This document shows, piece after piece, positions 1 to 36,665 of a DNA stretch of 36,665 bases; position 1 is the stretch's first letter; every line of letters starts with the position of its first letter. The notes beneath the pieces are model-generated. The model had not been told where the DNA came from. It did no database searches and saw only the letters and a list, made by a program, of their open reading frames with translations. A program made the translations under genes and the position numbers. Location: NCBI GenBank assembly GCA_021845575.1, contig JAJZVQ010000004.1:1-36665 (forward strand), written 5' to 3'. Origin of the DNA: Microcaldota archaeon. Lineage in GTDB: Archaea > Micrarchaeota > Micrarchaeia > Micrarchaeales > Micrarchaeaceae.

Positions 1-40
1 CCAACTGCTGGTTTATATATTTCCAATTTCTAAGATTGTT

Positions 41-92
41 CATGTTCGTCGCCTAAAACGAACATGCCTGAGGATTTTTATAAATCCTCAGG
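41..92. repeat. Two adjacent perfect hairpins upstream of tfe
   Basis: Two inverted repeats abut here. The first pairs CATGTTCGT (41-49) with ACGAACATG (58-66), 9 bp around an 8-nt loop. The second pairs CCTGAGGATTT (67-77) with AAATCCTCAGG (82-92), 11 bp around a 4-nt loop, and is followed by TTTTATT. The T-rich trailer would suit a terminator or processing structure for a transcript entering from the left edge. The second hairpin lies inside the longest possible reading of tfe, which argues against a start at 64. Function is not known. Confidence 0.6.
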
Positions 93-140
93 TTTTATTA
101 GAATACCGGAATTATTGGACACAGCCCGAAGTCAGAAAGA

Positions 141-148
141 TTTAAATA
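141..148 (+). promoter_or_regulatory. Probable TATA box of tfe
   Basis: TTTAAATA lies 36 nt upstream of the preferred ATG at 184. This spacing fits an archaeal TATA element with a very short leader. It supports the internal start over the ATG at 64. Confidence 0.5.
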
Positions 149-183
149 TTAGGGAAGCGTTAATTATCAATGAAGGTCTTGAT

Positions 184-1005
184 ATGAAAAATTCCGCCCA
201 CACTAAAAAGAATTTAAAGAAAAAAATCAAAGCGAGCAAGAAATCCGCAAAGGTAGCAAATAAAAAAATCAAAACTAAAATGGTTACTAATAAAACCACA
301 GCAAAAATAAGACATAAAGTCGTTGTTGCAGGCAAGAAATTGGAAGCCAAAGCAAAAATTGCAAGTCATAAAATAAGGAACGCCGAGAAAAAGGCAGGAT
401 CAAAAACCAAAATAATTAAAGTAAATAAAAAACAACAGTCTACTAGGAGGAAAAAAGTTGTCGTATCAATCCCGACGCAAAAAGAAGTAAATATTGCATT
501 AGATATGTTGATGAAAAATAAATTTGCAACAGAATATTTGCAGAAAAACGTGAGCAAAGACGTCATGGAAGTTATTAATTTATTGAACACCCCAAGGACG
601 GATGAGCATATATCATTACAGTTAGAGATGAAAATAAATTCAGTAAGAAGAATATTAAATATAATGCAAGGCTACGGAATTACTAATTATTATATATCAA
701 AGAATACAAATGGATGGCTTTCCTTCGCTTGGTATATAAACACAAATAAAATAAATTCCTTTTTTGATTATATCAATTCAATAAAAAAAGAGGAAATAAC
801 CGTAACCGAAGACTGCAACGATTATTTTGTATGTGATAAATGCTATGACAAAGATAAGCTCATATTCCAATTTGATGCGGCATTCGAGTCTGGTTTCAAA
901 TGCAGTATCTGCGGAAGTAAATTTAAAAGAATAAATAAGGAGGATGCAAAGAAACTCGCTTTTGGCAAGGATTCGTCAGAAGAAAAAATTTACAATAAAA
1001 TTTAA
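184..1005 (+). CDS. tfe: Transcription factor E alpha subunit (TFE) with Lys-rich N-terminal tail
   Basis: TFE stabilises the open complex of archaeal RNA polymerase together with TBP and TFB. The C-terminal two thirds match TFE: a winged helix at about residues 125-205 (with VRRILNIM and the Trp-containing wing near NGWLSFAWYI) and a zinc ribbon with CX2C pairs at 217/220 and 240/243. Residues 1-95 are an unusual extension made mostly of Lys, Ala, Thr and Ser, resembling a histone H1 tail. The frame is also open to an ATG at 64, but that reading runs through a perfect hairpin. The ATG at 184 follows a plausible TATA box and is preferred. The protein is 273 residues, against about 170-190 for typical TFE, and the excess is the tail. 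The identity is firm; a DNA-binding role for the tail is inference. Confidence 0.85.
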   Translation: MKNSAHTKKNLKKKIKASKKSAKVANKKIKTKMVTNKTTAKIRHKVVVAGKKLEAKAKIASHKIRNAEKKAGSKTKIIKVNKKQQSTRRKKVVVSIPTQKEVNIALDMLMKNKFATEYLQKNVSKDVMEVINLLNTPRTDEHISLQLEMKINSVRRILNIMQGYGITNYYISKNTNGWLSFAWYINTNKINSFFDYINSIKKEEITVTEDCNDYFVCDKCYDKDKLIFQFDAAFESGFKCSICGSKFKRINKEDAKKLAFGKDSSEEKIYNKI

Positions 1006-1012
1006 TGCATTC

Positions 1013-1020
1013 ATATAAAA
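1013..1020 (+). promoter_or_regulatory. Probable TATA box of adenylate kinase 1
   Basis: ATATAAAA sits 23-30 nt before the ATG at 1043, as expected for a leaderless or near-leaderless archaeal transcript. No GGTGA motif precedes the ATG. Confidence 0.5.
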
Positions 1021-1042
1021 ATTTTTTCCACAAACTTATATT

Positions 1043-1648
1043 ATGGGAAAAATAATTGTCATTGCAGGCCTTTCAGGAGCAGGAAAAACCACACTGGTAA
1101 ATAGTATTAGCAAATCCCTAAAACACGCCAACATAAATTTCAAGGTTGTCAATGTCGGCACTTTAATGGAGGATATAGGTATTAAAAATAAATATATAAA
1201 GCATCGAGATCAGATAAAGAAAATTGACGTAAAGCTAGGATCAAATCTTAGAGAGCTGGCATATTCAAAAATTTCGAAGCTAAGGGAAAATGTTCTTTTA
1301 GATACCCACATCACAATAGAAAATGAATCCGAATCCCGTTTTGTATCAGGGCTTCCGTCAAAAACATTAAAATATTTAAGAAATGTGGCGGCATTGGTAT
1401 ACATCAACGCCCCTTCAGAAGACATAATAAAAAGAAGGAATACAGACAAAAGCAGGAACAGGGAAAAACAGGACGCATTTAGTTTGGATATACAAAGGAT
1501 TGTGGATATTTCTGCCCTGGCTTATTACAGCTCCTATTTCAATATACCTATTTATATAATTGAAAATAAGAACAGAACGCTTGAAAAATCAATCGATGAT
1601 CTTAATAGGTCAATTGTCAATATATTAACACCTGCGAGTTCACTCTAA
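1043..1648 (+). CDS. adkA: Archaeal-type adenylate kinase, copy 1
   Basis: It interconverts AMP plus ATP and two ADP. The 201-residue length and layout fit the archaeal AdkA family, not bacterial Adk. A P-loop GLSGAGKT occupies residues 9-16. The NVGTLM motif (about 36-41) and LDTHITIE (about 87-94) correspond to AdkA substrate-binding segments. The RRNTDKSRNRE stretch (about 131-141) is the Arg-rich lid-like region. A close paralog follows 78 bp downstream in the same direction. Codons 117-146 are identical between the two genes down to synonymous positions. In many archaea a single adkA sits upstream of the same EMC3-L34e-cmk genes, so this is a local tandem duplication. Confidence 0.88.
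   Translation: MGKIIVIAGLSGAGKTTLVNSISKSLKHANINFKVVNVGTLMEDIGIKNKYIKHRDQIKKIDVKLGSNLRELAYSKISKLRENVLLDTHITIENESESRFVSGLPSKTLKYLRNVAALVYINAPSEDIIKRRNTDKSRNREKQDAFSLDIQRIVDISALAYYSSYFNIPIYIIENKNRTLEKSIDDLNRSIVNILTPASSL
1391..1481 (+). repeat. 91-bp perfect direct repeat, copy A (in adk copy 1)
   Basis: This segment is identical over 91 bases to 2054-2144 and is in the same reading frame. The flanking sequences diverge sharply on both sides, as expected of a gene-conversion tract. Confidence 0.9.
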
Positions 1649-1726
1649 TATATTAGCCTTGATGCAAAGAATGAAAAATATGTTTTATACAATATTATCA
1701 ATAAAAATATCAAATTTGATGATTTT

Positions 1727-2299
1727 ATGGCAAATAAGATTATAATTGTCGCGGGTTTGTCAGGAGCAGGAAAAACCACACTGCTCAATAAGCTTAATCC
1801 GGGAAATTATAAAATAATAAATATAGGAACATTAATGAAGGGAGAATTAAGCAAAAAAGGGGAAGAAATAAATAGAGACACCATTAAAAAATTAAGTAAT
1901 AAAGAGCTTTCAAAATTAAGAAATATCGTATTTGGCAGAGTTCAAAAGTTAAAAAGCAATATCGTGCTTGATACCCACATCACAATAGAGAGCGGTTTAG
2001 GTATTTTACCAGGGATACCTTATTCAACATTAAGGTTTCTTAATAACCTTTCAGCATTGGTATACATCAACGCCCCTTCAGAAGACATAATAAAAAGAAG
2101 GAATACAGACAAAAGCAGGAACAGGGAAAAACAGGACGCATTTAACATAGACATGCAGAGATTGGTGGACATGTCTACCATTTCTTATTATACCTCACAT
2201 TTAAATATTTCCTTGTATGTAATAAATAATAAATCAGGTTGCTTAATCGAATCATTTAAGAAACTCCAGAGCGCAATCGACAATGTTTTAGGTGAATAA
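1727..2299 (+). CDS. adkA: Archaeal-type adenylate kinase, copy 2
   Basis: Second AdkA paralog, 190 residues. It has a P-loop GLSGAGKT at 10-17, NIGTLM and LDTHITIE motifs, and the same Arg-rich segment as copy 1. Its TAA is directly followed by the ATG of the insertase gene, whose GGTGA site lies inside this gene (2291-2295). This copy therefore occupies the usual adkA place in the ribosomal-protein cluster. Copy 1 is the likelier extra copy, but direction cannot be proven here. The two proteins differ clearly outside the shared block, especially in the first half, so they may differ in substrate preference or one may be a back-up enzyme. Confidence 0.88.
   Translation: MANKIIIVAGLSGAGKTTLLNKLNPGNYKIINIGTLMKGELSKKGEEINRDTIKKLSNKELSKLRNIVFGRVQKLKSNIVLDTHITIESGLGILPGIPYSTLRFLNNLSALVYINAPSEDIIKRRNTDKSRNREKQDAFNIDMQRLVDMSTISYYTSHLNISLYVINNKSGCLIESFKKLQSAIDNVLGE
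2054..2144 (+). repeat. 91-bp perfect direct repeat, copy B (in adk copy 2)
   Basis: Identical to 1391-1481. Shorter identical runs also occur at the P-loop and at the LDTHITIE codons of both genes. Confidence 0.9.
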
Positions 2300-2788
2300 A
2301 TGACAACAATTATACCTTTGTACATAGATTTTCTAATAGTGGCGTTGGCGGTAATTTATACTGTGAGTTCGGTATTTCTGCAAAGAAAACTGTCAAATCC
2401 GAAAAGGATGAGGCAAATACAGAGAACAATAAAGGAGCATACAAAGAAACTCAATGAGATGATTAAAAACAAAGCTGCAAAAGAGGAAATAACCGCAAAA
2501 CAAAGCGAAATAATGCCTCTAATGTCCGAAAGCATGAAAAATCAGATGAAGTCAATGCTAGTGGTATTTCCGATTTTCCTGCTTTTATATTATGAATTGC
2601 TGCCGCAACTTGCAAATACAATGGGGTTTGCGCAGGACAGCATAAATTTAGTGGGATTTGCACTGAATTATCAGACTTTCTTCTTTGTTATAATCTTTAT
2701 GACAGGAATTATCTCCACGATAACTATAATGGTTTATGACAGAAAAAAAGCAAAGGAAGAAACAATGTTAGAAAAATCAGTTTTTTAA
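2300..2788 (+). CDS. EMC3/TMCO1-family membrane insertase (DUF106, archaeal YidC-like)
   Basis: A 162-residue membrane protein of the Oxa1 superfamily, which inserts membrane proteins. It has three predicted membrane segments at about 6-26, 86-102 and 126-146. A long basic, charged helical hairpin (about 30-80) lies between the first and second, which is the ribosome- or substrate-facing coiled coil typical of the family. The ATG directly abuts the adk stop codon, with a GGTGA site 4 nt before it, so the two genes are translationally linked. Placement between adk and eL34 is conserved in many archaea and supports the call. Confidence 0.85.
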   Translation: MTTIIPLYIDFLIVALAVIYTVSSVFLQRKLSNPKRMRQIQRTIKEHTKKLNEMIKNKAAKEEITAKQSEIMPLMSESMKNQMKSMLVVFPIFLLLYYELLPQLANTMGFAQDSINLVGFALNYQTFFFVIIFMTGIISTITIMVYDRKKAKEETMLEKSVF

Positions 2789-2853
2789 TCGTTTCATTTT
2801 GTGTCATAGTTAATAAATACATTTTTATATAAATATACCAGCAGGTGTTTAAT

Positions 2854-3177
2854 TTGCCGCAACCACGTTATAGATCAAACAGTTTTAAAAAAGCCAATAA
2901 GATAACACAGACAAAGAGAAATGTGATACATTACAAGAGAGGAAAAAAATCCCTTCCACATTGCCCAATATGCAGACAGGAACTAAATGGGATAAGTTTA
3001 AGCAAGGAAGGTGGAAAGTCCAGAAGAACGAATAGCAGAGTATTTGGAGGAGTCCTTTGTGCAAAATGCACTTCCGATGTAATAACCTTGGGTAGCAGAG
3101 TCGAAAGAGGAGATATGAAGCTCAATGAAATAGGGATAAAGCAGAGGAGATATGTTCTGCAATTGGTGGCACATTAA
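2854..3177 (+). CDS. rpl34e: Large-subunit ribosomal protein eL34 (TTG start)
   Basis: Component of the 50S subunit. The preferred start is TTG at 2854, giving MPQPRYRS, which matches the conserved MPxPRYRS N-terminus of the family. GGTG at 2844-2847 then serves as ribosome binding site with a 6-nt gap. The GTG at 2845, which would add three residues, lies inside that site. Zinc ligands CX2C appear at residues 37/40 and 69/72. The stop overlaps the next ATG by one base (TAATG), coupling it to cmk. Confidence 0.9.
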   Translation: MPQPRYRSNSFKKANKITQTKRNVIHYKRGKKSLPHCPICRQELNGISLSKEGGKSRRTNSRVFGGVLCAKCTSDVITLGSRVERGDMKLNEIGIKQRRYVLQLVAH

Positions 3178-3713
3178 TGATAAAAATATGCATTAGTGGG
3201 CTTGCATCTTCAGGTAAGACTGCATTGGGAGAAATTTTAGCAGAAAGGCTAAATATATTGCATATAAAAGAGAGCTATAAAGATAGCACCAATGGCGATG
3301 AAGAGATAATATCCCTCCTAAAAGAGCTCACAGCAAAAAATGACAAGAAATTCGCCGAGATTTTTGACAACAAAGTTAGGGCCCTTGCAGATCAAGGCAA
3401 TTGTGTTGTTACGACATGGCTGGGCTCATGGATAATAAAGGATGCTACGATAAGAGTGTGGCTAAATGCAAGCATTGAAGAAAGAGCAAGAAGAAGGGCA
3501 AAGAAAAACAACACCAAATATGCAAGTACCCTAAGTTTTATAAGGGATTATGACAGATTGACTATAAATCATTTTGAGAACGTTTATGGGATAGATGTGA
3601 CGAAGCATGGAATATTTGATTTGGAATTGAATACTGAAAAATTAAGTATTGATGAAATGGTTGAAATTATATCCCTTATCACATTAAGCAGAGAAAATTC
3701 AAAGTTTTTATAA
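3177..3713 (+). CDS. cmk: Cytidylate kinase, archaeal type
   Basis: Phosphorylates CMP/dCMP with ATP. The 178 residues match the short archaeal Cmk family: P-loop GLASSGKT near residues 8-15, a WLGSWI segment matching the family's nucleotide-binding LAGW region, and the FENVYGIDV motif typical of archaeal Cmk near residue 125. The gene overlaps eL34 by one base. Position between eL34 and eL14 is conserved in archaea. The usual Thr after the P-loop Lys is retained. Nothing suggests loss of function. Confidence 0.88.
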   Translation: MIKICISGLASSGKTALGEILAERLNILHIKESYKDSTNGDEEIISLLKELTAKNDKKFAEIFDNKVRALADQGNCVVTTWLGSWIIKDATIRVWLNASIEERARRRAKKNNTKYASTLSFIRDYDRLTINHFENVYGIDVTKHGIFDLELNTEKLSIDEMVEIISLITLSRENSKFL

Positions 3714-3746
3714 TAAAAATGTCATTTTTTGTAAAAATTTAAGAGA

Positions 3747-3754
3747 ATATTTAA
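3747..3754 (+). promoter_or_regulatory. Probable TATA box of the small lipoprotein gene
   Basis: ATATTTAA ends 33 nt upstream of the ATG at 3788. A GTGAT ribosome-binding-like motif lies just before the ATG. The gene therefore probably has its own promoter despite sitting in the ribosomal cluster. Confidence 0.4.
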
Positions 3755-3787
3755 GTCTTATCTTCCAATACGTTATAAAGTGATAAA

Positions 3788-4039
3788 ATGGAAAAAACAA
3801 CCGAAAATACAAAAAAAAGATATAAAAACCTTTTACGCACTGCCGCAACGGGTTTCGCAGTATTAGGTTTTATGGGGCTGGCAACGGGGTGCGCAAAAAC
3901 TGCAACAGTAAATCCTGCAACTAAAACCTCTACTGTTAAATCTCAAAATAAAATAATCGTCAACAAAAAACCCAACAAAACAGATAACCAATCAAAACCA
4001 GACAAGAAATTAAATAATATGGGCGCAGGCTGCTTATAA
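3788..4039 (+). CDS. Small predicted secreted or lipoprotein-like protein
   Basis: Unrecognised 83-residue protein. A basic N-terminus (KKRYKNLLR) leads into a hydrophobic segment at about 18-33, which ends in LATGC with Cys at about 35, close to a lipobox. The rest is a low-complexity, Thr/Lys/Asn-rich tail consistent with a surface-exposed linker, ending in GAGCL. Codon use is like that of its neighbours. It sits between cmk and eL14, where most archaea have nothing, so it looks like an insertion. Lipidation is inference; a plain signal-anchor is the main alternative. Confidence 0.5.
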   Translation: MEKTTENTKKRYKNLLRTAATGFAVLGFMGLATGCAKTATVNPATKTSTVKSQNKIIVNKKPNKTDNQSKPDKKLNNMGAGCL

Positions 4040-4043
4040 TTTT

Positions 4044-4093
4044 CAGTGAACTGCCTCTGAAGGGACTTTGCAAGTTTTCTTGCAATGTTCACT
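4044..4093. repeat. Junction-like structured element with CAGTGAACT
   Basis: Non-coding. The outer stem pairs AGTGAAC (4045-4051) with GTTCACT (4087-4093). Inside it lie a small hairpin CCT-CTGA-AGG (4054-4063) and a strong hairpin TTGCAAG-TTTT-CTTGCAA (4068-4085). Together they form a three-way junction. A second element beginning with the same nine bases lies at 33067. Such ends resemble those of IS200/IS605-type elements from memory, but no transposase gene is near. Confidence 0.5.
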
Positions 4094-4185
4094 ATTCGAA
4101 AAACAAAAAGATATGTTTCAAAAACCTGAGGGTTATTTAAATTTTTAATGTATTATTTTCTATAAATTATTAAAAAAGTGGTAAT

Positions 4186-4425
4186 GTGTTATTGGAAGTC
4201 GGAAGAGTATGTATAAAAAAATACGGAAGAGATGCTGGAAGCAAAGCGGTAATAACAGAGGTTACAAAAGACGGATTTGTGAAAGTTTTGACCTCTATTA
4301 GGTACAAAAAGGAAAGGAAATGCAATACAAATCATTTAGAATTTCTTAATGATAAAATAGACGCAAAAAATAAAGACCTGATTTATAAGACTCTTGGAGT
4401 TGAAAAACAGGACAAGAAGCAATAA
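4186..4425 (+). CDS. rpl14e: Large-subunit ribosomal protein eL14 (GTG start)
   Basis: Component of the 50S subunit. The N-terminal KOW-like fold is recognisable from EVGRVCIKKYGRDAGSKAVI, which matches the archaeal eL14 signature, with HLEFL later corresponding to the family's HLEP motif. Length 79 is normal for archaea. The start is GTG at 4186, and a GTGG motif lies a few bases upstream. It closes the ribosomal-protein cluster. The TruB gene that often follows in archaea is absent; Mre11 converges from the other strand. Confidence 0.88.
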   Translation: MLLEVGRVCIKKYGRDAGSKAVITEVTKDGFVKVLTSIRYKKERKCNTNHLEFLNDKIDAKNKDLIYKTLGVEKQDKKQ

Positions 4426-4448
4426 CTTCTAATTTTTATGTTTACTTC

Positions 4449-5651
4449 TTATTTTATATTTTCAAACAATTCCATTGCTTCTTTCAATGCTGTTTCTTTT
4501 TTGTTGGTGCTCAGTATATTGAAAAGTTCAACATAATTTATCTTGCTTTCCATACCGCTTTCCTTGAGTTTTGAAGAAAATAGGGACATCCCCATTTCCT
4601 TTACTGACATGTTCCCAAATTTACCTTCTCTTAATTCTTCAATGCTTTCCTGAGTCTCGATATCTGCAAGTTTTGACATATCTATCTCCAAAAACGCGGA
4701 ATCCAAAAACTTTGAACGCAAAGCCCTGACAGGCATGTCTATACTTTTAAATCCCTTCATTATATTGCCTTTTATGCGCAGTTTTATTATTGGTTTTGTA
4801 CTATTCGATTTTATTATCCTTTCAATTTCCATTTCCGCCCTGCTAGAAAATAATTCAGGTGTTGCATCTTCAAATTCCAAATCCAAGAATACAAATGGTC
4901 TTGAATTTATTTTCCTAAATTCGTATTTTCCTGTTTCCGTATCATAAACAAAAAACCCCTTTGGTTCCTGTTCGCTTTCTTTCAATTGGGTCAATACGGT
5001 GCTTCCAGGTATAAGCAGTTCTTTTTCATGCACCTTTTCTATAATTTTATTATGGATATGTCCGTCTATATACAGGTCAAATCCTGCAGGCAAATCCTCC
5101 AGATGGATAAAATGATCATTAAAAGGGAGCAATTCGTATACCGATTGATGAAACATGAATACGCTGAATAAACCCTCTGGTTTTGGTACATCCGGAATTT
5201 TCTCCCTAATCGTCTCCTCAGACAAACCCCCCATCCCGTATACAGACACCATTTCTCCATCTTTTTCTATAATTGACGTCGCTTCACTTGTATCTATGAG
5301 CAACCCCGCAAGGGCGAGGACGCTTATGGGGTTCTCCCTGCCTTCCATTGTCCGTTCATGGGTTCCGGGTATTGCAATTATTGGCACATCTGTATAAGCC
5401 TTCGCGCCCCTTGTAGACCTAAATTCACTTACTCTTGCATTCCATTTCTTTTCCTTCAAGTCCCTGAACAGGTTTACGGCTTGTGCCATAACCTCCGGCT
5501 TCGGGTTCCTCCTATCAAATATATCTCCAGGAAGAAGCACCGCATCAGCAGCCGCGCTAGCCATATCAAGCGCTTCTTTTGCCTGTATATAAGCATCCTC
5601 ATAAAATCTTTCGTATCCTATGTGAAGATCAGACACTATCGCAAGTTTCAT
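4449..5651 (-). CDS. mre11: DNA double-strand-break repair nuclease Mre11
   Basis: Metallophosphatase-fold nuclease that normally works with Rad50 in end resection. Motifs in order: SDLHIG (Asp8, His10), GDIFDRR (Asp43), GTHE (about 96-99), FHQS and GHIH. The third motif is canonically GNHD; here the metal-binding Asn is Thr and the Asp is Glu, which may alter metal binding or activity. The preferred ATG is at 5651, preceded by GGGGTGA; the GTG at 5660 lies within that site. The C-terminal part has the capping-domain character but is weakly conserved. No rad50, herA or nurA is present in the window. The gene is last in a run with the DHH phosphoesterase and prefoldin. Confidence 0.82.
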   Translation of the reverse strand: MKLAIVSDLHIGYERFYEDAYIQAKEALDMASAAADAVLLPGDIFDRRNPKPEVMAQAVNLFRDLKEKKWNARVSEFRSTRGAKAYTDVPIIAIPGTHERTMEGRENPISVLALAGLLIDTSEATSIIEKDGEMVSVYGMGGLSEETIREKIPDVPKPEGLFSVFMFHQSVYELLPFNDHFIHLEDLPAGFDLYIDGHIHNKIIEKVHEKELLIPGSTVLTQLKESEQEPKGFFVYDTETGKYEFRKINSRPFVFLDLEFEDATPELFSSRAEMEIERIIKSNSTKPIIKLRIKGNIMKGFKSIDMPVRALRSKFLDSAFLEIDMSKLADIETQESIEELREGKFGNMSVKEMGMSLFSSKLKESGMESKINYVELFNILSTNKKETALKEAMELFENIK

Positions 5652-5667
5652 ACGTTTCACCCCTAGA

Positions 5668-6645
5668 TTATAGCCTGCTTCTTATTTCCTCAATAAATGC
5701 CCTTGCAAATTCATCTCCTTTTAAAAGATCCTTGCCATATGCTCCGGCAGCGCAAGGATGCCCCCCGCCAGTGCCTTTTATCAATACAGAAAGTTCCTTC
5801 ATCAATACCCCCAAATGGATATTATATTTCTTGTCGAGGTTTGGCTTCATCCTTGCAGAGAATGATATCTCCTTTTCGCCGACAGACCAAAACAGGGTTA
5901 TATCTGACCCTATTCTTATCGCCATATCTGCTGCAAGGTTTGCGTAAGCGTGTGCTGTTCCGTATATAAACAGCAAATTCTTTTCCACGAACGCCGTAGC
6001 CTTGAACAAGTCTTCGATGGTCTTTATTCTTTCAGATGCCGGTGAAACATGTTCAATATCTTCCAATAAGGTTATATAATCTGTATTTGCAATCTCAAAT
6101 AATTTGCCCAGCTGCTTAAATGTCTTTGAATTTGAGTTCTTGAATTCTGCGGAGTCTGATATTATTCCAATAGCAAGAAATTTTGCGTAAGATGCCTCTA
6201 TAGGCACATGTATAATATCTAAAATATCAAAAACAATGCTAGCTGCAGAATTATATCCCTCATTGCTGTATACATAAAAGTTTTCTTTATTCTCAAATGC
6301 CTTATGGTGGTCTATTGCTATTATAGGTCCTTTGAATAAACTCAATTTTTCGGAAAAATTCCCACAACCCTCAAAATTATTGACGTCAAAAAGAATTATT
6401 GCTTCAGCATCTTCATCAAATTCATTATTAATTGCATCATCAAAGCCAAGTTTTTTCATTATTCTGGCAGCATTTGAAGTTAGTATATCCGGCGTGCCTA
6501 TTTTAAAATCTTTGAATGCCTTTGACATAGCTATTGCAGAGGAAATTGAGTCCGAGTCACCCATAGAATGAAATGTAAGGAAAACCTTTTTCTCCCTTAC
6601 CTCTACGATTTTTTCAATAAGAACTCCAAAATCTATCAGCGGCAC
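5668..6645 (-). CDS. DHH/DHHA1 family phosphoesterase (NrnA/RecJ-like)
   Basis: Probable Mn-dependent phosphodiesterase acting on oligonucleotides or nucleotide phosphates. Motif I is His26-x3-Asp30-x-Asp32 (HSMGDSD). Motif II is FDVNN with Asp87. Motif III is DHH at 112-114. The C-terminal DHHA1 domain ends with GGGHPCAAGA at about 294-303. The 325-residue length matches NrnA-type enzymes, not full RecJ. It lies 16 nt upstream of mre11 and 4 nt after prefoldin beta on the same strand, so a shared transcript and a nucleic-acid metabolism role are plausible. The exact substrate cannot be read from sequence. Confidence 0.82.
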   Translation of the reverse strand: MPLIDFGVLIEKIVEVREKKVFLTFHSMGDSDSISSAIAMSKAFKDFKIGTPDILTSNAARIMKKLGFDDAINNEFDEDAEAIILFDVNNFEGCGNFSEKLSLFKGPIIAIDHHKAFENKENFYVYSNEGYNSAASIVFDILDIIHVPIEASYAKFLAIGIISDSAEFKNSNSKTFKQLGKLFEIANTDYITLLEDIEHVSPASERIKTIEDLFKATAFVEKNLLFIYGTAHAYANLAADMAIRIGSDITLFWSVGEKEISFSARMKPNLDKKYNIHLGVLMKELSVLIKGTGGGHPCAAGAYGKDLLKGDEFARAFIEEIRSRL

Positions 6646-6649
6646 AAAA

Positions 6650-6985
6650 TCATTTTTCTCCTTTAAATTCTTCTGTCAAGGTCTGCCTTATTGACTGCTC
6701 CCTTTTGTTAACTTCGTTATATTGCTTTAATATTATACCAAGCCTCATTTCTGCCGATTCCATTTTATCCTTCAAATCCTCCAGCGCTTTCTCCTTTGTA
6801 GTTTCTACTATCAACCCGCCGATTTCCAAATAAACCCTTCCTGAAGAAACCTGTAGTTCCTTTTCAGCTTCTTTATATTCTTCTTTCTGCTGATTAAACT
6901 GCATCTTTTGAAATGTCAGATTCTGAATCTGCATCTGTATGTTTTGGTATTCCTTTGTTAATTTTTCAATTTCTTCTTTTTCCAT
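6650..6985 (-). CDS. pfdB: Prefoldin beta subunit
   Basis: Co-chaperone that holds unfolded proteins and passes them to the thermosome, which is also in this window (34036). The protein is 111 residues, of typical length. Two long coiled-coil helices (about 1-45 and 70-108) flank a short beta-hairpin containing GRVYLEIGGLIVE, the prefoldin beta signature. It follows nuoD by about 30 nt and precedes the DHH gene by 4 nt, so it may share the nuo transcript. Confidence 0.88.
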   Translation of the reverse strand: MEKEEIEKLTKEYQNIQMQIQNLTFQKMQFNQQKEEYKEAEKELQVSSGRVYLEIGGLIVETTKEKALEDLKDKMESAEMRLGIILKQYNEVNKREQSIRQTLTEEFKGEK

Positions 6986-7017
6986 AATATCAACTAAGTA
7001 TAGTAAATAATATTTAT

Positions 7018-8112
7018 TTATCTATCTATCTCTGCCATTACCACATCAAGACTTCCCAAAATCGAAAAGAGATCGGCAAATTTTATGTCCTTTGCAAGAA
7101 TCGGCAGAATTGACAGATTTATGAAACATGGGGATTTAAGTGCTATCCTATAGGGTTTTTGCTTGTCTGGTGCCATATACACAATTCCATTTCCCCTGGG
7201 AAGTTCTCTTTCTGAAATAACAACTTCTGATTTTGCTGGGGGGCCTATGAGCTTTATGGGCAGTCCTATGGCATTCTCTTCCGGCATAATATCAAGCACT
7301 TGCCTTATTATTTTTATACTTTCCCGCATTTCTTCATATCTGACCCTGTATCTATCATAAGAATCTCCATTTATTTTTACAGGAATATTAAACTTTATCT
7401 TATTATAAAAGTAGTACGGCAAATTTTTTCTGACGTCATATTCAACTCCGGACGCCCTTACCACAGGACCTGTAGCCCCATAATTTATTGCATCATCCTT
7501 TTTCAATATTCCAATATTTTTAGTTCTTTCCATAAATATACTATTCTTTTCCAGCATGTCCGGATACTCAGATATTTTATCTTCTAAATAATCTGCAAGT
7601 TTGTAAGCTTCATCCTTGAAGTTTGCAGGAAGTTCTCTCACCAAACCCCCTAATCTTAAATTCACATAAAACATTCTGCTTCCTGTCACATCTTCCAAAA
7701 ATTTCATGGTCACTGCCCTTTCCCTAAACGCCCACATAAACATAGTAAACATCTGTCCAAGGTCATTTACAAACGTACCGAGCCATAGCAGATGGCTCGC
7801 GATTCTCTGAAATTCGAGCATTATCATTCTTGCATATTGTGCGGTTTCTTTTACTTCTATGCCCACTGCCTTTTCTACGGTGGCGATATACAGATCATCC
7901 CAAGAAAGCGGCGCTGCGTAATCCAGTTTCTCAATATACGGAAGATTTTGCATGTACATTCTGGTTTCCATCAATTTTTCAACGCCTCTATGTAGAAATC
8001 CTATGTGTGGTTCCACTCTTTTTATTGTATCTCCGTCTACATCAACAACAATTCTCAAAACCCCATGGGTGCTTGGATGTATCGGACCTACATTAATTCT
8101 CATTATAGGCAT
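7018..8112 (-). CDS. nuoD: NADH/F420H2-type dehydrogenase subunit D (49 kDa)
   Basis: Quinone-binding peripheral-arm subunit of complex I-like enzymes. Conserved features are NVGPIHPSTHG near the N-terminus, RGVEKLME, the central RIASHLLWLG segment, GSRMFYVNLRLGG, and the C-terminal FADLFSILGSLDVVMAEIDR. The ATG at 8112 starts 7 nt after the nuoC stop and gives the usual MPxMRINVGP N-terminus. The longer reading from 8193 would overlap nuoC by 74 nt with non-conserved residues and is disfavoured. It is last of the four nuo genes here. Confidence 0.9.
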   Translation of the reverse strand: MPIMRINVGPIHPSTHGVLRIVVDVDGDTIKRVEPHIGFLHRGVEKLMETRMYMQNLPYIEKLDYAAPLSWDDLYIATVEKAVGIEVKETAQYARMIMLEFQRIASHLLWLGTFVNDLGQMFTMFMWAFRERAVTMKFLEDVTGSRMFYVNLRLGGLVRELPANFKDEAYKLADYLEDKISEYPDMLEKNSIFMERTKNIGILKKDDAINYGATGPVVRASGVEYDVRKNLPYYFYNKIKFNIPVKINGDSYDRYRVRYEEMRESIKIIRQVLDIMPEENAIGLPIKLIGPPAKSEVVISERELPRGNGIVYMAPDKQKPYRIALKSPCFINLSILPILAKDIKFADLFSILGSLDVVMAEIDR

Positions 8113-8119
8113 TAAATCA

Positions 8120-8488
8120 TCATCTTTTTTTGTAATCCGAGCCCCATACGTAATCCTTTCTAAGTGGTGCAAGTACTCCATTCCATTCTTCAAGCAAAAG
8201 CCTTTTTATGTTTCTGCCCTTTATTCTAATCAAAAACATCTCTGCCAGTTCCCTTTCATACCAATCGGCAGAATGATAAATTTCAGTTACGGTATCTATT
8301 TCCGGTTTTTTTCCGTCAACCTCAACAACAACAACCTCACTATTATTCGAAAGCGTGCTGTAAAGAAGGTATACCACTTCGATATAACTATTCTTATCTA
8401 CTGCTGTTATATATTTTAAAGTGTCATATCCGTTTTCCTTCAGTCCTCTTAATGTTTTCAGTAACGCTTCTTTTTGGATCTCCAACAA
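8120..8488 (-). CDS. nuoC: NADH/F420H2-type dehydrogenase subunit C (30 kDa)
   Basis: Peripheral-arm subunit that pairs with NuoD. Recognisable parts are LKYITAVD near the N-terminus, the SADWYERELAEMF motif characteristic of NuoC, and a C-terminal PLRKDYVW. At about 120 residues it is a minimal archaeal form. A GGTGA site at 8498-8494 stands 5 nt before TTG 8488, which I prefer over the GTG at 8497 that overlaps the site. Either way the gene overlaps the end of nuoB by over 60 nt, which is long but seems real because the NuoC domain starts almost at once. Confidence 0.87.
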   Translation of the reverse strand: MLEIQKEALLKTLRGLKENGYDTLKYITAVDKNSYIEVVYLLYSTLSNNSEVVVVEVDGKKPEIDTVTEIYHSADWYERELAEMFLIRIKGRNIKRLLLEEWNGVLAPLRKDYVWGSDYKKR

Positions 8489-9062
8489 TTTTATCACCTA
8501 TTTTCTCTTGAAGTTTAATCAATGCACCAAAAAGGTTTTCAGGCTTTGGCGGGCATCCAACAACATAAACGTCAACAGGAATGATTTGATCTATCCCTTT
8601 GATTATATTATAACTTTCCCACCAAGGCCCCCCAGATGTTGCGCATTCTCCATACGCAATCACATACCTAGGTTTTGCCATTTGCTCGTAAAGCCTTTTT
8701 ATTCTGGGTGCCATGGATTTTGTAACCCATCCCGCAACAATCATAACATCACACTGTCTCGGTGTGCCTCTGAAAAGAAGATAACCTTTTCTTTCAGCGT
8801 CAATTCTTGCAGAACCAAAATCCATCAGTTCCATTGCGCAACATGCAAGCCCGAACTGCAACGGCCATAACGAATTTTTTCTGCTCCATTTAATCAATCC
8901 TTTAGCCAGATCTTGTGTTATCATACTCAATTTGGCGAATACTACGCCGTTATTCATTTTATATTCTTCAAGCGATTCCGCAGTAAGCTTAGACATCTCT
9001 TTCTCAGCGTTCACGAATTCGTCTAAGCTGTAAGGCAATTCATTTTCCTGCATGTTTATCAT
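8424..9062 (-). CDS. nuoB: NADH/F420H2-type dehydrogenase subunit B (N2 cluster)
   Basis: Carries the terminal N2 [4Fe-4S] cluster that passes electrons to quinone. The four expected ligands are visible: adjacent Cys74 and Cys75 in GLACCAME, Cys140 in GECATSGGP, and Cys170 in VVGCPPKPE. The extra N-terminal 40 residues are charged and not conserved. It overlaps nuoA by 23 nt and nuoC by more than 60 nt. An alternative ATG at 9053 would drop three residues. Confidence 0.9.
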   Translation of the reverse strand: MINMQENELPYSLDEFVNAEKEMSKLTAESLEEYKMNNGVVFAKLSMITQDLAKGLIKWSRKNSLWPLQFGLACCAMELMDFGSARIDAERKGYLLFRGTPRQCDVMIVAGWVTKSMAPRIKRLYEQMAKPRYVIAYGECATSGGPWWESYNIIKGIDQIIPVDVYVVGCPPKPENLFGALIKLQEKIGDKIVGDPKRSVTENIKRTEGKRI

Positions 9063-9402
9063 TTATTAGTTTATACCCTATCAAAGAAAAGCCCAAGGAT
9101 ATTACGGTAAGTAGTATATAAGAAAGTCCAACGTAATAATTGCCATCCAAGATATTTATTGAATAAAGAAGCATTATCACAGCAACCATCTCAAAAGGCA
9201 GAAACAGCGCAAAAAAAGAGATATATTCTGTATCAATATCCCTGCTCCTCCCAACCGTATTCTCCCCGCTTTCATATGGCGCATTTTTTACCTTGTTTCC
9301 AGGATACTGCTTTCGCAGTAACCTTGAAGCAAAGAGAAATGATACTGGCATAAAAATTGCAAATGCAGCAAAGAAAAGTATCGCAATATAATCGTATAAC
9401 AT
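9040..9402 (-). CDS. nuoA: NADH/F420H2-type dehydrogenase subunit A
   Basis: Small membrane subunit of complex I-like enzymes. It has three predicted membrane helices and the conserved loop with APYESGE between helices 1 and 2. The FFALFLPFEMVAV segment is the typical second helix with its Glu. An ATG at 9402 is preceded by a GTGGAT motif and is preferred over TTG 9417. It is the first gene of a nuoABCD run. The region up to 9486 is a divergent promoter shared with the surface-protein gene on the other strand. NuoE, F and G are absent here, so the electron donor is unknown. Confidence 0.87.
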   Translation of the reverse strand: MLYDYIAILFFAAFAIFMPVSFLFASRLLRKQYPGNKVKNAPYESGENTVGRSRDIDTEYISFFALFLPFEMVAVIMLLYSINILDGNYYVGLSYILLTVISLGFSLIGYKLINDKHAGK

Positions 9403-9486
9403 ATATCCACTATACAATTATTTATAGTTAATATATTAAACTTTATTAAAAATATTACATCATTTTATGTTATAATCGGAGGTTTA

Positions 9487-11439
9487 ATGAATAAACTTAT
9501 AATTTCAATATTGATTTTTTTTATATTCTCCCTCAATCTTGTAAATGCCCAGTACTGGTTCCAGTCCGGTGCGATTGCAACTTCCAAAGCTTCATTCAAC
9601 AACGGCGCGAGCGTGTCGATAAAAACGGTTTATAACCAAACTCCAGGTATAGGATCTTTTGGCTTCTGGGTCGGAGAAACATTGAGCAATGGCGCATTCC
9701 TCCAAATAGGTTACGAAGTGCCAAACGAAACCGCATTATTTGAAACTAATTGCACTGAATCAGGATGCGATGGAAATGTTAAATTGACTGCCGGGCATCC
9801 AACATGGTTTTGGGAATATTTTCCTGCAGGCAATAGCGGGGGCAGCTTTTTAGGAGACATAGGTGGGGATAATTCAGCAGGTGCAAATGGTACATTCAAT
9901 ACTTATTCATTTGAGTCATTTGGCAACACCTGGAATTTTTATTTTAATGGAAAGAAAGTAGGTAGCGCCAATTTGGGAACATCCAATTCAGGGCAATACT
10001 CACCGGTTGCATTTGGCGAGGACGCGCAGGCAATCAACAACAGTTCTGTAATGCATATAGTGCAATTCAAAAATTTCAGCTTCTACAATAATGGGTTGTT
10101 AGAAAGGATCCCACAGGCATATACCTATGTCGGTTATGGGAAAACAAGCGAAACTTTGTTATCAAACCCATTCGGTGTCAAAGAATTAAACAATATGGTA
10201 AATTATTTTGAAGTCGGTTCGGGTATACCAATTTCAAATAATACTCAATTATGGAAGCTGGGTTACTTCAATGATATAATCTCTGAATATGGAGGTATAT
10301 CCTCAAATTATGAATATTCAGCATATTCCAAAGTGAGGATATCTTCGCCGGAATATGTGTATTTAAACAGCACCGAAAGGGCAGTGTTCAATGGATGGAA
10401 GGGATACGGGAATGGAGCGTATTCCGGAAACAGTAATAATGCGACAGTTTATATGGAAGACAATATAACAGAATACGCACAGTGGAAAATTCAATACTAC
10501 TTTAATGTGAGCAGTAATTACGGAAGTACAAAAGGCAGCGGCTGGTACGATAATGGTACCATCGCAAATTTCTCAATAAACAAGAGCATTATATACATAA
10601 ACAATCAGAAAAGAGAGGTGTTTGAAAGTTGGAGCAACGGAATAAAAAATCTCTACTCAAAGATACTGATGAATTCACCAAAAAGCGTGACTGCATATTT
10701 TAAAACGCAGTATAATGTAAATTTGACTACAAGTTACGGCGGCGCAGAAGGAGGTGGCTGGTACGATAACGGCAGCACGGCAAACATATCCCTCTCAAAT
10801 CCAGTAATAAACTTGACGAATAATTCAAGAATGGTATTTTTATCATGGAGCAAAAAGTACAATCAAAGTAATTTTTCTGTGACTGTGAATAATTCCCTAT
10901 CCCTAAATGCAATATACACAAAACAATACCTTTTAAGCATAGAATCAGAAAATACCTATGGTGATAACATAAGCGTAGATTACTATGTTACCAGCATCGG
11001 CAGAACCTCATCTCCGGTATTTGTTGACAACGCAACGACATTTGAGATCAACAGCGCCTATTATAAAAATGTTTCATTAGGTATAAAGGAAACCTTGTTC
11101 ATAAATAAGCCTATGGCGGTAAAAATAAAACTTCCTGTTTCTAACGTTACTATAACTACGCTTGATTACTTCAATATCCCTGTAAACGCATCACTCGACA
11201 TAACTTTCAAGAACGGAACATCAATAAAAACAGAAAGCGGTGGCAACGGCACAATCACATTCAAAAATGTTCCTTTTGGATATATCGTAGGATATGCGGA
11301 ATATGATGGTTTAGTGCAGAACATACTAAATGGCAAAATCCTATATTTCATATCGGTAATAAACGAGATAGCGATTCTTGCAGCCATTGCGGCTGCGGTC
11401 GGGTCAATCATCCTGCTTAAAAGGAATGCAAGGCATTGA
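9487..11439 (+). CDS. Large membrane-anchored surface protein with InlB-like repeats
   Basis: 650-residue exported protein of unknown function. A signal peptide spans residues 1-21 (cleavage after LVNA). A beta-rich N-terminal part contains FGFWVG, NTWNFYFNG and many Trp/Tyr, recalling a lectin/LamG-type fold, though this is only an impression. From about 270 to 480 come three tandem units of about 73 residues; two carry near-identical GWYDNG at about 350 and 423, typical of bacterial InlB-type (divergent B-repeat) domains. Many N-x-S/T sequons suggest glycosylation. A small beta domain precedes a C-terminal membrane helix (about 625-645) and basic tail, so the protein is anchored facing outward. 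A GGAGGT site precedes the ATG. S-layer or adhesin function is inference. Confidence 0.7.
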   Translation: MNKLIISILIFFIFSLNLVNAQYWFQSGAIATSKASFNNGASVSIKTVYNQTPGIGSFGFWVGETLSNGAFLQIGYEVPNETALFETNCTESGCDGNVKLTAGHPTWFWEYFPAGNSGGSFLGDIGGDNSAGANGTFNTYSFESFGNTWNFYFNGKKVGSANLGTSNSGQYSPVAFGEDAQAINNSSVMHIVQFKNFSFYNNGLLERIPQAYTYVGYGKTSETLLSNPFGVKELNNMVNYFEVGSGIPISNNTQLWKLGYFNDIISEYGGISSNYEYSAYSKVRISSPEYVYLNSTERAVFNGWKGYGNGAYSGNSNNATVYMEDNITEYAQWKIQYYFNVSSNYGSTKGSGWYDNGTIANFSINKSIIYINNQKREVFESWSNGIKNLYSKILMNSPKSVTAYFKTQYNVNLTTSYGGAEGGGWYDNGSTANISLSNPVINLTNNSRMVFLSWSKKYNQSNFSVTVNNSLSLNAIYTKQYLLSIESENTYGDNISVDYYVTSIGRTSSPVFVDNATTFEINSAYYKNVSLGIKETLFINKPMAVKIKLPVSNVTITTLDYFNIPVNASLDITFKNGTSIKTESGGNGTITFKNVPFGYIVGYAEYDGLVQNILNGKILYFISVINEIAILAAIAAAVGSIILLKRNARH

Positions 11440-11443
11440 TGTC

Positions 11444-11635
11444 TTTTTATATATAGGTGTACAAAACCCGCCCCTTGGAGGCAAGGTGTTTAAAGAGATA
11501 CCTTGACACAGATTTCGATATTTCAAATGGTATTTCGTGGTGCTGGTTACAGTAAAGGTCCTGTGGGCCCGAGAGATGAAAACATACCGCAGAATTATAT
11601 CAGGAAGCAGGACTAATCTACAGTATTAGTATACA
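11444..11635 (+). ncRNA. Candidate structured non-coding RNA region, family unknown
   Basis: This is most of a 394-bp gap without protein genes; the rest holds the tRNA. A TATA-like TTTTTATATATAGG begins at 11445, so a transcript could start near 11475. The stretch is more GC-balanced than other gaps and contains CAAGGTGT/ATACCTTG (11482-11489 with 11498-11505, one G-U), GTCCTG/CAGGAC (11558-11563 with 11608-11613) and ACTAAT/ATTAGT (11612-11617 with 11625-11630). The last two share bases and may be alternatives. I tried RNase P, SRP, 5S and H/ACA signatures and none fits convincingly. Confidence 0.35.
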
Positions 11636-11670
11636 AATCTATGCCTAACGGCGTAAAACTAAATGTTCTT

Positions 11671-11791
11671 CGCCAGGGTAGGGATTTGAACCCTAAAGCC
11701 CGTGAGGGCACCGGTTGCCCCGTTTGCATCACTGATCAGCTCTTGAGCAAAATCTCAAGACCGGCGCATTACCGGATTCTGCCACCCTGGC
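11671..11791 (-). tRNA. tRNA-Ser(UGA) with 37-nt intron at position 37/38
   Basis: Acceptor GCCAGGG pairs with CCCTGGC (discriminator G), and the T arm is TAGGG-TTCAAAT-CCCTA. A long variable arm GCCC-TCAC-GGGC marks a class II tRNA. The anticodon stem CCGGT/ACCGG encloses loop CTTGAG plus A, giving anticodon TGA. The intron (11753-11717) is placed by a bulge-helix-bulge: central helix CUUG/CGGG, 3' bulge GCA, 5' bulge AGA(U), and an intron-side helix UUUGC/GCAAA. Cutting between the second and third bulge bases joins G37 to A38 exactly. Mature length is 84 nt. CCA is not encoded. Confidence 0.92.
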
Positions 11792-11833
11792 ATAATAAAC
11801 ATAATAATTAAATCCTGCAATTATTTATCAGTA

Positions 11834-12526
11834 TCACTTTTGCTGGCTTTGCTCTAGTCCCTCTTGGTAAATTTCAGACGATAGTTTGTATCTTGATACA
11901 GTATGGGCTATTACTCTTCCCTTACCAGTAAACTTCGCAAGAAATATTCCGATTCCTCCGAATACGGCGCTTCTTACATTATCAACAAAGGTTATCTTAT
12001 AATCCAGCGAAGAATCAAAACCTGCAATATGCCTAGGGTCTATTTCCAAGGGCTTGGTGCCATCAAGGTTATATGTCACAATATTTCCCGCGACATGTAA
12101 AAATACATATCCAGGACCGTCAAATTTTTGCAGTATGAACCCCGCACCACCAAACAGTGCCGCACTTATTCTTACTGTTTGTATTGTAAATTTAACACTA
12201 TCTTCAGCAGCTAAAAAAGCCTGGTCTTCGGCTACAAAATCCTCCCCTTCCTTTAATTCGATGGGAAATATTTTTCCCGGGATTGTGCCGCTGAACATAA
12301 CATTTCCGTTTCCGGTTCCATTCTCAACCTGAAAATTGGTGACGAATGCCGATGCCCCCCCTACCTTTCTTTCTATCGCACCTATTATACCTCCGCGTAA
12401 TCTAGGAACCATCTTCACGTTCTGATCTTTGCCGATAAGTTTTCCTGCATCCGCGTACATGCTTTCTCCTTCATTCAATACCACATTTAATGACTGCATA
12501 TTTTCTCCGATAAGGTTATATTTCAT
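11834..12526 (-). CDS. AIM24/TIGR00266-family protein
   Basis: Belongs to a widespread family of beta-rich proteins with a trimeric, two-layer jelly-roll fold and no firmly assigned biochemical role. The 230 residues show the family's Gly-rich periodicity: LNEGESMYADAGKL near the start, LRGGIIGAIERKVGGASAF, then two later GG.G..L..F.G.G repeats (near FGGAGFILQKFDGPG and FGGIGIFLAKFTGKG). Full-length by family standards. It stands alone between the tRNA-Ser gene and the divergent isocitrate dehydrogenase gene. No membrane segment or signal peptide is seen. Confidence 0.82.
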   Translation of the reverse strand: MKYNLIGENMQSLNVVLNEGESMYADAGKLIGKDQNVKMVPRLRGGIIGAIERKVGGASAFVTNFQVENGTGNGNVMFSGTIPGKIFPIELKEGEDFVAEDQAFLAAEDSVKFTIQTVRISAALFGGAGFILQKFDGPGYVFLHVAGNIVTYNLDGTKPLEIDPRHIAGFDSSLDYKITFVDNVRSAVFGGIGIFLAKFTGKGRVIAHTVSRYKLSSEIYQEGLEQSQQK

Positions 12527-12607
12527 TTTATCATCAATATAAATGCAAACGATATTTTATATTTTTTTCCATATATTTGTTATTATAATAAGGATATAAG
12601 TGTTTTA

Positions 12608-13660
12608 ATGGACAATAAAAGATGGAATGTTGCAGTTTTGCCAGGCGATGGGATAGGCCCCGATGTGATGAATGCAGCCATGCTAGTATTAAATTCAACG
12701 ATGAAAAAATTTGATATAGATATAAAATTTGCCTTCGGAGATGCAGGATACAATTGCATCAAAAAATTTGGAACAAATCTCCCTGATATTACTGTAAACA
12801 TGCTCAAAAAATCAGATTGCATACTAAAAGGACCTATGACAACACCAGAAGAACCAGGTTCAAATGTCAGCGCCGCGGTGCAGATTAGGACAATGTTTAA
12901 TCTATACGCAAACGTGCGTCCAATAAAATCAATGAAAAACATCAAAAACTTCAAGGAAAACGTCGACTTGGTTATAGTGAGAGAAAATACTGAAGGCATG
13001 TATTCCGGGAAGGAATTCAGAATTGACGATACTGCCATCGCTCTTAGAATAATAACAAAAAAAGCCACTGAAAGGATAGCAAAATATGCTTTCCATCTTG
13101 CAGAGAAAAGAAAAAAACATCTTACCTACGTGCACAAGCAAAATATCTTAAAGATATCTGATGGGTTGTTTAATGAAACAATATTAGAAGTCTCAAAGCA
13201 GTATCCTAGCATAAAAATCGACGATGCGCATGTCGACGCTATGGCGCAATGGTTGATAAAACAGCCCGAATTTTATGATGTAATAGTTACTGAAAACCTT
13301 TTCGGAGATATCCTGTCCGATGAAGCTGCGATGCTGGTCGGGGGAATCGGCATCACTCCCGGGGCAAACATAGGAGATAATTACGCAATGTTTGAGCCTA
13401 TTCACGGTTCAGCACCAAAGTATACGGGCCAAGACAAAGCAGATCCTATTGCAATGGTGCTTTCCACAAAAATGATGCTTGAGTGGATGGGCTATGAAAA
13501 TGCTGCAATATCCATACAAAATGCAGTGGAAAAGGTTTTAGAAGAAAAAAAAGTGTTGACCTATGATTTGGGAGGAAAATCCAAATGTTCAGAATTGGGC
13601 AATGAAATAGCGAGTAAAATAGAAACAACCGTTGATTCTAACATGCAAAAATTGAAATAA
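12608..13660 (+). CDS. icd: Isocitrate dehydrogenase (beta-decarboxylating dehydrogenase family)
   Basis: Oxidatively decarboxylates isocitrate to 2-oxoglutarate in the TCA pathway. The 350-residue length is that of the short archaeal/IPMDH-like group. PGDGIGP occupies 12-18. Substrate residues lie in GSNVSAAVQIRTMFNLYANVRP (Ser/Asn near 85, Arg94, Arg104). ENTEGMYSG carries the catalytic Tyr132, VHKQN Lys177, and Asp210, Asp234 and Asp238 bind metal. In the cofactor loop HGSAPKYTGQ, Lys271-Tyr272 replace the Asp-Ile typical of NAD enzymes and IPMDH, which suggests NADP use. 3-Isopropylmalate or homoisocitrate dehydrogenase are the alternatives; no leucine pathway genes are nearby. Confidence 0.8.
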   Translation: MDNKRWNVAVLPGDGIGPDVMNAAMLVLNSTMKKFDIDIKFAFGDAGYNCIKKFGTNLPDITVNMLKKSDCILKGPMTTPEEPGSNVSAAVQIRTMFNLYANVRPIKSMKNIKNFKENVDLVIVRENTEGMYSGKEFRIDDTAIALRIITKKATERIAKYAFHLAEKRKKHLTYVHKQNILKISDGLFNETILEVSKQYPSIKIDDAHVDAMAQWLIKQPEFYDVIVTENLFGDILSDEAAMLVGGIGITPGANIGDNYAMFEPIHGSAPKYTGQDKADPIAMVLSTKMMLEWMGYENAAISIQNAVEKVLEEKKVLTYDLGGKSKCSELGNEIASKIETTVDSNMQKLK

Positions 13661-13741
13661 AGCACCTATTTTTATTAAGAAAGTTTAAAATTATTGGTTA
13701 TACCATATTTAATGTAATTTTAATACATTAAAGGTGATTTT

Positions 13742-15421
13742 ATAACAAAATATGTTATTGTTGCAGATACATCGCTGATATACACATTCAGGGACTTTCC
13801 GCTTCTTGATTTCCTGCCTAGCGCTCCGAAGGTAGCAGTCCCATCGAAGGTATATAAATTTCTTAGGGGGAAACCTCCAAAAACATACCCTGATGGACAG
13901 CTTCTACATTCTACTTATTCAACAAGAAAGCTGGAAGCTACATTATTGCAAACCCATAGCAGGAATGAAGTTGCAGTCACTGATATAACAAACGCTCACA
14001 AGTTCATAGATGCGGATACCGAAATAATTGCAGTATCAACCATGGACCCTTTAGGAATAGGCCCTCTAACTATGTCATATGCTGTGCTGTTTGGAGGGGA
14101 TTTTTATGCATGGGTCAGGGCAGAGTTTGAAGAACTTATCGCGCGTCTGAACAAGCTCAGAACAGGGAAAAAGGCGAAACTTGTTGTCGGGGGTCCGGGA
14201 ATCTGGGAATTTACTGTGATGAGAGATGTTTTCGAAAGACTTAATATAGATTATGCTGTGCAGGGGGAAACAGAGGATATACTGGATAATTTATTTAATC
14301 AGATAATAGAAGGCAGAATAGACAGGAATATGTTCAAGGTAGGTTATACAACATTTGATGAGCAGTTTCACCCAAAGGTTGTGGAAGATGAAAAATTCAT
14401 AGCAAGAACATCATATGGGGCATGCCCAAAACTGGAAGAGATACCTACAATAGTAAGGCCTTCGATAAAATCCATGGTTGAGATAATGAGAGGCTGCGGA
14501 GTCGGATGCGACTTTTGCGAGGTAACTCTTAGGCCTTTGAGGTATTATACAATAGATATGATTAAAAAAGAGGTGGAAGTAAACATAAAAGAGGGTGGCG
14601 CGAACAGGGCTTGGCTGCATTCAGATGAATTTTTTGGGTATAAGCATGCCCATTCTTTCGTCCCGAACGAGGACGCACTTGTAGAACTGTTTACTGAAAT
14701 GATGAATATAAAAGGAGTCAAAAAGGTCAATCCTACGCATGGCAGGATTTCGATACCTGCGGGATATCCCGAGCTCGTGGAAAAACTTTCAAAAATAGTT
14801 AAAGCAGGACCGACGAATTGGATTAGTGTTCAAACGGGTTTGGAGACCGGCAGCGAGGAACTAGCCAAAAAACACATGCCTACAAAAACCCTACCGCTTA
14901 AGATAGGGGTTGACGGTTCATGGCACGAAATAGTATGGAGGGGCTTGCAGACGCAGACGAAAAATTATTGGAGATCCGCATTTACTGTTCAGGTTGGCCA
15001 GGCTGAAGAAACCGATGAGGACAATTGGGAGACTGTTGCATTAATAAATAAGCTCAGCAATTCATATGTTGACGGAAGGCCTTTTGAATTTACTGTAACT
15101 CCAATGCTGAATGTACCACTCGGAAGGATCAAATCGCATGAATTCAGCAAAAGTCTATTGAACCGCACTCAAATTGCGGTATATTATGCATCATACAGGC
15201 ATCTTGCCAAAATTGCAGTTAGGAATATAGGAAGCGAATCCAAGGGAAATATAGCGACCAAGGCTGCGCTTACAGGAATATTAGGAATTGGTAGCTACTC
15301 AATGATGAAATTCATGGAGCTATTCGCGAGAAAAGCCGGAGTCGATATTCACAAAGCGAAGAATTTTGGCATAGAGCACAAGAAAAGGATAGAAAGCGTA
15401 ACTGAATTGATCAATTCCTGA
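13742..15421 (+). CDS. Radical SAM protein, apparent AUA start
   Basis: Radical SAM enzyme of unknown substrate. The cluster-binding CX3CX2C is at Cys252, Cys256 and Cys259 (CGVGCDFC). The N-terminal 240 residues have a B12-binding-like alpha/beta character (VVGGPGIWEF), as in many B12-radical SAM proteins. The first standard start codon in frame is TTG 13946, yet coding-quality sequence extends upstream (ADTSLIYTFRDFPLLDFLPSAP, then LRGKPPK and STRKLEATLL) to the in-frame stop at 13721. The only start well placed after the GGTGA at 13733-13737 is ATA 13742, giving (M)TKYVIVADTS and a 559-residue protein. Sequencing error ATG to ATA is possible. It converges with the presenilin gene, 10 nt apart. 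Confidence 0.75.
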   Translation: MTKYVIVADTSLIYTFRDFPLLDFLPSAPKVAVPSKVYKFLRGKPPKTYPDGQLLHSTYSTRKLEATLLQTHSRNEVAVTDITNAHKFIDADTEIIAVSTMDPLGIGPLTMSYAVLFGGDFYAWVRAEFEELIARLNKLRTGKKAKLVVGGPGIWEFTVMRDVFERLNIDYAVQGETEDILDNLFNQIIEGRIDRNMFKVGYTTFDEQFHPKVVEDEKFIARTSYGACPKLEEIPTIVRPSIKSMVEIMRGCGVGCDFCEVTLRPLRYYTIDMIKKEVEVNIKEGGANRAWLHSDEFFGYKHAHSFVPNEDALVELFTEMMNIKGVKKVNPTHGRISIPAGYPELVEKLSKIVKAGPTNWISVQTGLETGSEELAKKHMPTKTLPLKIGVDGSWHEIVWRGLQTQTKNYWRSAFTVQVGQAEETDEDNWETVALINKLSNSYVDGRPFEFTVTPMLNVPLGRIKSHEFSKSLLNRTQIAVYYASYRHLAKIAVRNIGSESKGNIATKAALTGILGIGSYSMMKFMELFARKAGVDIHKAKNFGIEHKKRIESVTELINS

Positions 15422-15431
15422 TACGTTGAAA

Positions 15432-16412
15432 TTATAGGAATTTTCCGATTAGCATATAAAGTCCTATAAAAATAGTTATTCCTGCAAAGAGGGGCGGTAT
15501 AGCGGGCAACGCCCTCTTATATTTCCTTAATATTAACATTGTGGCAAGCAATCCTGCAATAGCCCCAAAAATAACAAAAAAGCTCATTATAAAGTTCATA
15601 TAAGTTCCGTATGCTGCTATTGCAACCATAAGGGGCACTGCAAGATCCCCTGTCCCCAACCCCACTCTGGCGGCTACCGGTACAAATTTTTTCTTAAACA
15701 AATTTTTTATTGTCCTGTTTTTTATTTTTTTATAAGAGCTTTTGATTTTTTTCAATGTTTGTTTCGAAAAATTGTTTTCATGTACGCCTTCAATTTCGTT
15801 TACCGTAACCATAAATGCCAGATTATTGTCTTCGGCTATCCTTGCAAGGGAAAGCATATGTTTTGTTATAAACACTGCGATAAAGTCGTAAACTGCAAGC
15901 ACAGCCATGAATATATACGCAATGATAAAGCTGAAAGATACCCCGAGAAGCACTCCGGCCCCGACACTTGCAACAATGGCAGCAGTGTTTCTCATAAACG
16001 CCCATTTATTTTTTGCAAATACAAAAACCAATGCCACCCCAATCGCCGCAATAACCGAAATTCCTATCGAATTCCCGTAAATGTACAGCGAAGAGTTTGG
16101 AATGATGAGAGTAAAAATTATCGAAAACACTATCAACGAAGTTATAAAAATCAATACTCCTTCATATACTCTAAAAAGCAGGCTAAGATTAAAGAATTTA
16201 AAAAGCAGCAGTAGTATTATGCTCATTATGACTATAATTCCAACATAATAAATTATGTCATATACCGAACTAAGTACAACGGCGCTCTGAATCTGTGAAT
16301 ATGTCGCTCCGCTGAACATTATAGCGGCGAGAAACATCCCGAAAAATTGAACTATCAGAAACATTATAACTATCTGTATTAGCTGCCTGTATTCAATGAC
16401 CTTAAATTCCAA
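15432..16412 (-). CDS. Presenilin/signal-peptide-peptidase-type intramembrane aspartyl protease
   Basis: Membrane protease of family A22 that cuts transmembrane segments. The two catalytic Asp motifs are present: YD at Tyr175-Asp176 and GLGTGD ending at Asp256. The PAL-type motif is ALPAIPP at about 301-307. About nine hydrophobic segments are visible, with a basic cytoplasmic loop at 212-245 between the catalytic helices. The length of 326 fits archaeal presenilin homologs. It stands alone, convergent with the radical SAM gene. In this organism it could clear signal peptides; that is inference. Confidence 0.88.
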   Translation of the reverse strand: MEFKVIEYRQLIQIVIMFLIVQFFGMFLAAIMFSGATYSQIQSAVVLSSVYDIIYYVGIIVIMSIILLLLFKFFNLSLLFRVYEGVLIFITSLIVFSIIFTLIIPNSSLYIYGNSIGISVIAAIGVALVFVFAKNKWAFMRNTAAIVASVGAGVLLGVSFSFIIAYIFMAVLAVYDFIAVFITKHMLSLARIAEDNNLAFMVTVNEIEGVHENNFSKQTLKKIKSSYKKIKNRTIKNLFKKKFVPVAARVGLGTGDLAVPLMVAIAAYGTYMNFIMSFFVIFGAIAGLLATMLILRKYKRALPAIPPLFAGITIFIGLYMLIGKFL

Positions 16413-16654
16413 AATATCACTTTTGTCAAGTATCTTGTCTAATCTATATATTATTTGTTATTATTTGCAGAGAGTTTGATACCATAAATAAAGCAGATTA
16501 ATTTTTACTTTGTGCCATTGTTTATTCAATGCCTCATGTTTATAAATCGACTTGGTTGTTATAAAAAGGCTTTATCAACATACACTGCACAAAACCCCTC
16601 TACACAAAAAATTTAAATAGTTTTTTAATTAATTGATTAATAATTGGTGGGAGT

Positions 16655-17164
16655 ATGGATGCGAATAATAAATTTAATACAAAAGCGATTGGAATAGATA
16701 AAACAGCAGAAGATTTTATAAACAAGCTATTTCGAAAAGAGAACAAAGAAATCGATGTAATCAAAAATATGCTAAATTCATTCTCTATTAATGCCTTAGA
16801 TATAACTACAACAAAATATGACATATTAAACAAAATTAACAACAATTTAAAAGAAGTATATTTATTCTATGCAAGAAAAGAAAACGAAATAGCCGAAGAA
16901 GAATCCGTAGATTTGAAGAAAATAGGTATTTTGAACGGCTTATATGCGGCATATTTCACAAATCTGCAAAAGATATCAATCGATTTTCTTGCTCTAAAAG
17001 TCAATTTCCTAAGGAAAGAGATTGACTCTAAAATGATAGGAAATGAAACACATTGGCTTTTAGAGATATCGGATAAGGGAAAACTGCTGGCGCGGAAAAA
17101 AATCTCGAAAAATTATATAAGTTTTTTAAGGGACAAGAAGAATGAAGGGCTGGAATTCCTGTAA
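16655..17164 (+). CDS. Uncharacterised protein, probably alpha-helical
   Basis: I do not recognise this 169-residue protein. It is charged and rich in Lys, Asn, Ile and Glu, with long amphipathic helices predicted at about 15-45, 55-90 and 95-135. No Cys, signal peptide, membrane helix or catalytic motif is seen. A GGTGGGAG site precedes the ATG, and TATA-like TTTAAATAG lies about 40 nt upstream, so it is very likely expressed. Its stop is separated by one base from the stop of the converging downstream gene. The 240-bp gap upstream holds nothing else I can identify. Confidence 0.6.
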   Translation: MDANNKFNTKAIGIDKTAEDFINKLFRKENKEIDVIKNMLNSFSINALDITTTKYDILNKINNNLKEVYLFYARKENEIAEEESVDLKKIGILNGLYAAYFTNLQKISIDFLALKVNFLRKEIDSKMIGNETHWLLEISDKGKLLARKKISKNYISFLRDKKNEGLEFL

Positions 17165-17165
17165 T

Positions 17166-17675
17166 CTATTTTTCATCGTTTCCAAACCCCTTCATTACCC
17201 TTTCCCCCATCTCCTTCCTATTTTGAAGTTGCTCGTTTAATTTTTTGATCTCCTCCTGGTTCATAACTTTTTCTAATATATATTTAGAGTATGCAGATGA
17301 GATATCTGATATATCAAGCAGTATAGATTGCAATTCAGGAGTTTTTAACTGTAGCTCCTTTTCCGGCCTTAATACTTCTACCCCTATTGGGACATAATCA
17401 AATATGGTTTTTATAACAGAACCAAAATTCTCAAATAACAGGGTAACTACGGCACTCGTTATGAAAACCCCATTCTTCTCTAATGGGTCATGTATCCTTC
17501 CATATCCATACACAACGCCCTTCTCTTTCAATAATTTGTTGTTTATCAAGTCAACAAGTACCGGCTGCAATTTCTCTTTTTCATTGCTTTGAATATCAAA
17601 ATAGAACTTTACCAATATACCTCCTTTCGATATCTTTTCCTCAGTTATAATCTCCATGTCTGTCTTTTTTGCCAT
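17166..17675 (-). CDS. Uncharacterised soluble protein downstream of hisS
   Basis: A 169-residue protein I cannot assign to a named family. An alpha/beta N-terminal part (about 1-110) contains GGILVKFYFDI, GVVYGYGRIHDP and TSAVVTLLFENFG, and is followed by a helical, charged C-terminal tail (about 110-169). It starts 7 nt after the hisS stop, so it is the last gene of the geranylgeranyl reductase-rpoK-thioredoxin-hisS run. The beta-strand pattern is that of a real folded protein. No active-site motif is evident. Confidence 0.65.
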   Translation of the reverse strand: MAKKTDMEIITEEKISKGGILVKFYFDIQSNEKEKLQPVLVDLINNKLLKEKGVVYGYGRIHDPLEKNGVFITSAVVTLLFENFGSVIKTIFDYVPIGVEVLRPEKELQLKTPELQSILLDISDISSAYSKYILEKVMNQEEIKKLNEQLQNRKEMGERVMKGFGNDEK

Positions 17676-17682
17676 AATACCA

Positions 17683-18948
17683 TCATTGCTTTAATTTATA
17701 AATTACCTCATCTATCTTCATCAATTCCTCTTTACCGTCTATCAAATTCCTAATTTTTACCATTTTTGTCTTTTCTTCGCTATCTCCTATTATAATTGCA
17801 AAAGCAACATTTAAGGCATTTGCATGGGCAAGTTGATTCGCTATATTTCTCTGAGCAAGGTTTATCTCGGTATTTATTCCATTATTCCTTAATGCATTAG
17901 CAACTTCTAGCGCATAATTGAAATTGTTTTCTTTTATATAATTTATAATCACTTTAGAATAGGTATATTGCAGCGAAGACGAGAAATCTAGCAAATCCAA
18001 TATCCTATCTATTCCTAACGACGCACCCACTGCAGCAATGTTTTTGCCAGAAAAAATCCCTATGAGACTATCATATCTGCCCCCTGATCCTATAGAAGAT
18101 TTTATACCCTCAGCAGCAAATTCAAATATCGTAGAAGTATAATAATCAATCCCTCTTACCAGTGAAAAGTCCACTTCAATCTGGCAATTCAATTTATAAA
18201 GCTCCAGAACATCCAACATTTTCTTGAAATCGCTTATCAGTTTGCTCCCTTCCCCCAATATAGGATTTAAAATCCCGAGTTTTTCGTCATTTTTTCCATC
18301 AAAACTTATTATGCGGATAAGTTGTTCAATGGTGTCCTGCTGTATTCCTAAATCAGAGAGCTGTTTCACCACGTCTTCAGTACCTATCTTGTCCAGCTTA
18401 TCCATAATTCTGAAAATAGAATGATGGAGATCTTTTTCGACTCCTATCCTATCCAATATAGCATCGACAAATCTTCTATCATTTATTCTTAATTTGTACT
18501 TGATACCTACTTCTTCAAGTGCTTTCATCGCTGTTGCCATAACCTCTACATCTGTATATATCTGGCTTCCGCCGAGTATGTCTATATCAGCCTGAGTAAA
18601 TTCCCTGTACCTGTTTTTTTGTGGTTCATCCCTTCTCCACACATTGCCTATATAATATCTTTTAAATGGCAATGGCAACTCCTGATGCATTGCATAATAC
18701 CTTGCAAGCGACAGTGTATGGTCATATCTCAATCCGATATTTTCGTCTTTTAGTTCGTATATAAGCTTATTTTCCTCTCCTATCGCATTTTTTGCCTTAA
18801 GTACCTCTAACGATTCAAATGAAGGTGTATTAATAATCAAAAATCCAAATTTTTGATACACTGATTCTATTTTTTTTATTAATTCGTTTTTAATCAATGC
18901 TTCATTCGGAAGTAAATCCCTAACACCCCGCGGAAATTGTACCTCCAT
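17683..18948 (-). CDS. hisS: Histidyl-tRNA synthetase
   Basis: Class II synthetase that charges tRNA-His. The catalytic core shows PRGVRDLLPNE at the N-terminus, motif 2 RYYIGNVWRRDEPQKNRYREFTQ, the HisRS-specific LVRGIDYYTSTIFEF and a GSGGRYDSLI segment, and motif 3 around AVGASLGIDRI. The C-terminal anticodon-binding domain begins near residue 330. Length 421 is normal. It follows thioredoxin by 12 nt. The SD context is weak, and GGAGGT actually overlaps the start codon. Confidence 0.92.
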   Translation of the reverse strand: MEVQFPRGVRDLLPNEALIKNELIKKIESVYQKFGFLIINTPSFESLEVLKAKNAIGEENKLIYELKDENIGLRYDHTLSLARYYAMHQELPLPFKRYYIGNVWRRDEPQKNRYREFTQADIDILGGSQIYTDVEVMATAMKALEEVGIKYKLRINDRRFVDAILDRIGVEKDLHHSIFRIMDKLDKIGTEDVVKQLSDLGIQQDTIEQLIRIISFDGKNDEKLGILNPILGEGSKLISDFKKMLDVLELYKLNCQIEVDFSLVRGIDYYTSTIFEFAAEGIKSSIGSGGRYDSLIGIFSGKNIAAVGASLGIDRILDLLDFSSSLQYTYSKVIINYIKENNFNYALEVANALRNNGINTEINLAQRNIANQLAHANALNVAFAIIIGDSEEKTKMVKIRNLIDGKEELMKIDEVIYKLKQ

Positions 18949-18960
18949 AAAACCAATTCT

Positions 18961-19287
18961 CTATTTTTTAAAATTTTCTTCAATCCATTTATTCAGCATA
19001 TTTTTGGGGTATGCGCCCACAATAAACGATTTTACTTTGCCTTCTACCACAAATAAAGTAGTAGGTATGCTCATAATATTGTATTTTTCTGCTATCTTCT
19101 GGTTTTCGTCTACATTTACCTTGACAAATTTTATCTTCCCATCATAATCCTTTGAAGTCTCTTCCATTATCGGGGAATATGCACGACATGGCCCGCACCA
19201 TTCAGCCCATGCATCTACTATAACTGGTATACCAGATTTCAACACCTCTTTTTCAAAGGTACTTTCATTTACTTCGATAACACTCAT
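18961..19287 (-). CDS. trxA: Thioredoxin
   Basis: Small disulfide reductase. The active site WCGPC has Cys31 and Cys34. The fold-defining cis-Pro is in SIPTTLF at about residue 76. Length 108 matches classical thioredoxin with no signal peptide, so it is cytosolic. A GGTGAATTA sequence precedes the ATG. It lies between rpoK and hisS on one strand. No thioredoxin reductase is in the window. Confidence 0.92.
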   Translation of the reverse strand: MSVIEVNESTFEKEVLKSGIPVIVDAWAEWCGPCRAYSPIMEETSKDYDGKIKFVKVNVDENQKIAEKYNIMSIPTTLFVVEGKVKSFIVGAYPKNMLNKWIEENFKK

Positions 19288-19374
19288 TAATTCACCTTAA
19301 TAAAATTCAATATCTATCTTTTTAATAATTTCTATAATGGGGTAATAACTAAATATAATTTCTGCATTTTAGGA

Positions 19375-19566
19375 TCATTCCGCATTTTCCCCTATTTTAC
19401 CCTTGATTATTGTTATGGGGATTATATCATTTTCAAATTCCAGTTCAGCTACTTTTATCGGGTCTACCATATGCTCAGGCACCTTTATTAATGGCGGAGC
19501 ACCATATGCAAGTTGCAAAGCTCTTGCACCTATTATCCTTGCTTTTTCAAATTTTGTATATTCCAT
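19375..19566 (-). CDS. rpoK: RNA polymerase subunit K (Rpo6/Rpb6 family)
   Basis: Small subunit that helps assemble and stabilise archaeal RNA polymerase. YTKFEKARIIGARALQLAYGAPPLI matches the diagnostic RpoK core, followed by the DPIKVAELEFENDIIPITI segment. I use the ATG at 19566, which has GGTG 6 nt upstream. The longer reading from 19587 adds seven non-conserved residues and overlaps that site. It follows geranylgeranyl reductase by 17 nt. Confidence 0.92.
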   Translation of the reverse strand: MEYTKFEKARIIGARALQLAYGAPPLIKVPEHMVDPIKVAELEFENDIIPITIIKGKIGENAE

Positions 19567-19583
19567 AATTAACACCTTATCAA

Positions 19584-21020
19584 TCAAATCGGAGTAGGCT
19601 TAAAATGCTTCTTGGTTTCTTCTATCTCTTTTTTAACTTCTTCTTTCCAATGTATAAACCCTTGTATATCCTTCGGGTAGTTCTTGTATATTTCGTCTAG
19701 ACGTTTCATTTTTTTAACCGCAAAAAGCAAATTTGAGAACGCAGACAAATTCGCCGCTCCTTTCAATACCATCTTGAACTTTGACGCAAGGGTCAATTCC
19801 GGAACCCTCCCATAACTTAATTCTTCGGCTTCTTTTCCAGAAACGAAATTTTCCATGCCATAATTCAGTACGTCATTGTTAAGAGACTGTAGATATGTCC
19901 TGAACACTTCAAGCCCTGCGGTTTTGTTTCCATAAGCTTCATTAAACAATATATTATACTCCCAAAGACCTTTAATACTAACGTCATTTTTCCCTATTGC
20001 GTTTACTGCAGTTTCACCTGCAAGCACCCCTGCAGTCAAAGCGGGGCCTATTCCCCCTGCACTTATAGGATTAGGCATCGCCATGCTGTCTCCTGCGCCC
20101 ATATACCCATTGAACACAAGGCTTTCCATCTGTCTCCTTACAGTTACGGACCAATATCCCTTTCCATTATTAAATTCATCGTATATTTTGCAATTTTTTA
20201 TTACTGGGATGTATTTCACATAATTGTCTATCAAGGTATGTAAAGTGTCTTTTTTGCCAAGTTTTGCATTTCTTATTTCAAGGCTTTTTTGCTGTACGCC
20301 CAATCCTATGTTAATTCTGCCATCTTTTTTTGGGAATACCCACCCGTATCCCCCAGGTGCAAGCTCCTGATTCAAATGGATCAGAGCATTGTCAGGGTCA
20401 TAAAAAAGCTTGTCTTTATGATCCTCCTCAAATGTGCATATATATCTTCCAGTAGCCTCTATATCATCAATACTAACAAATCTGTCGATATAAGGATTTT
20501 CAGGAAGTTTCCTTCTTAAGTTTGTCGAAACACCCAATGTATCTACTGTAATCCTTGCATTTATCTCGTTATGCTGTTTTTTCGCATCCTTACCATAGAT
20601 CCCTGTAATAAACCCATTTTCCATCAATGGGCCCTCTACTTCAAATTCGGGCATATATTCTGCTCCGCTTTTTATAGCAATATCTAAAAGTTTTCTTTCG
20701 AATAAAGGCCTATTAAGTATGTATCCCTCTCCTTCAAATAGAAATTTTGATTTTAGATTAGGAGATAATGCATAAACTCCATCTACCTTTTTTTCAAGTT
20801 CAGGAAAAGAAAATTCTATTCCTGTATGTTTTTTTATAAAATCCAAATGGCTTTTAGCTACGGCGTCTCCGCAAACCCAGCCCCAGTTAGTTTTCTTCCC
20901 AACTTCTTCTTTTTTGTTTCTATCTAATAAAAGGACTTTAAGCCCCTCTTTCGAAGCGGTTATAGCTGCAAGTGTACCTGCCATACCAGAGCCTGCGACA
21001 ATTACATCATATTTTTCCAT
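19584..21020 (-). CDS. Geranylgeranyl reductase family FAD protein
   Basis: Flavoprotein that saturates geranylgeranyl chains of archaeal membrane lipids, probably digeranylgeranylglycerophospholipid. It has an FAD dinucleotide-binding GSGMAG at about 10-15, a GGR-type PGGYGWVFPK motif near 223-232, and a second FAD motif GAGDSMAMPNPISAGGIGPALTAG near 322. The 478 residues are somewhat longer than the 390-450 usual for archaeal GGR, with the extra length at the C-terminus. GTGAATTT precedes the ATG. It heads the run with rpoK, trxA and hisS. Confidence 0.85.
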   Translation of the reverse strand: MEKYDVIVAGSGMAGTLAAITASKEGLKVLLLDRNKKEEVGKKTNWGWVCGDAVAKSHLDFIKKHTGIEFSFPELEKKVDGVYALSPNLKSKFLFEGEGYILNRPLFERKLLDIAIKSGAEYMPEFEVEGPLMENGFITGIYGKDAKKQHNEINARITVDTLGVSTNLRRKLPENPYIDRFVSIDDIEATGRYICTFEEDHKDKLFYDPDNALIHLNQELAPGGYGWVFPKKDGRINIGLGVQQKSLEIRNAKLGKKDTLHTLIDNYVKYIPVIKNCKIYDEFNNGKGYWSVTVRRQMESLVFNGYMGAGDSMAMPNPISAGGIGPALTAGVLAGETAVNAIGKNDVSIKGLWEYNILFNEAYGNKTAGLEVFRTYLQSLNNDVLNYGMENFVSGKEAEELSYGRVPELTLASKFKMVLKGAANLSAFSNLLFAVKKMKRLDEIYKNYPKDIQGFIHWKEEVKKEIEETKKHFKPTPI

Positions 21021-21128
21021 AAATTCACGTAAAATAGTTTTAATATAAATTAATAATGATATTTAAAAATATTGACTTGAAGATTAAGAATAACGCTTCA
21101 ATTATTGATATTACATTTTTTAATAATT

Positions 21129-22283
21129 TTACTCAAATATTACAAGAGGAACCTCCATCTCTTCCTTATTGAGTCCTCCATGGTGTCCAGACTTATTATT
21201 TTTTAGCTGAGAGAAGGAAAAAAACATTCCCCCGTTGCCATATTTCGGCACTACTATGTGTGTTCCGAACCTGTTTCGCATATTATCTGTTACTGCAGTT
21301 TTCCCAAATAAGCCCTCTTTTATCGCATTTTCAGAATTCCAGAGTATAAAATTTTTTTCATATTTTTTTTCGAAAAACTTTTCAAATCTTTCAAACATAC
21401 TTGGCATAACATCTATAAAAACCGCCCTCGAACCCCAAGGGGGCATCGAAACAAATCGCATTATATCCGAATCCGGGCTTATGCGAAGCGTATTTTTTTT
21501 TGTAAGTGAAACCTGACCATGATCTGCTGTTATTACTAAGTAATATCCCTCTTTTTTAGCCAGTGCCAATACTTCAAAAAGACCCTTAATTGCAAGTCTT
21601 GTCAATTCAAAGGTCTCATATGAATTTGCATATACATGTTGTGCATGGTCTATGATATCCGTATACGCATAAATAAATCCAGATTCTTTTTTTATCGATT
21701 TTTTTATTTGTATTACCATATCCTGAAATGATATATATGGAACACCATTTATTTTTTCTGCAGCATCAGAATTCAGGTTCTTCTTCCATATACCCTCATG
21801 GGTTATAAGACAAAATTTTTTGTAGTTTTTTGACATTTTATAAAGATTATCGGGCTGCGGAAATAAAGTCAGAAGAATATTTTCATTTTTAGAATTTGAT
21901 TCTTTGGGCCACCACGGAATGTCAAAAACGTTCACATAGTTTCCCCTTTCTTTTATAGGTATTTTACCTGATACTATTCCGTGTTCAGCGATAGTTTTTC
22001 CACTCTCAAAACTAGCTATAACAGAAGGTGTAAATGATGGAAATATTGAACTTACTTTTTTTATTTCTGCGCCGTCAAACACTTTAAGAATTTCTTTGTC
22101 TGAATTAATTATTTTGTTTAATAAATCAAAACCTAACGCATCAATCAAAATCAATATTACTTTATCTTTTTTGGAAAATATGCCTTTTTTGTTTGCCATC
22201 TCGGTAATTATACTCAAATTACTATTTTTGTAATTGGGAAAATAGAGCCCATTCTGCTCTGCCTCTTTTTTTAATGAAGACAT
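21129..22283 (-). CDS. Alkaline-phosphatase-superfamily phosphodiesterase/nucleotide pyrophosphatase-like protein
   Basis: Probable metal-dependent phosphodiester hydrolase of the type I phosphodiesterase group. The sequence of metal ligands is present: ILIDALGFD (Asp48), a nucleophile-type FPSFTPS (Thr near 85), DIIDHAQH, TADHGQ, and a C-terminal GHHGG. No signal peptide or membrane helix is seen, so it is probably cytosolic. It follows the HAD-like gene by about 30 nt and may share its transcript. Phosphoglycerate mutase of the archaeal type is an alternative within the superfamily but lacks the expected length and motifs. Confidence 0.78.
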   Translation of the reverse strand: MSSLKKEAEQNGLYFPNYKNSNLSIITEMANKKGIFSKKDKVILILIDALGFDLLNKIINSDKEILKVFDGAEIKKVSSIFPSFTPSVIASFESGKTIAEHGIVSGKIPIKERGNYVNVFDIPWWPKESNSKNENILLTLFPQPDNLYKMSKNYKKFCLITHEGIWKKNLNSDAAEKINGVPYISFQDMVIQIKKSIKKESGFIYAYTDIIDHAQHVYANSYETFELTRLAIKGLFEVLALAKKEGYYLVITADHGQVSLTKKNTLRISPDSDIMRFVSMPPWGSRAVFIDVMPSMFERFEKFFEKKYEKNFILWNSENAIKEGLFGKTAVTDNMRNRFGTHIVVPKYGNGGMFFSFSQLKNNKSGHHGGLNKEEMEVPLVIFE

Positions 22284-22312
22284 TTTAACACGTTAACTTA
22301 AAATAAAACTAG

Positions 22313-22918
22313 CTATTTGTATCTCTTACCATATACAATTTTAGGGATTTCATCCCAGGATTTTACCCTAAAAAAATTCTGCTTCCCATCTAGTCCGGGT
22401 TCATTTCGATTATAAAGCCAATCTACTAATATAACCTTTTTATTATTCTCCAATGCAAGTTTTGCAACTTCAGGGTAATCCTCAATTATAATCTCAAAAA
22501 TATAATTAACCTTATCCTTTGCAGATTTTACAAATATTATATTATCATATTTTATTTCATGATCGCTGAGCCATTTCTTTATAATTTTTTGATTTCCCTC
22601 TGTTGCAGTAATTATATCTATTGAAAAATTTTTAGATATTTTTTCCAGAACAGAAGGAACACTATTGCTATACAATAGCATTAATTCAGAATATGGCGGT
22701 TCCCACACTTTTTTAAATAGTTCTCTGATAGCATCATGATCCAGACCTGTAGTTTTATTTAGGTTATACTCCCTTAAAAGTTCTTTTTCATCCATAATTA
22801 TATTATGCTCTTTTCTGAGAAGATCTATAAAAGGCGGCATTATATTTATTATTGTATTCTCAAGGTCCACCGCAATTCTTTTGTTCTTGGTATCCTGATT
22901 CCTATTTTTTATTGACAT
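22313..22918 (-). CDS. HAD-like protein, 5'(3')-deoxyribonucleotidase type
   Basis: Shows the HAD layout of the small nucleotidase group: motif I AVDLENT (Asp18 with Glu20), motif II DIITAT with Thr, a Lys in FVKSAKDK as motif III, and IIEDYPEVA as motif IV. The second Asp of the usual DxD is Glu here, which normally supplies the general acid/base, so activity may be weak or altered. Length 201 fits. There is no clear ribosome binding site, and a TATA-like stretch lies close upstream, so the mRNA may be leaderless. It is separated from sufU by 69 nt. Confidence 0.65.
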   Translation of the reverse strand: MSIKNRNQDTKNKRIAVDLENTIINIMPPFIDLLRKEHNIIMDEKELLREYNLNKTTGLDHDAIRELFKKVWEPPYSELMLLYSNSVPSVLEKISKNFSIDIITATEGNQKIIKKWLSDHEIKYDNIIFVKSAKDKVNYIFEIIIEDYPEVAKLALENNKKVILVDWLYNRNEPGLDGKQNFFRVKSWDEIPKIVYGKRYK

Positions 22919-22987
22919 ATTATTATTTAGCTAAAAGAATTTAAAAAGGTTAACTTATAAAATTTATATACAACAAAACGAATTTAT

Positions 22988-23386
22988 TCAAAGATTTGTT
23001 TCCTTTTCGGATGTTTTGTGGCTGTATAAAAATATTGCTTCCTTTACTGCCTTCAGCGATAAAGTTGCACATTTGATTCTTACCGGTCCGGGATCTATTC
23101 CTATTATCTTTTTTAAATCTTCAAAATCCATTTTTTTAACATTATTAATTTTCCTGTTTTTTATTGCTTCTGTCAATAAACTTGCCGACGCAATGCTTAT
23201 TACGCAACCATCTCCATCAAATTTTACTTCTTTAATTATTCCTTTTTCTATTTTTAAATATATTGTTATATCATCCCCGCAAACAGGGTTATACTCATGA
23301 AATGTTGCATTTGCATCATTTAGCCTTCCTTTGTTGTGCGGATGTTCGTAATTCTCTATTAAGTCCTCCGCGTAAAGATCATTCAT
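22988..23386 (-). CDS. sufU: Iron-sulfur scaffold/sulfur-transfer protein SufU (IscU-like)
   Basis: Accepts sulfur from SufS and helps deliver it to the SufBCD scaffold. The three conserved Cys are at 36 (NPVCGD), 61 (GDGCVIS) and 106 (IKCATL), with Asp38 after the first. Length 132 matches SufU/IscU, and the N-terminal YEHPHNKGRL motif is typical. It is the last gene of the suf run, 14 nt after sufS. Confidence 0.9.
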   Translation of the reverse strand: MNDLYAEDLIENYEHPHNKGRLNDANATFHEYNPVCGDDITIYLKIEKGIIKEVKFDGDGCVISIASASLLTEAIKNRKINNVKKMDFEDLKKIIGIDPGPVRIKCATLSLKAVKEAIFLYSHKTSEKETNL

Positions 23387-23400
23387 TCAAACTACCTTCA

Positions 23401-24633
23401 TTATATCTTAAATATTCTTTTCACTTTATTTATTGCATTAATAGCAATGTCAATATCCTTCTTGTCGTTATATAAATAAAAACTTATTCGGGACACGGCC
23501 CCTTTATGCAATACCTCAGTTACTAAAGGCATCGCGCAATGATGCCCCGCCCTTATCGCAATGCCCTCATCATCAAATATCTGGGAAACATCATGTGGAT
23601 GAACGCCTTTTATCCCGAAAGATATAACACCCGTTTTCACTTTAATATCGGTAGGCCCAAATAATTCAATATCTTTAATCCCAGATAGCTTATTTAATGC
23701 GTATTTTGTAAGTTCCTGTTCATGTGCATCAATATTCTCAATTCCTATTTTATTTAGATAGTCTATTGCCACCCCTAATGCTATCCCGCCTTCTATATTA
23801 GGAGTACCTGCTTCGAATTTCCAAGGCAGCGAATTCCAAGTGTAAGAGTTACGGGTAACTGTTCGTATCATATCCCCTCCCCCAAACAATGGATTCATGG
23901 CGTTTAGCACATCCGTTTTTCCGTATAAAACGCCTATCCCTGTCGGTCCAAGCATTTTATGTGCGGAAAAAGCAAAAAATTCGCAATTTATTTTTTTAAC
24001 ATCAACTTTCATGTGCGGTACTGATTGCGCACCGTCAACCATCACAATCGCATTATGTTTATGCGCCTCCCCTGTTATATATTTGACATCGTTTATGACC
24101 CCGAGAACATTAGACGCGTGTGTTACCGAGACTATTTTAGGTTCCTTTTCCAGATTTTCCTTTAAACTTTGTATATCTAATTTTTCGTTGTTGCGGTCAA
24201 GTTTTACATAATCGACAATCGCACCATTTTTCCTTGCAAGAAGAAGCCATGGCACTATATTGCTATGATGTTCCATATCCGTTATAAGTATATGGTCCCC
24301 TTTTTTAATATTTTCACCTCCCCACGACAATGCCACTGTGTTTATAGCTTCGGTAGTATTTCTCGTGTAAACAATGTTTTCAATTCCCCCTGCATTTATA
24401 AATTTTGCTGTTTTTTCCTTTGATTTAATATATTCTTCAGTAGCTTTTTCCGAAATTCGATAAATTCCTCTATGCACATTTGCATTATATTTAGAATAAT
24501 ATTCAACTATCGAACCAATGACCTGTGTTGGTTTCTGCGATGTTGCTGCATTATCTAGGTATACAAACGGCTTCCCATTTATTTTTATTGAAAGTATAGG
24601 AAAATCCCTTTTTATTTTATCTACATCAATCAT
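23401..24633 (-). CDS. sufS: Cysteine desulfurase SufS (class II)
   Basis: PLP enzyme that releases sulfur from cysteine for Fe-S cluster assembly. The PLP Lys is at about 226 in SAHKMLGPTGIG, and the persulfide Cys is at about 366 in RAGHHCAMP. The short active-site loop marks group II. ATG 24633 lies just after the sufC stop with GGATGA 5 nt upstream, and is preferred over the overlapping start at 24669. Length is 410. The pairing with SufU next door is the usual partner arrangement. Confidence 0.93.
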   Translation of the reverse strand: MIDVDKIKRDFPILSIKINGKPFVYLDNAATSQKPTQVIGSIVEYYSKYNANVHRGIYRISEKATEEYIKSKEKTAKFINAGGIENIVYTRNTTEAINTVALSWGGENIKKGDHILITDMEHHSNIVPWLLLARKNGAIVDYVKLDRNNEKLDIQSLKENLEKEPKIVSVTHASNVLGVINDVKYITGEAHKHNAIVMVDGAQSVPHMKVDVKKINCEFFAFSAHKMLGPTGIGVLYGKTDVLNAMNPLFGGGDMIRTVTRNSYTWNSLPWKFEAGTPNIEGGIALGVAIDYLNKIGIENIDAHEQELTKYALNKLSGIKDIELFGPTDIKVKTGVISFGIKGVHPHDVSQIFDDEGIAIRAGHHCAMPLVTEVLHKGAVSRISFYLYNDKKDIDIAINAINKVKRIFKI

Positions 24634-24637
24634 AAAT

Positions 24638-25366
24638 TCATCCGAATTTTTCAAATCCTCCCTTTTCAAGTTTTTCTATTAATTCACTTCCGCCTTCCGC
24701 AACAATCCTGCCTTTAATCATTATATGTACATATTCGGGTACTATATGCGAGAAAATTTTGTTATAATGCGTTATTAAAAGCAATCCCATATGGTTATTC
24801 TTTACCGCCTTGTTTATACTCGATGCAACAATTTTAACCGCATCAATGTCCAAACCCGAATCTGGCTCGTCAAGTATTGCGATTTTAGGTTTCTGAAGCA
24901 ACATTTGAAGTATTTCAGTTTTTTTCTTTTCTCCCCCAGAAATTCCCTTGTTCACATACCCTTTCATTATTTCTTCGCTTATTTTCAATTCTTCAACACT
25001 ATTTTTTATCTCTTCCATCGCAGCCTTAACATTTGAATTAACAGCCAACGAATCCCTAGAAGCCTTTATAAGGCTCATAAATCTTACACCATCCATCTCT
25101 ACAGGGGTCTGAAACCCCAAGAAAATTCCAAGTTCTGCGCGTTTGTTGACCTGCATGCCAAGAATACTTTTGCCATCAATAAGGATATCGCCTCTGCTTA
25201 TTTTGACATTTGGATGCCCAAATACTGCCTTTGCCAAAGTGGATTTTCCAGACCCATTAGGTCCCATCAATGCGTGTATTTCGCCATTTTTTATATTTAA
25301 ATTTAATCCGTTCAACACTTCTTTTTCGCCAATTTTAGCATATAAATCTTTTATTTCAAGCATCAT
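24638..25366 (-). CDS. sufC: Fe-S assembly ATPase SufC
   Basis: ABC-type ATPase that drives the SufBD scaffold. Walker A GPNGSGKST is at 35-43, the signature ISGGE at 142-146, Walker B ILDEP with Asp166-Glu167, and the switch His in ITHYNK. The SufC-typical GIFLGFQTPVEMDGV follows residue 80. A GGTG motif precedes the tandem ATGs. It begins 9 nt after the HTH regulator gene. Confidence 0.93.
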   Translation of the reverse strand: MMLEIKDLYAKIGEKEVLNGLNLNIKNGEIHALMGPNGSGKSTLAKAVFGHPNVKISRGDILIDGKSILGMQVNKRAELGIFLGFQTPVEMDGVRFMSLIKASRDSLAVNSNVKAAMEEIKNSVEELKISEEIMKGYVNKGISGGEKKKTEILQMLLQKPKIAILDEPDSGLDIDAVKIVASSINKAVKNNHMGLLLITHYNKIFSHIVPEYVHIMIKGRIVAEGGSELIEKLEKGGFEKFG

Positions 25367-25374
25367 ATTAACAC

Positions 25375-25698
25375 CTAATCATTCATTATCAGACAATCAT
25401 TCTTTTTGTAAAACTGACAAAGTTTGCAAACAGATTTTCGCGCGTCATTCCTTTTGTTGTTCAATATATCAATAACAAATTTTTCCGCTTCCTTTCGGTT
25501 TATCATTTTTTCAGCATTTATTATTTCCAGGGATTGAACTCTGTTTATATATTTGCTTACTGCGGCCTGGCTAACCCCCAAAAACCTCGCCGTTTTTTGC
25601 TCACTTATTTTATACTTATTCACCATAAGCCTTGCCACATACGATCTTAATGCAGGAACGAAATTTTCCGTTTCGTTTGCAAAAATTCTGTTTTTCAT
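25375..25698 (-). CDS. HTH regulator with Cys cluster inside the suf operon
   Basis: Predicted transcription factor, 107 residues. A helix-turn-helix lies at about 30-55, with FLGVSQAAVSKYI as the recognition part, similar to the archaeal COG2522-type domain. The C-terminus has CX2CX7C (Cys91, Cys94, Cys102), suited to hold an Fe-S cluster or metal. It lies between sufD and sufC in the same direction with short gaps. The ATG at 25698 has GGTGA four bases upstream; the ATG at 25716 adds six residues across that site. An Fe-S-sensing repressor analogous in role to IscR or SufR is inference. Its likely target is the palindrome at 28328. Confidence 0.78.
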   Translation of the reverse strand: MKNRIFANETENFVPALRSYVARLMVNKYKISEQKTARFLGVSQAAVSKYINRVQSLEIINAEKMINRKEAEKFVIDILNNKRNDARKSVCKLCQFYKKNDCLIMND

Positions 25699-25727
25699 AA
25701 TTTCACCATTATTCATGCATTTATTTG

Positions 25728-26879
25728 TTATTTTCCACTCAATTTATAGTCTATAAGCGAGGATACCTCTCTCTTTACATCAATGTCGCTTATCTTATCA
25801 ATGACTTTAGAAAAGAATCCAGATGCTAGAAGCTTCATCGCCCCATTACTGCTTATACCTCTAGACATCAAATAAAATATTGATTCTTCATCGATAGGGC
25901 TTATTACTGAAAAATGGTTCGCTTCTACTGCATTTTGATTTATCTCCATTGAGGGTATCGAATTTATCCTAACATTTTTTCCAATCAGCACTGCATTCTC
26001 TTTGATTAAGGATTTTGATTCTGTAGCGGTCTTTTCTATTTTTGAAAAACCTTTCATAAAACATGATGATTTATCCATCAATATAACGTTAGTATCTAAT
26101 TTAGTATTAACATAATTTGACATGTTTGTCATTAGAGAATATATATCAAATTTTTGTTCTGCCGTTCCAACTATGGTTTCTCTCGCTTCTATTTTTGCAT
26201 ATTTTCCCATCGCATTCATATGATTTCTTGAACGTGTCACATTTCCCCCAAGATATATATAATCCAAATTAAGTATTGCATTATCCATTATTTTTGAATC
26301 TAAATTTGAGATTACCACAGTATTTTTATTTTCATTGTGTATTGTAATTATATTTGCATTGGAATCTTTTTCTAAAAAGATATTAGTCAAGGAAGAAGAA
26401 AACGAATTTTTAATAGTGGTGGATGCATACCATAACAATAAGTTTAAACTGGCTTTTTTTCCAACATCGATATACAAAGGCATTGAAAGTGGCTTATTCG
26501 TATTCAAAAACAAGAAATTCAGTTTAGTGCATTCCGATTCTTTAATCACAATATCTAATTTATTTTTAGCTTTTGCAAATATTAATGCGACATATTTATC
26601 CGTAATTACATAATCCTTTGCATCTTCAATTTTCCAGGCATTGATTCTAAAAGCATTATTAATATTTTTTATTAATGCACCGTTATCCCATATCACTGCA
26701 TCAAATTCTATTTTTGTATGTAATGTAAGATTATCACAAAATTTTTCAATCATTTCTGAGGTTTCAGCAGGTTCTAGATTTTCACTATTTTTAATTATTC
26801 CTTCAATATCAAGAATTATATATTTCCCTGTGTAAATATCCTCCCTTTCTTCCGGTATTAGCTTATATAACCCTTGCAA
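25728..26879 (-). CDS. sufD: Fe-S assembly scaffold subunit SufD
   Basis: Partner of SufB in the SufBC2D scaffold. The conserved C-terminal core is clear: IPSMEINQNAVEANHFSVISPIDEESIFYLMSRGIS and then ASGFF. The N-terminal half is divergent, as usual. Length 383. The start is uncertain: TTG 26879 has no good ribosome binding site, while upstream in frame an ATA codon (26903-26901) follows GTGATGG at the sufB stop, which would add eight residues. The gene sits 28 nt after sufB. Confidence 0.88.
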   Translation of the reverse strand: MQGLYKLIPEEREDIYTGKYIILDIEGIIKNSENLEPAETSEMIEKFCDNLTLHTKIEFDAVIWDNGALIKNINNAFRINAWKIEDAKDYVITDKYVALIFAKAKNKLDIVIKESECTKLNFLFLNTNKPLSMPLYIDVGKKASLNLLLWYASTTIKNSFSSSLTNIFLEKDSNANIITIHNENKNTVVISNLDSKIMDNAILNLDYIYLGGNVTRSRNHMNAMGKYAKIEARETIVGTAEQKFDIYSLMTNMSNYVNTKLDTNVILMDKSSCFMKGFSKIEKTATESKSLIKENAVLIGKNVRINSIPSMEINQNAVEANHFSVISPIDEESIFYLMSRGISSNGAMKLLASGFFSKVIDKISDIDVKREVSSLIDYKLSGK

Positions 26880-26907
26880 TTTTTCTTTTTTTATGTGTTG
26901 TATACCA

Positions 26908-28317
26908 TCACGCTATTGATTTTGACATATCCATTTTTATAAGCCTTTTAAGCTCTATAGAGTATTCAAGCGGAAGTGCTTTTGAAAGTGGTTCTATAAA
27001 CCCTAATATTATCAAAGTAATTGCATCTTCTTCACTAAGACCCCTAGACATCAAATAAAAAAGTTCCTCTTCACCTATTTTTCCTGCAGTTGCCTCGTGT
27101 GTTATATTTGCATCCTCTCTATATGATTCTATGTAAGGGTAGGTATTGGTTTTAGACTCTTTATCAAGAATAATGGCATTACATTTTACAGTAGATTTTA
27201 CATTAGAAGCATCCCTGCCAACATATACCAATCCTCTATACGTATTATTTCCTCCGTCTCTAGAGACGCTTTTAGATATTATTTTTGAAGTGGTTTCAGA
27301 GGCCAAGTGAAGCACTTTCCCTCCAGAATCCTGAACCTGATTTTTGCCTGCAATTGCAATTGATAAAATATCCCCTTTTGCGTACTTTCCTTTAAGGTAA
27401 ATACTGGGATATTTCATGTTGACTTTGCTGCCCATATTTCCGTCTATCCATTCCATGAAAGCATTTTCATATACAAAAGCGCGTTTTGTTACTAAATTAT
27501 ACACATTTTTTGACCAATTTTGAATTGTCGCATACCGCACATGAGATCCTTTATGTGCTATTATTTCGACTACAGCAGCGTGCAGCGAAGAATACATGTA
27601 CATAGCCGCAGTACAACCTTCTATATAAGTAATTTCGCTCCCCTCTTCTGCGATTATCAAGGTCCTTTCAAATTGTCCGACCTTTTCAGCGTTTATCCTA
27701 AAATATGCATGCAGCGGCATCGCAATCTTTATTCCTTTTGGCACATACACAAAACTTCCCCCGGACCATACCGAAGTGTTTAAGGCAGCGAACTTGTTAT
27801 CGGTTGAAGGCACGACCGTGCCAAAATATTTTTTTATTATCTCTGGGTACTCTTTTACCGCAGTGTCTGTATCAATAAATATAATGCCTTGTTGTTCTAA
27901 CTCTTTTTTTACATTGCGGTATATCACTTCTGAATCGTATTGGGTTTCGGTGCCAACAAAAAATCTTCTCTCTGCTTCCGGTATTTTCAATTTGTCAAAT
28001 GTCTGCCTTATTTCTTCAGGAACATCGTCCCAACTTGCCGCCTTTTTTTCTATCGCCTTCAAATAATAAAAAATGTCATTGAAATTTATTCCCCCAAGAT
28101 CGGGACCCCATTTAGGCATAGATTTATTTTTGAATATTTTATAAGCCTGTAGTCGTTTTTCAAGCATCCATTCAGGTTCATTCTTTATATTTGATATTTC
28201 TTTTATTATTTCTTCTGATATCCCTTTTTTTGTTTTAAACGCATACGCTATATTATCATTAAAGCCATATTTTTTCAAGTATGCGCCCTCTTCAGTTTCA
28301 TTAATTTTTTTCCTCAT
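26908..28317 (-). CDS. sufB: Fe-S assembly scaffold subunit SufB
   Basis: Core scaffold on which Fe-S clusters are built. Long, strongly conserved segments are present: SGGSFVYVPKGI, EEGSEITYIEGCTA, RYATIQNWSKNVYNLVTKR, DSGGKVLHLASETTS, the GLVYVG segment and NTYPYIE, with EATAGKIGEEELFYLMSRGL near the C-terminus. Length 469 is normal. It is first in the operon and has no ribosome binding site; a TATA-like TTATTATATT about 35-45 nt upstream suggests a short leader. A 17-bp palindrome lies between them. Confidence 0.95.
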   Translation of the reverse strand: MRKKINETEEGAYLKKYGFNDNIAYAFKTKKGISEEIIKEISNIKNEPEWMLEKRLQAYKIFKNKSMPKWGPDLGGINFNDIFYYLKAIEKKAASWDDVPEEIRQTFDKLKIPEAERRFFVGTETQYDSEVIYRNVKKELEQQGIIFIDTDTAVKEYPEIIKKYFGTVVPSTDNKFAALNTSVWSGGSFVYVPKGIKIAMPLHAYFRINAEKVGQFERTLIIAEEGSEITYIEGCTAAMYMYSSLHAAVVEIIAHKGSHVRYATIQNWSKNVYNLVTKRAFVYENAFMEWIDGNMGSKVNMKYPSIYLKGKYAKGDILSIAIAGKNQVQDSGGKVLHLASETTSKIISKSVSRDGGNNTYRGLVYVGRDASNVKSTVKCNAIILDKESKTNTYPYIESYREDANITHEATAGKIGEEELFYLMSRGLSEEDAITLIILGFIEPLSKALPLEYSIELKRLIKMDMSKSIA

Positions 28318-28327
28318 TTAATTACTA

Positions 28328-28344
28328 TTATAACTCAGTTATAA
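28328..28344. promoter_or_regulatory. Perfect 17-bp palindrome at the sufB promoter, candidate operator
   Basis: TTATAACT-C-AGTTATAA, two perfect 8-bp arms around one base. It starts 11 nt upstream of the sufB ATG and overlaps the expected transcription start. A dimeric HTH repressor bound here would block initiation. The operon's own Cys-cluster HTH protein is the obvious candidate. Binding is inference. Confidence 0.5.
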
Positions 28345-28470
28345 TTGAAATATAATAATTTATTACTTTCTAATCAAGCTGTTTCAAGTACAACAAGAAT
28401 TGTAAGGCACGTAATTTGTAAAAGATGCAATAATAAATAATTTTACTACTAATAAGGAATTGGTCTTTAT

Positions 28471-30099
28471 ATGTCAAAAAAATTTATTAATGAATCTACC
28501 TATAAGTATTTTCTTAACAACGGGAAAGAAAATGAATTCGATAAATTTTTTGATGAGGCACTTGCCAAAGTAAAAAAAGATTTCGGCAAGACGCATCACA
28601 TGTACATCGGAGGTAAAGAAGTGGATTCCGATTCAATAATTACAGAAAGATCCCCAATAAATAAGGATATTATAGTAGGATACTTTCAAAACGGTAAAAG
28701 GGAACACGTAAAAATTGCAATAAACTCAGCAAAAAATTCGTTTATAAATTGGTCAAATATCAATTATAAAGAAAGAATAACGGTATTTAGGCGTTTTGCT
28801 GATATTCTATCCAAAAATAAATTTGAACTCGCTGCAATACTCAGCATAGAAAATGGCAAATCCAGATACGAGTCTATAGGAGAAGTAGATGAAGCGATTG
28901 ATTTTTCCAGATATTATGCATCTGAATTAGAAATAAATAAAGGTTATATAAGGAAGACTTTTTCAGAAGGAAGCAAGATGAGCGTAGCAGAAGGATTTCA
29001 AGGGGCGCCTTCAAATTCAGAGAAAGTAATCATAAGATTGATGCCATATGGTGTTTTCGGCGTTATAGCACCATTCAATTTCCCTCTTTCCATTTCTGTG
29101 GGTATGAGTATTGGTGCAATGATAAGTGGAAATTGTGTAATATTCAAACCTTCATCTACCGACAATATGACAATGTACATAGGGCTAAAAATTTATGAAC
29201 TTCTAAAAGAAGCAGGTTTGCCTGATGGCGTTTTCAATTATATAACAGGTCCAGGTTCCGAGGTAGGTGATGAATTGGTAATAAACGAAGAGGTATCCGG
29301 TATTGTATTTACAGGTTCAAGGACTGTCGGTATGAACATGCTTGCAAAAGTTTATAATTCAAAAAAGCAAAAAGTATTTGTAGTTGAAATGGGAGGTAAA
29401 AACCCTGTCATAATATCAAAGAATTCAGATCTCGAAAGCGCAGTAAATGGAGTATTAAGTGCTGCATTCGGATTTTCAGGACAAAAATGTAGCGCACTTT
29501 CCAGAGTATATATTCACGAATCAATCAAAGAAATATTTATAAGTAGATTAGTGGGGAAATTGAGAAATTTGGAAATAGGAGACCCTACGAAAAAAGAGGT
29601 ATTCATAGGCCCATTAATAAGTGAAAGTGCATATAAAAGATATGTGGATACCGTTGATAAAATAAAAACTGCAGGTAGAATAATTTATGGGGGCAGTAAA
29701 ATAGATACCCCACTAAACGGATTTTATGTAGAACCAATAGTTGCAGAATTGAGACATGAACACGAATTGGTCCACACCGAACTCTTTCTTCCAATACTGA
29801 TAGTCATAGGGTTCAGAGAATTTGAAAGTGCAATACATATGAGTAATGACGTCGAGTATGGTCTTACTGCAGGGTTGTATTCAAATAATAAAAAAGAAAT
29901 AGAAGAATTTACAAAAAAAATAGAAGCAGGGGTAATTTATATAAACAGAGCAATAAGTGCCACTACGGGTGCGATTGTCGGAATTCATACTTTTGTTGGA
30001 TGGAAAGATAGCGGTTTGACTGGAAAAGGAACAGGAAGTAAATTTTATCTTCCACAGTTTATGAGGGAACAAAGCATATCAATAACAAAAGAGGATTGA
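28471..30099 (+). CDS. Aldehyde dehydrogenase, 1-pyrroline-5-carboxylate dehydrogenase type
   Basis: NAD(P)-dependent oxidation of an aldehyde, most likely glutamate-5-semialdehyde to glutamate in proline breakdown. Catalytic Cys340 is in FGFSGQKCSALSR and Glu306 in EMGGKNP. The GxxxG cofactor turn is FTGSRTVG. The Cys context and the C-terminal ATTGAIVG...GWKDSG...LPQFMREQS arrangement are those of P5CDH, not of general ALDH or GapN. Length 542 agrees with P5CDH. No proline dehydrogenase is in the window, so the source of substrate is open. A TATA-like AATAAATAATTTT lies about 40 nt upstream. It is divergent from sufB. Confidence 0.78.
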   Translation: MSKKFINESTYKYFLNNGKENEFDKFFDEALAKVKKDFGKTHHMYIGGKEVDSDSIITERSPINKDIIVGYFQNGKREHVKIAINSAKNSFINWSNINYKERITVFRRFADILSKNKFELAAILSIENGKSRYESIGEVDEAIDFSRYYASELEINKGYIRKTFSEGSKMSVAEGFQGAPSNSEKVIIRLMPYGVFGVIAPFNFPLSISVGMSIGAMISGNCVIFKPSSTDNMTMYIGLKIYELLKEAGLPDGVFNYITGPGSEVGDELVINEEVSGIVFTGSRTVGMNMLAKVYNSKKQKVFVVEMGGKNPVIISKNSDLESAVNGVLSAAFGFSGQKCSALSRVYIHESIKEIFISRLVGKLRNLEIGDPTKKEVFIGPLISESAYKRYVDTVDKIKTAGRIIYGGSKIDTPLNGFYVEPIVAELRHEHELVHTELFLPILIVIGFREFESAIHMSNDVEYGLTAGLYSNNKKEIEEFTKKIEAGVIYINRAISATTGAIVGIHTFVGWKDSGLTGKGTGSKFYLPQFMREQSISITKED

Positions 30100-30100
30100 T

Positions 30101-30505
30101 TTGTTGTGTTTATTTAGATATCTTCAAAAGTTTCAGAAATACAAAGAAATAAAATTAGATATTAATGGAAATGAAATAAATGCTCTTGTTGCGGATAGTT
30201 TAATAAAAAGGATCTTGGGTCTCATGTACAGGAATGATAATACAAATATGTTTTTTATCTTCAATAAAGATAGTAAATACGGAATCTGGATGTTGAATAT
30301 GAAATTCCCATTAGACATAGTATGGTTAGACAAAAATATGAAAGTCATAGATTTTATTGAAGGGATTAAACCTTGTACGTCGTTATTTTCCTGCAAAACG
30401 TATACCCCTAAATACTCATCGCGTTATGTCTTAGAATTAAAAAAAGGATTCATTAAAAAATTTAAAATTAATAAAAATATAAAAATAAAAAGAACAAAAA
30501 ATTAG
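30101..30505 (+). CDS. DUF192 family protein
   Basis: Small beta-rich protein of unknown function. It shows the DUF192 pattern: VADSLIKRILGLMYR, MFFIF, the IWMLNMKFPLDIVWLD core with the conserved Trp and PLDI, and YVLELKKGF near the end. Most homologs are exported; here the N-terminus is short and lacks a clear signal peptide. TTG 30101 (or 30104) is the start, with AGGATTGA before it. It follows the ALDH gene by one base, so translation is coupled. The Lys-rich tail (after about 120) is an addition. Confidence 0.78.
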   Translation: MLCLFRYLQKFQKYKEIKLDINGNEINALVADSLIKRILGLMYRNDNTNMFFIFNKDSKYGIWMLNMKFPLDIVWLDKNMKVIDFIEGIKPCTSLFSCKTYTPKYSSRYVLELKKGFIKKFKINKNIKIKRTKN

Positions 30506-30508
30506 CTG

Positions 30509-30733
30509 CTATTTTCTTCCCTTTCTGTTCATTTTGGTTCTTGCTACATAACCTTTTTTGTCTATGAAATATAGGAAACCATCTTCTCTCTCAATCTTTT
30601 CATTTCCAATTCTTTTCTTCTTTCCTCTTGAATTAGATTTCATAGGGCTTTGCCATACATATCCATCTTTTCCGAGATAGTACAGATAGCCATTTTCTCT
30701 CTCTATAGCTTCCCTTCCAATTTTTTCTGACAT
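30509..30733 (-). CDS. Small basic protein of two tandem repeats
   Basis: Unrecognised 74-residue protein built from an internal duplication of about 35 residues. Each unit reads IG-x-E/A-IERE-D/N-GYLYY...K-GYV, followed by a basic stretch: unit 1 at about 5-39, unit 2 at about 41-74. The pattern predicts a pair of beta-hairpins with basic linkers, suited to binding nucleic acid or a negatively charged surface, but this is inference. A strong TATA-like ATATTTAAATTTAT sits upstream. It converges with the DUF192 gene with 3 nt between stops. Confidence 0.65.
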   Translation of the reverse strand: MSEKIGREAIERENGYLYYLGKDGYVWQSPMKSNSRGKKKRIGNEKIEREDGFLYFIDKKGYVARTKMNRKGRK

Positions 30734-31053
30734 ATTATCACTAATTATTCTTCTGAGGATAAATTTAAATATTTATCGTCTATCTCCTCGTAATTGCCAA
30801 AATTACAAATTAACATTTATATTTAACAAAATAAAGCGAGAAATCCCACTTTAGTGGTGGGATTATTTTTATGGAATAGTTCGCGTAAGCATTTAAAATA
30901 ATTTTAATACAATTTTTTGCCGATTCCTAAAATTTTAATCTGCAAAAGTCTTTTAGAATTATATATATATTATACTTTTTTGAATTGATTTAAGCAATAG
31001 GATTTTTAAATCCCAAGATTAAAACTATTCTATAACTTTTCTGCTGTGGTGCT
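30734..31053. other. AT-rich gap upstream of cdc6 with hairpin, possible origin
   Basis: 320 bp without a protein gene. It holds the promoter of the small repeat protein at the left. A strong hairpin AATCCCAC/GTGGGATT (30842-30849 with 30857-30864) follows, trailed by ATTTTTA. Next come a run of pure A/T near 30960-30975 and a short palindrome GGATTT-TT-AAATCC at about 31000-31013 near the cdc6 promoter. Archaeal origins often lie beside orc1/cdc6, and the A/T run could serve as an unwinding element. I see no clear origin-recognition-box repeats. Confidence 0.35.
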
Positions 31054-32259
31054 ATGCAACTTACTGATCTTCTTGTCGAATCAAATATATTTGCCAATAG
31101 GGAAGTGCTTTCTCTCCATTACACCCCAAAAAAGCTTGTAGGGAGGGAAAAAGAGATAAATAATATAGAGAGGGCGATAGCACCCGCATTAAAAGGTGAA
31201 AGGGGAAGAAATTTATTTGTTTATGGCAAAACAGGGGTCGGGAAAACATCCTGTGTGAAATATGTTATAGAAGAGGTTAAAAATATACCGAATACGTCAG
31301 CAAGGATTTCGTATATAAATTGCAGGATTTACAATTCAAGATATAGAGTGTTAAATAAGATAGTTTCAGATCATTTACCTACTTACGCTAAAAGGGGTTA
31401 CGGAGCTTCTGATTTATATGAAAAGTTAGTTAGTTGGATAGAGGAAGACAACAAGATATTTGTAGTAATTCTTGATGAAATAGACGTGATAAAAGACCTT
31501 GACGATCTTATATATACCCTTACTAGGATAAACAGTGATATAAAGGCAGGCGGAGTAACCATGGTCGGCATATCAAACAAAGTTTCATTCAAGGATTCGC
31601 TTGATCCGAGGAGTTTATCCTCATTATACGAATCCGAGATTGTTTTTTCGAATTATAATGCCAATGAATTATTTGATATCATAAAAGACAGGGCAAAAAT
31701 CGGATTCAAAAAGAATGTAGTGGGGGACGAAATCCTGAAATTTATAGCAGCAAATGCAACAAGAAATGGAGGGGACGCACGCTTTTCCCTTAAAATACTT
31801 TCTATAGCGGGAGAGTTAAGCGAAAAGGACAACCTTCAAAATATAAGTTTAGAAAAGGTACAGGAATCGATAAAACTTGCAGAAGAGGATATAGTTTACG
31901 AAGTAATTTCCACACTTCCAGAACATCAGAAACTTGTATTGTATGCGGCGGCATTGTTGACAAATAGTGGAGGGACTTATAAAAAACTTACAGATGGTAT
32001 AGACACTTATTTATTCAGCGGAGAACTTTACAGCAGATATAAATCGATAAGCGAGAGCATCCACAAAGAGCCTAAAGGGGAGAGATGGTATAGAAAATAT
32101 CTTTTTGAATTGGAATTGCAAGGTCTTATACATACATTTGAGTCTGGAAAAGGTATAAGGGGGCATACAAAATTAATAAAATTGCTTTATCCTGCGCAGA
32201 AAGTGAAAGATGTAATCGAAAAAGAGGTTTTTGGAATTACTGCCCCTAAACAACAATAG
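31054..32259 (+). CDS. cdc6: Orc1/Cdc6 replication initiator
   Basis: AAA+ protein that binds origins and loads MCM. Walker A GKTGVGKT is at 58-65, Walker B VVILDEID with Asp141-Glu142, sensor 1 VGISN near 174, and sensor 2 GGDAR near 242. A C-terminal winged-helix domain starts near 290. Length 401 is normal. A GGTG site is only 2 nt before the ATG. It is followed at short distance by RNase P genes. Confidence 0.93.
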   Translation: MQLTDLLVESNIFANREVLSLHYTPKKLVGREKEINNIERAIAPALKGERGRNLFVYGKTGVGKTSCVKYVIEEVKNIPNTSARISYINCRIYNSRYRVLNKIVSDHLPTYAKRGYGASDLYEKLVSWIEEDNKIFVVILDEIDVIKDLDDLIYTLTRINSDIKAGGVTMVGISNKVSFKDSLDPRSLSSLYESEIVFSNYNANELFDIIKDRAKIGFKKNVVGDEILKFIAANATRNGGDARFSLKILSIAGELSEKDNLQNISLEKVQESIKLAEEDIVYEVISTLPEHQKLVLYAAALLTNSGGTYKKLTDGIDTYLFSGELYSRYKSISESIHKEPKGERWYRKYLFELELQGLIHTFESGKGIRGHTKLIKLLYPAQKVKDVIEKEVFGITAPKQQ

Positions 32260-32267
32260 GTGCTTGC

Positions 32268-32753
32268 TTGAAATATTATGACATATTATTTGATTGTGTA
32301 CAAAGGGAAAAACTTGCAGGCTTCGAAAAAATCTTCAAGATAAGCGAAAATAACAATAAAATATTTTTTGGTTCTGGCGATGAAGCAATTATTCATGCAA
32401 TAAGGCACGGTGCGCTTGCCGTGGCCATAACCAATTTTTATATTAATAGAAAAATAATCGCAGAAATAAAAGAATATGAAGCCACACTCTGCATACCATT
32501 TAGCATTATATTGGAAAAGAAAGGTTTTGAAAGGACGGGGCTCCTATACAAAGCAACGGTACTCGCAAAATTCGCTTTAAATAATAAGATAGAACTGTCA
32601 ATTGGGAGTTTTGCTCATTCAGAGCAATTCCTTAATTCGCCATTGCAGCTAATAGAACTTTCAAAAATAATAAAGATAAGGGAAGAATATGCAAAATACA
32701 GCCTAAGCGAAGTGAATAAAAGGATAGGTGAATATTGTGAAGGTAAAACATAG
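32268..32753 (+). CDS. rnp3: RNase P protein component 3 (Rpp30), TTG start
   Basis: Protein subunit of RNase P, which matures tRNA 5' ends. The C-terminal half is the clearest: KKGFERTGLLYKATVLAKFALNNKIELSIGSFAHSEQFLNSPLQLIELSKII matches the Rpp30 pattern (R near the shared loop, S-G/F-AH, then SP followed by L). The N-terminal half is shorter than usual, giving 161 residues against about 210-240. TTG 32268 follows GGTG by 5 nt. It overlaps rnp2. Confidence 0.75.
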   Translation: MKYYDILFDCVQREKLAGFEKIFKISENNNKIFFGSGDEAIIHAIRHGALAVAITNFYINRKIIAEIKEYEATLCIPFSIILEKKGFERTGLLYKATVLAKFALNNKIELSIGSFAHSEQFLNSPLQLIELSKIIKIREEYAKYSLSEVNKRIGEYCEGKT

Positions 32754-33030
32754 GTATATCCTTGTAGAAGCGAGCGAAGAATTGGACAAAAACTTTAAGG
32801 ATAACCTAAGAAGAGAGCTTATTCTATGCATAGGAAGCATAGACTACCATCTGGTTAATCCACGGCTGATAGGTATTGATGGTAAGGAATTCATCATAAA
32901 GTGCAGCCTTGAAGGCTTCGGCAAGCTCGTTGTGGCATTAAGCATGATAAAAAATTTAAACAATCGAGACATCGCATTTTATACATTGAAGACCTCCGGC
33001 ACTATAAAGTCATTAACAAGTTCTGGCTGA
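32737..33030 (+). CDS. rnp2: RNase P protein component 2 (Pop5), GTG start
   Basis: Forms a complex with Rpp30 in archaeal RNase P. KHRYILVEASEE at the N-terminus and TLKTSGTIKSL at the C-terminus are the diagnostic Pop5 ends. GTG 32737 lies 5 nt after GGTGA (32727-32731); the GTG at 32728 sits inside that site. It overlaps rnp3 by 17 nt, so the two subunits are made together. Length is 97. Confidence 0.85.
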   Translation: MKVKHRYILVEASEELDKNFKDNLRRELILCIGSIDYHLVNPRLIGIDGKEFIIKCSLEGFGKLVVALSMIKNLNNRDIAFYTLKTSGTIKSLTSSG

Positions 33031-33066
33031 TTGCCAATTCATTCACTATCCAGCATTTTTATACAA

Positions 33067-33113
33067 CAGTGAACTATACCCTTGTGGGAGGAAACTTCCT
33101 GCCGTACAAAGTT
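33067..33113. repeat. Second CAGTGAACT structured element
   Basis: Non-coding. Starts with CAGTGAACT as at 4044. A broken outer stem pairs AACT (72-75) with AGTT (110-113) and TAC (77-79) with GTA (104-106), last digits of 33000. Inside are a small C/G hairpin with loop TTGT and AGGA-AACT-TCCT (33089-33100). The architecture echoes the first element. The rest of the gap to 33199 carries an AT-rich promoter region for the crotonase gene. Confidence 0.4.
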
Positions 33114-33199
33114 AAATTTTGTGTATTTTAATGCTCATGTTATTTTTTGAAAAATCGTAAAATATAAACATTTATACATCGAATCAATATTGTGATTTA

Positions 33200-33970
33200 A
33201 TGGAGTACAAAAATTTAATAATAGACAGAGAAGATTCCACTGCAATAATAACTCTTAACAAGCCAAAAAAGCTTAATGCTCTTGATATTGACGTGATCAG
33301 GGAATTGGGCAGCGCAATGAACGAATTTTCGGAAGATAAAAGCTGCAGAAGCATAATAATAAGTGGAAATGAGGGGGCTTTTTCTACAGGAATGGATATA
33401 AATTATCTAATGGATTTAGACGGCGCAGATGAAGTAGAATTGTTTTTTGACAAAATCCATTTTTTTTTTAATTTAATAGAAGATTTCAAAAAGCCGGTTA
33501 TCGCGGCGATAGATGGATATTGCCTTGGAGGAGGTTTGGAACTTGCATTGGCATGCGATATCCGAATTGCTTCACCAAAGTCAAGATTTGGGATACCCGA
33601 AGTAAAATTAGGAATAATTCCAGGTGGCGGAGCAACATACAGGCTACCTAAAATAGTTGGGATCACAAAAGCGAAGGAAATGATATTTACCGGAAAGATA
33701 ATAGACGCCGATGAAGCATTAAGGATAAATCTCATAAATAAGATTGCTGAAAAAGACACAAATGTCAAAAAAGAAGCCATAGAAATAGCAAAAACATTAA
33801 ATACAAATAGCTTAAATGCAATAATGTACGCAAAACAGGCAATGAATAACTATATCAAGGTAAGCAATGAATTCGAAAAAACAGGATTTCTGTTTTGTTT
33901 TAGCAACCAAGACTCAAAAGAGGGGCTCAAATCATTCATCGAAAAGCGCAAACCAAAATTCACCAATTAA
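33200..33970 (+). CDS. Enoyl-CoA hydratase/isomerase (crotonase) family protein
   Basis: Likely acts on acyl-CoA thioesters. The oxyanion-hole segments are present (EGAFSTGMD and GYCLGGGLELALACD). Both catalytic Glu are kept: Glu134 in FGIPEVKLGIIPGGGATYRLP and Glu160 in AKEMIFTG, which favours true hydratase activity. Length 256 is standard. It stands alone; no acyl-CoA dehydrogenase, ligase or thiolase is in the window, so the pathway is unclear. It converges with the thermosome gene. Confidence 0.87.
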   Translation: MEYKNLIIDREDSTAIITLNKPKKLNALDIDVIRELGSAMNEFSEDKSCRSIIISGNEGAFSTGMDINYLMDLDGADEVELFFDKIHFFFNLIEDFKKPVIAAIDGYCLGGGLELALACDIRIASPKSRFGIPEVKLGIIPGGGATYRLPKIVGITKAKEMIFTGKIIDADEALRINLINKIAEKDTNVKKEAIEIAKTLNTNSLNAIMYAKQAMNNYIKVSNEFEKTGFLFCFSNQDSKEGLKSFIEKRKPKFTN

Positions 33971-34035
33971 TAAAAAGCCATAAAAAAATAAATAATTCGT
34001 TAAAATTTAAAAAAGGCAAAAAAAGAAAGATGGAA

Positions 34036-35691
34036 CTACTCCATCTCTCCTCCCATTCCGGGCGGCATTCCACCTCCCCCTCTACCGCCCTTTCCTTTGG
34101 AGCTTATCATGTCGTCTATCCTAAGGATTATTTCAGCAGCCTCGCTTGCACTGTAAATTGCCTGCTGTTTAACTCTCATAGGTTCAAACACGCCAATTTT
34201 GTTCATATCTCCTACGCTATTTTTGAAAATATCGACTCCTGTGTTGCTCCCTTCCTTTGTCCTGTGCTTGTTTCTTAATTGAACAAGGGTGTCTATTGCA
34301 TCCATTCCTGCGCTTTCCGATAATGTCTTCGGGATTATTTCCAATGCGTCGGCAAACTTCTGGATTGAGAGCTGCTCTCTTCCTCCTATGTTGTTTGAAT
34401 AAGACCTTAGCTCGTTCGCAAGGTCTACTTCTATCGATCCGCCGCCCAATACATACATCCCGTCTTCTATTACGCTGGATATAGCTCCAATAACATCAGT
34501 TATAGAGCGTTCTGCTTCGTCTACCACCTGTTGTGTTCCGCCTCTTATGAATATAGTGACACTCTTTGGGTTCTTGCAGTCTTCTATGAAAACCATCTGT
34601 TCTCCAGATATTTTGCGTTCTTCTATAAGCCCTGCAAATCCGAGATCTTTTTCGTTCAAATCCTCAAGACTTGTCACTATCTTTGCCCCGGAAGCTTTTG
34701 ACAATTTTTCCATATCACTTTTCTTTACCCTTCTTATTGCCATTATTCCGGATTTGGAAAGAAAATGCTGTGCAACGTCGTCAATTCCTTTCTGTGTGAA
34801 TATTACATTTGCCTTGCTATGCGCTATCTTTTCTACCATATCCTTTAGCATATGTTCTTCTTGTTGAAGGAATGCTTGCATTTGTTCAGGTGATGTGATT
34901 TCTATTTTTGCATCTATTTCAGTTTTCTCTATCTCCAGAGCAACATCAATAAGTGCAATTTTTGCATTTCTTATCGATTTTGGCATTCCTGGGTGTGCGA
35001 TTTCCTTGTCAATAAGCACCCCATTTATGTATTGGGTGTCTGCAATGCTACCTCCAGCTTTTTTCTCTATTTTTATCAGGTCATGGTCTATAACCACTTT
35101 TCCATCCGCTTCTTTATCTTTTACCTGCTTCACCGCTTTTATCACAAGTTTTGATAAATAATTTTTAACTTGATCATCACCAACATTCTTCGAACTCATT
35201 GAAACATTTGCTATTTTCAATAATGTTGCGTCATCCCCTTCGCTGACCTTCTTTGCCCTGCTTTTAAGGATTTCAGAAGCTTTTTGCGCCGCAAACTTGT
35301 ACCCCTTTATTATGGTTGTTGGATGCACTCCCTGTTCAAGCAGTTCCCCCGCGCCCCTAAGCAGTTCTCCTGCAAGGATTACAACTGTGGTGGTTCCATC
35401 ACCTGCTTCCTTGTCCTGCGTCTTTGCAATATCTACCATTATCTTTGCAACAGGATGGTCAACATTCATCTCTTCAAGAATTGTTGCGCCGTCATTTGTT
35501 ATTGTTATATCGCCAAGATCACTTATAAGCATCTTATCCATTCCTTTCGGCCCAAGAGCAGATTTTATTGCATTCGCTACGGCAATCCCTACTGCTATAT
35601 TGGTTCTTTGCGCATCTCTTCCTAAGACCCTGCTTGCCCCCTCAGGTAGATATAAAACTTGTTGTCCTCCTAATCTATTTTCTTCGTTCAT
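34036..35691 (-). CDS. ths: Thermosome subunit (group II chaperonin)
   Basis: ATP-driven folding chamber that receives clients from prefoldin (6650). Features include the ATP-binding LGPKGMDKML and GDGTT near the N-terminus, and the C-terminal GRGGGGMPPGMGG tail. ATG 35691 follows GGGTGA and gives MNEENRLGGQQVLYLPEG; the reading from 35742 adds 17 residues upstream of that site. About 551 residues, full length. The paralog(s) common in archaea are not in this window. Confidence 0.95.
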   Translation of the reverse strand: MNEENRLGGQQVLYLPEGASRVLGRDAQRTNIAVGIAVANAIKSALGPKGMDKMLISDLGDITITNDGATILEEMNVDHPVAKIMVDIAKTQDKEAGDGTTTVVILAGELLRGAGELLEQGVHPTTIIKGYKFAAQKASEILKSRAKKVSEGDDATLLKIANVSMSSKNVGDDQVKNYLSKLVIKAVKQVKDKEADGKVVIDHDLIKIEKKAGGSIADTQYINGVLIDKEIAHPGMPKSIRNAKIALIDVALEIEKTEIDAKIEITSPEQMQAFLQQEEHMLKDMVEKIAHSKANVIFTQKGIDDVAQHFLSKSGIMAIRRVKKSDMEKLSKASGAKIVTSLEDLNEKDLGFAGLIEERKISGEQMVFIEDCKNPKSVTIFIRGGTQQVVDEAERSITDVIGAISSVIEDGMYVLGGGSIEVDLANELRSYSNNIGGREQLSIQKFADALEIIPKTLSESAGMDAIDTLVQLRNKHRTKEGSNTGVDIFKNSVGDMNKIGVFEPMRVKQQAIYSASEAAEIILRIDDMISSKGKGGRGGGGMPPGMGGEME

Positions 35692-36019
35692 AATTTCACC
35701 CTTAATAAACATGATAAATTTATATGAGATATTTAAATGCAAAATAAGATAGTTGTTATTACATTAAATTTGCTGTTATAATTCATTATAATTCATACAA
35801 TAATAATCTATTAATTATATAAATTAAATTATATAAACTACGGCAATTTCTAATTTAAATACTCAGGAAAAATATAAATATATTACTACAATCTTTGTAT
35901 TACATATTTCTATTTTATAGTATAATAACATAGAAGTATCTACCAAAAACTTCGTAGAAAAAGCATAAATATCTCTCAAAAATAAAATTAAAGTATTATA
36001 ACAAAATTATGGAATAGGT
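35692..36019. other. AT-rich divergent promoter region, thermosome/thermopsin
   Basis: 328 bp, over 80% A/T by eye, without a gene. A TATA-like ATATAAATTTATC near 35716-35728 would serve the thermosome on the minus strand. A perfect tandem 10-mer TTATAATTCA twice lies at 35776-35795. Other A/T palindromes are expected by chance in such sequence. A short in-frame ATG at 36009 ends at once in TAG. Confidence 0.4.
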
Positions 36020-36665
36020 ATGCACACAAAAGATAATTTCCACCACGAGAATAAAGCAAACAGTAATGATATAAAGGGAATAATCAGAAAGGAAAACGGT
36101 AGTGTGCAGAAACAAGGATTCCTAAAACAAATGCTAAAACGCCCAAACAAATTTTTATCTATAGGAATTACATCCTTATTCTTATTAGGAATGGCGTCGG
36201 GAATAGGTAGTACTTCATCATTATATTCCAATCAGGGCTATTTTACAACAACCTATACACATAAAAAAAATGAAAACAAAAAGACAAATATTTTACTAAT
36301 AGATGGGATAATCAAACACATTGCGGACAAAACAAACACCGCCAATAAAATGGACGGGGGAGCAAAACTTCCTATTGGAATAACAGCATATGGAATCAAA
36401 TTGAAAGATGATTACATACATCCTTATACATTGAAGACCAAGGAAGTTGAAGGCATTGCAACGATAAACTCAATTTCTGCCAAATCTGGCGAGGCAAGCT
36501 TGCAATTGAATGTAACTTTAATGGTGGATTCAAATACCATCAAATATTATTGGTTACAAAATGTCGCGGTTTTCAATACACTGGAAAAAAAGGTTTCGTT
36601 TAATGATGATATATTCCCATCAAATGATCATAGATATACGCAGATACATAGAGACCAAATTGCAT
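36020..36665 (+). CDS. Thermopsin-family acid protease, N-terminal part (runs off window)
   Basis: Partial gene, open to the last base. Thermopsins (peptidase family A5) are secreted proteases active in hot acid. The region from about residue 115 matches: LPIGITAYGIK, HPYTLKTKEVEGIATINSI, EASLQLNVTLMV and YYWLQNVAVFNT followed by FNDDIFPS, which correspond to the conserved thermopsin core (YG, QLN, W-QNV). A hydrophobic segment at about 47-61 is preceded by a 37-46-residue charged, basic region that is long for a signal peptide, so it may be a signal anchor. The start at ATG 36020 is the first open one; Met38 is an alternative that would give a normal signal peptide. At least 215 residues are present. 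Confidence 0.8.
   Translation, partial: MHTKDNFHHENKANSNDIKGIIRKENGSVQKQGFLKQMLKRPNKFLSIGITSLFLLGMASGIGSTSSLYSNQGYFTTTYTHKKNENKKTNILLIDGIIKHIADKTNTANKMDGGAKLPIGITAYGIKLKDDYIHPYTLKTKEVEGIATINSISAKSGEASLQLNVTLMVDSNTIKYYWLQNVAVFNTLEKKVSFNDDIFPSNDHRYTQIHRDQIA

Follow-up and report, generated by a model that had tools for sequence, protein, structure and literature searches.

The gene at positions 184 to 1,005 (forward strand) of the window, a 36,665-nucleotide stretch of DNA from a Microcaldota archaeon, encodes a genuine transcription factor E alpha subunit (TFE-alpha) of 273 amino acids, in which a polycationic N-terminal tail of about 98 residues, predicted to be disordered, precedes the winged helix. 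The substitution pattern and the start signals indicate that the tail is a translated and selected part of TFE, conserved for its charge and not for its sequence. The literature search, with subscription journals and preprints outside its coverage, returned no paper on a basic N-terminal extension of TFE, and within the literature searched the tailed TFE-alpha is undescribed. TFE is usually taken as a compact two-domain factor, and the repeated gain or loss of a charged arm of about 45 to 250 residues in small-genomed archaea is a natural experiment on flexible polycations, set in the simplest TBP/TFB/TFE system.

Identification of the TFE gene and its domains

The window is a single contig (G000:C12) of a genome that is 779 kb in size and 94 % complete. 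The gene product was matched by PF02002 (TFIIE_alpha) at 28.1 bits (E-value 1.9e-6), above the gathering cut-off of 22.9, and by NF004910 (8.2e-19) and TIGR00373 (3.4e-16), both below the NCBI equivalog cut-offs for TFE, with one score of 59.1 against 149.5 bits and one of 67.5 against 180 bits. The TIGR00373 cut-off was reached by none of the 117 genomes drawn from the class and by just one of the four matching control archaea, so the shortfall points to a strict cut-off and not to a wrong protein. The top Foldseek match was chain 6kf4_G (Transcription factor E) of a T. kodakarensis RNA polymerase (RNAP) complex (6.8e-8), and 1q1h was matched with an E-value of 2.4e-4. The closest solved sequences are the TFEs of T. 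kodakarensis, P. furiosus and Sulfolobus, and the nearest folds are these same archaeal TFEs, with human TFIIE also among the top folds. Together these matches uphold the TFE identity given in the original prediction. Named relatives of the protein are Micrarchaeota, Micrarchaeaceae or Micrarchaeum in 23 of 27 cases, including the complete Ca. Micrarchaeum A_DKE, and Marsarchaeota in the other four; the names applied to the groups compared below rest in part on these titles.

The extended winged helix and linker helix (positions 478 to 798, forward strand; residues 99-205) have AlphaFold2 pLDDT values mostly above 90 up to residue 200, and are followed by the zinc ribbon (positions 799 to 963, forward strand; residues 206-260), which contains two Cys pairs (217/220 and 240/243). 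Block means of pLDDT are 82-97 over residues 91-200, 67 over residues 201-210 and 84-91 over residues 211-260. Among 15 aligned TFEs, Y164, G165, W178, F181 and W183 are invariant, as are C217, C240 and C243, and C220 is conserved in at least 90 %.

The tail (positions 184 to 477, forward strand; residues 1-98) is recognized from its charge, pLDDT, conserved presence, dN/dS and start signals. Residues 1-102 have a net charge of +33, with 32 K, 4 R, 3 E and no D, together with 11 A, 10 V, 8 T, 8 I and 7 S. Block means of pLDDT are 40-52 over residues 1-90 and helix 1 begins at residue 99. The tail can barely be aligned across the 15 sequences, in which only Met1 and a loose stretch directly before helix 1 are conserved. 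A Lys-rich region of about 95 residues ahead of the winged helix had been predicted originally and is confirmed, the proposed span of 184 to 480 being correct to within about one codon. A draw across the phylum added no genome from beyond the class, and the accompanying claim that known archaeal TFEs lack such a region was judged from structures already solved, from the family models and from domain borders given in the literature (PMC7704642, in its accessible part); it is borne out for the solved TFEs of T. kodakarensis, P. furiosus and Sulfolobus. Chain residues 17-21 of solved archaeal TFEs align to profile positions 115-117, which places the solved N-termini near window residue 99, and position 5 of TIGR00373 aligns to window residue 116, so that the known family begins at about residue 111. 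The winged helix of P. furiosus TFE is given as residues 5-86 in the same accessible part of PMC7704642.

Start site of the TFE gene

The tail would be an artefact if the true TFE began after it, at a Met near residue 90-130, and Met codons are indeed present inside and after the tail, while the SD-like motif at ATG 184 is weak. The start signals of the window and its relatives, and the dN/dS values given below, favour the tail start and lend no support to a start after the tail; the same architecture recurs in two families, the window's own (f1) and another of the same order (f2), and a start-site artefact is considered highly improbable. The window holds a promoter-like element at positions 134 to 148 (forward strand), found by inspection of the sequence and by motif scan, in which a purine-rich BRE-like AGAAAG (134-139) is followed by a TATA-like TTTAAATA (141-148). 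Transcription is presumed, by the usual spacing, to start near position 170, and the position of the TATA-like box fits ATG 184. Starts at ATG only were compared for 54 of the 60 f1 and f2 tails; six were left out because a suitable ATG was lacking or the DNA upstream was too short. An SD-like motif preceded 30 of the 54 tail-start ATGs (24/36 in f1 and 6/18 in f2) against 17 of 100 internal ATGs, and a TATA-like motif preceded 40 of 54 against 14 of 100, where the control ATGs lie within coding DNA, with a composition of its own.

A hairpin followed by a T-run at positions 67 to 96 (forward strand), read by eye from the sequence upstream of TFE, is probably the terminus of the preceding gene, and the in-frame ATG at position 64, at the foot of the hairpin, is an unlikely TFE start. 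A five-codon open reading frame, ATG AAG GTC TTG ATA TGA, was read from the sequence at positions 170 to 187 (forward strand); it contains a weak SD-like GAAGGT (172-177) and its TGA overlaps ATG 184 (ATGA). It adjoins the presumed transcript start and is a possible coupled leader peptide. An upstream frame ending near the TFE start was found at 13 of 54 loci, the window included, and is therefore not generally conserved.

Distribution of the tail and selection on it

A TFE was scored as tailed at a net charge of at least +12, a cut-off of our own choosing, and tail starts were chosen for maximal charge, which may lengthen tails and favours some GTG/TTG starts. The tail recurs in the TFEs of related genomes, where the original prediction had suggested looking for it. 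Within the window's order it is present in 60 of 61 uncut TFEs (37/38 in f1 and 23/23 in f2, with one f1 locus, L027, set aside because it is cut by a contig end), the exception being a divergent TFE with a charge of +5 (L058). Across the class, a TFE match was found in 109 of the 117 genomes drawn; 70 of 107 TFEs with uncut frames are tailed and 37 are not. The 107 exclude two loci cut by contig ends (L027 and L098), and neither a second copy in a genome nor a genome from beyond the class draw was counted. By family the tailed TFEs number 20/21 in f1, 11/11 in f2, 7/7 in f7, 15/16 in f14, 5/6 in f12 and 3/9 in f15, where one of the three (L096) looks like read-through of upstream DNA. The TFEs of f3, f8, f10, f17, f18, f22 and f23, few in each, are all tailed, and no tail is present in f4, f5, f6, f9, f11, f16, f19, f21, f24 or the counted f13 copy. 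Short, weakly basic leaders occur in untailed families (up to +9 in f5, +9 in f24 and +11 in f13). Tailed TFEs have tails of 43-253 amino acids, the longest (L125, 253 residues, +104) being in f14. On a quick tree of the TFE core, built from 177 columns and with values below 80 on 48 of its 104 inner branches, the state of the tail changes at least 11 times; with this and its absence from 37 of 107 TFEs, the tail is dispensable over long times. One genome, G078, has two TFEs, one with a tail of 100 amino acids and +26 and the other with 22 amino acids and +11 (L118 and L148), a pair well suited to comparison.

In 11 distinct pairs with a tail identity of at least 0.63, dN/dS was 0.17-0.32 for the tail against 0.01-0.07 for the core; example tails are those of L002/L003 (dS 0.81, dN 0.14) and L020/L021 (dS 1.27, dN 0.27). 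The ratio for the tail was higher in two more distant pairs, at 0.45 for L006/L012 and 0.60 for L041/L044. Over 101 tails, among which sequences of the same clade are not independent, a higher GC3 goes with less K and more R (rho -0.45 and +0.44) while net charge per residue stays flat (rho -0.02, p 0.85); for K+R the values are rho -0.17 and p 0.08.

The charge of N-termini was compared in two proteome samples of mechanically called open reading frames (ORFs) of at least 80 amino acids, 65 from 64 kb of the window's own genome and 344 from 400 kb, or 40 %, of the genome of a relative. In both samples the 70-residue N-terminal stretch with the highest charge was that of TFE (+24 and +23, against a median of +4), and an N-terminal charge of at least +15 was found in 2 of 65 and 4 of 344 ORFs. 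Where any internal stretch was allowed, TFE still ranked first in the own-genome sample (+25), and in the relative two membrane-like proteins reached +26 and +24 against +24 for its TFE. A proteome-wide habit of basic N-termini was thus not seen in the 64 kb of the own genome or the 40 % of the relative.

These results bear on whether the tail is a low-complexity extension under weak selection that serves no particular purpose, its charge a matter of solubility and its sequence drifting. Drift would fit the unconserved sequence, the range of lengths from 43 to 253 amino acids, the 11 or more changes of state on the tree and a tail dN/dS several-fold that of the core, up to 0.60 in distant pairs. 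It is hard to reconcile with the retention of the tail in all but one of the uncut TFEs of the order, with a charge that is held while Lys and Arg are exchanged with GC content, with purifying selection on the tail and with the scarcity of such N-termini in the proteome samples, and is regarded as unlikely.

Relationship to chromatin proteins

The tail had been described as histone-H1-like, which holds for its charge alone and fails for family match, terminus and Ala/Pro content. No linker-histone (Linker_histone, PF00538, the H1 globular domain), Hc1 or Hc2 model matched the window TFE in Pfam at E ≤ 0.1, and the Lys/Ala/Pro-rich C-terminal tail of H1 type was not found, the TFE tail being N-terminal with 31 % K, 11 % A and 1 % P. 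H1 tails are richer in Ala and Pro. A Lys-rich disordered arm is common to TFE, linker histone H1, Hc2 and AlgP, and H1 likewise joins such an arm to a winged helix; the TFE arm differs in its place at the N-terminus, its low content of Ala and Pro and its attachment to a zinc-ribbon TFE, and none of these families was matched at E ≤ 0.1. The tailed TFE is not an H1 fusion.

The suggestion that the tail compensates for missing chromatin proteins found no support in a comparison across the class. Alba is present in 108 of the 117 genomes drawn from the class, among them that of the window, and histone matches in 89 of 117, where the label denotes any PF00808 match at E ≤ 0.001 except that of G074 (7.3e-4) and eight genomes without a match were identified by elimination. 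MC1, considered as an alternative chromatin protein, was found in none of the 117. A histone match also accompanies 49 of the 70 tailed rows, and no significant association of tail and histone was seen (Fisher p 0.16 for genomes and 0.15 for families). In contrasts on the tree, histone presence differs in about 0.5, on average, of 6 independent tail changes, a test with almost no power, which consequently fails to support histone compensation rather than excluding it. Tested by genome, by family and, with this low power, on the tree, histone compensation was not supported. A published table, in the part available, lists histones for Micrarchaeota (PMC6136690).

Among 14 histone-fold loci of f1 and f2 whose sequences were read, nine are of the HAKRKT type, one has HAKRET and four are of a second type. 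The window's genome has one histone-fold gene of 74 amino acids and no clear HAKRKT-type copy, which may be an assembly gap. Families f14, f19, f8, f10, f22 and f23 have a PF00808 match in no class-draw genome (some by elimination), and matches are strong elsewhere. Open frames of 207-218 amino acids with two Alba matches each, apparently tandem Alba fusions, were seen at G018:C15, G128:C6, G001:C7 and G002:C3.

It is quite improbable that TFE doubles as an abundant, H1-like, DNA-compacting protein that replaces missing histones. Of the six families in which most rows have no histone match, five are tailed, the longest tails (up to 253 amino acids, +104) are found in f14, and the HAKRKT-type histone of relatives was not found in the 94 % complete genome of the window, all of which would suit such a role. 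The sixth of these families, f19, has neither a histone match nor a tail, and the near-universal Alba, the histone matches of most tailed rows, the lack of an association on the tree (with little power) and the failure of every linker-histone, Hc1 and Hc2 model to match all weigh against it.

Proposed function of the tail

The simplest reading of the tail is an electrostatic tether, since a flexible polycation leaving helix 1 hardly avoids promoter DNA. The winged helix of TFE is placed near the upstream edge of the bubble and the non-template strand in the accessible parts of two studies (PMC3223566, PMC7704642). Non-specific DNA binding by the tail, which the original prediction had offered as a possibility, is plausible. 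On this reading a genuine TFE-alpha has acquired, in the Micrarchaeota, a long polycationic arm of predicted disorder at its N-terminus. This flexible Lys/Arg-rich arm, leaving helix 1, would touch nearby promoter DNA without sequence specificity, strengthen the local binding of TFE to the pre-initiation complex, and help to keep the open complex where TFE-beta is undetected. We infer the DNA contact, its place and the help to initiation, and regard an electrostatic tether of this kind as about as likely as not.

No TFE-beta-like gene scored above the family cut-off in any of the 117 genomes, and two weak matches (G103 and G134) fell short of it; the model matched one control genome only, that of Sulfolobus, so that the absence is only as sound as the model. 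A review, in the passage available, describes DPANN as being without TFE-beta (PMC7289017). With TFE-beta undetected, an extra grip on DNA by TFE-alpha is plausible, and the tail points to a way, open to testing, in which TFE-alpha might act in its absence. The tail as a simple replacement for TFE-beta was rejected, as tailless Micrarchaeota are also without a detectable TFE-beta. A fusion with TFE-beta was likewise rejected, the window TFE having no Pfam match to an RNA_pol_Rpc34-type domain at E ≤ 0.1 and the tail being predicted to be disordered.

The tail might instead mainly bind nascent RNA or an acidic surface of RNAP, TFB or Spt4/5, or promote condensation of the initiation complex. 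Polycations generally bind polyanions, the tail is predicted to be disordered, and competition between TFE and Spt4/5 for the clamp has been described (PMC3223566, in the part available), all of which would suit such a partner. A specific protein partner would usually leave a conserved motif, and in the 15 aligned sequences the tail has none except Met1 and the loose stretch before helix 1; the data do not separate DNA from RNA. That the tail mainly binds something other than promoter DNA is rather unlikely.

Comparison with known systems

The window TFE shares the extended winged helix, linker helix and zinc ribbon of archaeal TFE-alpha and TFIIE-alpha, differs from both in about 98 extra, predictedly disordered basic residues before helix 1, and scores far under the NCBI cut-offs for archaeal TFE. 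A charged arm reaching DNA has a counterpart in Rpo13 of the Sulfolobales RNAP, whose Lys-rich C-terminus reaches into the DNA entry channel (PMC2675907, in its available part); Rpo13 is an unrelated protein, and its tail is C-terminal, lies at downstream DNA and is much shorter than that of TFE. Rpo6 of Bathyarchaeota, Thaumarchaeota and Promethearchaeati is reported, in the available part of PMC13257274, to have an N-terminal extension that is charged, unstructured and specific to the lineage, with no homology in sequence. Rpo6 is a different subunit, and its extension in Promethearchaeati has, according to the same source, both charges. The TFE tail may be regarded as analogous in logic to the Lys-rich terminus of Rpo13 and the charged extensions of Rpo6. 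DNA binding by eukaryotic ORC is said, in the part of PMC4601075 available, to depend on basic residues, there in replication and not, as for TFE, in transcription.

TBP and TFB of the same group

In many families TBP is a single-repeat "half-TBP", with PF00352 alone in its frame. It is the most surprising by-product of the analysis, and no description of it was found in the literature searched. The sequences of 13 single-repeat and two two-repeat loci were read. Among the matches listed, a single PF00352 per frame was found in f1, f2, f4-f7, f9, f11, f13, f15-f18, f21 and f24, in frames mostly of 93-150 amino acids with a few up to 182 and one of 274, and two repeats in one frame, mostly of 186-226 amino acids, in f3, f8, f10, f12, f14, f19, f22 and f23. 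At least 19 of 22 f1 genomes have two half-TBP matches, and the half-TBP is likely dimeric. Those of the window's genome are L254 (G000:C14:2459-2704) and L262 (C42:12031-12276), with further half-TBP loci at L248-L252, L256-L258, L261, L263 and L264. TFB and TBP were conserved in about 88.8 % of the genomes tested in a DPANN comparison (PMC8407392, in its available part).

For TFB, 37 loci were chosen and 36 parsed. A basic N-terminal extension of 45-91 amino acids, with a net charge of +1 to +11, precedes the zinc ribbon in 11 of 12 f1 TFBs, the twelfth having 20 amino acids, and three f2 TFBs have extensions of 30-63 amino acids that are hardly charged (0 to +5). Five of the 12 f1 TFBs, that of the window's genome among them, contain an AT-hook-like RGRP motif, and the basic extension was noted at L231 (window's genome, G000:C44), L276, L280, L282 and L284. 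Most of the other families examined have TFBs that begin within about five residues of the zinc ribbon, with exceptions in f6, f8, f16 and f19.

Micrarchaeota may have rebuilt initiation, many with single-repeat TBPs, which presumably must dimerise, and the window's family with DNA-gripping tails added to both TFB and TFE, the grip on the promoter moving in part from recognition of shape to flexible electrostatics; we consider this unlikely. TFE tails occur with a full TBP in f3, f8, f10, f12, f14, f22 and f23, many families with a half-TBP lack them, and a link of the TFE tail to the type of TBP was rejected for want of a consistent pattern.

Neighbouring genes

Two tandem AAA_17 (adenylate-kinase-like) genes lie downstream of TFE in the window, at positions 1,043 to 1,648 and 1,727 to 2,299. 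They share a block of 156 bp that is 87 % identical (about 1,391-1,545 and 2,054-2,208), with short matches only elsewhere, which points to a recent gene conversion or partial duplication.
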